IMG/VR virus record: IMGVR_UViG_3300047476_001570
Location: 1-38,234 of that record
Strand: one strand, 5' to 3'
DNA: 38,234 nucleotides
Source: a virus
The notes under the pieces were generated by a model, which did no database searches, had not been told where the DNA came from, and was given only the letters and a program-made list of their open reading frames with translations. This document shows, piece after piece, positions 1 through 38,234 of this stretch. The translations under genes and the position numbers were made by a program. The first letter of the stretch is position 1. Every line of letters starts with the position of its first letter.

Positions 1-366
1 ACTGGTGTACAATTGTGTATTGAACCTAACTCTAGTGTTTATGGGGGTGATTTTTTTTATACCATATCGGAAATTGTTAACTTTATCAAAACACATGACT
101 TTAGGAATATTTTTACCATGTGTGACACTCACAATAGTTGGTTGGAAAATAAAGACCCTAATGAAGAATTGGTTGAGTTTTTTCCATACATCAAACATAT
201 TCATATTTCAGAACCAAAATTGGTTCCGATTGATAACAAGTATACCCACTCAAGAATATCCAAAACACTAAAAGATTTAGAATACAACGGAGTAATTACT
301 TACGAATTAAATAAATGTGACACGTTTGATGATACTGTAAGATATTTTAATTTGATTTATAATTAA
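1..366 (+). CDS. Sugar phosphate isomerase/epimerase-like TIM-barrel protein, 5' end cut off
   Basis: The reading frame is open from base 1, so only the C-terminal part (about 121 residues) is present and the true start lies outside the window. The visible start of the fragment, LCIEPNSSVYGG, has the buried Glu of metal-binding xylose-isomerase-like TIM barrels. It is followed by MCDTHNSW and HIHISEP, which fit the later Asp/His metal ligands and strand ends of the sugar phosphate isomerase/epimerase (AP endonuclease 2-like) superfamily. The substrate cannot be told. It is three bases upstream of a nucleotide-sugar dehydrogenase-like gene and in the same long plus-strand run as two glycosyltransferases, so a role in making or altering a sugar is the reasonable inference. 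Confidence 0.6.
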   Translation, partial: TGVQLCIEPNSSVYGGDFFYTISEIVNFIKTHDFRNIFTMCDTHNSWLENKDPNEELVEFFPYIKHIHISEPKLVPIDNKYTHSRISKTLKDLEYNGVITYELNKCDTFDDTVRYFNLIYN

Positions 367-369
367 TTT

Positions 370-1419
370 ATGAAATTAGGTATAATTGGAATTGGTAATT
401 TAGGTCTTGACTTATTAACTTCATTGACTCAAAAACAACATGAAATTTATGTTTCAGATGTTGACGGTGATAACATTGAAGTTATCAAAAATTCAGAAGT
501 TATTTTCTGTTGTGTGAATACAGAAATACTACCATCAAACATTTACGACATTAAGAACGTAATGGACGTTGTAGAGGACTTTGGTGTTGCGTTTGAAGAA
601 GAAGTACCTTTGGTCGATAAAATCGTTGTAATATGTTCTACAGTTAATCCTGGTGATACAAAAGAGATTAGTGATATCTTAACTCAAATGAATTTAAGGG
701 TATGTTATTTACCCCTATCATTACCAGTCAAAAACCAAGATAAAATTATAGTAGGTAGTATTGACCCCTACACCGTTAATATTGTTGGAACACTAATTTC
801 TGACATTCAAGAAAAACCAACAAACATTGTTTCAATGACAAGTAAAAGTGCTGAGTTATGTAAACTTGCTCTTGGTTCATACATGGCATATAAAATCAAT
901 TTTGCCAATATGATGGGTGAGTTATTAACTAATTATGGATTGACTGATGAAATTAAATTGGTTATGAAAACCTTATCAGGTCATGAGATTATTGGTGATA
1001 AAAATTTTGATTATGGTTTTGGTTTTGGTGGTCCATTTTTACCCGCAGACAATAGGGTACTTGGTGAGTTCTGTAATCGTAATAAATTAGAATTTGTTTT
1101 ACCATATGTTACTGAAGATTTTAATTTACAACACAACCAATTTTTAAGAAAACATTTTTCTAAATTAAATGAAGATAAATCTGAACCATTTATTATTGAT
1201 GGTTTGGGTTACAAAGACAATACTGATTTAACGATTGAGTCATCTAAGTTAAATCTTATTTACGATTTATTAAGAGATGGTTATATTGTTCATATTATTG
1301 AAAGTGAAAAATTCATAAGAGAATCAAACCTACCAAAAGAATTAATTAATGATTTTAATGGTAGTGTTAAGTTCTTCAAACGAGGGACATCGCCTAAAGG
1401 GATATACATTACTCTTTAA
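370..1419 (+). CDS. UDP-glucose/GDP-mannose dehydrogenase-like protein without the catalytic cysteine
   Basis: 349 residues. The N-terminal Rossmann motif is GIGNLG (residues 7-12). STVNPGD (90-96) matches the STVxPGT motif, and AELCKLALGSYMAYKINFAN (161-180) matches the central helix with its active-site Lys (K165). Family members oxidise UDP-glucose or GDP-mannose twice to the uronate using a Cys in GFGGSCFPKD. Here that site reads GFGGPFLPAD (218-227): Phe replaces the Cys and Ala replaces the Lys. The Asn normally found after the catalytic Lys also seems lost. The fold is secure, but the usual four-electron oxidation is unlikely; it may do another reaction or only bind. The C-terminal domain (IIDGLGYKDNTDL) resembles the UDP-binding domain. 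The gene follows an isomerase-like gene by three bases. Confidence 0.72.
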   Translation: MKLGIIGIGNLGLDLLTSLTQKQHEIYVSDVDGDNIEVIKNSEVIFCCVNTEILPSNIYDIKNVMDVVEDFGVAFEEEVPLVDKIVVICSTVNPGDTKEISDILTQMNLRVCYLPLSLPVKNQDKIIVGSIDPYTVNIVGTLISDIQEKPTNIVSMTSKSAELCKLALGSYMAYKINFANMMGELLTNYGLTDEIKLVMKTLSGHEIIGDKNFDYGFGFGGPFLPADNRVLGEFCNRNKLEFVLPYVTEDFNLQHNQFLRKHFSKLNEDKSEPFIIDGLGYKDNTDLTIESSKLNLIYDLLRDGYIVHIIESEKFIRESNLPKELINDFNGSVKFFKRGTSPKGIYITL

Positions 1420-1456
1420 TGTTTCTTTTATGATTAAATGATTTAATATATAATAA

Positions 1457-2191
1457 ATGGAAAAAAAACCAAGACGTAAACCAGCTCCTATGAGTGGTGA
1501 AACGAGAACAGAACCGAGAAGTAAGAAAGACATTATTGCCAACATAATCCAAAAACCAACCAAAGAAAAATTTTTAACGGAAAACCAAAGGCTTTATTAC
1601 GACATATTGAAATCAAATCAAATTACAATATGTTCAGGTCCTGCGGGTGTTGGTAAATCATACATTGCTATGAAAGCAGCAGTTGATTTACTATTTGATA
1701 AGAATAATGGTTATGAAAAAATTATGATTGTGAGACCAGCGGTTGAAGCTGAAGAAAAACTTGGTTCATTACCAGGTAATTTAGAAGAAAAGTTGGACCC
1801 ATATATCAGTCCATCATATTACCTTTTGAATAAATTAATTGGTAAAGAAAACCGTGAAAGACTAATCCAATCTGAGTTTATTGAGGTTCAAGCTTTAGCA
1901 TATATTAGAGGTTGGAATATTGATAACACTATTTTAATATTTGAAGAAGCTCAGAATAGTACACCAAATCAAATGAAATTGTTATTAACTCGTATCGGAT
2001 TTAATAGTAAATTTTTTATCTCGGGTGACTTAGAACAAACTGACAGATATAAAGATAAACGACAAACAGGATTGTGGGATGCAATTGAAAAATTCAAAGA
2101 CATGAATGATATCGGTGTTTTTGAGTTTGGTGAAAATGACATTGTTAGAAACCCACTAATCACACAAATTCTAAAGAAGTACGAAAAATGA
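1457..2191 (+). CDS. phoH: PhoH-like ATPase
   Basis: 244 residues. Walker A GPAGVGKS is at 61-68, Walker B is TILIFEEA (158-165, with Glu in place of the first Asp), followed by QNSTPNQM and the sensor-type SGDLEQTD (189-196). This is the PhoH ATPase fold with a short basic N-terminal extension (first 25 residues rich in Lys/Arg). PhoH-like genes are common in marine and T4-like phages; their role is unresolved, though links to RNA metabolism have been suggested. The stop codon overlaps the next start (ATGA). The 37-base gap upstream is A+T-rich, with no clear host-type promoter or ribosome binding site. Confidence 0.85.
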   Translation: MEKKPRRKPAPMSGETRTEPRSKKDIIANIIQKPTKEKFLTENQRLYYDILKSNQITICSGPAGVGKSYIAMKAAVDLLFDKNNGYEKIMIVRPAVEAEEKLGSLPGNLEEKLDPYISPSYYLLNKLIGKENRERLIQSEFIEVQALAYIRGWNIDNTILIFEEAQNSTPNQMKLLLTRIGFNSKFFISGDLEQTDRYKDKRQTGLWDAIEKFKDMNDIGVFEFGENDIVRNPLITQILKKYEK

Positions 2192-2778
2192 GATTAGCAA
2201 TTGACATTGATGGTGTTTTAAGAGATACATTCTTAAAAATTGAACAAACTTACCAAAAATTTTTCATCGATGAATTGGAATTAGTTGATGATGAATTCAA
2301 ATATGAAATCAAAACACCTTACAACACACCAAATTATGAAAATCATTTCATGTTCAAAAATGAAGAAGAATATTTTTCATTTTTGTATGAAGAATTTACA
2401 ATGCAGATTTTTGGTCATGCCCCATCATCTGAAATGTCAACATTCCATGTATTAAGTGAAATTTATAAAAAATATAAAGACAAGGTTGATTTTACTTTAA
2501 TATCAAAACAAATTGGTAAAACAAAACCAGCGACTTTATTCTTTATTTCAAAATTTGGATGTGAAATTGATAAGATTGTTTTTTACAATAAATTAACAGA
2601 AGAAAAAATTTGGGATGAATTTGATGTTTTATTAACAGCAAATCCTGATTTATTAAACCAAAATCATAATAAAACTTTAATTAAATACGAAACATCATAT
2701 AATTCAGGTATTACGTCTGAATTAACTATTGAAAGTTTAAGAGATTTGGATGAAAAAATTGAAAAAATAATAGAATAA
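2188..2778 (+). CDS. HAD-superfamily phosphatase, 5'-nucleotidase-like
   Basis: 196 residues. The N terminus, MRLAIDIDGVLRDT, carries the HAD motif I DxD (D6, D8) of 5'(3')-deoxyribonucleotidase-like phosphatases. FTLISKQIGKTKPATL is in the right place for motif II/III (Ser before a Lys-rich loop), and VLLTANPDLL fits the position of the last acidic motif, though less clearly. A nucleotide monophosphatase role in nucleotide pool control is usual for phage members of this group, but the substrate cannot be read from the sequence. It overlaps phoH by four bases, so the two are probably translationally coupled. Confidence 0.6.
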   Translation: MRLAIDIDGVLRDTFLKIEQTYQKFFIDELELVDDEFKYEIKTPYNTPNYENHFMFKNEEEYFSFLYEEFTMQIFGHAPSSEMSTFHVLSEIYKKYKDKVDFTLISKQIGKTKPATLFFISKFGCEIDKIVFYNKLTEEKIWDEFDVLLTANPDLLNQNHNKTLIKYETSYNSGITSELTIESLRDLDEKIEKIIE

Positions 2779-2779
2779 C

Positions 2780-3055
2780 ATGTTAGATTTATTTGGAGAA
2801 CTATACTATTTGAACTTGGATAACATTGATAAGTTTGTCAACGTTTCAAATATGTCAACCACAGGAACAACTGAAGGTGAGGAAAAAATTGCATTCGTTA
2901 AATACGAAATGATTAAAATAATGACAGATGTTATTATGAGCGAAACTGAAGACATTGACGAAAAGTTAGGGTCTAAATCATCGGGTCAAGTTACAATACC
3001 ATTCAAGTTAGCTTGGAATACGATGTTGTTTAATAAATTTATTGAAAAACTTTAA
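2780..3055 (+). CDS. Small protein of unknown function
   Basis: 91 residues, not recognised. It starts one base after the upstream stop and ends eight bases before the next start, so it belongs to the same transcription unit. The sequence is mildly acidic and mainly helical, with a polar middle (STTGTTEGEEK) and no membrane segment, signal peptide or Cys pair. Tight packing between genes supports a real gene. It lies between a nucleotidase-like gene and two glycosyltransferases, which does not fix its function. Confidence 0.6.
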   Translation: MLDLFGELYYLNLDNIDKFVNVSNMSTTGTTEGEEKIAFVKYEMIKIMTDVIMSETEDIDEKLGSKSSGQVTIPFKLAWNTMLFNKFIEKL

Positions 3056-3063
3056 TACTGAAT

Positions 3064-4107
3064 ATGGAACAAGAAATGATTGAAAAAATCAAAGGTTCGA
3101 TTGCTAATATCGAATCTAAATTAAACAGAATTTACTTTTTTGTGCAAGACACAAGAGGTAATGCAAAAGCCTCTATCAAATATCTTTACGATATGGCATT
3201 GACCTTAAAAAATAATGGTCATAACGTAATCATGCTTTACGAGAAAAAAGAATTTACACCAGTAACTTCTTGGTTAAGTGGGGCGTATGATGAAATACCA
3301 CACCAATGTTTAGAAGGTGCTAATTTGGCGATTTCACCTGAAGATACATTAATTATTCCTGAAATTTTTGGTTTTATTATGGAACAAGTAAAAAACTTAC
3401 CTTGTGGTAAAATCGTTCTTTGTCAAGCATATGACCACATTTTTGAAACTTTAACACCAGGAGCAACTTGGCAACAATTTGGTTTTATGAAATGTATCAC
3501 AACTTCTGAATTACAGAAAGAACATATTATAAGAACAATGAAAAACGTTTCAGTTGATGTTATTGAACCTGTAATTGCTGATGTGTTTGAAAAACAACAA
3601 TTCCCACCAAAACCAATTATTGGTATTGTGGCAAGAGAACAAAGAGAAGGTCTTAATATCATCAAGGAATTTTATGTGAAATATCCACAATATAGATTCT
3701 TCACATTTAGAGATTTAAGAGGTATGTCACAAGAAGAATTTGCCAATTCAGTAAAAGAATGTTTCTTGGGAGTTTGGGTTGACCCAACATCTTCATTTGG
3801 TACATTCCCATTAGAGTGTATGAAAACAGGTATTCCTGTTGTTGGTAAAATACCTAACTTAACACCAAGTTGGATGACTGAAACTAACGGTGTGTGGATT
3901 GATAATAGTATTCAATTTGCAGATGTTATTGCTGATGTATGTCAAACATGGTTAGAGGACAGCTTAAAACCTGAACTATATACTGAAGGTGAAGAAACCG
4001 CAAATAAATTCACAGACAAAGAAAAATTCAATACTGAAGTTATTGAAAAAATTAACTCTTTTATTAATAAACGAAAAGAAGCTTTTGAGGCTCAAATTGC
4101 TGAATAA
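3064..4107 (+). CDS. GT4-like (GT-B fold) glycosyltransferase
   Basis: 347 residues. NRIYFFVQDTRGNAK (21-35) looks like the first strand and loop of a GT-B N-terminal domain. The C-terminal half carries SSFGTFPLECMKTGIPVVGK (243-262), which fits the donor-binding EX7E-type region of GT4 enzymes (usually E-G-F/G-L-xx-EAMxxGxPVV), with Thr-Phe in place of the first acidic position. The protein is cytoplasmic and soluble. It is followed after six bases by a GT2-like gene, so the two probably act in sequence on one glycan. Whether they modify DNA, virion proteins or host surface sugars is not visible. Confidence 0.68.
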   Translation: MEQEMIEKIKGSIANIESKLNRIYFFVQDTRGNAKASIKYLYDMALTLKNNGHNVIMLYEKKEFTPVTSWLSGAYDEIPHQCLEGANLAISPEDTLIIPEIFGFIMEQVKNLPCGKIVLCQAYDHIFETLTPGATWQQFGFMKCITTSELQKEHIIRTMKNVSVDVIEPVIADVFEKQQFPPKPIIGIVAREQREGLNIIKEFYVKYPQYRFFTFRDLRGMSQEEFANSVKECFLGVWVDPTSSFGTFPLECMKTGIPVVGKIPNLTPSWMTETNGVWIDNSIQFADVIADVCQTWLEDSLKPELYTEGEETANKFTDKEKFNTEVIEKINSFINKRKEAFEAQIAE

Positions 4108-4113
4108 TATATT

Positions 4114-4920
4114 ATGGAAAAAAAATTAAACCTATCCGTTATTTTACCTTTGAAATCTGCTGTTGTAAAAGATTTCGATGAATATTTTGATAAGTGTATT
4201 AAATCACTTAAATTACAAAAAGTTCCGTTTAACGAACTTTTGATTGTTCATACAACTGAAGAACAATTAGTTGAAAAATTAAAAAATTATGATTTTGAAT
4301 CATTGAATGTTAAATTGATACCATTTGAAGGTGTTGGTAACTACCAATCACAAATTAATTTGGGTATTGAAAACGTTTCAAGTGAATGGGTGTCATTCTT
4401 TGAATTTGATGATGAATACGCAAACATTTGGTTTGATAACGTATTGAAATATACCGAAATTTACCCTGAGGTTGATGCGTTTTTACCAATCGTTGTAGAT
4501 GTAGATTCTAAAGATGTGTTTGCAGGTTTTACTAATGAAGCAACATTTGCGGCCAATTTTACTCAAGAAATGGGTTATTTGAATAACGACACTTTGTTGG
4601 ATTATCAAAACTTCCAAACCGCAGGTATGGTTGTTAAAAAATCTAAATTAGATGAAGTGGGACCAATGAAACCATCAATGAAATTGACATTTGTTTATGA
4701 GTTCTTATTAAGATTAACTTATTTCACTGCTCGTGTTATGACAATTCCAAAAATTGGTTACAAACACACTAGCATGAGAGAAGGTTCAATATTTTGGAAT
4801 TACAAAAATGGTGAAAATGTAATGTCAGAGAATGAAGTTAAGTTTTGGATTTCAACCGCAAAAAAAGAATATTTCTTTGTTGATGATAGAAATATAAAAT
4901 ATGAAGCCCCAAGTGCTTAA
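4114..4920 (+). CDS. GT2-like (GT-A fold) glycosyltransferase
   Basis: 268 residues. LNLSVILPLKSAVVKDFDEY at the N terminus is the usual first strand of GT2 enzymes, FNELLIVHTT (39-48) the second, and FFEFDDEYANIW (95-106) carries the metal/nucleotide-sugar binding DxD-type acidic cluster. No membrane helices are seen, so it is a soluble transferase. The stop codon overlaps the start of the sigma factor gene (TAATG), which puts sugar transfer and late transcription genes on one message. The acceptor is unknown; the Thr/Pro-rich virion-type protein at 27254-28090 is one conceivable target. Confidence 0.68.
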   Translation: MEKKLNLSVILPLKSAVVKDFDEYFDKCIKSLKLQKVPFNELLIVHTTEEQLVEKLKNYDFESLNVKLIPFEGVGNYQSQINLGIENVSSEWVSFFEFDDEYANIWFDNVLKYTEIYPEVDAFLPIVVDVDSKDVFAGFTNEATFAANFTQEMGYLNNDTLLDYQNFQTAGMVVKKSKLDEVGPMKPSMKLTFVYEFLLRLTYFTARVMTIPKIGYKHTSMREGSIFWNYKNGENVMSENEVKFWISTAKKEYFFVDDRNIKYEAPSA

Positions 4921-5666
4921 TGTTTTCATCCGAAACAACGACCACCACTACCACTATTTGTAAAAAAAGAGGTAGAAAAGCAACCAACACAAACTATTTT
5001 GATGTTGTAGAAGAGAATGCCGTGAGAATGTATCTCACGGCAGAAACTTTTGAAGAAAAAAATCAGATATATAATGAGTTTTTAAGGGGTCCGTTGGATA
5101 AAATGATATCTTCAATTATTAGGAGATATAAACTGTATCGTAAAGATATGGATTTTACAGATATCCATACCGATACTCACTCGTTTTTAATGACAAAGGT
5201 TGATAAATTCAAACCGTCAAAAAACAAAAAAGCGTATTCATATTTTGGAACTATTTGCAAAAACTATTTAATGGGTCAAATCATTAAAGACCAAAAAGAT
5301 ACAAATAGAAAAGTTTCATATGAAGACATATCATCAAATTTAGAAAGTAGACCCGATATGGTTTACTATATGGAATTTGAAAAAACAGAAGCCGATGATG
5401 TTATCCAAGAATTTTTAGATGAATTAAAAAGATATTTGGAAAAAGAACAATTAACTGACAACGAAACAAAATTAGGAATTGCGTTATTAGAATTGTTTGA
5501 AAACTATAAAACTATTTTCTTAGGTAGTGATAATAACAAATTTAATAAAAACATTATTTTATTATCAATTAGAGAAATGACTAACTTATCCACCAAAGAA
5601 ATTAGAACGGCAATGAAAAGATTCAAAAAATTATATTATGTAGTTCTAAATGGCATAATCGAATAA
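4920..5666 (+). CDS. Late-transcription sigma factor, T4 gp55-like
   Basis: 248 residues. The region around 57-125 (GPLDKMISSIIRRYKLYR, then DIHTDTHSFLMTKVDKFKP and KKAYSYFGTICKNYLMGQI) resembles the compact sigma-2-like domain of T4 gp55 late sigma factors, which direct host RNA polymerase to a short -10-type element. The N terminus has a seven-Thr run and then KKRGRKA (15-21), an AT-hook-like basic patch. The start codon overlaps the upstream stop. The TATTTAT motif found before many structural genes here is its probable target. Helical C-terminal residues 160-245 could hold the clamp-binding or regulatory part. The assignment is by pattern, not by alignment. Confidence 0.68.
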   Translation: MFSSETTTTTTTICKKRGRKATNTNYFDVVEENAVRMYLTAETFEEKNQIYNEFLRGPLDKMISSIIRRYKLYRKDMDFTDIHTDTHSFLMTKVDKFKPSKNKKAYSYFGTICKNYLMGQIIKDQKDTNRKVSYEDISSNLESRPDMVYYMEFEKTEADDVIQEFLDELKRYLEKEQLTDNETKLGIALLELFENYKTIFLGSDNNKFNKNIILLSIREMTNLSTKEIRTAMKRFKKLYYVVLNGIIE

Positions 5667-5680
5667 AACATAAAAAATAA

Positions 5681-5688
5681 TATTTATC
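5681..5688 (+). promoter_or_regulatory. Putative late promoter element TATTTATC
   Basis: TATTTATC lies three bases before the ATG at 5692, in the sense direction, in the 25-base gap after the sigma factor gene. It belongs to the recurrent sense-strand TATTTATN set in this window. The very short spacing would give a leaderless or almost leaderless message. Confidence 0.5.
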
Positions 5689-5691
5689 ATT

Positions 5692-6063
5692 ATGTCTAGA
5701 CCAAAAAAGAAAGAAATAAGTCTAAATAAAGATTCAGTGTTATCTTTATTACAAGAAATCTATAATGAACTTGTAGAACAAAGGTCCACCGCTATCAGAG
5801 TTCAAAATAAAATGTTAGCGTTGTTAAAAGACCCTGAAGACATGACCGTTATTGGTCCTGTTTTAGAAAAACAGCAAAAAATTATTAATGACGTTGTTGA
5901 GAAGAAATTAACTTTGGCTAAGTTACAATCAACAATATGGGAAAAATCTAATAACAAAGAAGATGATAATATGTCATTAAGTGATATTGATGATGATATG
6001 TTACAATCTTTAATCAATAAAGACATTGAAAGTATGACTGATAAGCCATACAAACTTAAATAA
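5692..6063 (+). CDS. Coiled-coil protein, probably structural, function unknown
   Basis: 123 residues, not recognised. The N terminus is basic (SRPKKKEISLNK). Residues 15-85 are predicted by eye to be long amphipathic helix (repeated Leu/Ile spacing in SLLQEIYNELVEQ and VLEKQQKIINDVVEKKLTLA). The C terminus is acidic (MSLSDIDDDMLQSL). It is the first gene after a TATTTATC element and is followed after five bases by a large virion-type gene, so it is likely part of the late tail/baseplate unit, perhaps as a chaperone or assembly factor. Confidence 0.65.
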   Translation: MSRPKKKEISLNKDSVLSLLQEIYNELVEQRSTAIRVQNKMLALLKDPEDMTVIGPVLEKQQKIINDVVEKKLTLAKLQSTIWEKSNNKEDDNMSLSDIDDDMLQSLINKDIESMTDKPYKLK

Positions 6064-6068
6064 TTGTA

Positions 6069-8030
6069 ATGCCAGGAATTGACTTAAATGAAGAGTATTC
6101 TAAAACAAGTGAAAGAATTAAGTCCCTTGACACCTACAATCAAATAACCCAAGGAACACAACAAATTCTTTCTCAGCAACAGTCGTCTTTAGAACAAGAC
6201 ACGACAAATACTGCTTCACAATTATCACAATTACAAGAACAACAAAAAAGATTTCAAAGACAAGTTACGTCACAATTAGATAAGTTGTTAGACTTAAACA
6301 CGCTATTACCTAATAATCGTGTTTCAGGTCAAACTGTTAGTTCAACCGCAAGTTTAATTAAAAATCAATTTACTGAGGCCTTAAATAGAATAAAATCTAT
6401 GATACCTCAAATCATTGTTGATGAGATGTTAAATCAATTGGGGTGTTCACAAGAACAGACTTATGACCCAAACACATTTCAAGGTGGGATTTATATACCT
6501 GTGGAAAGTGTTGATTTATTTGGAACGTTAAAATTATCACCGGATACAACTGTTGGTAAATTAACATATGAATCAAAAAACGTATCAATACAGAACGCAC
6601 CATTCTCAATGAATAAAGAATTGTATACACGCGTTCAAAATGAAAACTTTTCGTATAGTGATAACTATGGTCAAGATTATTTAGGAACATCCAAACAATC
6701 ATTATTCGATATTACATATGTAACTAAAGATGGTAACGGAAACAATGGTAATTTTTTTAAGGTTGACTTAAAAAATAGAGCCGACAATCAAAATTTAATC
6801 AGTCAATTTATGGTCGATTATTTTAATTCGATTGAAATTGTTAATACAAAAAATATTTTTTTACAATTATTTCAAATATTATTTGGAGCTGTTTCAATTG
6901 ATGTAAAAATGGGTGTTGGTCAAATTGAAGATGGTGAATATTTCCAAAAAATTTTAACAAGAATTTTAGGTCTTTGTTTTGATGATAGAAATGAAATTGA
7001 TGTGAGTGGTAATGCTAAGGTCGCTCCTTTAGATGGTGTGGATGATTCTTTTTTTGAACTTACCGACATTGACTTAAGAGAGATTGAATCTAGATTGTCT
7101 AATATTCAAAGGGGGGTTATTGAATATCAAGATTGTACCAATGTAAAATTACCTGTTAACACCCAAGAGATATTCAATAATTTATTACAAATTTTAGAAA
7201 TTGATGAGAATGATTCGGCAAAAACAACCGCATTATTAAATCAAACCGTAGATTCTGCCAAAGGTAATACACAATGGCCTCAAATTGATTCAATTGGAAT
7301 TAAAATTGATAATGAAATTATCAAATCTCTACCAAGAGCCTTATATACCGCAGTACTTTCACCAAAAGTTTTATTACCATTCATGGTAATGTTTAAGGCT
7401 TTAGAAAGTGCAATTAATGCTGGTACTATTTCAGCGGTTAATCAGGTATACAACTTAAAAACATTTTTGAATGTTTTCAAACAAATGAACATTCAAATTA
7501 TGTCAAAAATTGGTGCTGAGTTTGTCAAAATTTTAAGAAATATAATCGTAAGAGATGTTAGAAAACTTTTACAAACTGTGACAAGAGATTTACAAAAAAG
7601 TGCTCTTACAAAAAAATACGCAATTATCGCACAATTAATTGAACTAACGGTTTTAATTACACAATTTGTTGATGATTACCGAAAATGTAAAAGTGTGATT
7701 GGTGACATTTTGAATATTATACAATTTGCCTTAAGAGGTACTAACATACAAATACCACCATTTTTACTAGCCCTTTCATCATTACGTTCAGGTTTTAATT
7801 CTGTTAGGGCTACTTTAGAAGTTATACAAAATTTCCAAGCCTTAGGAATACCTACGGGTCCAATGCCTGATGGTAGTCCAAATTTATTTATGATAGCCCA
7901 ACAAGCCGCAATTACTGGTGTTGAGTCTGAGAGGGATAAAAATTCAAAAGTATCTGGTATGATGCCACAACAAATAGTTTTACCAATTGGAATAACAATA
8001 CCAGTACCATTTTCAGGAATACCATTATGA
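6069..8030 (+). CDS. Large virion-type structural protein, probably tail or baseplate
   Basis: 653 residues, family not recognised. Residues 20-90 are Gln/Ser-rich coiled coil (QILSQQQSSLEQD, LQEQQKRFQRQV). The middle is mixed alpha/beta with many Asn/Asp. The C-terminal third (about 430-600) is a series of hydrophobic helices, and the end is Pro-rich (PIGITIPVPFSGIPL). No enzyme motif was seen. It precedes a small helical gene with ATGA overlap and then the gp5-like OB protein, so a baseplate hub or tail-completion role is the best contextual guess. Tight coupling in this three-gene set suggests the products assemble together. Confidence 0.6.
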   Translation: MPGIDLNEEYSKTSERIKSLDTYNQITQGTQQILSQQQSSLEQDTTNTASQLSQLQEQQKRFQRQVTSQLDKLLDLNTLLPNNRVSGQTVSSTASLIKNQFTEALNRIKSMIPQIIVDEMLNQLGCSQEQTYDPNTFQGGIYIPVESVDLFGTLKLSPDTTVGKLTYESKNVSIQNAPFSMNKELYTRVQNENFSYSDNYGQDYLGTSKQSLFDITYVTKDGNGNNGNFFKVDLKNRADNQNLISQFMVDYFNSIEIVNTKNIFLQLFQILFGAVSIDVKMGVGQIEDGEYFQKILTRILGLCFDDRNEIDVSGNAKVAPLDGVDDSFFELTDIDLREIESRLSNIQRGVIEYQDCTNVKLPVNTQEIFNNLLQILEIDENDSAKTTALLNQTVDSAKGNTQWPQIDSIGIKIDNEIIKSLPRALYTAVLSPKVLLPFMVMFKALESAINAGTISAVNQVYNLKTFLNVFKQMNIQIMSKIGAEFVKILRNIIVRDVRKLLQTVTRDLQKSALTKKYAIIAQLIELTVLITQFVDDYRKCKSVIGDILNIIQFALRGTNIQIPPFLLALSSLRSGFNSVRATLEVIQNFQALGIPTGPMPDGSPNLFMIAQQAAITGVESERDKNSKVSGMMPQQIVLPIGITIPVPFSGIPL

Positions 8031-8254
8031 TACAGTCAAATAAAATATCGATTGAGGAATTTAATGAAATTATAGCCGATATCAAAAATCGAAGTAACGG
8101 TGATTTAACAAAAGTTATGGATTTTTTAAGTGAAGATTTTGAAGAAACAAAAGAGATGATTCTTAGTCTTACAAAACACTTAGATAATATTGAAGAACTT
8201 TATAATAAATTATTAAAAGAACACGAAACAAGATTACATGGACAAAAGTTATAA
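8027..8254 (+). CDS. Small helical protein of the baseplate gene cluster
   Basis: 75 residues, not recognised. It is almost entirely charged amphipathic helix (EEFNEIIADIKNRSNG, then LSLTKHLDNIEELYNKLLKE), compatible with a short coiled coil. The start overlaps the upstream stop (ATGA) and its end overlaps the next gene by 17 bases, strong signs of translational coupling. It may be a chaperone or small subunit for one of the two flanking virion proteins; nothing in the sequence decides this. Confidence 0.6.
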   Translation: MIQSNKISIEEFNEIIADIKNRSNGDLTKVMDFLSEDFEETKEMILSLTKHLDNIEELYNKLLKEHETRLHGQKL

Positions 8255-9725
8255 AAGAATACTGTTTCCCGCAAAAGTTGTTGATAATCAAGACCCTTGG
8301 GTTTTAGGGAGAATTCGTGCTTACCCTGTTGACACAACTATTAGAGCCGCTTTAGAAGCTTTTAATTTTGATGAAACTAAAGATAAATGGGGACCAAATG
8401 ACCCATTTGTCCAAACGCCATTATTACCAATGTTTTTTGCTCAAGTTCCAATGATTGGTGAGCGTGTTAATATTATTTATCAAAATAGTTTTTACCCATA
8501 TCAGGACCAATATTATGTTCAGGGTGGTTTCTCATCACCAATGAGTTTACCTTATGAAGATATAAGTCCAGCAAACGCATTTACCGCTCAAGGTGATAGA
8601 GTTGCTAAAACATTAAAGTTAAAAAACTTAGATGGTACTTATTCAAGTGGTAATAGTAAAGGTATTTTTCCCGAACCTGGTGATAATGCCGTATTAGGTA
8701 GAGGGACATCAGATATGATTGTGAAACCTGATACTATAATGTTACGTGCGGGTAAAACAAAAAGATTAGATACTAACAAACAACCTGTTGGAAATGCAAA
8801 TAGAGCGTTTGTTCAATTATCTAATTTTACTACTAAAACTGTTACAAAACCTAAAAACACATTCTTAGATGTAACAAGTGTAAATCAACAAGTATTAAAA
8901 TTAGTTGAGTGGGATATTCAAAACTTGGAAAACGAACAAAACGCCTTTACGGGTGCTGTTAGATTATATAGTCTAAAACCTGTTAATAAAACTTTAAGTG
9001 ATAATATTAATTTTGATTCTGATTTAGAAGATGTAAAATCTTTAGAGTTTTATCAACCATTTATTGGTTATTCATTTGAAAGAGCTGTAAAATTTATTAA
9101 TGATTTTATCAAAGGTGTAAATGAAGGTCAAATACTTAACGGACCAAAAGTTGAAAATCAATTTCCATTTGCATATAGACCATCAACACCAAATAGAAAA
9201 GTATTAACAATAACAGATATTAATATTAATCCAATTGTATTTTCAAATGCTACAAAATTTGTTAATAACGTAACATTAAATTCAGGTTTAGGTTTGTCAA
9301 GTTATAGATTTGCTATTGTTAGACAAAAAAACCAAGTTGGAAAACCATTTAAGGTCGATATTCAAAATTATACCCCAAAAGATACTGAACCCACATATGG
9401 TACATTTGGAGGTATGGGGGCTGATACTTTATTTTTACTTTCTTACTTATCAAACAAACCTGTTAATATGGAAGGTACCTTATATGGTATAAGTCAAGAT
9501 GATTTAATTGAAAAAATACTACCAGCAACATCATCGATGGTTCGTGGTGAAGAATTAATACAACTATTAAATGTTATTGTCCAATTCCTTTTATCTCACG
9601 TTCACGCAATACCAGGGGCACCTGCAGTTCCAGTTGGTACTGACGGTACTTCAGCTAATGATATATTATCACAACTCCAAAATGCTCAAAATACTATTTT
9701 GAATCCACATATTCGAGTTAATTGA
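8238..9725 (+). CDS. Baseplate protein with gp5-like N-terminal OB fold
   Basis: 495 residues. The N terminus (about 9-80) shows the pattern of the OB domain of T4 gp5/VgrG-type baseplate spike proteins: FPAKVVDNQDPWVLGRIRAY, then an acidic DPFV stretch, PLLPMFFAQVPMIGERVNII, and a Tyr-rich strand. These domains sit at the base of the tail tube. No lysozyme domain with a recognisable catalytic Glu was found, and no long beta-helix spike repeat. The C terminus has a His/Pro/Ala stretch (SHVHAIPGAPAVPVG) that could be a metal-binding tip or linker. It overlaps the 75-residue gene upstream by 17 bases. Confidence 0.65.
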   Translation: MDKSYKRILFPAKVVDNQDPWVLGRIRAYPVDTTIRAALEAFNFDETKDKWGPNDPFVQTPLLPMFFAQVPMIGERVNIIYQNSFYPYQDQYYVQGGFSSPMSLPYEDISPANAFTAQGDRVAKTLKLKNLDGTYSSGNSKGIFPEPGDNAVLGRGTSDMIVKPDTIMLRAGKTKRLDTNKQPVGNANRAFVQLSNFTTKTVTKPKNTFLDVTSVNQQVLKLVEWDIQNLENEQNAFTGAVRLYSLKPVNKTLSDNINFDSDLEDVKSLEFYQPFIGYSFERAVKFINDFIKGVNEGQILNGPKVENQFPFAYRPSTPNRKVLTITDININPIVFSNATKFVNNVTLNSGLGLSSYRFAIVRQKNQVGKPFKVDIQNYTPKDTEPTYGTFGGMGADTLFLLSYLSNKPVNMEGTLYGISQDDLIEKILPATSSMVRGEELIQLLNVIVQFLLSHVHAIPGAPAVPVGTDGTSANDILSQLQNAQNTILNPHIRVN

Positions 9726-9733
9726 TATTTATA
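9726..9733 (+). promoter_or_regulatory. Putative late promoter element TATTTATA
   Basis: TATTTATA begins one base after the stop codon of the OB-fold gene and lies 13 bases before the ATG at 9747, in the sense direction. It is a perfect member of the motif set. If it acts as a -10 element, the message would start about 6-8 bases before the ATG. Confidence 0.55.
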
Positions 9734-9746
9734 TACTAAAGTATCA

Positions 9747-11231
9747 ATGTCTATATTAAAATCATATTTTAGCAAGAACAATACACTTGAATATAACAGT
9801 TTTACCAATACTGGTAGAAACCCTGTAACCCAATTATATTTTGGTGGCGATTTAGCAACATACGCTCCAAGAGGGTTTACAAGATTCATCTTTGATTTGG
9901 ATTTAACTTATCTACAAGAACAAATAGCCTCAGGTGTTATATCAACAGGATGTACGTCAGCAATGACACACAATCTGACAATGATAAACACAGCATCATT
10001 TGATATTGAATTATTAAATGGTACTACTTCAGATGGTTCAAGAAGAGCAACATCATTTGATTTAATTTTATTTAGAATCCCCGCGTATTCAGGTTCAACA
10101 GGCATTGCCCAAGAATGGGACGAAGGTGTTGGTTTTGATTATGTATTTCAACCCGCGGTTGCCGAATATACGAATAACGAACCATTCAGTACTCGTCCAT
10201 CAAATTGGTATCAAGGTACAACATTAAATAATTGGTCTTATCCTGGATTGTATAATAACACAAACACAATTGTTACAGGTAACACAGGACTTAATTACTC
10301 GGCACTTACAATTGTTGACAGACAACATTTTGAGTTTGGTAATGAAGATATTTCATTTGACATGTCAGACGAAATCAATGGTGTTTTACAAGGAACTATC
10401 ACAGGTGTTACAGGTTGGGGCATTGCTTACGTACCTCAAATAGAAAATATTGTTGGTTTGACTGAAACATATTCTGTTGGTTTCTTTACAAGACACACAC
10501 AGACATTTTATCAACCATACCTTCAAACAACATACGATGATATCATTAAGGATGATAGAAATCAATTTCCTGCCGGTAGAACAAATAAGTTGTATCTATA
10601 CGCATATTCAAGTGGAGATTTTATGAACCTTGATACAGACCCAACGGTGTCTATTTTAGACCCTAATGGTGATGTTGTACCTGGTATGTCAGCACTTACA
10701 ACTTGTTTGAAAACAAAAGGTGTATATGAGGTTACAATCCCACCTATCACAGGATACTCAACACCATGTCAATTTACTGACTTATGGTCGGGGTTAGTTA
10801 AAGATGGTGTTAGTTTAAGTAATGTTGAAAATGAATTTGTATTACAAAGCCAGTCATCAGTTTATCAAATTGGTTATCAATCAAAAGACCCAATTCTTTA
10901 TGGATTTGATTTTAGTGGTATCAAACAAAATGAAAAGATACTGAATACAGACATTAGGAAGGTCATGGTGACAATCAAACAAGCGTACTCAAGTCAGATA
11001 GTATTAAACGATATTGAAGCGTTCTATCGTGTTTATGTGAGGGAAGGTAATACTGAAGTACAAGTTCAAGATTGGACCCCTATAAACAGAACACCAAATG
11101 AGTATTTTTTCATGTTTGATACAAGAGATAAAATACCAAATCAATATTATGTTGATATTCGTGTGAATACTAGTGGAGAAAAAGATACTTATCAAAGAGA
11201 ATTAATGTTCCAAATCGTAAACAAAAAATGA
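9747..11231 (+). CDS. Beta-rich virion protein, probably tail or fibre component
   Basis: 494 residues, family not recognised. The composition is typical of an exposed virion protein: rich in Asn, Thr, Gly, Tyr and Ser, with short alternating beta segments (TASFDIELLNGTTSDGS, NTIVTGNTGLNYSALT) and no coiled coil. The last 100 residues (RKVMVTIKQAYSSQIVLND onward) look like an immunoglobulin-type or jelly-roll module. There is no signal peptide or enzyme motif. It has its own TATTTATA element and overlaps the next gene by four bases (ATGA). A tail fibre, baseplate wedge or head decoration role are all possible. Confidence 0.6.
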   Translation: MSILKSYFSKNNTLEYNSFTNTGRNPVTQLYFGGDLATYAPRGFTRFIFDLDLTYLQEQIASGVISTGCTSAMTHNLTMINTASFDIELLNGTTSDGSRRATSFDLILFRIPAYSGSTGIAQEWDEGVGFDYVFQPAVAEYTNNEPFSTRPSNWYQGTTLNNWSYPGLYNNTNTIVTGNTGLNYSALTIVDRQHFEFGNEDISFDMSDEINGVLQGTITGVTGWGIAYVPQIENIVGLTETYSVGFFTRHTQTFYQPYLQTTYDDIIKDDRNQFPAGRTNKLYLYAYSSGDFMNLDTDPTVSILDPNGDVVPGMSALTTCLKTKGVYEVTIPPITGYSTPCQFTDLWSGLVKDGVSLSNVENEFVLQSQSSVYQIGYQSKDPILYGFDFSGIKQNEKILNTDIRKVMVTIKQAYSSQIVLNDIEAFYRVYVREGNTEVQVQDWTPINRTPNEYFFMFDTRDKIPNQYYVDIRVNTSGEKDTYQRELMFQIVNKK

Positions 11232-11695
11232 AAAAAATAGTTAGACTACAAGAATCAGATATCACTAAATTAGTGAAGAAAATTTTATCTGAACAAGAAA
11301 ATGAAAGATACATGTTCTTTAGTAATTTAGAACAATTACACAGACAAACAGCAATACTTCTTGAATTAGGTGAGGATGCTGTTGTTAGTATTTTAGAACA
11401 AGGACATGATTGGGCTCAAGACCACGTTGCCGTTGCTAAAGAAAATATTGACCAAGTGTTTGATTTTATGATGAATCAAATTAATACTGACCACATTACA
11501 AATGATGAAGAAGAAGTTATGATGGAAGGTAAGAAAAAAACCGGAACAAAACTTTGTGCTCGTGGTAAAGCGGCTGCCAAATCAAAATTTGACGTTTATC
11601 CTTCAGCATATGCTAATGGATATGCAGTTCAAGTATGTAAGGGTAAAATTAAAGGTTTGGACGGTAAAAAACATTGTTCAGGTTCCTATTGTTAA
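11228..11695 (+). CDS. Small basic protein with capsid-targeting-like N terminus and Cys-rich tail
   Basis: 155 residues. The N terminus is an amphipathic helix, LQESDITKLVKKILSEQ (7-23), ending in L-S-E followed by Gln, which fits the [IL]xE sites cut by T4-type prohead proteases. A nearly matching helix occurs in the protein at 35107-35823. The middle is acidic (about 95-105). The C-terminal 50 residues are Lys-rich with TKLCARGKAAAKSKFDVYPS, then CKGKIKGLDGKKHCSGSYC; I have seen similar short modules in phage and giant-virus proteins but cannot name the family. It overlaps the upstream virion gene by four bases, so it is probably late and may be a packaged internal protein. Confidence 0.6.
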   Translation: MKKIVRLQESDITKLVKKILSEQENERYMFFSNLEQLHRQTAILLELGEDAVVSILEQGHDWAQDHVAVAKENIDQVFDFMMNQINTDHITNDEEEVMMEGKKKTGTKLCARGKAAAKSKFDVYPSAYANGYAVQVCKGKIKGLDGKKHCSGSYC

Positions 11696-11719
11696 TCTCA
11701 AAGAATATTATTATCTTTG
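11689..11719 (+). promoter_or_regulatory. Host-type (Bacteroidota) promoter
   Basis: TTG at 11689-11691 and TATCTTTG at 11712-11719 are separated by 20 bases, matching the Bacteroidota housekeeping promoter (-33 TTG, -7 TAnnTTTG). Transcription should begin near 11725, seven bases before the ATG at 11732. The -33 box overlaps the end of the preceding gene. Confidence 0.68.
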
Positions 11720-11731
11720 TTTCCACTTATT

Positions 11732-12139
11732 ATGAAAGACTATAAACACGCATTTAGAAGATGGATTCAATCAATGTACATTAATTCTGCTCGTAAAATG
11801 GATTATCAAAGAAATAATCGAACAAAATACGAGTTAGATTGTATATCTATATGTAAAAAATTAATTGACAAACCTGATAGTCAATTATTAATTACACCTC
11901 TTTCAAATAAAAAATACATTTACAATGCCGCGAATTCTATTTTTATCACAATTGAAGGGAATACGGTTAATGTAATTAACCACAAATATTCTTACACAAT
12001 CTCAATTCAAGATAAATCTAAAGAAGAAATTATTAATCATTTTAATATTGTGTTGGAAAATCAAAGATTAAAAATGGAGGAAGAAATAACTTCCAACATC
12101 AAACACTCGTTAAAGAATATTTTACAATTATTAGATTGA
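11732..12139 (+). CDS. Protein of unknown function from a host-type promoter
   Basis: 135 residues, not recognised. I start it at the ATG at 11732; an upstream in-frame TTG at 11717 lies inside the -7 box and is unlikely to be transcribed. The N terminus is basic and aromatic (KDYKHAFRRWIQSMYINSARKMDYQ), suggesting nucleic-acid contact. The middle is beta-rich (NSIFITIEGNTVNVINHKYSY) and the end is a charged helix. Its promoter implies expression early in infection by unmodified host polymerase. The last nine bases overlap the convergent gene at 12131-13327, and no hairpin terminator separates them. Confidence 0.6.
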   Translation: MKDYKHAFRRWIQSMYINSARKMDYQRNNRTKYELDCISICKKLIDKPDSQLLITPLSNKKYIYNAANSIFITIEGNTVNVINHKYSYTISIQDKSKEEIINHFNIVLENQRLKMEEEITSNIKHSLKNILQLLD

Positions 12140-13327
12140 TGGGCAAGTTTTTCTTGCTAAGTTAGTCGCATCTGCTCCTTCAATAAGTCCTATTCTATGT
12201 AAGACACAATAATATCTTGGATTTTCGTTCAAGTGTTGTTGAGCTATCTTTTTAGCTTCTTTAAGGTTTTTAACCTCTCTTGATTCGAATAAAGTTCCAA
12301 GTTCTAGCATGTTACTTTTTCTAACTTGTTCTTGGAGGATGGACTTAATTGATTGTCTCATACCTTCATTTTTAGATTTTTTTGGTTTATAAGATGTCAT
12401 AACCGGTTTTTGCCCTTTACCCGATTGAGTATCTTTTTTTTCGGCTTTTCTTTTTTGTGAACATGCCGCTCTTTTTTGTGAGTCAGACATTTTACCCGAA
12501 ACACCTGCCGCTCTACATTTTGGGTAACCACCTTTAGATGTATCAGGTCTTCCACATGGTGGATGTTTTCCATTTTCATCTCTACGACAAATATTTACCC
12601 AAGGACCTTTTGGTTGTTTACTACCTTTTGGTTTTTTCTTTGTACCAAACCAAACCGCCAAATCCTCATTTATTGTATGAACATCATGTGTTGGCATATC
12701 GTAATTACCATCTTCATCTTTTTCCCACACACCAACTGTTTTTGGTACATTATTTTTAAGAGTTTTTTGACTCTTTTTTTCATTTGATGAGTGAGTTGAA
12801 AAATTAACATACGGTGATAATTCACTTTTATTCCATTTTTTCAAACCTATTTCAACAGGACCTGTATATGGTCCCGATGTTGTATTAGTAGAACTAGCTT
12901 CATTAATTTTTTTTGTTACAAACCAATCCGCTAAATTTTCTTTTAATACAGGTTCAAAATTCCATTTTGGTAAATGAGCATCCTTTTCAATATATTTTGG
13001 AGTTCCTGGTTCTATAGTACCTTGTGGTATATAACCATTAAAAGGATTACCACCTTCATCATTTTGACTAAAGTTATCTTTAGCTATTTTAGCCATTTTT
13101 ATCGCTTTTTTCTCTAATTTATTTATTTCATTTTTACTATAATCATCCATTGAGCCATCGTAAGAATCGTACGCTAACTCAGGGTTAACAAATTTAGAAA
13201 CAGGTATATCAAAAGGTTCCATTGTACCTTTATTCCACGTTTGAGGTGCCATATTTAATGGAACTTTATATCTTCCAGTCCCACCTGAACCCGTAGCTTC
13301 CTGTATTTGTTTTTTAGTAATTTTCAC
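12131..13327 (-). CDS. Multi-module cationic protein with Cys/His domain and prohead-protease-like sites
   Basis: 398 residues starting with GTG. Two copies of an ENLADWFVTKK-type motif occur (130-140 and 221-231, the second EDLAVWFGTKK). The second is followed by a Lys/Cys/His domain: PWVNICRRD (242-250), HPPCGR (255-260), YPKCRAAGVSGKMS (268-281), AACSQKRKAEKK (287-298). I have met this domain in phages and giant viruses as a domain of unknown function. Possible [IL]xE cleavage sites are IQE-A (8-11), INE-A (141-144, followed by SST exactly as in the major capsid protein) and LQE-Q near residue 332. It looks like a DNA-binding internal head protein made as a polyprotein, an inference from motifs only. 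Confidence 0.6.
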   Translation of the reverse strand: MKITKKQIQEATGSGGTGRYKVPLNMAPQTWNKGTMEPFDIPVSKFVNPELAYDSYDGSMDDYSKNEINKLEKKAIKMAKIAKDNFSQNDEGGNPFNGYIPQGTIEPGTPKYIEKDAHLPKWNFEPVLKENLADWFVTKKINEASSTNTTSGPYTGPVEIGLKKWNKSELSPYVNFSTHSSNEKKSQKTLKNNVPKTVGVWEKDEDGNYDMPTHDVHTINEDLAVWFGTKKKPKGSKQPKGPWVNICRRDENGKHPPCGRPDTSKGGYPKCRAAGVSGKMSDSQKRAACSQKRKAEKKDTQSGKGQKPVMTSYKPKKSKNEGMRQSIKSILQEQVRKSNMLELGTLFESREVKNLKEAKKIAQQHLNENPRYYCVLHRIGLIEGADATNLARKTCPSI

Positions 13328-13342
13328 TTATTATTAGATTTG
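13307..13342 (+). promoter_or_regulatory. Possible host-type promoter (weak)
   Basis: TAGATTTG at 13335-13342 fits the Bacteroidota -7 box and is 31 bases before the ATG at 13374. The nearest TTG (13307-13309) is 25 bases away, longer than usual, so the promoter is uncertain. Confidence 0.35.
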
Positions 13343-13356
13343 TAAGAGTAACCACT

Positions 13357-13364
13357 GATAAATA
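13357..13364 (-). promoter_or_regulatory. Putative late promoter element TATTTATC (minus strand)
   Basis: On the minus strand this reads TATTTATC, 29 bases before the GTG start at 13327. It lies in the divergent gap between 13327 and 13374, and its reverse (GATAAATA) faces the plus-strand gene; the minus orientation fits the rest of the set. Confidence 0.4.
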
Positions 13365-13373
13365 TAAAAAATT

Positions 13374-13613
13374 ATGGAAAATATAGACAATAACGAAAAA
13401 ATAACTGAAAAAAATGAAGTTATTGGTAATCTTTTTGAATCATTACATTATACCTCACAAGAACAACTAAATATGTTCTTAGATAACATGACTGAAGAGC
13501 AAGCAATTTATTGTATTAGAGAGTCATTAAATTATTGTTTTGTAAAAGGAATGTTTGATTTACAAGAATCAGAGGCGGTATCTAAATCGTTAAGAGTACT
13601 TTTTAATAAATAA
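13374..13613 (+). CDS. Small acidic protein of unknown function
   Basis: 79 residues, not recognised. The first 15 residues are polar and charged (ENIDNNEKITEKNE); the rest is helical (LFESLHYTSQEQLNMFLDNM, then an amphipathic stretch ending SKSLRVLFNK). There is no signal or membrane segment. It is a single-gene unit: divergent from the cationic protein gene on the left and closed on the right by a strong bidirectional hairpin before the capsid gene. Possibly expressed early from the weak TAGATTTG box. Confidence 0.6.
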   Translation: MENIDNNEKITEKNEVIGNLFESLHYTSQEQLNMFLDNMTEEQAIYCIRESLNYCFVKGMFDLQESEAVSKSLRVLFNK

Positions 13614-13614
13614 A

Positions 13615-13644
13615 AAAAGGGGACTTTTGGTCCCCTTTTCTTTT
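13615..13644. terminator. Bidirectional terminator
   Basis: The arms AAAAGGGGAC (13615-13624) and GTCCCCTTTT (13630-13639) form a perfect ten-base stem with loop TTTTG, with T runs in both directions. It ends the 79-residue gene (+) and the major capsid gene (-). Confidence 0.85.
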
Positions 13645-13658
13645 TATGAATTTTGAGA

Positions 13659-15515
13659 TTATCTCAATTCTTGTAAGTTGAATGTTCTTACACCATCAAC
13701 TGTTACTCTACCATAGAAACGGTTGTTAACCATTTTCTTAGCGTATCTTGTCATGATACCCTTGATAGGTGTGAAGTTGAATGGGTTATACATAGTTGGA
13801 GTCAACTGTAAAGGAACATATGGAGCGTAGATGTAACCAGTATCTAACAAGCTTGTACCTTTGTGTCCGATTAACACTTGGTTAGCTGGGAAGTAAGGGT
13901 CACGATACACTTGGTATCTTCCTGACAATGTACCGATTCTTTCGATACCCATGTTGTATTGGTCTTGGTCAGGAGCTGCGTTTGATACGTGGAAGTATTC
14001 CAAATCATCAAAGATAGCTGAAACTTCAGAAGAAACAACAATCCAGTTAGCTCCACCTCTCAATGTTGATTTGTGGATTTGAGCTGACAATTGGTTGATT
14101 GCTGTAATCAAAGTTTGGTTCCAATCTTTTTGAGTGTATGGTGTAGTTCCAGAAGAAGAAAGTCTCTTCCAACCGTTGTAATCCCATCTCAAGTTCCATG
14201 CTGCACCTTTTCTCAAATCACGTAAGATTTCTCTGTCGATTTCAGCCGCAACTTGTTCTGACAATAAAGCTGTCAATTCAGCTTCAGCATCAATGTTGTG
14301 GAACGCCGCAACGTCTTGAGCCAATTCAGGAGACCATTGTGCTCTTAATTTTCTTTCTGTAACTGAAACAGTAACTGAATCAAGTTCGAAAGAAACTTCA
14401 CCAATTTGGTCTTCGAATTCCAACTCTTTATACAATCTGTAAACAGCTAAGAAAGCGTTGTTTGCAAGTGTTGAAGATGAGAATGTTGAACCTGTGTAAC
14501 CATCAGGAGTTGTTTGACCACAAGAGATACAAACTGGTTGTTGTAAATCAATTTCTAAGAAAATGAAACCGTTTGCGTCACATACGTTGTAGTATGAACC
14601 ACCTGAGTTAGCGTTGTAACCAGCAGGACCTGAAGGGAATTGAGTTGTTACAGTATTACCATACTGAACGATACCTTTACCATATCTTTGAGTTACTACT
14701 CTGAATAAGTAAGGAGCTGAAGCGTTAGCCGAAGTTGTTGTATTTCCAGCTACACCAAAAATATTCAAACCTGACAAGAATTCTTCAGTATCCATAGTAT
14801 TACCATTAGGACCAATCAATTGACCAGCACCTGCGTTAGAGAATCCACTCATAACGATGATAACTTTTCTGTAGTCTGATGATGTGTAAGCCGATGGTAC
14901 TAAGTAACCAGCTGCATCCCATGCGTAAGTTACAGTTGATGCAGTAACTGCAGTCCACTGACCTTTAGAGTAATCAAACAATCCTGGAGGGTCCAAGTTT
15001 GGTTCGTTACCTTCGTAGAACAAGTCATACAAATCCTTATTGTATGTAGGATTGTAAGAACCGTTACCTGAGTTGTAACCAGCATCTGGGTTACCAGGAT
15101 AGTTTCCTGGAGAACCTACAGGAGCGTAGTGTGTTCCACTGTCACCAAAGTATCCGTTAGTAGAAGTACCACCAGAGTACCCTTGGATTCTTGGAACGAA
15201 GTAGAATAATTTACCGATAGGTAAGTTCATAGCTTGAACTGACACGATGTCGTTCGCTAATAATTTAGAGAATACTCTTCTCACGATTGGGAAAACAACT
15301 GTTTCAAAAGAACCAGAGTCAGAAGTTGATGAAGCTTCGTTAATCAAGTATGAAGCTTGGTTTTCATACAACTGAGCAACGTTCTCTTTCAAGTGACCTT
15401 TCAAACCTTCCAAAAAGCCAAGTTTATCCCATTTGTTAATTGTGTCTTCTTTGATAACTTTTAAGTGTTTCAAACCAATGTTACCAACAAGACCGCTTTC
15501 TAATAATGCACCCAT
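13659..15515 (-). CDS. Major capsid protein, T4 gp23-like
   Basis: 618 residues. Its position after the scaffold and protease genes, its length, and a C-terminal pattern ending IMTRYAKKMVNNRFYGRVTV, then DGVRTFNLQEL, fit gp23-type capsid proteins. The N-terminal 60 residues form a charged helical propeptide (GFLEGLKGHLKENVAQLYEN) ending in SYLINE-ASSTSDSG; E60 in the L-I-N-E site is the expected cut by the prohead protease (T4 gp23 is cut after residue 65). Gly/Ser/Tyr-rich loops at about 110-190 may be a surface insertion. Codon use is less A+T-rich than neighbours, as for a highly expressed gene. The 41-base leader is almost free of G, with no ribosome binding site. Confidence 0.88.
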   Translation of the reverse strand: MGALLESGLVGNIGLKHLKVIKEDTINKWDKLGFLEGLKGHLKENVAQLYENQASYLINEASSTSDSGSFETVVFPIVRRVFSKLLANDIVSVQAMNLPIGKLFYFVPRIQGYSGGTSTNGYFGDSGTHYAPVGSPGNYPGNPDAGYNSGNGSYNPTYNKDLYDLFYEGNEPNLDPPGLFDYSKGQWTAVTASTVTYAWDAAGYLVPSAYTSSDYRKVIIVMSGFSNAGAGQLIGPNGNTMDTEEFLSGLNIFGVAGNTTTSANASAPYLFRVVTQRYGKGIVQYGNTVTTQFPSGPAGYNANSGGSYYNVCDANGFIFLEIDLQQPVCISCGQTTPDGYTGSTFSSSTLANNAFLAVYRLYKELEFEDQIGEVSFELDSVTVSVTERKLRAQWSPELAQDVAAFHNIDAEAELTALLSEQVAAEIDREILRDLRKGAAWNLRWDYNGWKRLSSSGTTPYTQKDWNQTLITAINQLSAQIHKSTLRGGANWIVVSSEVSAIFDDLEYFHVSNAAPDQDQYNMGIERIGTLSGRYQVYRDPYFPANQVLIGHKGTSLLDTGYIYAPYVPLQLTPTMYNPFNFTPIKGIMTRYAKKMVNNRFYGRVTVDGVRTFNLQELR

Positions 15516-15556
15516 TTTAATTTTATTTTGTTTTTAGTTTTATGTTTATTTTTATT

Positions 15557-17167
15557 TTATTTTACGATTTTAGACATGATATCTTTCATTCTTAAGAATT
15601 GTGGATTTTCGTATGTCTTAGATTCGATTAAATTTTGTGATGAACCTGAAACTGGAGATTTTTCAATTCTCGACATAGATTCAGTTACAACACTTTGATT
15701 ATTACTTGATAATTCATTTTTGATTGAACTGTACAAAGACTTAGATTCTTTCAATGATTCAACGTCATCAAATCTTCTTAAGATGTTGATTTTTTCTTGT
15801 TTAGTTGTTGTATGTTCTGTAAACAATCTTGTAGCGTAAGCTAAGTTTGAGTTGAACACCGCAACTTCATTTAATTTTTCTCTGAAAACATTCAAAGCTT
15901 TTCTATACTCTTCGTTCTTTTCTCTCAAACGTACAACTTCTTCAGAAAGAGCTGAGTTTGGTTTAACTTTCATTTTAGGTAATCCTTTTCTCATTGGGTA
16001 ATTTCTTGTACCGTTAGATAAAGTTCTAGCAGCTTCTGTAGTTTCTTCTTTTTCAAAAGCCTTTCTTTTCAAAGTATCACCTTTTTTAGTTGTGTAATCT
16101 TCGTCACCTTTGTGTGTCTTAGATTTATCACCTTTGTTCATACCATAACCTTCTTTGTATTCGAATTTCTTTGGAGATAAATTCATACCAACACCTTTAG
16201 CTCTACCTTTTGGTTCGATAGATGCTTCTTTTGTTTCCATTTTTTTACCTTCTTTATATTCAAATTTAGCTGAACCAGTTTTCACACCTTTACCAACTAC
16301 AGGTTTTGTCATCATTGAACTTTCTTTAGTTTCCATTTTTTTAGCTTTGTTAGTTAATGATGATTTTGTTAATGAACCCATTTTTGGTTTAATTGTGAAT
16401 TTATTTTCATTTACGGATTCTTCCATTTCGTCCTCATCTTCGTCCTCATCTTCGTCATCCATAGTTATTTCGTAAACAACCTCACCTTCTTCCATTTCTT
16501 CGTCTTCTTCGTCCATTTCTTCTTCACTCTCGTACATTTCAGATTCATTCCACTCTTCTTCCATTTCAGAACCAAAAATGTCAGACATCATTGAGTCTAA
16601 TTCATCATCAGATAACTCGTCAGCCTCTTCCATTTCTTCTTGTTCATCCATTTCTTCCATAGTTTCTTCTTCCATGTCGCTTTCTAATTGAATGATGTAT
16701 TCAGAATCTTCGTTCTCATCTTCCAAAGTGATTTGACCATCGTCTTTTTTAACGATAATACCGTCATTGTCACCCATAGCTTTGAAAACCTTTAAGATTT
16801 CTTCATCTGAAGCGTTTGTAAGGTCAATTGGTTGTTCATCTTCCGAGTCCATGTCTAAATCCATTCCTACTTCGTCTTCCATGTCTTCAACGTCAAATTC
16901 ATCTTCATCATCCATGTCCATGTTATCCATGTCCATATCAATGTCAATGTCTTCTTCGTCACCCATGTCGTCCATAGAATCAATTTCTACATCCATCTCG
17001 TCTTCTGCTTGTTCGTCAGTCTCTTTTTTCAAAGACTCTTTTACTAATTCTGAGATTTCTTCCTTCATTGTTGAAGCAAGTATTCCTTTTGCATTTTCAG
17101 ACACTACTTCTTCCAAATTTTTCATTTGGAGTAATGCTTCCTCGACTAATGACTTTTTTTCTGCCAT
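15557..17167 (-). CDS. Prohead scaffold (core) protein, gp22-like position, very acidic
   Basis: 536 residues starting at the ATG at 17167; an in-frame ATG at 17206 would place the TATTTATT element inside the gene. The order is: N-terminal helix (SLVEEALLQMKNLEEVV), a very acidic Met/Asp/Glu region (about 45-250, with runs such as DIDIDMDMDNMDMDDEDE), a basic repeat region (about 265-390) with two KKMETKE motifs and repeated KFEYKEG, then a coiled coil (ALSEEVVRLREKNEEYRKAL). Scaffolds of T4-type heads are acidic coiled coils that are degraded by the prohead protease; many [IL]xE sites are present. It sits between the protease and capsid genes as in T4. It is about twice the length of T4 gp22. 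Confidence 0.72.
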   Translation of the reverse strand: MAEKKSLVEEALLQMKNLEEVVSENAKGILASTMKEEISELVKESLKKETDEQAEDEMDVEIDSMDDMGDEEDIDIDMDMDNMDMDDEDEFDVEDMEDEVGMDLDMDSEDEQPIDLTNASDEEILKVFKAMGDNDGIIVKKDDGQITLEDENEDSEYIIQLESDMEEETMEEMDEQEEMEEADELSDDELDSMMSDIFGSEMEEEWNESEMYESEEEMDEEDEEMEEGEVVYEITMDDEDEDEDEDEMEESVNENKFTIKPKMGSLTKSSLTNKAKKMETKESSMMTKPVVGKGVKTGSAKFEYKEGKKMETKEASIEPKGRAKGVGMNLSPKKFEYKEGYGMNKGDKSKTHKGDEDYTTKKGDTLKRKAFEKEETTEAARTLSNGTRNYPMRKGLPKMKVKPNSALSEEVVRLREKNEEYRKALNVFREKLNEVAVFNSNLAYATRLFTEHTTTKQEKINILRRFDDVESLKESKSLYSSIKNELSSNNQSVVTESMSRIEKSPVSGSSQNLIESKTYENPQFLRMKDIMSKIVK

Positions 17168-17190
17168 ATAAATTTTAGAATAATTTACAT

Positions 17191-17198
17191 AATAAATA
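17191..17198 (-). promoter_or_regulatory. Putative late promoter element TATTTATT (minus strand)
   Basis: On the minus strand TATTTATT lies 23 bases before the ATG at 17167 of the scaffold gene. It follows two stem-loops and a terminator, so the scaffold-capsid pair appears to have its own late promoter. Confidence 0.55.
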
Positions 17199-17201
17199 TG
17201 C

Positions 17202-17241
17202 CCCAACTTAAAAAAAGTTGGTGTTGGGTTGGCAGAAACCC
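17202..17241 (-). other. Overlapping stem-loops upstream of the scaffold promoter
   Basis: Three inverted repeats overlap: CCAACTT (17203-17209) with AAGTTGG (17215-17221); CCCAAC (17202-17207) with GTTGGG (17223-17228); GGGTT (17226-17230) with AACCC (17237-17241). The second excludes both of the others. They lie in the RNA that would read through the terminator from the 70-residue gene. Confidence 0.45.
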
Positions 17242-17250
17242 AAAATAAAT

Positions 17251-17279
17251 AAAAAAAACCCCTCGGTTAGGAGGGGTTT
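17251..17279 (-). terminator. Intrinsic terminator of the 70-residue gene
   Basis: On the minus strand the stem AAACCCCTC/GAGGGGTTT (loop of six bases) is followed by eight T. It lies three bases after the stop codon at 17283. Confidence 0.82.
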
Positions 17280-17282
17280 GTG

Positions 17283-17495
17283 TTAATCTTCGATAACTTC
17301 GTCAATTTTACTCTCGGAAACCGAGGTGATTCTCCAATCATGTTGGAACCCCGTGTATCGTGAAGTAACCTTGGCTTCTACATCGGTTACTGAGTAACCT
17401 TTCACCAATTTCTCTTCTCTAATTTTCTTTAATTTTCCTGAATTCTCATCAGGCAGTTCGTACTGAATTTTCGCTACAAAATATTTTTCATCCAT
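17283..17495 (-). CDS. Small DUF4494-like protein
   Basis: 70 residues. The pattern MDEKYFVAKIQYELPDENSG, then KIREEKLVKGYSVTDVEAKV and WRITSVSES, resembles the small Bacteroidota/phage family DUF4494 (an alpha-beta protein with an N-terminal strand, Lys-rich loop and EA helix); this is from memory, not from a search. The role is unknown. It lies ten bases after the protease gene and ends at a strong terminator, closing the terminase-to-protease unit before the scaffold promoter. Confidence 0.6.
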   Translation of the reverse strand: MDEKYFVAKIQYELPDENSGKLKKIREEKLVKGYSVTDVEAKVTSRYTGFQHDWRITSVSESKIDEVIED

Positions 17496-17505
17496 GGTTT
17501 TAATA

Positions 17506-18234
17506 TTATTTGTCCAAATAATGGTTTAATTTTTTCAATAAGTCAATAGAGCGATTCATTCCTTTTTCACTTACACCGATTTCAGGTGTCCTTGAAACCT
17601 TCTCTTCCTCTAAGTTTTCTTCAAACTTATTTCTATCATCCACATTGGTAAATAAGTAAGCACCTGGTGTAGATGGTGACGATACCAAGTCAAAGCAAAT
17701 TAATTCAAAATCTCCTTGTACTTCATTTTGTTCACCAACCTTTTTCAATGAACCAACACCACGTGATGAAATACCTAATGTAACCCCCTGTCTTAACAAG
17801 TTAGCCGCTTGGTCACCCTTGGTAGAGACAATACCTCTTTCGTGGAAACCAGGTGATGTTAAAAGCTTTAATTTACCCATAAGGATGTGTCCGTCCCACC
17901 AAATATCTGTAATGATGTGAGCTACACGGTCCAAATCGATTAATGATGATTCAGGGTGATTTAATTCAGAAAGAGATGTTCCTTTGGAAATCATCTTCTT
18001 ATAGTTGTCAGCTTCTCTTTTGAGAATCTTTTCAGGATACACTCTACCGTTACGGTTAGGTGTATTGTATTTTTGAAGTACGGCATAAAATTCAAATGGT
18101 TTAGAATAATCCAACATACTTTTGTTGGCTTGTTCCAATAAATTCTTATTGTGTGATTCGCTCGGGGAAATGTATCCCGCGTCCATTTCTATTAATATTC
18201 CTTTACCCGTGTCTTGTGGTCCTAATATTTTCAT
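17506..18234 (-). CDS. Prohead core protease, T4 gp21-like
   Basis: 242 residues. NTPNRNGRVYPEKILKREAD (57-76) is a hallmark of gp21-type proteases. The catalytic His is in LSELNHPESSLIDLDRVAHI (H93), and the catalytic Ser is in GVTLGISSRGVGSL (S156 or S157); FDLVSSPSTPGAYL (181-194) is the conserved region after it. These enzymes cut scaffold, capsid and internal proteins after Glu in [IL]xE sites inside the prohead. The length suits the family (T4 gp21 is about 212). It has its own TATTTATT element 14 bases upstream. Confidence 0.88.
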   Translation of the reverse strand: MKILGPQDTGKGILIEMDAGYISPSESHNKNLLEQANKSMLDYSKPFEFYAVLQKYNTPNRNGRVYPEKILKREADNYKKMISKGTSLSELNHPESSLIDLDRVAHIITDIWWDGHILMGKLKLLTSPGFHERGIVSTKGDQAANLLRQGVTLGISSRGVGSLKKVGEQNEVQGDFELICFDLVSSPSTPGAYLFTNVDDRNKFEENLEEEKVSRTPEIGVSEKGMNRSIDLLKKLNHYLDK

Positions 18235-18248
18235 AAAAGTATTTTAGT

Positions 18249-18256
18249 AATAAATA
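18249..18256 (-). promoter_or_regulatory. Putative late promoter element TATTTATT (minus strand)
   Basis: On the minus strand TATTTATT lies 14 bases before the protease ATG at 18234, in the 25-base gap after the 147-residue gene. Confidence 0.5.
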
Positions 18257-18259
18257 CCA

Positions 18260-18703
18260 TCAAATAGTATCTTTTACTTTTTTTGATACAGTAAAATCAA
18301 AATAGTCGTTATTCTTAAAGTTGTCTACGTAAATAGCCTTGGCAATTTTCTTGAGTTTTTCTTTAAGTTGGGGGTCTTTGAAATCGATATTTTCATTTAG
18401 AAAAAGAGTTATTTCCAAATTCATAAAACTCTTTTTTCCATAGACAATTCCACTTGTTCTTAAATCCAAATCAACAATATTGGTATCTTTGAATGTGTCC
18501 TTATCTGCAATCTCGTAAACGGTGTGTTTTATATTTCTACTAAAATTTCCAACAATCCTATCCCACTTTTCATAATTTTCTTTTGGTGATACCCAACTTT
18601 GTAGGTTTAGATAAACTGATTTGAAATTTTTTGAATCAACTGTTCCATAACTCACTTTTGAATCACTGAATCCTATGATTCGTGCCGTTTTCCCTTTTTT
18701 CAT
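18260..18703 (-). CDS. Protein of unknown function in the head module
   Basis: 147 residues, not recognised. The N terminus is basic (KKGKTARIIGFSDSKVSYG); the middle has alternating strands (KHTVYEIADKD, NIVDLDLRTSGIVYG, MNLEITLFLNENIDF) and the C terminus a Lys-rich helix and strand (KLKKIAKAIYVDNF). No enzyme motif. It is the gene before the prohead protease, a place held in T4 by core protein genes 67 and 68, but there is no visible resemblance to those short acidic proteins. The divergent gap to the bS21 gene holds no TATTTAT element for it. Confidence 0.55.
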   Translation of the reverse strand: MKKGKTARIIGFSDSKVSYGTVDSKNFKSVYLNLQSWVSPKENYEKWDRIVGNFSRNIKHTVYEIADKDTFKDTNIVDLDLRTSGIVYGKKSFMNLEITLFLNENIDFKDPQLKEKLKKIAKAIYVDNFKNNDYFDFTVSKKVKDTI

Positions 18704-18777
18704 TAATTTTCATATTAAAATTCATTTATTTGTTGATAAAATTTAATCAATTTTAATTATCATGTCAAACTTTTCAT

Positions 18778-18785
18778 TATCTTTG
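18778..18785 (+). promoter_or_regulatory. Host-type -7 box before bS21
   Basis: TATCTTTG matches the Bacteroidota -7 consensus and is 16 bases before the ATG at 18802. No clear TTG lies 19-20 bases upstream, so the -33 half is weak. The short leader (about ATTTAATAGAAT) has no Shine-Dalgarno sequence. Confidence 0.5.
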
Positions 18786-18801
18786 AATTATTTAATAGAA
18801 T

Positions 18802-18996
18802 ATGTTAAAAGTTAATATCGATAGTAAACAAAATTTGGAGAAAGCACTTAAGGTCCTTAAGGGTAAAGTAATCAAAACGAAACAAAATGAAAAGTTACGT
18901 GAGAGATTAGAATTTGAGAAAAAAAGTGTCTGGAAAAGAAACCAAAAATTGAAAGCAAAATACGTTCAATCTCAAAAGGACCAAGACGATAAGTAA
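18802..18996 (+). CDS. rpsU: Ribosomal protein bS21 homologue
   Basis: 64 residues, the usual length for bS21. The pattern matches Bacteroidota bS21: a short N-terminal strand (MLKVNID), the helix NLEKALKVLKGKVIKTKQNE (11-30), the invariant-type LRERLEFEKKSVWKRNQKLK (32-51), then a basic tail AKYVQSQKD. bS21 sits on the 30S platform next to the anti-Shine-Dalgarno end of 16S rRNA; in Bacteroidota it helps hide that end. Some phages carry bS21 and are thought to place it in host ribosomes. This is the only plus-strand gene within the late head module, has its own host-type -7 box, and its end is two bases from the convergent 209-residue gene. Confidence 0.75.
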   Translation: MLKVNIDSKQNLEKALKVLKGKVIKTKQNEKLRERLEFEKKSVWKRNQKLKAKYVQSQKDQDDK

Positions 18997-18997
18997 A

Positions 18998-19627
18998 TTA
19001 TAAATTGTTGTGGAGATTATATAATCTCACATAATTGATTTTTGAAAAAGTATCAGACTGAATCTGTTCGATTGTTTCCTGCAATTTCTTACTGGTAATC
19101 TCATCTAAAGATTCTGTGATGTTACTCAATTTACCAATAGTCTTTGACTTTAATTCATCAAATTCTTTTGAGAGTTCCACATCTTCTGTCATTAATACTT
19201 TAGACAAATCTCTTTTAGAATCCTCATCTAAATTGTCGATGAATCCTTTTATAGATTTGTTGGCTACGTTTAACAAAGTTTCAATTGGTAAATTAATGTG
19301 AGATTTTACTTCACTTGATTCACTCAACAACCCGATTAAAGTTTTCTTACTTGTTACAGTTTCCATAATTTTGTTTGGTGAACTATAAACAATATTGTCA
19401 ATGTCTGAGTAATTGTTTTCACACACAACATTTTGAACCCAATATTCTATTTTTTGTGTGTTTAATTTTGGAAGTATTCTTTCAATGTGTTTTATTGACT
19501 CATTAATGTATGCTTCAGCAATTTCTTTACTAAGACCTTTTTTCTTGGATAATTCTGTGTAAATGTAAAACATTGTACTGGCGTTTTTATTTTCCAATAC
19601 TAATTTAATGAAGTTTTTTAACTCCAT
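18998..19627 (-). CDS. Helical protein of unknown function between portal and protease genes
   Basis: 209 residues, not recognised. Almost all helix, with acidic C-terminal half (MTEDVELSKEFDELKSKTIG, ITESLDEITSKKLQETI). The N terminus, MELKNFIKLVLENKN, resembles the short capsid-targeting-type helices found elsewhere here, with VLE at 10-12. The place between portal and prohead protease is that of core/internal proteins 67-68 in T4, so a prohead core component is a reasonable inference. It begins nine bases after a possible 20-codon ORF. Confidence 0.55.
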   Translation of the reverse strand: MELKNFIKLVLENKNASTMFYIYTELSKKKGLSKEIAEAYINESIKHIERILPKLNTQKIEYWVQNVVCENNYSDIDNIVYSSPNKIMETVTSKKTLIGLLSESSEVKSHINLPIETLLNVANKSIKGFIDNLDEDSKRDLSKVLMTEDVELSKEFDELKSKTIGKLSNITESLDEITSKKLQETIEQIQSDTFSKINYVRLYNLHNNL

Positions 19628-19636
19628 TTTAGCTGT

Positions 19637-19699
19637 TTAATTAACAAAAGAGTTAATCAACAACTCTTCTATTTTACTCATTAATTGTCCAAATTTCAT
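19637..19699 (-). CDS. Possible 20-residue peptide or leader ORF
   Basis: ATG at 19699 opens a 20-codon frame (MKFGQLMSKIEELLINSFVN) ending nine bases before the 209-residue gene. A TATTTATA element lies 13 bases upstream, so the ORF is the first one on that message. It could be a tiny prohead core peptide, a translational leader for the next gene, or the remnant of a longer gene. The spacing favours translation, but 20 codons are weak evidence. Confidence 0.3.
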   Translation of the reverse strand: MKFGQLMSKIEELLINSFVN

Positions 19700-19712
19700 A
19701 GTAGGTTTTAAT

Positions 19713-19720
19713 TATAAATA
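19713..19720 (-). promoter_or_regulatory. Putative late promoter element TATTTATA (minus strand)
   Basis: On the minus strand a perfect TATTTATA lies between the portal stop codon and the 20-codon ORF, 13 bases before the ATG at 19699. Confidence 0.55.
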
Positions 19721-19722
19721 TA

Positions 19723-21540
19723 TCAATCAATCAGTTTTCTAAGAGATTCTTCAATTACTCCTAAAGAACGACTACCTTTTTCTAAATCAATATCATCCAC
19801 ACCGTAAACATTATCACGTTCTAAGATGATATTCATGTCTTTTTTAATTGACTCTGGTGTAACAGCACCTTCACCTCCTGCGGGTGGAATACTCTCTGCT
19901 GGTGGAGCTCCTCCACCACCTAAATCAGCCATCATATCACCACCACCTTCTGCTGGTGGAGCTGTTGTTCCTGACGATGGTGTTCCATTACCATACAATC
20001 TATCAAGGTTATCAAAAATACCTGTTTTGGTAATAACGTTACCAGTATTTTGAATTTCAAGTGATACTGCTTTTTCCAATCTTTGTTGTTGTAAATCCAA
20101 TTTAATTTCTTCATCAGAGAATCCAAGAATGTGTTTCTTAGCCCATGATTGTGATGTTGGAGCAATACCTTCAATTGGTGCAACTGCATCTTTATACAAC
20201 AACATCTTTTCTTTCCATACATCAATGGTAAGTAAGTCAGCTTGTTTAGATGGGTTAGTTAAACTTAATTGGAATGAACCCAATTCATCTTCAAATCCTA
20301 ATAAAAATAAGTGAATGATTGCGATTTTATTAAGTTCGGCAACCATAGACTTTTGAATTCTATTGATTGTACGAGCAAAACGAATGTCTTGTAATGATAA
20401 GTTTCTACCATCACCAACAACTTCTTCAAAACCTAAGAATGCTTTTGGAATTCTTAATGCTGTTAAAAGTTTCTTTTGGATATATTCAATATCGGCAATT
20501 TCAGATAAGTTTTGAGCTCCTGGTAATGTCTCAATAGGGTTTGGTGCACCAGGGTCACGAACAGGAATAAAGAAATCTTGGTCAACCGCCATTTGGTTGA
20601 ATCTCATATCCACGTTTCCTGATTGTGGGTCAACCACTTGGTCTTTCTTAAACTGTTGTGCAAATCTTTGAACGTATGGTTGAATATCAGCGTCATCCAT
20701 GTTACCAACAAACACCTTAAACACACGTCTTTCAGGTGCTCTTGATGTTCTGTAAACCAACATCGCGTCTTCAGCCAAAACTAACTGTTTCCAAGTACGT
20801 CTTGCTTTTTCCAACATTGATGTACCATAAGGAAGTTTTCTATCGTCACCCAATAATCTGAAGTGAGCAATTTCCCAACTGTTAAATTCAAGTTGTTTGT
20901 TTTTCCAAGTAAATGTTAAACTTTTAACACCAGCATTTGATGCCGTTGGTCCACCATAACCTGAAGTGGCTCTACCTTTCATACCAACTTCAATACGTTC
21001 AACTTCGATGTTTGGTAATTGTAAACAACCAACAACACCTTTTTCAGGGTCCAACTTTAAGAAAACAAAGTTATCACCATACTTTGCGGTATTACGTGTC
21101 CACATCGGTAAGTTTGTATTAATATCCAACGCATTGTTAAATAAATCCCCCAATACAGATTTGATTCTTGGAGAATCACAATAGATTTGTAACATGTAAC
21201 CATCTTCATCTACAGTTGTAGATTCTTCAGCATAGGTATCAAGAGCCGCAGAAATTTCAGGAGTGTACTCCATAGATTCGTAGTCATAATACGATGCCAA
21301 ACGAGTTGGTTCATAATAAACCGCCTGACTATAAAGGTTATTTTCAATTTTAGCCCATTGACTGGCAATATAAAATGTTTGTTGAGCTTGGAGTTTTTGT
21401 TTCTCATACTCAGCCTTATCCTGAGTTCTTAGAAGTTCTTTTTTATCGAACTTATATGTGGGCATGTCTTGACCCAACAAAGAATTAGGTCCTAACTCCT
21501 GGGATAATCTTTGCCATATTGTCAAGTTTTTTTGGTCCAT
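19723..21540 (-). CDS. Portal protein, T4 gp20-like
   Basis: 605 residues. The order terminase-portal-protease-scaffold-capsid and the sequence pattern (YYEPTRLASYYDYESMEYTP, AALDTYAEESTT, NTAKYGDNFVFLKLDPEKGV, EDAMLVYRTSRAPERRVFKV, KKLLTALRIPKAFLGFEE) are those of gp20-type portals, which form the dodecameric DNA channel. The length is close to T4 gp20 (524) plus a Gly/Pro/Ala-rich linker (about 510-555) and a short C-terminal helix (VIEESLRKLID), which includes an I-E-E possible cleavage site. It begins 30 bases after the terminase stop. Confidence 0.85.
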   Translation of the reverse strand: MDQKNLTIWQRLSQELGPNSLLGQDMPTYKFDKKELLRTQDKAEYEKQKLQAQQTFYIASQWAKIENNLYSQAVYYEPTRLASYYDYESMEYTPEISAALDTYAEESTTVDEDGYMLQIYCDSPRIKSVLGDLFNNALDINTNLPMWTRNTAKYGDNFVFLKLDPEKGVVGCLQLPNIEVERIEVGMKGRATSGYGGPTASNAGVKSLTFTWKNKQLEFNSWEIAHFRLLGDDRKLPYGTSMLEKARRTWKQLVLAEDAMLVYRTSRAPERRVFKVFVGNMDDADIQPYVQRFAQQFKKDQVVDPQSGNVDMRFNQMAVDQDFFIPVRDPGAPNPIETLPGAQNLSEIADIEYIQKKLLTALRIPKAFLGFEEVVGDGRNLSLQDIRFARTINRIQKSMVAELNKIAIIHLFLLGFEDELGSFQLSLTNPSKQADLLTIDVWKEKMLLYKDAVAPIEGIAPTSQSWAKKHILGFSDEEIKLDLQQQRLEKAVSLEIQNTGNVITKTGIFDNLDRLYGNGTPSSGTTAPPAEGGGDMMADLGGGGAPPAESIPPAGGEGAVTPESIKKDMNIILERDNVYGVDDIDLEKGSRSLGVIEESLRKLID

Positions 21541-21570
21541 ATTGAAAATCTATATTATATTCTATTTTTA

Positions 21571-23340
21571 TCAACGCTTCATCCCGCCGAATAACCATAA
21601 ATACTGTTGATAATCTTTTTGTGATGGTTGATTTCGATAAGCAGGATTATCTTTGAAGTTTGTATTTGGCATTGCCGGATTAAAATATTGGTCTTTTGGT
21701 GGTTCATGTGATTGAACTGTCCATGACTCCAACATTGTTTTGGCTTGTTGTGTAACCTTTGTAAGTTGTGAGAATGATGAATCAGAAACGTACACCGCCA
21801 TAGCTAAAGACATGATTAAATCATCATGTTGACCTTTCATATGGTCTGGTCGTCCATTGACATATACAAACGTATTCATTTCATTCAATAATCTTGATGA
21901 ATGAACTTTTAATCCATGTCTTAAACTTTCTTCAAGAGCTGCAATAATTTGAACCCTTTTGTTGTTAAAGTTAATACCAGGAATTTTATCAGCAGCTTTT
22001 GGGTCGTATTTCCATTTGTTACCAAAATCAACTCCATCAATATATAAATCTTTATAACCAAGTTCTTGTAGTTTTCTTGCAGTTGCAACACCCATACCAC
22101 CCGTAATATCGACTACTATAAAACAGTTATACATGTTACCCCACTTGTAAGCAATTTCCGCCAACACGTCAGGTGGAAGTTTTCCAACATATTCAGCAAC
22201 CTGTTCCCTGTCATCAAAATCAAATATTTGGAATGTAGAATAATCCTCAGAATCTCCTCGAGATACGTCCACCCCCATAATATATCTATGACCCATTTCA
22301 GGTTCTTTCCATATCCAAAGTCCACCACCCATCATTTTATTGATAGGTTCCTTAATCATGTTATCAGTGATGTTTTTAATTAAGTTAGAATCAAATACGT
22401 TATCACCCGAACCCAAGAAATTACATTCCAATTCCTGAGAAACTTTACGTTTGTCGTATTTAAGTTTCTTAACCATTGCCTCAAACCAAGATGAACATGG
22501 TTTGTATCCTAATTCAAAATAAGCTTTTAACTCATCGTAATTTCTTTCGTAGGGGTCATGACCTGAATAATCAATAACTCTGTCGGCTGTATATTCTTCA
22601 CGGTTTAACAAATAATGAATAATTTCATCAGTCTTAACCAAATACAAATCTTTAGTGTAACGAGGGTCACGATACCAATACATTTCGGTAATCTTGAAAT
22701 CGTTCATTCCACGATTGGCTTGTTCGTAAATTTCATAGTAGATTGGGTCATATCCGTTTGGTGTTGACACAACGACAACTTTACCACCCGTAGACAACGA
22801 AGCCATACAAGCCGCCCAGAAATCACCGTCAGCCTCAATATACGCAGCCTCGTCAAATATCAACATAGTGGGGGTATAACCACGAAGTGCATCCTTTGAT
22901 GTTGCAACCGCTTTAACTTCACAACCATTTGTTAATTTGAAATGTCTCGCAGCGTTTTTATCAGGAGAAAATCCAACACCTACCCAAGCAGGCCATTGTT
23001 CTGTAAAACCACGAATTTTATTCGCCATTTCCACAGCAGTATCTAATTTGTTGGCAATAATCAAAACCTTTTCAGGTCTGTTTTTAGATGCGAACACAAG
23101 TCGTTTACTTGCCCAAGCAGCGGTTACCGTAGACACACCTGCCTGACGATACTTTAACGCAATGTTTTCGTTGTAATTTTCATAATCCTCAACCAAATTA
23201 ACTTGGTCAGGAAATAACTCTAATGGGACGTATCTTGACTGAGTGTTATCATAAGTCTGAAGATACGTCTTTAGAGCGTATGGTGTGTTTTTAATGCACC
23301 TTGTGTATTCTAATAATAATTGTTCTTTGGTAAAACCCAT
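21571..23340 (-). CDS. Terminase large subunit, T4 gp17-like
   Basis: 589 residues. ATPase domain: Walker A-like RQAGVST (65-71, the phage variant lacking GK), Walker B MLIFDEAAYI (159-168), and coupling motif VVVVSTPNG (188-196). Nuclease domain: IMGVDVSRGD (354-363) with the first Asp, FIVVDITGGMG with the second, and GQHDDLIMSLAMA near the C terminus with the last acidic residues. It cuts and pumps DNA into the prohead through the portal. The length is close to T4 gp17 (610). No tail sheath or tube gene lies between it and the portal gene, unlike T4. Confidence 0.92.
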   Translation of the reverse strand: MGFTKEQLLLEYTRCIKNTPYALKTYLQTYDNTQSRYVPLELFPDQVNLVEDYENYNENIALKYRQAGVSTVTAAWASKRLVFASKNRPEKVLIIANKLDTAVEMANKIRGFTEQWPAWVGVGFSPDKNAARHFKLTNGCEVKAVATSKDALRGYTPTMLIFDEAAYIEADGDFWAACMASLSTGGKVVVVSTPNGYDPIYYEIYEQANRGMNDFKITEMYWYRDPRYTKDLYLVKTDEIIHYLLNREEYTADRVIDYSGHDPYERNYDELKAYFELGYKPCSSWFEAMVKKLKYDKRKVSQELECNFLGSGDNVFDSNLIKNITDNMIKEPINKMMGGGLWIWKEPEMGHRYIMGVDVSRGDSEDYSTFQIFDFDDREQVAEYVGKLPPDVLAEIAYKWGNMYNCFIVVDITGGMGVATARKLQELGYKDLYIDGVDFGNKWKYDPKAADKIPGINFNNKRVQIIAALEESLRHGLKVHSSRLLNEMNTFVYVNGRPDHMKGQHDDLIMSLAMAVYVSDSSFSQLTKVTQQAKTMLESWTVQSHEPPKDQYFNPAMPNTNFKDNPAYRNQPSQKDYQQYLWLFGGMKR

Positions 23341-23354
23341 ATAAAAGGTTAGTG

Positions 23355-24641
23355 TTAGGACCTGTCGATACCTAAACTACCTAAGAAATCATCTAAATCA
23401 CTTAAATCATCTGGGTCAATGTCATCATCTTCATCACCGTAATCGGATGAATCATCATCATCATTATCGTGAACTTCATTAAGGTGATTAACAATTTCAG
23501 TAACCATTCTGTCTAAGATAGATGTTGCCTTTGCATCACCTCTTAAAATCATTTTCGCTAGTTTGAAAAATTCATCAGCAGACAACGCTGAAAATCTTGC
23601 AAATAGGTAGCTTTGTATGAATTTTTTATCTTCTTCAAATAAACGTTCAGGGTATGCATTTAAGAATTTTTCCCACAATACAGGTCCAAGTCTTAAATCC
23701 CAAACTTCATTTACTAAAGTATCTGTAGAAGCCATGACCATTTCGGCTTGTTTTGGGTCGTCAGGAAGTCCTTGGGTACCCAACACTTCCATAGTACCTT
23801 TGATTAACTCATGAACCAAAATAGGGAAAAACAAACCACGAGCTTTAACTGTTGGTGGGTCAGTTTCAATGTCAACCTCTTCTTTACCTCCAACACCTGA
23901 TTGACTCATCATCATATCCATCATTTGGTCAGGTAATACCCAATACATCAAATCATTAACAGACATAACAACACCGTATAGATTCAATAACCTTGGGTCA
24001 ATTCTATCAAGTTCATCTCTAACTAATTCAAACATATAATGTCCTTTTTTAGATGAGCCTTGAATCAACGCATTGATAAATCTTCTTTTAGCTTTCTCGA
24101 TATCAAATCTTTCAAATGCGGTAATAAAATCTTCAATGTCTTCTTCTTGTTGTTGGAAGTTTTGTTCGATTTCTTCTTCTTCAGGTTCTTCACCTTCTTT
24201 TGAAAATCCTTCCATATCAATTTCACCCATACCAACAAGTTTGGCATCGTATTGTAATTGGTCGGGTCTTACACCCATTTCTTTTCTAACTAAATCAATT
24301 GCCAAATTTTCCAAATATTCTTTATGATTAGCTTGAATTCTAAATAATTCTTGAACTCCTCTCATCATAGCCATTTGTAACTGCATTAAAGCATTTTGAC
24401 CTGAAATATTTTCTTGACCTGTATATCTTTTTACTTTATCAACAACATCTTTGAATCTCTTAGATGCGATTAATTGTTCAAATGTTTGAGGTACTTGACC
24501 ACCTTGAATATCAGGAAACGCAGGATTTTTAGATAAAGGAGTTTCACCTCTATTTATCTTACCCTCAACGTCTGGTGACATTCTTTCAGGTCTATCTCCA
24601 TAATCTATTGGAGCTTCATGTATTCTTTTTTTATTAGCCAT
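23355..24641 (-). CDS. Acidic protein of unknown function upstream of terminase
   Basis: 428 residues, not recognised. The N-terminal 40 residues are Pro/charged and probably disordered (HEAPIDYGDRPERMSPD). A helical core follows (LMQLQMAMMRGVQELFRIQA; KAKRRFINALIQGSSKKGHY; LLNLYGVVMSVNDLMYWVLP). An acidic linker (about 150-165) and a very acidic end (DDDDDSSDYGDEDDDIDPDD) are present. It starts on the stop codon of the upstream gene (one-base overlap) and ends 15 bases before terminase. The gene position is that of the small terminase in T4, but the sequence offers no DNA-binding motif; a head or packaging role is only contextual. Confidence 0.55.
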   Translation of the reverse strand: MANKKRIHEAPIDYGDRPERMSPDVEGKINRGETPLSKNPAFPDIQGGQVPQTFEQLIASKRFKDVVDKVKRYTGQENISGQNALMQLQMAMMRGVQELFRIQANHKEYLENLAIDLVRKEMGVRPDQLQYDAKLVGMGEIDMEGFSKEGEEPEEEEIEQNFQQQEEDIEDFITAFERFDIEKAKRRFINALIQGSSKKGHYMFELVRDELDRIDPRLLNLYGVVMSVNDLMYWVLPDQMMDMMMSQSGVGGKEEVDIETDPPTVKARGLFFPILVHELIKGTMEVLGTQGLPDDPKQAEMVMASTDTLVNEVWDLRLGPVLWEKFLNAYPERLFEEDKKFIQSYLFARFSALSADEFFKLAKMILRGDAKATSILDRMVTEIVNHLNEVHDNDDDDSSDYGDEDDDIDPDDLSDLDDFLGSLGIDRS

Positions 24642-25606
24642 TATTGGTCTTTGAAATTAATTTTTAATTGGTCAAAAGTTAAATAATCAGGAATTTCAAC
24701 TGTACCCATTTTCTTTACTGGTTTGTCCAACGCTTTTGGTTTTGGTTGGTGTTTTGGATTTTTGAATGGGTCTGAAGTTTTAGGTTTTTCTTTAGTACCT
24801 GGTTTAACTACCGGAGGTGCTGTTTTTGTTGCCTGTTCCTCAATATCTTTTTTAGCCTTTGGTTTTGGCTGATGTTTTGGATTCTTAAATGGGTCCATCT
24901 TTCCTGGTTTTTCTTTTTCTTTAGTACCAGGTTTTACTCTTGTTGGAGCCTCTTTTGTTTGTTGTTCCATAGATTCTTTTTTAGAAGAATAAACATTTTT
25001 AAGCGGATTGTCCAACCCATCATTCACAAATCCCATGGTCATATTTGCCATTGGTCTACGAATTATACCTTGTTCTGATAATGTATTAACTAAATCTTTT
25101 TTTGTCATTCTTGGTGAAATGTGTTTTTCAACCATTTTTTCCAAAGCCATTTCAACAATTACTTGGTGTGGATTTTTACCTTCTCTGATATTCTTTTTAA
25201 CATCCATTACACACTTTTCATATTTTTCTTTATCTTCTCTTCCAACCGATGATGTACAAATAGCCCAAGGATTGTATTTTGATTTTTTCTTTTTACCCTC
25301 ACCAATTTCAGTTTCAAACATTCCCATACCATCGGCAGTTGCGTCAGGGTCATTAACAACGTCTACGGTATCATCTTCATCAATTTCTTTTTCGTAAACT
25401 TGGAAAGTTTGTTTTTGACTTTTAAGTTGGTTAATACGATTAGTGTCTGTTTTAGGAACCATTGTTGTTCCAGTACCTTGCTCAGAAATCATTCTGTTAT
25501 GTAATTGATTAACTTGTCCTTCAGACAAATTTTTCAAAAGTTCTTTGGATAATCCAGCTTTAATTAATTGTTGTATTTTATTTTTCATAAACGATTTCTT
25601 TGTCAA
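24641..25606 (-). CDS. Repeat-bearing basic protein with prohead-protease-like sites
   Basis: 321 residues, or 315 if translation starts at the second Met (25588), which gives an N terminus MKNKIQQLIKAGLSKELL like other putative targeting helices and a smaller overlap with the upstream gene. I-S-E followed by Gln (40-43) ends that segment; LSE-Q (177-180) and IEE-Q (255-258) are further possible cut sites. A motif KYNPWAICTSSVGREDKEKY (110-129) with two Cys follows an acidic stretch. Two repeats of about 30 residues (220-251 and 262-291) share VKPGTKEK and DPFKNPKHQPKPKA. Probably an internal or core head protein; the family is unknown. Confidence 0.55.
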   Translation of the reverse strand: MTKKSFMKNKIQQLIKAGLSKELLKNLSEGQVNQLHNRMISEQGTGTTMVPKTDTNRINQLKSQKQTFQVYEKEIDEDDTVDVVNDPDATADGMGMFETEIGEGKKKKSKYNPWAICTSSVGREDKEKYEKCVMDVKKNIREGKNPHQVIVEMALEKMVEKHISPRMTKKDLVNTLSEQGIIRRPMANMTMGFVNDGLDNPLKNVYSSKKESMEQQTKEAPTRVKPGTKEKEKPGKMDPFKNPKHQPKPKAKKDIEEQATKTAPPVVKPGTKEKPKTSDPFKNPKHQPKPKALDKPVKKMGTVEIPDYLTFDQLKINFKDQ

Positions 25607-25976
25607 AATCTAAGATGAGGTCTCTTTCGTACAGTTTATCTTTAACTTTTTCTACGGAGTCTCCGAAACGGAAAACAAGACGAGTCTCATCTTCACAACT
25701 TTCATCTTTCTCCCAGGCTAACGCGATGATATCTTCCATCGCGTCTGTCACTCCCATAAAATCGGAGTTTTGTATAAGTTCTAGTTGGATTGATGTTCTT
25801 TTCAACGTTCCAACCGTTTTTATATATTTTATTTCAGGTGGTTGTGGGTAACCATGTGCTGGTCTTGCATCCCACTCATCACCCCAAACATCAAGTTCAT
25901 CACTAAAGATAAATTCATACATGTTATCTCCTCTATAGTTTGGACCAAGTCCATTAATATAGATTAAATGACTCAT
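25578..25976 (-). CDS. Protein of unknown function, conserved-looking
   Basis: 132 residues, not recognised. Begins MSHLIYINGLGPNYRGDNMY and contains a Trp/Asp/Pro segment (DELDVWGDEWDARPAHGYPQ) and a central amphipathic helix (GVTDAMEDIIALAWEKDES). Negative charge dominates. It overlaps the acidic Met-Asp protein upstream by four bases (ATGA) and the repeat protein downstream by up to 29, so all three are coupled. The place near terminase suggests a head or neck role, with no motif to confirm it. Confidence 0.55.
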   Translation of the reverse strand: MSHLIYINGLGPNYRGDNMYEFIFSDELDVWGDEWDARPAHGYPQPPEIKYIKTVGTLKRTSIQLELIQNSDFMGVTDAMEDIIALAWEKDESCEDETRLVFRFGDSVEKVKDKLYERDLILDFDKEIVYEK

Positions 25977-27232
25977 AGAACTTCACCCTTTGGAGTTACT
26001 CTGATTTGTTCTCCGTTGTGTTCAAACACCAAGTTACTCTTGTTTGTTTTACCAACGAGTTTATAGTTTGAATTTTCTCTTACGATAAATTCAGCAGCTA
26101 ATTCTTGTTCGATAGTCTCTGAAAGTCTTTTAATTGAGCTAACAGCAACTTTTTTTGATTCGTTCAATTTTTGTTTCTTTTCTTTCTTTTCAGATTCTGT
26201 TACTTGAAAATAAGAAGTCAAAACTTTATCAACTTTTGATTCACTGAAAATTTCATCCATCATTGAAGTGATTTTTGAATGAACAACATCTTCTTCAGAC
26301 ATTTCACTTTCCATATCATCACCTTCATACATTTCACTTTCAACAGGTTCTTCCATATCCATATCCATATCCATGTCCATATCCATGTCCATATCTTCTT
26401 CATCATCCATTGAACCCATATCCATATCTGAATCGTAACCAGACTCAGAGTCTTCTTCAAATTTTGCCATGATATCTTCTTGGTCTTCTTCATCAAGTTT
26501 GCTCAAATCCAATGCTGACAATAATGAATTTATTACATACTTAACATCTTCAGAAGTCATTCCAACTGAATCATTCATCATTCTGATTTTTTGACCCAAT
26601 TTACCTGTAAGTTTTTGAATTGTTTTGAAAGTAACTTCCTCTTCCTCACCACCCATTGGTTCCTCTTCAGCACTCATATCAACATCCATATCACCTTCAG
26701 GTGTATCAAGGTCCATATCCATATCCATTTCTTCACCACCATCAAGTGATGCGTCATCTAATGGAGCGTCCATTGAACCAGCCTCAGGTGCTGCTGGAGG
26801 TGTTGGAAGTTCGGGTGCCGCTTCAGGTGCTGGTGCGGGCATCGCTGGTTTAGGAGTCTTTAATGTAAATTTTTTTTGTTCACCTAAATTGAACATAGAA
26901 ATTTCTTCTTCACTTTCAGTTAGTCTGTTTACCTCACCGGCAATCAAATTTAATCTCTTAAGAGCCGCACCATATGAACTATAGAACTTTCTATTTTTCA
27001 TTGGTTCAATGTACTCTAAAGATTCATTGACATTTTTCTTTATTACGTAACCAGATTTTTCTTTTACGATTTCGTACTGATTTCCGTCAGCTAATACTTT
27101 TTCAAACTCAACCCTTGAAGTTTCATTCAAGTTTGATGGTGTGTTCTCTTTGTATCTTGCGATTTCAAGAATTCTGTTTATCTTTTCTTGTCCTTGAAGT
27201 TTTTCACTTCCTATTGGTTTTAAGTCAGCCAT
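25973..27232 (-). CDS. Acidic Met-Asp-repeat protein, possible second scaffold/core protein
   Basis: 419 residues, family unknown. Residues 1-120 are mixed alpha/beta; a Pro/Ala linker (TPKPAMPAPAPEAAPELPTP) follows, then an acidic region rich in Met-Asp (GGEEMDMDMDLDTPEGD; later a run of seven Asp-Met pairs at about 280-294). Helical segments (LTGKLGQKIRMMNDSVGMTS; INSLLSALDLSKLDEED) separate the acidic parts, and the C-terminal 100 residues are basic helix then beta. The layout (helix, Met/Asp acid region, basic end) parallels the scaffold at 15557-17167, which is the reason for the core-protein suggestion. There is no TATTTAT element before the start; it may be read through from 28090. Confidence 0.55.
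   Translation of the reverse strand: MADLKPIGSEKLQGQEKINRILEIARYKENTPSNLNETSRVEFEKVLADGNQYEIVKEKSGYVIKKNVNESLEYIEPMKNRKFYSSYGAALKRLNLIAGEVNRLTESEEEISMFNLGEQKKFTLKTPKPAMPAPAPEAAPELPTPPAAPEAGSMDAPLDDASLDGGEEMDMDMDLDTPEGDMDVDMSAEEEPMGGEEEEVTFKTIQKLTGKLGQKIRMMNDSVGMTSEDVKYVINSLLSALDLSKLDEEDQEDIMAKFEEDSESGYDSDMDMGSMDDEEDMDMDMDMDMDMDMEEPVESEMYEGDDMESEMSEEDVVHSKITSMMDEIFSESKVDKVLTSYFQVTESEKKEKKQKLNESKKVAVSSIKRLSETIEQELAAEFIVRENSNYKLVGKTNKSNLVFEHNGEQIRVTPKGEVL
26352..26393. repeat. Hexanucleotide tandem repeat encoding Asp-Met pairs
   Basis: Seven tandem copies of TCCATR (plus strand) with only A/G changes at the last base. On the coding strand they specify Asp-Met pairs in the acidic protein. Such tracts expand and contract by slippage. 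Confidence 0.85.
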
Positions 27233-27253
27233 TTTTATATTATTTTTGTGTTG

Positions 27254-28090
27254 TTATGAGTTTAGTCCATTAAATCCACCCAATGCTACCGAGTTTTCTT
27301 GTATTACACTTCTTCCTTGAGCATTTGAGTATATAGCGTGTGGTACTGATTCTAATGTTGGTGTTTCACCTGGACACCACTGACATTCAAAATACTCAGT
27401 ACCTGCGGACAATGCATACATACTTGGTGTAACTGTCGGAGTCTGTGTTGGTGTTGGAGTATTAGTTGCAGTTTTTGTTGGTGTTAACGTATTAGTCGCA
27501 GTCACACTTGGCGTTACCGTATTTGTCGGTGTTACCGTTGGTGTTTGAGTATTTGTTGGTGTTACCGTTGGTGTAACTGTTTGAGTATTAGTCATAGTCA
27601 CACTTGGAGTTACCGTAGGTGTACTAGTTGGTGTCTTTGTTATTGTTACACTTGGAGTTACTGTGTTAGTTGGTGTAACTGTTGGTGTTTGAGTTAAAGT
27701 TGGTGTTGGGGTTTTTGTTTGTGTTACAGACGGAGTTGGTGTGTTTGTACCAGTCACAGACGGAGTTGGTGTATTAGTCTGAGTCTGAGTTAAAGTTGGT
27801 GTTGGTGTCTTTGTAGGTGTTTGAGTTAAAGTTGGTGTTGGTGTTGGTGTTGTTGCAGTTTCACAACTTGCACAGTCAGCATAACCATCAACACTTACAA
27901 CAGAAACATCTGTAGGACCACTAGTTATTGATTGAACGGTGTAACACCCAGCAGGTGGTTCTTCGCCAGGTCCACACACAGGGCATGTAAATGTTAAATA
28001 GTATACATTGTTACCAATTACAGGAAATGAATCAAAATCAACAACATATGTCTGTAATGAGGTACAACCGGATATAGTTCTAATTGCCAT
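27254..28090 (-). CDS. Thr/Pro-repeat virion-type protein with CxxC pairs
   Basis: 278 residues. Residues 1-78 form a Cys-bearing domain with CPVC (36-39), C49 and CASC (73-76); residues 79-226 are a low-complexity array of TPTxTxTxTP-type units; a C-terminal domain follows with CQWC and a Gly/Asn-rich end. There is no signal peptide. Thr/Pro stalks are usual in fibres and surface decorations, and Thr-rich arrays are frequent O-glycosylation targets, which may link it to the two glycosyltransferases (inference). It has a TATTTATA element ten bases upstream, so it is late. The repeat array makes the length variable between relatives. Confidence 0.6.
27423..27860 (-). repeat. Degenerate Thr/Pro-coding repeat array
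   Basis: About 440 bases of short degenerate units built on GTTGGTGT and GTATTnGT (plus strand), coding for TPT-type residues. Units of 12-30 bases recur without conserved spacers, so it is a coding repeat and not a CRISPR array. Confidence 0.75.
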
Positions 28091-28100
28091 AATTTTACTA

Positions 28101-28108
28101 TATAAATA
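28101..28108 (-). promoter_or_regulatory. Putative late promoter element TATTTATA (minus strand)
   Basis: On the minus strand TATTTATA lies ten bases before the ATG at 28090 of the Thr/Pro-repeat gene, in the 42-base gap. Confidence 0.55.
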
Positions 28109-28132
28109 TACGAATAATACTAAATTGTTGAA

Positions 28133-28885
28133 TTATTCTGTATTCTTAGTTTCTATTGATAATTCTTTATCCATAAGTTTATTTTTGAAATCAAAAAGTT
28201 TATCAATATAACCGTTTCTTCTAAGAACTTTGAACACCAAATTTTCATAAGAAAACTCACCTTCTTTTTCTAATCCTGAACTTCTATATTTTTTTAATTT
28301 CTCCTTAAAACTGTCAATATACTTAACAGCACTATCATAATCCGTTTCTTTGGCAGCTTCCATAACCGAATCAATCTTATCCATCATTGATTGGGCTTTG
28401 TTTTTTAACATTTCTTTATCAACTTTTACATCTTCTTTAACAGGTTTTTCAACCCATTCATCAAAAAGAACTGAATATACACCAGTAGAAAAATGTTTTT
28501 CATTTACATCTTCAGCATAGAGTTCAACTTCATATCCTTTTACGGTGATGTCATGTGTTGTATTAAATAATGTTTTCTTTAATTGGAATAGTTCTTTATA
28601 CACCTCTTTATCCTCATCATCAAACTGATTGAAGTCAACATATAAATGTAGGTCAATATCAGAAAATTTTGACCAGTTGTAATTTGCCAACGAACCCGTA
28701 AATCTTATATCATCCACAAACAAATCTTCACCCAAAAAATCCATGAATTCTCCGGCAATCATTAATAACGCTTTTCTAATTTGTGGCTTTAATTTTGGTG
28801 TATCACCAGCTGCGTCATCCCATATTTTTTGGTTTAACTCATCATGTGTACCAAAAGAAGATAATATTTCGTAGTACTTATCCAT
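28133..28885 (-). CDS. Nucleotidyltransferase-fold protein (pol-beta superfamily)
   Basis: 250 residues. RFTGSLANYNWSKFSDIDLH (61-80) contains the superfamily signature: GS (64-65), then after ten residues DID (76-78), the two metal-binding Asp residues; a third acidic position may be E120 or so in YEVELYAEDV. The C-terminal half is helical and Lys/Glu-rich. Members transfer nucleotides to proteins, antibiotics or RNA ends; the small two-Asp type resembles the MNT-like group. Target unknown. The TATTTATT element four bases upstream puts it with late genes, so it could act inside virions or late in infection. Confidence 0.65.
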   Translation of the reverse strand: MDKYYEILSSFGTHDELNQKIWDDAAGDTPKLKPQIRKALLMIAGEFMDFLGEDLFVDDIRFTGSLANYNWSKFSDIDLHLYVDFNQFDDEDKEVYKELFQLKKTLFNTTHDITVKGYEVELYAEDVNEKHFSTGVYSVLFDEWVEKPVKEDVKVDKEMLKNKAQSMMDKIDSVMEAAKETDYDSAVKYIDSFKEKLKKYRSSGLEKEGEFSYENLVFKVLRRNGYIDKLFDFKNKLMDKELSIETKNTE

Positions 28886-28889
28886 CTTT

Positions 28890-28897
28890 AATAAATA
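28890..28897 (-). promoter_or_regulatory. Putative late promoter element TATTTATT (minus strand)
   Basis: On the minus strand TATTTATT lies four bases before the ATG at 28885 of the nucleotidyltransferase gene. Confidence 0.5.
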
Positions 28898-28909
28898 CTA
28901 CGAAATTGA

Positions 28910-29155
28910 TTAAGGTAATTTTTTGTATTTATATACCTTAGAAATTTTTGAGTTAAAAAATTTTCCTTGTGATTCTGACAATCTAAATGCTGCGTACACA
29001 TCATGTGGAACCTTCTCATATTCATATTGAGTGCCGTTTTTGAATTCAGCAATTAATGAATTATCCGCAGTATCATAAGTTGTTTTAACTAAGTTGGTAG
29101 AATCAATCTCATTGATGATTTTAGTACCTTCGATTTTTTGATGTTTTACTCCCAT
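28910..29155 (-). CDS. KTSC-domain protein
   Basis: 81 residues. The pattern VKTTYDTADNSLIAEFKNGT, YEYEKVPHDVYAAF, SQGKFFNSKISKVYKYKKL is that of the KTSC domain (named for fusion to lysyl-tRNA synthetases): two strands, then YxYxxVPxxVY, then a Ser-x-Gly-Lys-x-Phe helix. Its role is unknown; it is often found alone in phages. A TATTTATG element five bases before the ATG and a terminator just upstream mark it as its own unit. Confidence 0.75.
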   Translation of the reverse strand: MGVKHQKIEGTKIINEIDSTNLVKTTYDTADNSLIAEFKNGTQYEYEKVPHDVYAAFRLSESQGKFFNSKISKVYKYKKLP

Positions 29156-29160
29156 AATAG

Positions 29161-29168
29161 CATAAATA
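29161..29168 (-). promoter_or_regulatory. Putative late promoter element TATTTATG (minus strand)
   Basis: On the minus strand TATTTATG lies five bases before the ATG at 29155 and directly after the upstream terminator. Confidence 0.5.
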
Positions 29169-29172
29169 TAAA

Positions 29173-29200
29173 AAACCCCCGAGATTAGTCGAGGGTTTAT
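29173..29200 (-). terminator. Intrinsic terminator of the UVR-motif gene
   Basis: On the minus strand AAACCCTCGA pairs with TCGGGGGTTT (one U-G pair), followed by six T. It separates the UVR gene from the KTSC gene. Confidence 0.8.
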
Positions 29201-29203
29201 TTG

Positions 29204-29656
29204 TTAGGGTTTCATTTTTCGTAATTGGTCTCGAAGTTCAATTGCTTTTTCAAAGTCTTGTTTTTCGATACATTCTTTTAGTTCGTCTTCAACTTTTTTG
29301 ATTTCCTCTTGGTCTCTTTCGAAGTTTTTGATTTTGTCTCTCAAATAAATTGCCAAATGGAAATCTTCTTTTTCAACAGCTTTGTCAAGTTGTTGTTTTA
29401 ATGATTCTAAAGAACTTTCATTCTTCTTTTGTTTTTTAGGTGAACCCATAGAACCTGTGGTTACAATGTAAGTAATTCTACCATCAGGAGATGAAAAGGT
29501 TTCTTTTTCCCAATCCATACCTTCGTGGGTACCAGTTTCAGTTTTACGTTCCAATGAACTTCTGAAGTTAGGGTCAAATTCACCAAACATTTCGTTAATT
29601 TCATCCATCATCTGTTTAAGAGATTTTCTGTTGTTGTTTCCAAATAAGTCAAACAT
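29204..29656 (-). CDS. Twin UVR-motif protein, possible ClpC partner
   Basis: 150 residues. The C-terminal half has two UVR (UvrB/UvrC) motifs: LKQQLDKAVEKEDFHLAIYL (86-105, then RDKI) and LKECIEKQDFEKAIELRDQL (126-145). UVR motifs are helical hairpins that pair with other UVR motifs; they occur in UvrB, UvrC, the ClpC middle domain and ClpC partners such as McsA. The N-terminal half (MFDLFGNNNRKSLKQMMDEI; TFSSPDGRITYIVTTGSMGS) has one small beta region and no Cys, so the McsA zinc fingers are absent. The gene is divergent from a ClpC-like gene that itself carries a UVR-like stretch, hence the adaptor suggestion (inference). A TATTTATG element lies 38 bases upstream. Confidence 0.68.
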   Translation of the reverse strand: MFDLFGNNNRKSLKQMMDEINEMFGEFDPNFRSSLERKTETGTHEGMDWEKETFSSPDGRITYIVTTGSMGSPKKQKKNESSLESLKQQLDKAVEKEDFHLAIYLRDKIKNFERDQEEIKKVEDELKECIEKQDFEKAIELRDQLRKMKP

Positions 29657-29681
29657 ATTTTTTTATTTTAGTTTTTTTGTT

Positions 29682-29702
29682 TATCTTTGTAAAACATAAA
29701 TA
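29682..29702. promoter_or_regulatory. Divergent promoter elements upstream of the UVR gene
   Basis: The minus strand has TATTTATG at 29695-29702, 38 bases before the UVR gene start. The plus strand has TATCTTTG at 29682-29689, a host-type -7 box without a clear TTG; it would read through a six-codon ORF (MPNQLL, from 29711) towards the Clp gene. Confidence 0.35.
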
Positions 29703-29726
29703 CAAAATTATGCCAAATCAATTATT

Positions 29727-29762
29727 ATGACATATTGTCATATACTAATGACAAATTGTCAG
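29727..29762. promoter_or_regulatory. Tandem palindromic operator upstream of the Clp promoter
   Basis: ATGACATATTGTCAT (29727-29741) is a perfect palindrome around a three-base centre, and ATGACAAATTGTCAG (29748-29762) is a second copy with one outer mismatch. The copies are 21 bases apart, two helical turns, on the same face of DNA. They end two bases before the -33 TTG of the Clp promoter. This is the layout of a dimeric repressor or activator site; the regulator is not in the window. Confidence 0.6.
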
Positions 29763-29764
29763 TA

Positions 29765-29794
29765 TTGGTTTTTGGTAAAGAAGTTGTATATTTG
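29765..29794 (+). promoter_or_regulatory. Host-type promoter of the Clp gene
   Basis: TTG at 29765-29767 and TATATTTG at 29787-29794 are 19 bases apart, a full match to the Bacteroidota consensus. Transcription should start near 29800, about 15 bases before the ATG. Confidence 0.8.
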
Positions 29795-29815
29795 TAACAT
29801 AAATAAAAAACGACT

Positions 29816-31810
29816 ATGATAGATTCTATTGATAACAACGAAGGTACACAGAAGTCAAAACGTAAATCAGGTGGAACTCCTGTTTTAGATAACTTCTCAA
29901 AGGACCTAATCAAAATGGCTGCCGAGGGTAAATTGGACCCTGTGATTGGTAGAGAGATGGAAATTAATCGTATTGCCCAAATTCTTTCTCGTAGAAAGAA
30001 AAACAACCCAATCATCATTGGTGAACCAGGTTGTGGTAAAACAGCGATTGTGGAAGGTCTTGCCATGAAAATTTACAACGGGGATTGTCCTCGTAACCTA
30101 AAAGACAAACGCATTGTTCTTTTGGACTTAACATCAATTGTTGCTGGTACAAAGTATCGTGGACAATTTGAAGAACGTATGAAAGTGATTATTGAAGAGT
30201 TGAGTGAGAATCCTGACATTGTAATCTTCATTGATGAAATCCACACATTGGTAGGTGCTGGTAATTCATCAGGTTCAATGGACGGTTCAAACATTTTCAA
30301 ACCAGCTCTTGCTCGTGGTGAAATCCAATGTATCGGAGCAACCACTTTGGATGAATACCGTACAAACTTTGAAAAGGATGGAGCTCTTGAGCGTCGTTTC
30401 CAAAAGGTTGTGGTTGATTCTCCAAATAAAGAAGAAACCCTGAAGATTATTACCAACGTAAAAGACAAGTATGAAGAATACCACAAAGTAACATATTCAC
30501 CTGAAGTATTGGAAATGTGTGTGAGCTTGGCTGACCGTTATATCACTGACCGTGAGTTCCCTGATAAAGCATTTGACATCATGGATGAGGTTGGTGCTCG
30601 TTCTCAGGTGGAAGTTAAAGTTCCTGAATCAATTGAAATTCTACGTCAAAAGGCTAAAGAACTTCAACAACAAAAAATCAATGTTGTTAAATCTCAACAA
30701 TTTGAAGAAGCTGCAGCAATTCGTGATAAAGAAAAGAAATTGTTGGACCGTTTGGAACTTGAAAAGAGAAAGTTTGAAGAAGAACAAGCGGCAAACCGTA
30801 AAGAGATTGACCCTGAGTTGGTATTAACGGTTGTATCTTCAATGACCAAGATTCCTGTAAACAAATTGTCTACTGATGATAAAACATCTTTGGTTGGTTT
30901 GGAAAAATCTTTACAACAAGATGTAATTGGACAAGAAGAAGCGGTTACCAAAATTGCCAAAGCAATCCGTAGAAATCGTTTGGGTATCAAAGACCCGAAT
31001 AAACCAATCGGTTCGTTCATCTTCTTGGGTTCAACAGGTGTGGGTAAAACTCACTTGGCAAAACAATTGGCTAAACAAATCTTTGGTTCGGTGGATAATC
31101 TTATCCGTGTGGACATGAGTGAGTACCAAGAGAAACATACCATCTCTCGTTTGATTGGTTCCCCTCCAGGTTATGTGGGTTATGAAGAAGGGGGACAGTT
31201 AACCGAACAGGTTAAGAACAAACCTTACTCTGTAATTTTGTTTGATGAGGTTGAGAAGGCAAACAAAGAAATCTTCCACACACTTCTTCAGATGTTGGAT
31301 GAGGGTCACCTTACCGATTCTTTGGGTAGAAAAATTAACTTCAAGAATTGTTTGATTATTATGACATCAAACATCGGGGTCAAGAAACTTCAAGATTTTG
31401 GAACAGGTATTGGTTTCTCAAGTAACGCATATTCTAACGAAGAGCAGAAAAAAGAAATCTTGAAGAAGGAAATGAAAAACTACTTCTCACCTGAGTTCTT
31501 GAACCGTATTGATGATACAATCGTGTTTAATTCTTTGACTGAAGAATCCATCAAACAAATTGTTAATATTGAATTGACAAAATTGATGAAACGTTTGGGT
31601 GAATTGAAACTTGTATTCAAGTTTGATGATAAGTTGGTATCTCACATTTCCAAAGTTGGTTTTGATGATACCTACGGAGCACGTCCAATCAAAAGGGCTA
31701 TTCAGGACCAAGTTGAAGATTTGATATCAGAAGAAGTCCTTAATGGGAATGTGGTTGAGGGTAAACAATATACCCTATCAATCAAGACTGATAAAGTGGT
31801 AATTAAATAA
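29816..31810 (+). CDS. ClpC-type AAA+ unfoldase lacking the N domain
   Basis: 664 residues with two AAA+ modules. D1: GTPVLDNFSKDL (20-31), Walker A GEPGCGKT (69-76), Walker B IVIFIDEIHT (135-144). Middle domain (270-330) short, as in ClpC, with a UVR-like stretch KSQQFEEAAAIRDKEKKLL (292-310). D2: Walker A GSTGVGKT (405-412), Walker B ILFDEVEKA (474-482), and GTGIGFSS (529-536), the IGF/VGF loop that docks ClpP. ClpC proteins are normally 810-860 residues; the missing part is the N-terminal substrate/adaptor domain. No clpP is in the window, so it would use host ClpP or act alone. Arg codons are often CGT, unlike the AGA-rich neighbours, which suggests later acquisition from a bacterium. Confidence 0.88.
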   Translation: MIDSIDNNEGTQKSKRKSGGTPVLDNFSKDLIKMAAEGKLDPVIGREMEINRIAQILSRRKKNNPIIIGEPGCGKTAIVEGLAMKIYNGDCPRNLKDKRIVLLDLTSIVAGTKYRGQFEERMKVIIEELSENPDIVIFIDEIHTLVGAGNSSGSMDGSNIFKPALARGEIQCIGATTLDEYRTNFEKDGALERRFQKVVVDSPNKEETLKIITNVKDKYEEYHKVTYSPEVLEMCVSLADRYITDREFPDKAFDIMDEVGARSQVEVKVPESIEILRQKAKELQQQKINVVKSQQFEEAAAIRDKEKKLLDRLELEKRKFEEEQAANRKEIDPELVLTVVSSMTKIPVNKLSTDDKTSLVGLEKSLQQDVIGQEEAVTKIAKAIRRNRLGIKDPNKPIGSFIFLGSTGVGKTHLAKQLAKQIFGSVDNLIRVDMSEYQEKHTISRLIGSPPGYVGYEEGGQLTEQVKNKPYSVILFDEVEKANKEIFHTLLQMLDEGHLTDSLGRKINFKNCLIIMTSNIGVKKLQDFGTGIGFSSNAYSNEEQKKEILKKEMKNYFSPEFLNRIDDTIVFNSLTEESIKQIVNIELTKLMKRLGELKLVFKFDDKLVSHISKVGFDDTYGARPIKRAIQDQVEDLISEEVLNGNVVEGKQYTLSIKTDKVVIK

Positions 31811-31838
31811 AAAATGGGGTCAATGACCCCATTTTTTT
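31811..31838 (+). terminator. Terminator of the Clp gene
   Basis: AAAATGGGGTCA (31811-31822) and TGACCCCATTTT (31824-31835) form a long stem followed by eight T, directly after the stop codon. Confidence 0.85.
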
Positions 31839-31858
31839 TATAAAGTTATAAGCATAAA

Positions 31859-31880
31859 AAAAGGGTCGTTAGACCCTTTT
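31859..31880 (-). terminator. Terminator of the peptidase gene
   Basis: AAAAGGGTC (31859-31867) and GACCCTTTT (31872-31880) with a four-base loop; the minus strand continues in T. It insulates the two convergent genes. Confidence 0.8.
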
Positions 31881-31883
31881 CTT

Positions 31884-32711
31884 TTATACATACCATCTAC
31901 TTTTCATGAATTCTTTATCAAACTCATATTCATGTTTTTCATATCCAAGTTTTTCAATCATGGCATATGCTGTTTTGATTGAGTTTTCCAAATCGTCCAC
32001 AATGATATATTCACTTGGTCTGTGGTAGTTGTAATAACCACAAGAAATGTTGATACAAGAGAAATCAAATTTCATCTTCAACTGAGATACATCAGTGTAG
32101 GGGTGAACCATGTATTGACGAGTTGGCATATACTCTTCCAACACTTTATCTACAATATTAAAGAACTCACTATCACGGTTAAACAAACGTACACCAGAAC
32201 AAACCTCAGTAACCATGTAGTTTTCGGGTGCGTCTAATTGGATTGCGTAAGCAACATCACCAAAGAAATTTGGGTCGGCTTTACGAGAACCCCAACATCC
32301 TGTTTCTTCACTTACAAAAAATGCCGCCTTAACGTGTGGTAAATCCAAAAGTGCCGACATTGCACCAAACACACCACATTTGTCATCACCACCAATACCA
32401 GTTTGTTTACCATCGGTTGTATAACCCTTAAGTGCGACTTTAAGGTTGCCTTCATAATCCGGTAAAGTTTCTGTGTGAACCACAATTTCATTCATACCGT
32501 GTACTGTATCGGTATGAGCAACCATACATGGGTAAAGTTTTCCTTCAAAACCTTCACTGGTTTTGGTTGCATAAATGTTCATCATTTCATCCACAACAAA
32601 TGGGATGTTATTTTCTGTAAGCCACTTGGAAATAAATTCCACCATATATTCTTCATGGTACGTGGCAGTTGGAACGCTGAGAACTTGTTCGAGTAAATCT
32701 AATCTATTCAT
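31884..32711 (-). CDS. M20-type zinc peptidase (peptidase T-like)
   Basis: 275 residues starting at the ATG at 32711; the longer frame to 32732 begins with TTG inside the promoter -7 box. Metal and catalytic residues fit the M20/M28 zinc aminopeptidase pattern: MVAHTDTVHG (63-72, H66 and catalytic D68), GIGGDDKCG (105-113, bridging D109/D110), FVSEETGCWG (132-141, general base E135 and ligand E136), IQLDA (157-161, D160). A His near 205 (HPYTDVSQL) may be the dimerisation-type His. Cytoplasmic, no signal. It is shorter than peptidase T (about 408), as if lacking the dimerisation domain. It is driven by its own host-type promoter and is convergent with the Clp gene, so it could finish off peptides released by Clp proteolysis (inference). 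Confidence 0.78.
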   Translation of the reverse strand: MNRLDLLEQVLSVPTATYHEEYMVEFISKWLTENNIPFVVDEMMNIYATKTSEGFEGKLYPCMVAHTDTVHGMNEIVVHTETLPDYEGNLKVALKGYTTDGKQTGIGGDDKCGVFGAMSALLDLPHVKAAFFVSEETGCWGSRKADPNFFGDVAYAIQLDAPENYMVTEVCSGVRLFNRDSEFFNIVDKVLEEYMPTRQYMVHPYTDVSQLKMKFDFSCINISCGYYNYHRPSEYIIVDDLENSIKTAYAMIEKLGYEKHEYEFDKEFMKSRWYV

Positions 32712-32718
32712 TGTACCA

Positions 32719-32748
32719 CAAAGATACAACAAATTTTTTACTTATCAA
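32719..32748 (-). promoter_or_regulatory. Host-type promoter of the peptidase gene
   Basis: On the minus strand TTG (32748-32746) and TATCTTTG (32726-32719) are 19 bases apart. The -7 box is seven bases before the ATG at 32711, so the message has almost no leader. The -33 box overlaps the end of the upstream gene. Confidence 0.75.
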
Positions 32749-34550
32749 AAAAGTTGTAGATTATAAATAAAATCTTTGAATTTTTCAAATGGTAATCTCA
32801 TTTTTTTGAACTTTCCTGGGTCTTCCACATTTTGTATTCCAAATGTTACTCTATCATCTTCCATATCCAAATCGGTAATTTTTATATTATATCTATCATC
32901 ACCTGGCATTACAAACCAATTATCAAACCCACCCAACTTTTTAATAAAATCGTAATGGTCAATATAATCACCTGACAAATTTTCATTCTCATTAATAAAC
33001 TCTTCCATATTATCTAACAACCTTTCAATTGCGTTGTAGGTATTGGTGTATTCATGGTCTGAACTTCTAAATTCATAAATATTATCAGCAATTTCTGGTG
33101 GTTGAATACCCTCAACCTGAACAATTTTTCTTAATAAACCATGAATTGTTAAATTAAAATTTGGATTATATTTCTTATAGGTGTTTATAAGGTTATCCAA
33201 ATTAACTTGTTTTCTATAGAAAGTTCCAGTCATTGGTAATCCGTATTCCGCAAATATATTAGTATAATTATTTTCCAAATAGTCTATAATACTTCGTTCA
33301 GTATCTTGGTTCATATCATATGTATATTCTGAAATAATATTACTAACTTCCCTATCAAATGATACACTTAAAAATTCTGCAACTTGTGGACCACATTTAT
33401 CATCGTAGTTACGATTTTTTAATTCTAATGAACATTCGTACAACTTTGGGTTAATAATCTTCATATATTTTTGAAGTCTAACCATTTGTTCATCATCAAA
33501 ATTACTAAACATATAACCTTCTTTCCAATCTTCTTCAGCAGTGTATTCATCAAAATAATCACCTGAACTGTATGATGATAACGCCATATCCAAATACATT
33601 CTATCACCATCACCCTCGTTCCAATCAAATATATCAAAATAATCTTGATTTCTAAGATTAAAATCTAAGTTTAAGGTGACATTGTCATCACTATCTCTAT
33701 CGTAACTATATATTAGTGGGTCAACAGTATCGGCGTTCCATCTTGAAATGGTTCCGTTTTTAATATCTTCAAACCCCGTTTTTACTTTTCCACCACCCAA
33801 TATTTTTTCGTAAACAAAATCCTCCACTTCAGGATAAACATGGTATAAAAAATCTATTGAGTGTTCTTTATCGGCAGCGTCAAATACACTTGGGTCTCTA
33901 TCTTTAACATATAAAGCAACTTTTTGTCTTCTATTTGATTTATCAATAAAATAATAAAGTTTTCCTTCTTTGGTGTACTTGTTAAAATAATCAGGTTGTT
34001 GACCTGCGGTACACCAACGAGTTCCCGCACCAAAATAACAAGATGCGTTATGTGTTAAGGCTCTAATCACCAATACATCCCCACTTTCAAACACTCTGTC
34101 AGCTTGTTTTTTGGCCTCACGTTCTTGTTCCTTTTTAGATGAAATTATCGATAAGGCTTGTGTTAAATAACCCAACGTACTTAGATTGTATGAATTAATA
34201 TCTTTGGGGGCTTTCATTACTGAATCCAATTTTGGAAATGCTCTTGATTCAACACCATCCCACAATTGTTTAACAGAACCTATTACTTCAGGTGTAATTC
34301 TGTCATTGTATTTGGAAAATAATTTAAGTCGGCTTATTAATAGATTGATAAATTCATCAATACCCATAGTTTGGTCAATCAAATATTTTCTGGTTTCGTT
34401 CTCAACAAATTGAATAAACTTGGTTCCCAAACTTGACGTAGCATCAAAAATTTTGTCAATCATCTGACCATCATCAGAAGATGTAAACATTTCTTTTACC
34501 CTTTTGATGGCATCTTCTTTCTTACCTTCCTGTAAAAATATTTTGTACAT
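32745..34550 (-). CDS. Large WCTA-motif protein of unknown function
   Basis: 601 residues. A central module (about 160-220) contains SCYFGAGTRWCTAGQQPDYF (170-189), then KEGKLYYFIDK and QKVALYVKD. I have seen the GTRWCT-type motif in large uncharacterised proteins of T4-like phages, but I do not know a function. The N terminus, MYKIFLQEGKKEDAIKRV, is a short amphipathic helix with L-Q-E followed by Gly at 6-9, like the prohead cleavage sites of other proteins here. The C-terminal half is acidic, aromatic and helical without known motifs. A TATTTATA element four bases before the ATG places it in the late class. A packaged internal protein is the favoured inference. Confidence 0.6.
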   Translation of the reverse strand: MYKIFLQEGKKEDAIKRVKEMFTSSDDGQMIDKIFDATSSLGTKFIQFVENETRKYLIDQTMGIDEFINLLISRLKLFSKYNDRITPEVIGSVKQLWDGVESRAFPKLDSVMKAPKDINSYNLSTLGYLTQALSIISSKKEQEREAKKQADRVFESGDVLVIRALTHNASCYFGAGTRWCTAGQQPDYFNKYTKEGKLYYFIDKSNRRQKVALYVKDRDPSVFDAADKEHSIDFLYHVYPEVEDFVYEKILGGGKVKTGFEDIKNGTISRWNADTVDPLIYSYDRDSDDNVTLNLDFNLRNQDYFDIFDWNEGDGDRMYLDMALSSYSSGDYFDEYTAEEDWKEGYMFSNFDDEQMVRLQKYMKIINPKLYECSLELKNRNYDDKCGPQVAEFLSVSFDREVSNIISEYTYDMNQDTERSIIDYLENNYTNIFAEYGLPMTGTFYRKQVNLDNLINTYKKYNPNFNLTIHGLLRKIVQVEGIQPPEIADNIYEFRSSDHEYTNTYNAIERLLDNMEEFINENENLSGDYIDHYDFIKKLGGFDNWFVMPGDDRYNIKITDLDMEDDRVTFGIQNVEDPGKFKKMRLPFEKFKDFIYNLQLF

Positions 34551-34554
34551 TTCT

Positions 34555-34562
34555 TATAAATA
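34555..34562 (-). promoter_or_regulatory. Putative late promoter element TATTTATA (minus strand)
   Basis: On the minus strand TATTTATA lies four bases before the ATG at 34550. It sits back to back with the host-type promoter of the exported-protein gene, whose -33 TTG starts at 34564. Confidence 0.55.
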
Positions 34563-34563
34563 G

Positions 34564-34594
34564 TTGTGTAGATTAAAAAATGGTTGTATATTTG
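34564..34594 (+). promoter_or_regulatory. Host-type promoter of the exported-protein gene
   Basis: TTG at 34564-34566 and TATATTTG at 34587-34594 are 20 bases apart. The ATG at 34616 is 21 bases after the -7 box. The leader has AAAGGAAG about eight bases before the ATG, an unusual Shine-Dalgarno-like sequence for this window. Confidence 0.75.
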
Positions 34595-34615
34595 TATAAG
34601 AAAGGAAGACAAACT

Positions 34616-35038
34616 ATGAAAAACATCATCACCACCATCGCAATGTTCATCTTGACTATCACCGCTCAAGCACAAACCATCACTACTGATTCTTTTTATC
34701 AGTTCACTCACGATACTACCATCTCAACTTTTGACGCATCTGAGAAAAACCAATGTAAAAATATTGGTTGGGTTGTTGGAAAAACTAAGTATGAGATTTT
34801 TGAAGATAGTAAGACTATTATTATCACCTACGTTAAAGATGGTGTTGAGACTGTAAACTACTTGGCGGTAACTAAAATTGTCAAAGAGGGTGTTGCAAAA
34901 CAATACTATGTAAGTACTGAAGATGGTTTTAATGGTGATATCATCTTGACTAAAGATGCTGACCACAAACAAGATATGGTTGTTTCTCGATACATTCTTG
35001 ATGGGAAAATGGTTGTAAATGAATCATACGTTAACTAA
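34616..35038 (+). CDS. Exported protein of unknown function
   Basis: 140 residues from the ATG at 34616; the longer frame from 34580 would start inside the promoter. The N terminus MKNIITTIAMFILTITAQAQ is a clear signal peptide (n-region KN, hydrophobic core, AQA cut before Gln). The mature part is a small beta-rich domain (YEIFEDSKTIIITYVKDGVE, KQYYVSTEDGFNGDIILTKD) with a single Cys and no lipobox. It would be periplasmic or cell-surface. Expressed from a host-type promoter and closed by a terminator, it is a single-gene unit, so a function in host cell modification such as superinfection exclusion is possible. Confidence 0.7.
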   Translation: MKNIITTIAMFILTITAQAQTITTDSFYQFTHDTTISTFDASEKNQCKNIGWVVGKTKYEIFEDSKTIIITYVKDGVETVNYLAVTKIVKEGVAKQYYVSTEDGFNGDIILTKDADHKQDMVVSRYILDGKMVVNESYVN

Positions 35039-35056
35039 CCAAAAATACCGTAAAAT

Positions 35057-35085
35057 AAAAAAGGGACTATTAAGTCCCTTTTTTT
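35057..35085. terminator. Bidirectional terminator
   Basis: AAAAAAGGGACT and AGTCCCTTTTTT flank a four-base loop (35069-35072), with T runs on both sides. It ends the exported-protein gene (+) and the gene at 35107-35823 (-). Confidence 0.82.
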
Positions 35086-35106
35086 ATTATTTATATTTTT
35101 TTACAA

Positions 35107-35823
35107 TTATGAATATTGAACACCTAAATCATCCAAATATTCTTTAGCCATTGCTCTAACATTTTCACCTCTAGCACCATAAGCTGTCAATCCTTGAAGA
35201 GCTTTGTCATATCCGTAATTCATAATACTTTTGATTCCTGTATATAATGCATTCATAGCAGCACTATTAGCGTTACTACCAGTACCCATTATGTTAGTAG
35301 CATTTGGTGTGTCAGGAGTAATTGTTGACAAATCAACAACACCAGCCATCTTACCATAAGATGTGTTTAATAAAAATTTAACAACTTTGTCATACTTTGC
35401 AGAATCATTTTGTGTTCTCAAAAAAGCCATTTGACCTGTTTTAGGGTCTTTTGAAGGTGTTGGAAATGAACTTTGTACTTTAGATACAATTGCTTGGTCT
35501 ACTTTTGGTTTTCCCATTACATTTGATTGAGGAGCAACTTGGGTTCCCATAGCCTGTTCTTTAGTTTCCATTTTTTTAATTTTCAAACCATTTTGTTCAC
35601 CACCAAAGGCAACACCCATGTATTGTTCTTCAATAACACGTTTTACGATTTTTTCTAAATCAGATTCAGTTAATTTGATTACTTTTTTCATATCTTCTTT
35701 TTTTGTTTTATCTTCTTTTATTGAAGAAACAGGTTTTTTATTTTCATATAAATTTTTTGCAGTCTCATGAAGATTCAAAATTCTATTTTTTTCGTCCTCA
35801 TTCAATAAAATTGATTTTTTCAT
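35107..35823 (-). CDS. Putative packaged internal protein with two targeting-like helices
   Basis: 238 residues starting at the ATG at 35823. An earlier ATG at 35835 abuts the TATTTATA element, and the open frame beyond it overlaps the tmRNA, so I reject both. The N terminus (SILLNEDEKNRILNLHETA, then KNLYE) is followed by KVIKLTESDLEKIVKRVIEE (about 47-66, before Gln), nearly the same helix as in the 155-residue protein at 11228 and ending in an I-E-E site. KKMETKEQAM follows, a motif shared with the scaffold. The C-terminal domain (150-238) is Ala/Gly/Asn-rich helix (NSAAMNALYTGIKSIMNYGY), not recognised. The pattern suggests head-targeted cargo processed by the prohead protease. Confidence 0.6.
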   Translation of the reverse strand: MKKSILLNEDEKNRILNLHETAKNLYENKKPVSSIKEDKTKKEDMKKVIKLTESDLEKIVKRVIEEQYMGVAFGGEQNGLKIKKMETKEQAMGTQVAPQSNVMGKPKVDQAIVSKVQSSFPTPSKDPKTGQMAFLRTQNDSAKYDKVVKFLLNTSYGKMAGVVDLSTITPDTPNATNIMGTGSNANSAAMNALYTGIKSIMNYGYDKALQGLTAYGARGENVRAMAKEYLDDLGVQYS

Positions 35824-35835
35824 ACTTATTTTCAT

Positions 35836-35843
35836 TATAAATA
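35836..35843 (-). promoter_or_regulatory. Putative late promoter element TATTTATA (minus strand)
   Basis: On the minus strand TATTTATA lies 12 bases before the ATG at 35823. It is back to back with the tmRNA promoter (TTG at 35845). Confidence 0.55.
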
Positions 35844-35844
35844 G

Positions 35845-35875
35845 TTGTATAGTTAAAAAAGTATATTTATATTTG
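35845..35875 (+). promoter_or_regulatory. Host-type promoter of the tmRNA gene
   Basis: TTG at 35845-35847 and TATATTTG at 35868-35875 are 20 bases apart. Transcription should start near 35881, about 15 bases before the mature 5' end. Confidence 0.78.
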
Positions 35876-35895
35876 TAGAAAGTTCTTTGAATTAT

Positions 35896-36276
35896 GGGGA
35901 TGACATGGAATCGACAGGTATTGTTGATTGATGGATGCACGTATGAGCTGAAATAACTCATTAAAAACTGGTTCGAAAAATTAGACGGCAACGTTTTAGA
36001 CAAAATGGCGACTATCGGTTTAATCCGTGAAAACGCTTCTGTAGTAGCCTAATCGCTATTACAACTCAGGTCGGGAGACATTAACCTAGGAACAGAAGTC
36101 TTTAGAGGTGTGGTTTCTATCTTAAAAGAAACAAGTGGAGGATTAGTTCTCAGTAAACCGAACCACTATAAAATAAGGGAATTGTGAATTTCGGAGTGTT
36201 AGCAAACACTGACCTAAACGTGTAGTATCTATCGGTTGAGGTAGTCTGGACGAGGGTTCGATACCCTCCATCTCCA
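35896..36276 (+). ncRNA. ssrA: Transfer-messenger RNA (tmRNA)
   Basis: The acceptor stem GGGGATG (35896-35902) pairs with CATCTCC (36269-36275), discriminator A at 36276; the genome continues CTA, so CCA is added after transcription. GGAATCGACAGG follows the 5' stem, as in tmRNAs, and the T arm is GAGGG-TTCGATA-CCCTC. The resume codon is GGC at RNA position 92, preceded by TTAGAC (E. coli: TTAGTC, then GCA at 90). The tag frame has 21 codons and ends at TAA (36050-36052): it starts GNVLDK and ends RENASVVA. Normal tags end LAA. tmRNA rescues stalled ribosomes and marks the product for proteolysis. It has a host-type promoter and a terminator of its own. Confidence 0.93.
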
Positions 36277-36288
36277 CTAAAAACAAAT

Positions 36289-36316
36289 AAAGTGGTCAAT
36301 TTAGACCACTTTATTT
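36289..36316. terminator. Bidirectional terminator after the tmRNA
   Basis: AAAGTGGTC (36289-36297) and GACCACTTT (36304-36312), loop of six bases, followed by ATTTT. It ends the tmRNA (+) and can also serve the convergent minus gene at 36342. Confidence 0.75.
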
Positions 36317-36341
36317 TGATATTTTTTTTATAAAAAATTTT

Positions 36342-36650
36342 TTACAAACAACCAACCCAATGAATGAATTGTGTTTTGTGGTGTTTTCTTAAAATACCCG
36401 CAACATGTTCAGGATTCATTTTCTTAGAACCTTTCAAAAACTGTTTCAAATCATCAACAGCTCTTTGACCATCAGCATCTTTCTCTTTTAACAATAATTC
36501 AACCAAAGATACCAATGCACCTAATTCACTTTTTGGACCACCAAAACAACCTTTTGGTAATGGAATTTCTTGTTCTTTTTTATTCTTTCCTTCGGCTTCA
36601 TTGATATAGTTGTTCAAACCTTCTCTAATAAGTGTTTTAATATCTTTCAT
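36342..36650 (-). CDS. Small protein with targeting-like N terminus
   Basis: 102 residues, not recognised. The N terminus MKDIKTLIREGLNNYINEAE holds two [IL]xE sites: I-R-E before Gly (8-11) and I-N-E before Ala (16-19), much like the T4 capsid-targeting sequence in length. A Lys/Glu-rich linker is followed by a helical domain (ALVSLVELLLKEKDADGQRA) and a C-terminal His/Trp/Cys end (HHKTQFIHWVGCL). A TATTTATA element is four bases upstream. Late expression and the N terminus suggest a packaged small protein. Confidence 0.58.
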   Translation of the reverse strand: MKDIKTLIREGLNNYINEAEGKNKKEQEIPLPKGCFGGPKSELGALVSLVELLLKEKDADGQRAVDDLKQFLKGSKKMNPEHVAGILRKHHKTQFIHWVGCL

Positions 36651-36654
36651 ATCC

Positions 36655-36662
36655 TATAAATA
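36655..36662 (-). promoter_or_regulatory. Putative late promoter element TATTTATA (minus strand)
   Basis: On the minus strand TATTTATA lies four bases before the ATG at 36650, followed by GGAT. Confidence 0.55.
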
Positions 36663-36693
36663 CAATAATGTTAGAAAAAAATTAGTCCTTCTA

Positions 36694-36724
36694 TTGTCAG
36701 TAACATATTTATTGACTATAATTA
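36694..36724 (+). promoter_or_regulatory. Possible weak promoter of the lipoprotein gene
   Basis: TTG at 36694-36696 is 20 bases before TATAATTA (36717-36724), which matches the host -7 box only partly. A sense TATTTATT also occurs at 36706-36713, 43 bases before the ATG. Which one is used cannot be told. Confidence 0.3.
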
Positions 36725-36756
36725 AAATTCAAAGATAAAATAATCAAAAACAAATT

Positions 36757-36933
36757 ATGAAAAAGTACATTTTAGGTTTAGTAATGATGACAATGTTGGT
36801 TGCTTGTTCAAGCCAAGAAACCGAAACAACTAAATGCGATTCAACTTGTGTTGATTCACTTAAGAGTGATTCTACTATGGTAGTTGCAAAAGATTCAGTT
36901 AAAGCTGATTCAGTTGTTGTTGAGAAGAAATAA
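36757..36933 (+). CDS. Small lipoprotein
   Basis: 58 residues, short but clear. The N terminus MKKYILGLVMMTMLVACSSQ is a lipoprotein signal peptide with lipobox LVAC; the acylated Cys is residue 17, followed by Ser-Ser. The mature 42 residues are polar, with a Cys pair (KCDSTCVDS) and repeated DS[TLV] units (CDST, VDSL, SDST, KDSV, ADSV). The repeats give several D-S/T sites of the kind glycosylated in Bacteroidota. It is a single-gene unit closed by a strong terminator. Small phage lipoproteins such as T5 Llp block the phage's own receptor, so superinfection exclusion is a reasonable guess. Confidence 0.72.
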   Translation: MKKYILGLVMMTMLVACSSQETETTKCDSTCVDSLKSDSTMVVAKDSVKADSVVVEKK

Positions 36934-36953
36934 TCAACACGGTAATCATTAAC

Positions 36954-36982
36954 AAAAAACCCCTCAATCGAGGGGTTTTTTT
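36954..36982. terminator. Bidirectional terminator
   Basis: AAAAAACCCCTC and GAGGGGTTTTTT flank a four-base loop (36966-36969). It ends the lipoprotein gene (+) and the M23 peptidase gene (-). Confidence 0.85.
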
Positions 36983-37640
36983 ATTTTAACAGTTGTTTAA
37001 TTCGTTCAATATCTTCAAGAATTGGTTTTGGTATTTCAGATTCTTTTTGTGGTTCTGACAAACCTTTTAATGATGCTAAATTAGCTATTGGAGTATACCC
37101 TTTCATAAATCCTCTCATAATTTTATCAACAACATTTCCTGCAGAATCAGTACTATCTCCTTCAGGTTTTTTTCCTGAATCTTTATCTGTAGATGATGCT
37201 AAAGCTGCTGCCCCACCAATTAGTGTACCTTTTAAGTATGGTTCAGGGTCAATTGGTTTTTGACCGTAATCTAATAATTCAAAATGTAAATGAGGTCCTG
37301 TAGCTCTACCTTTGTTTGGGTCATTTTCTCCACCACCAGCTTCACCAATTTTTTCACCTTGTGAAACCGTTTCATTTGCAACCACATATCTTTTTCTTAA
37401 ATGAGCATATCTGGTATAAAAAATTTTACCATCAATATCATGTTTAATTAAAATTTGACCACCATATCCTTGTGGGTCAGTTGTATCATCAGATTTAATT
37501 ACAACACCTGGTAAAGCCGCAACTATACGGTCACCAGAATCGGCCTTTAAGTCAATTCCTTTGTGTCTGGCGTTGTTTCTCATACCAAAGGCTGAGGTAC
37601 TCTTAAAGTTCTCTCCCGATACGGGATACGTCATTTCCAT
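36981..37640 (-). CDS. M23-family endopeptidase (LytM-like)
   Basis: 219 residues, or 217 from the second Met (37634). The zinc site is complete: H26 and D30 in ARHKGIDLKADSGD, H80 in TRYAHLRKR, and H117/H119 in GPHLHFEL. M23 enzymes cut peptide crossbridges in peptidoglycan. The catalytic domain takes the first 135 residues; a Ser/Asp/Gly linker and a helical C-terminal tail (LEDIERIKQLLK) follow. There is no signal peptide, so it acts either from inside with a holin or, more likely given the late promoter, as a virion-bound lysin. A TATTTATT element lies three bases before the first ATG and nine before the second. Confidence 0.82.
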   Translation of the reverse strand: MEMTYPVSGENFKSTSAFGMRNNARHKGIDLKADSGDRIVAALPGVVIKSDDTTDPQGYGGQILIKHDIDGKIFYTRYAHLRKRYVVANETVSQGEKIGEAGGGENDPNKGRATGPHLHFELLDYGQKPIDPEPYLKGTLIGGAAALASSTDKDSGKKPEGDSTDSAGNVVDKIMRGFMKGYTPIANLASLKGLSEPQKESEIPKPILEDIERIKQLLK

Positions 37641-37643
37641 ATT

Positions 37644-37651
37644 AATAAATA
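37644..37651 (-). promoter_or_regulatory. Putative late promoter element TATTTATT (minus strand)
   Basis: On the minus strand TATTTATT lies three bases before the ATG at 37640 or nine before the ATG at 37634, at the stop codon of the upstream gene. Confidence 0.5.
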
Positions 37652-37933
37652 TTACGTAATGTTCTTTCGGATAAATTCATCAATTTTATTGATGTCATCA
37701 CCCACACCTTTAATTGTTATCCCACTATTAGGTTCAGGATAGTAAACCAAAAGTTGTTCGTTTAGATGGTAAAATAATCCATCGTCAATTTTATCACCGT
37801 TATGATTTATAACGGATTTAACAAAGATATCTTTGTTCTTTCTTTTGAATCCAAGTTTTAATAATCCCTCAACAAAATCTTCAACTTCTAAATCCAATTC
37901 ATCATCAAAATCAATATCCCAAAATTCAATCAT
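37652..37933 (-). CDS. Small acidic protein of unknown function
   Basis: 93 residues, not recognised. The N terminus is very acidic (EFWDIDFDDELDLEVEDFVE); the rest is alpha-beta (DIFVKSVINHNGDKIDDGLF, QLLVYYPEPNSGITIKG). No signal or catalytic motif. It overlaps the upstream GAF-like gene by four bases, so the two are coupled. Confidence 0.55.
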   Translation of the reverse strand: MIEFWDIDFDDELDLEVEDFVEGLLKLGFKRKNKDIFVKSVINHNGDKIDDGLFYHLNEQLLVYYPEPNSGITIKGVGDDINKIDEFIRKNIT

Positions 37934-38234
37934 GTTAAAAATGGTCTTAAAGAGTTAGCATCATCAAAGAGTTGTTTTTTGAATTCATCTTTGAATTTAC
38001 CATCGTGTACATCGTTTAGTTGTAAATCTGAGAATACCCAAGATAAACACATAACACCAATTAATCTTTTTTCTGAATCATAAATTGGTACACCGGAATG
38101 AGCATAATTTCCATAATTCTTTAATAAACTTTTTTCAGGTAAATCACTCACCTGTGTATCAATATCGGTATAAAAACAACGGTTGTTAATTATTTCGGTA
38201 AAATACCAACTGTGATTTGAAATTAAAATATTTT
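37930..38234 (-). CDS. GAF-like protein, start outside the window
   Basis: The frame is open to the last base on the minus strand, so at least 28 more residues precede the GTG at 38151 and the gene is cut off. The visible C-terminal 100 residues include NRCFYTDIDTQVSDLPEKSL, YAHSGVPIYDSEKRLIGVMC (the pattern of the central strands of a GAF-like domain: small polar ligand site, then Pro-Ile, then Gly-Val), and a charged helix to the end. Similar GAF-fold proteins occur in T4-like phages without known ligand. It is coupled to the 93-residue gene by an ATGA overlap. Confidence 0.5.
   Translation of the reverse strand, partial: NILISNHSWYFTEIINNRCFYTDIDTQVSDLPEKSLLKNYGNYAHSGVPIYDSEKRLIGVMCLSWVFSDLQLNDVHDGKFKDEFKKQLFDDANSLRPFLT

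Follow-up and report, generated by a model that had tools for sequence, protein, structure and literature searches.

A close described counterpart of the locus reported here is bacterial tmRNA tagging (ssrA) combined with ClpC–ClpP, which likewise comprises a tag, an unfoldase with a GxGF loop, and a ClpP with an intact triad. The two differ in that the phage ClpC-type protein has no N-domain and that the phage tag is 21–22 residues long, compared to 9 residues in the Bacteroidota. Among phages, bS21-encoding phages of freshwater Bacteroidetes are large, and Clp protease, chaperones, and Hsp20 are mentioned in their description (PMC9723584). As in the window analyzed here, a stretch of 38,234 nucleotides that is a 38-kb linear fragment according to its record, their bS21 gene lies on the strand opposite to the terminase, portal, protease, and capsid genes; the main text contains no tmRNA, however, and Clp is not linked there to tmRNA or a tag. 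Moraphages are large aquatic phages related to the T4 group, with predicted Bacteroidota hosts and, in some, HSP20 (PMC12619734). They resemble the present phages in gene content, with VOG02072 (a Clp ATPase) and VOG18190 (a peptidase, putatively) among the core genes, yet the main text is again without tmRNA, and Clp and peptidase appear to be tabulated rather than treated as a set. Huge phages with tmRNA and SmpB (PMC7162821) provide a precedent for phage tmRNAs within a translation-related repertoire; these tmRNAs were called by ARAGORN, and the main text does not mention Clp. Phage Melnitz (PMC9004378) and mycobacteriophages (PMC4131195) also carry tmRNA genes, whereas a linked unfoldase or peptidase does not appear to be described for them. 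The Melnitz paper, whose survey found tmRNA in 402 of 18,146 phage genomes, already proposes host-protein tagging for recycling, but its main text is silent on ClpP. Finally, the Callevirus phages phi38:1 and Calle_1 of Cellulophaga, which are unrelated and podovirus-like, both encode an M20 peptidase at a distance of 1.3 kb from their tmRNA and represent a partial independent case of this proximity. Phage phi38:1 is in culture on Cellulophaga baltica, and its tag (from ARAGORN) is long and unlike Bacteroidota tags; no ClpP match was obtained in phi38:1, and no Clp unfoldase is annotated.

A preliminary description of the window had proposed that a tmRNA, a ClpC-like unfoldase, a twin-UVR protein, and an M20 peptidase act together in protein tagging and degradation, and all four elements were recovered at or close to where it had placed them. 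The explanation that we consider best, tentatively and with slightly less than even confidence, is that the phage lineage possesses its own ribosome-rescue and protein-disposal set, in which the tag is read by the phage ClpC-type unfoldase and ClpP.

Identity of the Four Elements

The window belongs to a large group of phages of aquatic bacteria whose hosts are probably Bacteroidota. Its bS21 gene is located at 18802–18996 (PF01165, 27.3 bits), and a close relative, G020, encodes a Clp protein that is 96% identical. Related records were picked by a match to Clp, M20, terminase, or UVR, large searches being limited to their 80 best matches, and the counts given below therefore do not describe a random sample. 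At 95% identity, 80 Clp loci and the window form 64 groups.

The unfoldase gene (29816–31810, plus strand) encodes 664 residues with two AAA domains, a D2-small domain, and, in the middle region, a UVR motif (residues 279–309) that passes the Pfam threshold narrowly (21.7 versus 21.5 bits). The middle region aligns with that of ClpC (6em8), and ClpC structures are the best matches among solved structures. The alignment begins only at ClpC residue 150, no Clp_N domain occurs among the 25 of 43 families listed, and, among proteins matching the DPVIGR pattern, a median of 41 residues precedes this motif in phage Clp compared to 210 in bacterial ClpC. Since the N-terminal domain is missing, the protein is referred to as ClpC-type rather than ClpC. 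Its ClpP-docking loop, noted in the preliminary description as an IGF loop, is encoded as GTGIGF at 31400–31417 (plus strand) and falls at the docking position in the alignment; by pattern, a GxGF loop was recognized in all 80 bacterial proteins and in 72 of the 81 phage proteins, with no match to the pattern in the other nine. Walker motifs, arginine fingers, and pore loops are present in 80–81 of the 81 phage proteins.

The M20-type peptidase of about 275 residues is encoded on the minus strand (31884–32711, in a reading frame that extends to 32732), and its assignment is borne out by PF01546 at 33.8 bits against a gathering threshold of 24.6. A promoter-like site overlaps the listed TTG start, and translation therefore probably begins at the internal ATG at 32711. 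Residues H73, D75, D116, E142, E143, D167, and H237, which we take to be of the metal-binding type in M20 enzymes, are conserved in 93%–99% of 75 M20 proteins. The enzyme is not peptidase T (PepT; NCBIfam score 39.1 bits versus 255). The phage proteins are shorter (median 277 residues), with about 53 residues (159–212) in place of about 168 in peptidase T (1fno and 1vix together). The pairing of M20 with tmRNA is not general, since four M20-bearing phages of Enterococcus, Brevibacillus, and Bacillus that were searched, with 24 records listed as having an M20 match, all gave no tmRNA match.

The tmRNA gene (35896–36279, plus strand) matches the covariance model RF00023 over its full length with 112.5 bits, compared to a curated cut-off of 47. 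The same cut-off was passed by a tmRNA in 41 of 50 whole records in a first batch and in 35 of 50 in a second, which was unsorted by room downstream of Clp. ARAGORN detected no tmRNA in the window and recovered 13 of the 56 loci, out of 61, given to it, with a tag that was too short in four of the 13 calls and implausible in two; it was dropped as a detector. Because it misses most tmRNAs of this group, phage tmRNA surveys based on ARAGORN are likely to be undercounts. The 61 tmRNA sequences aligned, from which those listed without a locus (11 in one batch, five in the other) were left out, reduce to 53 distinct ones, and in all 53 the third acceptor pair is G-U, the alanine identity pair of tmRNA. 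SmpB is encoded in only two of 50 records, which rules it out as a member of the set and counts against the explanation favored here.

The preliminary description assigned promoters to Clp, the peptidase, and the tmRNA, and promoter-like sites (TTG-N17..22-TAnnTTTG) indeed precede all three, at 29765–29794 (plus strand; TTG...TATATTTG), 32719–32748 (minus strand), and 35845–35875 (plus strand), respectively. The pattern occurs 14 and 9 times on the two strands of the window compared to 4.4 expected per strand, so that a single site carries little weight. A site within 100 nucleotides upstream recurs in 36 of the 53 distinct tmRNAs, including that of the window, where 0.8 would be expected from shuffles that preserve first-order base composition only.

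Gene Order in Relatives and the Slot Divergent from Clp

In the relatives, the tmRNA, the ClpC-type unfoldase, and the M20 peptidase are conserved together. In all 66 loci that extend far enough, the M20 gene follows Clp within 3.8 kb. A tmRNA above the Rfam cut-off lies downstream of Clp on the same strand, after a gap of 921–5934 bases, in 40 of the 43 Clp records (of 47) that have at least 5.6 kb downstream. A profile derived from these tmRNAs, many of whose source phages recur among the loci searched, detects one (30-bit limit) in all 50 loci that offer 6 kb. Co-occurrence as originally predicted thus holds for these three elements and not for the twin-UVR protein, which is found in only 38 of 75 Clp loci and is therefore no constant member.

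The twin-UVR protein of the window (29204–29656, minus strand; 150 residues) is transcribed divergently from Clp and contains the Pfam UVR motif in two stretches (53.4 bits). McsA is a UVR partner of ClpC/McsB with CxxC zinc motifs. The phage protein has one cysteine and scores 36.1 bits against the 210 of the NCBIfam equivalog, and it is not McsA. A weak structure prediction (pLDDT 65.9, pTM 0.34) had no match in the PDB at an E value of 0.001 or better. Profile searches for family members showed that the slot divergent from Clp is occupied by UVR in 38 loci and by Hsp20 in 16, with neither in the other 21, and never by UVR and Hsp20 together (0 of 75).

An operator-like dyad, TGACA-N3-TGTCA, occurs in exact form just twice in the window, both times between the UVR gene and Clp, at 29728–29740 and, 21 bp from the first, at 29749–29761. 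With at most one mismatch, the dyad accompanies 38 of 38 UVR slots, 14 of 16 Hsp20 slots, and none of the 21 others, in a Fisher test that ignores kinship of the loci. Eight of the dyad-free loci lack a slot gene and say little about its absence, since they leave scant room for a promoter. The dyad is not the bacterial clpC operator (no exact copy in 78). Secondary sites in L502 and L516 fall within reading frames and are probably due to chance; in L518, one lies before and one within a small reading frame. Together, these observations support a connection of the UVR protein with Clp by way of a common divergent promoter region that carries an operator-like site, in agreement with the partnership suggested initially.

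Is the neighborhood itself evidence for a joint function? The records represent one lineage with conserved order and were for the most part fetched for Clp or M20, and co-occurrence is therefore best read as shared descent and retention rather than as many independent gatherings. Terminase and KTSC genes keep their order likewise, so that the Clp–tmRNA linkage may also reflect descent. The strongest alternative, which we regard as unlikely though deserving serious weight, builds on this region-wide conservation: tmRNA and Clp would do separate jobs, the tmRNA ribosome rescue only, and Clp with UVR or Hsp20 either disaggregation under stress control or general proteolysis for virion assembly and host take-over. 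In its favor, no exact dyad was found in these loci other than upstream of Clp, or at the window tmRNA. Elsewhere, ClpC and ClpP occur in two huge phages that show no tmRNA above the cut-off (under a stricter filter, in which weak matches are lost), huge phage LR756508 has all three genes far apart, and Callevirus has a tmRNA without ClpP; each of these cases also speaks against the explanation favored here. On the other hand, the tmRNA stays downstream of Clp in all 50 loci while the intervening genes are poorly conserved: among 250 loci, which differ in reach, Clp is present in 191, P298 in 30, and P152 in 16.

A Long Tag Unlike That of the Bacteroidota

The tag reading frame occupies 35987–36052 (plus strand, including the stop codon), begins where Bacteroidota tmRNAs likewise have their resume codon, and encodes the 21 residues GNVLDKMATIGLIRENASVVA. 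RENASVVA, the ending initially used to represent the tag, is the end of this sequence and cannot be the entire tag, since the start in Bacteroidota tmRNAs has an equivalent position and conserved residues extend throughout the 21-codon frame; ARAGORN nonetheless gives 8-residue tags for L268, L275, L276, and L302. The resume codon is located at bases 90–97 in all 53 phage tmRNAs, compared to 93–101 in the Bacteroidota (ARAGORN), and every distinct tag has 21–22 residues. Entropy in the frame is highest at third codon positions (1.28 versus 0.84 and 0.66), and pN/pS is 0.63 in frame compared to 0.83 and 0.93 in the other two frames, as determined for 38 distinct 21-codon frames, with eight 22-residue tags left out.

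Tags from 19 of 20 Bacteroidota genomes conform to GxxxYA[LM]AA, a pattern exemplified by the Bacteroidota tag GENNYALAA. The YA[LM]AA ending is absent from all 53 phage tags, which matches the original view of the tag as non-standard; the phage tags end in VA (34), AA (7), GA (5), TI (3), or other residues (4). Such freedom, with VA in 34 of 53, is loose for a strict degron and weakens the explanation favored here. In E. coli, tagged proteins are stabilized by changes in the last tag residues. It is thus conceivable, if rather improbable, that the long tag frees ribosomes while hiding the chains from host ClpXP or marking them for another fate, as the loss of the Bacteroidota ending from every tag would allow. 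However, the same phages retain the unfoldase and usually ClpP, and the tags keep an internal G11 and L12 together with a mostly hydrophobic end, which exceeds what mere loss of a signal needs.

ClpP in the Relatives

Of the 32 Clp-bearing records that extend far enough (at least 29.6 kb), 26, G020 among them, have a clpP gene about 16–46 kb downstream of Clp on the same strand; the window stops short of the expected place. ClpP family scores range from 172 to 198 bits in 27 records, and the Ser-His-Asp triad is intact in 26 of 26 proteins aligned, with the ClpP of G043, a record without Clp, left out. In a tree with an arbitrary root and with long branches flagged as meeting (L463 and the L472 pair), the phage proteins form a clade of their own. 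No ClpP was seen in six perhaps incomplete Clp records (G010, G019, G030, G036, G045, and G047) that reach 30 kb or further beyond Clp, an observation at odds with a fully phage-encoded pathway. These six records and the retained docking loop would fit redirection of host ClpP by the phage unfoldase, as first proposed, yet host ClpP need not be redirected when relatives as close as G020 carry a diverged ClpP of their own, and we consider this mechanism very improbable.

Discussion

The explanation preferred above, a phage-encoded rescue and disposal set, suggests a simple sequence of events. Judging from conserved parts, the phage tmRNA would receive its alanine from the host and, except in the few phages with an SmpB gene, would depend on host SmpB. 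It would then enter ribosomes stalled on broken mRNA, add the tag of 21–22 residues, and free the ribosome. With the Bacteroidota ending Y-A-L/M-A-A lost, host proteases would be expected to degrade tagged chains poorly. Most likely, it would be read by the phage unfoldase that lacks the N-domain, which would pass the chain to phage ClpP; this degradation step we infer from sequence. The UVR protein, or Hsp20 in other relatives, may act as a helper in substrate handling that is switched together with the unfoldase, given their co-location and the operator-like site, and the M20 enzyme may trim the released peptides.

A stricter form of this model is possible, although we hold it with distinct reservation: the phages would run a second tag-and-degrade pathway alongside the host's own, in which a phage-specific 21-residue degron is read only by the phage ClpC-type unfoldase and ClpP, assisted by the M20 peptidase and by an exchangeable helper under joint regulation (twin-UVR or Hsp20), making ribosome rescue and amino-acid recycling during infection independent of host proteases.

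More generally, the data suggest that the lineage runs protein clean-up with its own parts during infection. If this is true, widespread aquatic phages would supply the disposal half of trans-translation as well as the tagging half, and would use their own tag code. The old question of why phages carry tmRNA would then become testable, as would the co-evolution of tag and unfoldase as a private code, and the phages would offer a new pair of tag and protease for controlled protein degradation.

The Unfoldase, Peptidase and tmRNA Are Retained Together within One Phage Lineage

Relatives of the window phage were searched for with four queries: the unfoldase, the UVR protein, the M20 peptidase, and the terminase. 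In a first batch of 50 whole records, 48 among the longest plus two close relatives with shorter records, the ClpC-type unfoldase (Clp; 29816–31810 in the window, plus strand) was present in 47 and a tmRNA above the Rfam cut-off in 41; a second batch yielded a tmRNA in 35 of 50. The tmRNA followed Clp on the same strand, 921 to 5934 bases away, in 40 of the 43 records with at least 5.6 kb downstream. A profile built from these tmRNAs matched in each of the 50 Clp loci that extend 6 kb beyond the gene, including three without an Rfam match above the cut-off (G022, G028, and G039, the sources of loci L037, L050, and L057). Among the best 80 Clp loci, the M20 peptidase (31884–32732, minus strand) lay within 3.8 kb downstream of Clp in all 66 that had at least 2.5 kb downstream. 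At 95% Clp identity, these 50 and 66 loci form 42 and 55 groups, respectively. For the unfoldase, M20 peptidase, and tmRNA, the co-occurrence anticipated in the preliminary description is therefore borne out within a single lineage, without repeated independent gathering: because the terminase and its neighbor genes likewise hold their order across loci, and because records were selected by a Clp, M20, terminase, or UVR match, the co-occurrence represents retention by descent and not repeated assembly. That the tmRNA and the Clp machinery have separate functions and were simply kept together by descent is a serious alternative to a joint function.

The linear record of 38,234 bases also encodes T4-type head proteins (major head protein, head maturation protease, portal, and terminase). 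A ribosomal protein S21 (bS21) gene (18802–18996, plus strand; PF01165 at 27.3 bits, cut-off 27) lies among them on the opposite strand. This placement, the hallmark of bS21 phages in the literature, is described for large freshwater Bacteroidetes phages (PMC9723584), and the window shares it. Between the M20 peptidase and the tmRNA lies a 601-residue protein (phrog_17056; 32745–34550, minus strand), whose best counterparts in other Clp loci are mostly 21–38% identical (73% in locus L002).

The Phages Encode Their Own ClpP

The preliminary description proposed that the phage redirects host ClpP. Of the 50 whole records, 27 contain a ClpP gene; in 26 of the 32 Clp records that extend at least 29.6 kb past Clp, it lies downstream on the same strand, at 15.7 to 46 kb (median 22.7 kb). 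The active-site serine, histidine, and aspartate are retained in all 26 proteins, which form one clade (support 100/96) separate from 21 bacterial sequences, in a tree flagged by the software for long branches. ClpP was not found in six Clp records with at least 30 kb downstream. The window ends 6.4 kb past Clp, short of the expected ClpP position, so that its absence there is uninformative; the close relative G020, whose Clp is 96% identical, has ClpP 22.6 kb downstream of Clp. Since these phages carry their own ClpP, there is no need to redirect that of the host.

The unfoldase comprises two AAA domains and a middle domain bearing a UVR motif. Its closest solved structures are ClpC, with the alignment starting at residue 150 of ClpC 6em8. 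A median of 41 residues precedes the DPVIGR motif in 81 phage proteins versus 210 in 80 bacterial proteins, the latter nearly all from Bacteroidota judging by their titles; both medians exclude proteins that lack the motif. In contrast to bacterial ClpC, the window unfoldase and the phage group thus have no N-terminal domain.

A Shared Operator-like Site Links the Unfoldase to a UVR or Hsp20 Gene

In 75 loci containing both Clp and KTSC, the next conserved gene beyond the divergent slot, the gene divergent from Clp encoded a twin-UVR protein in 38 (29204–29656, minus strand, in the window), Hsp20 in 16, and another small protein in 13, and was missing in eight. UVR and Hsp20 never shared the slot, and all four Hsp20 proteins submitted were backed by Pfam. 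Identification of the UVR protein as McsA was rejected (36.1 bits versus 210; one cysteine).

Two TGACA-N3-TGTCA dyads, 21 bp apart, occupy positions 29728–29761 between the UVR and Clp genes, and relatives have them in the same place. Exact dyads numbered 56 within 400 bases upstream of Clp (33.6 kb) and zero in the remaining 1.36 Mb of the same loci. The 50 whole records held 53, versus seven for a reversed control pattern; by hand count, 37 of the 53 sit at Clp, in 29 records. The exact dyad was present in 35 of 38 UVR loci, eight of 16 Hsp20 loci, and none of the 21 other-gene or empty loci; with up to one mismatch, the counts were 38, 14, and zero. None of 78 bacterial clpC genes had an exact dyad in the 300 bases upstream. 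Because the presence of UVR or Hsp20 tracks the dyad in the Clp promoter region, it is very probable that one regulator controls both these genes and the unfoldase. The operator-like site is the best indication here that the UVR protein may act as an unfoldase partner, as had been suggested, although only 38 of 75 loci encode it.

The Phage tmRNA Specifies a Long Tag

The window tmRNA (35896–36279, plus strand) is full length and well above the Rfam cut-off. The Rfam alignment and comparison with relatives place the resume codon, GGC, at 35987, giving the tag GNVLDKMATIGLIRENASVVA. Across 53 distinct phage tmRNAs, the tag has 21 (45 molecules) or 22 residues (eight) and always starts at base 90–97; the third acceptor pair is invariably G-U, the alanine identity element. 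ARAGORN detected only 13 of 56 phage loci, reading 21–22 residues in seven, an eight-residue version in four, and implausible tags in two. Twenty Bacteroidota genomes served as host stand-ins; all contain a tmRNA, and the 19 read by ARAGORN specify nine residues, GxxxYA[LM]AA, from base 93–101.

Selection acts on the phage tag frame as protein: variation is greatest at third codon positions, and pN/pS is 0.63 in frame versus 0.83 and 0.93 when the frame is shifted, a contrast probably kept moderate by near saturation of the sequences. Among 38 compared frames, G11 never varies, and G1, L12, and A21 are almost invariant. The phage tag thus differs from Bacteroidota tags and is under selection. 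Shielding of tagged chains from host proteases is a second serious alternative reading of such a tag.

The element GTTCTTTGA (35882–35895) immediately precedes the window tmRNA, and TTNTTTGA occurs within the last 30 bases before 36 of the 53 tmRNAs (0.8 expected); this element resembles the boxA antiterminator of rRNA leaders. In nine loci (L265, L272, L289, L292, L296, L297, L298, L303, and L310), a common block, ACAGGGG(GC)GAAAGTG with small variations, lies directly upstream of the tmRNA and replaces the usual promoter-like site. An Rfam search of L265, L289, L292, L303, and L310 returned nothing besides the tmRNA.

SmpB genes occur in two of 50 records (L318 in G019 and L317 in G002); in G019, about 0.5 kb separates the tmRNA from the SmpB gene that follows it on the opposite strand.

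Independent Partial Sets in Other Phages and a Proposed Pathway

In the cultured Cellulophaga phage phi38:1, a podovirus-like Callevirus, a tmRNA (NC_021796.1, 26803–27164, minus strand; locus L407) lies 1.3 kb from an M20 peptidase. It is unannotated and overlapped by the annotated small ORFs gp041 and gp042; according to ARAGORN, its tag has 22 residues and ends in EVAVGV. For the related Calle_1, the tmRNA is annotated in the record, and the Calle_1 paper counts one (PMC8776804). A ClpP search of phi38:1 gave no match and its annotated genes include no unfoldase; therefore, a long-tag tmRNA beside M20 exists without the rest of the set. No tmRNA was found in other phages with related M20 (Jenst, EF1, FADO, and H1), or above the cut-off in huge phages LR745206 and LR756502, which carry related ClpC and ClpP. 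In huge phage LR756508, a related Clp, a tmRNA, and a weak ClpP match (57 bits) all occur, but they are spaced tens to hundreds of kilobases from one another. Read by eye with the same resume rule, the huge-phage tmRNAs of LR756504 (L409) and LR756508 (L408) seem to encode tags of about 24 and 35 residues; the ARAGORN tag of LR756511, ANPEFAMAA, resembles bacterial tags. Phage tmRNAs may commonly encode long tags.

The components are individually familiar from the literature: tmRNA in 402 of 18,146 phage genomes (PMC9004378), an older list of phage tmRNAs (PMC4131195), tmRNA with SmpB in huge phages (PMC7162821), a Clp ATPase and putative peptidase among moraphage core genes (PMC12619734), and Clp protease and Hsp20 in bS21 phages (PMC9723584). 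Searches of open-licence papers turned up none that connects the tmRNA and its tag with the unfoldase and ClpP in these phages. Direct observations comprise the genes and how they are conserved, active and docking sites that are intact, a tag that differs from those of Bacteroidota and is under selection, and the operator-like site common to Clp and the helper gene. In the pathway proposed from them, the tmRNA would be charged and used with host SmpB, its tag would be read by phage ClpC, the chain would be handed over to phage ClpP, and the M20 peptidase would trim the products.
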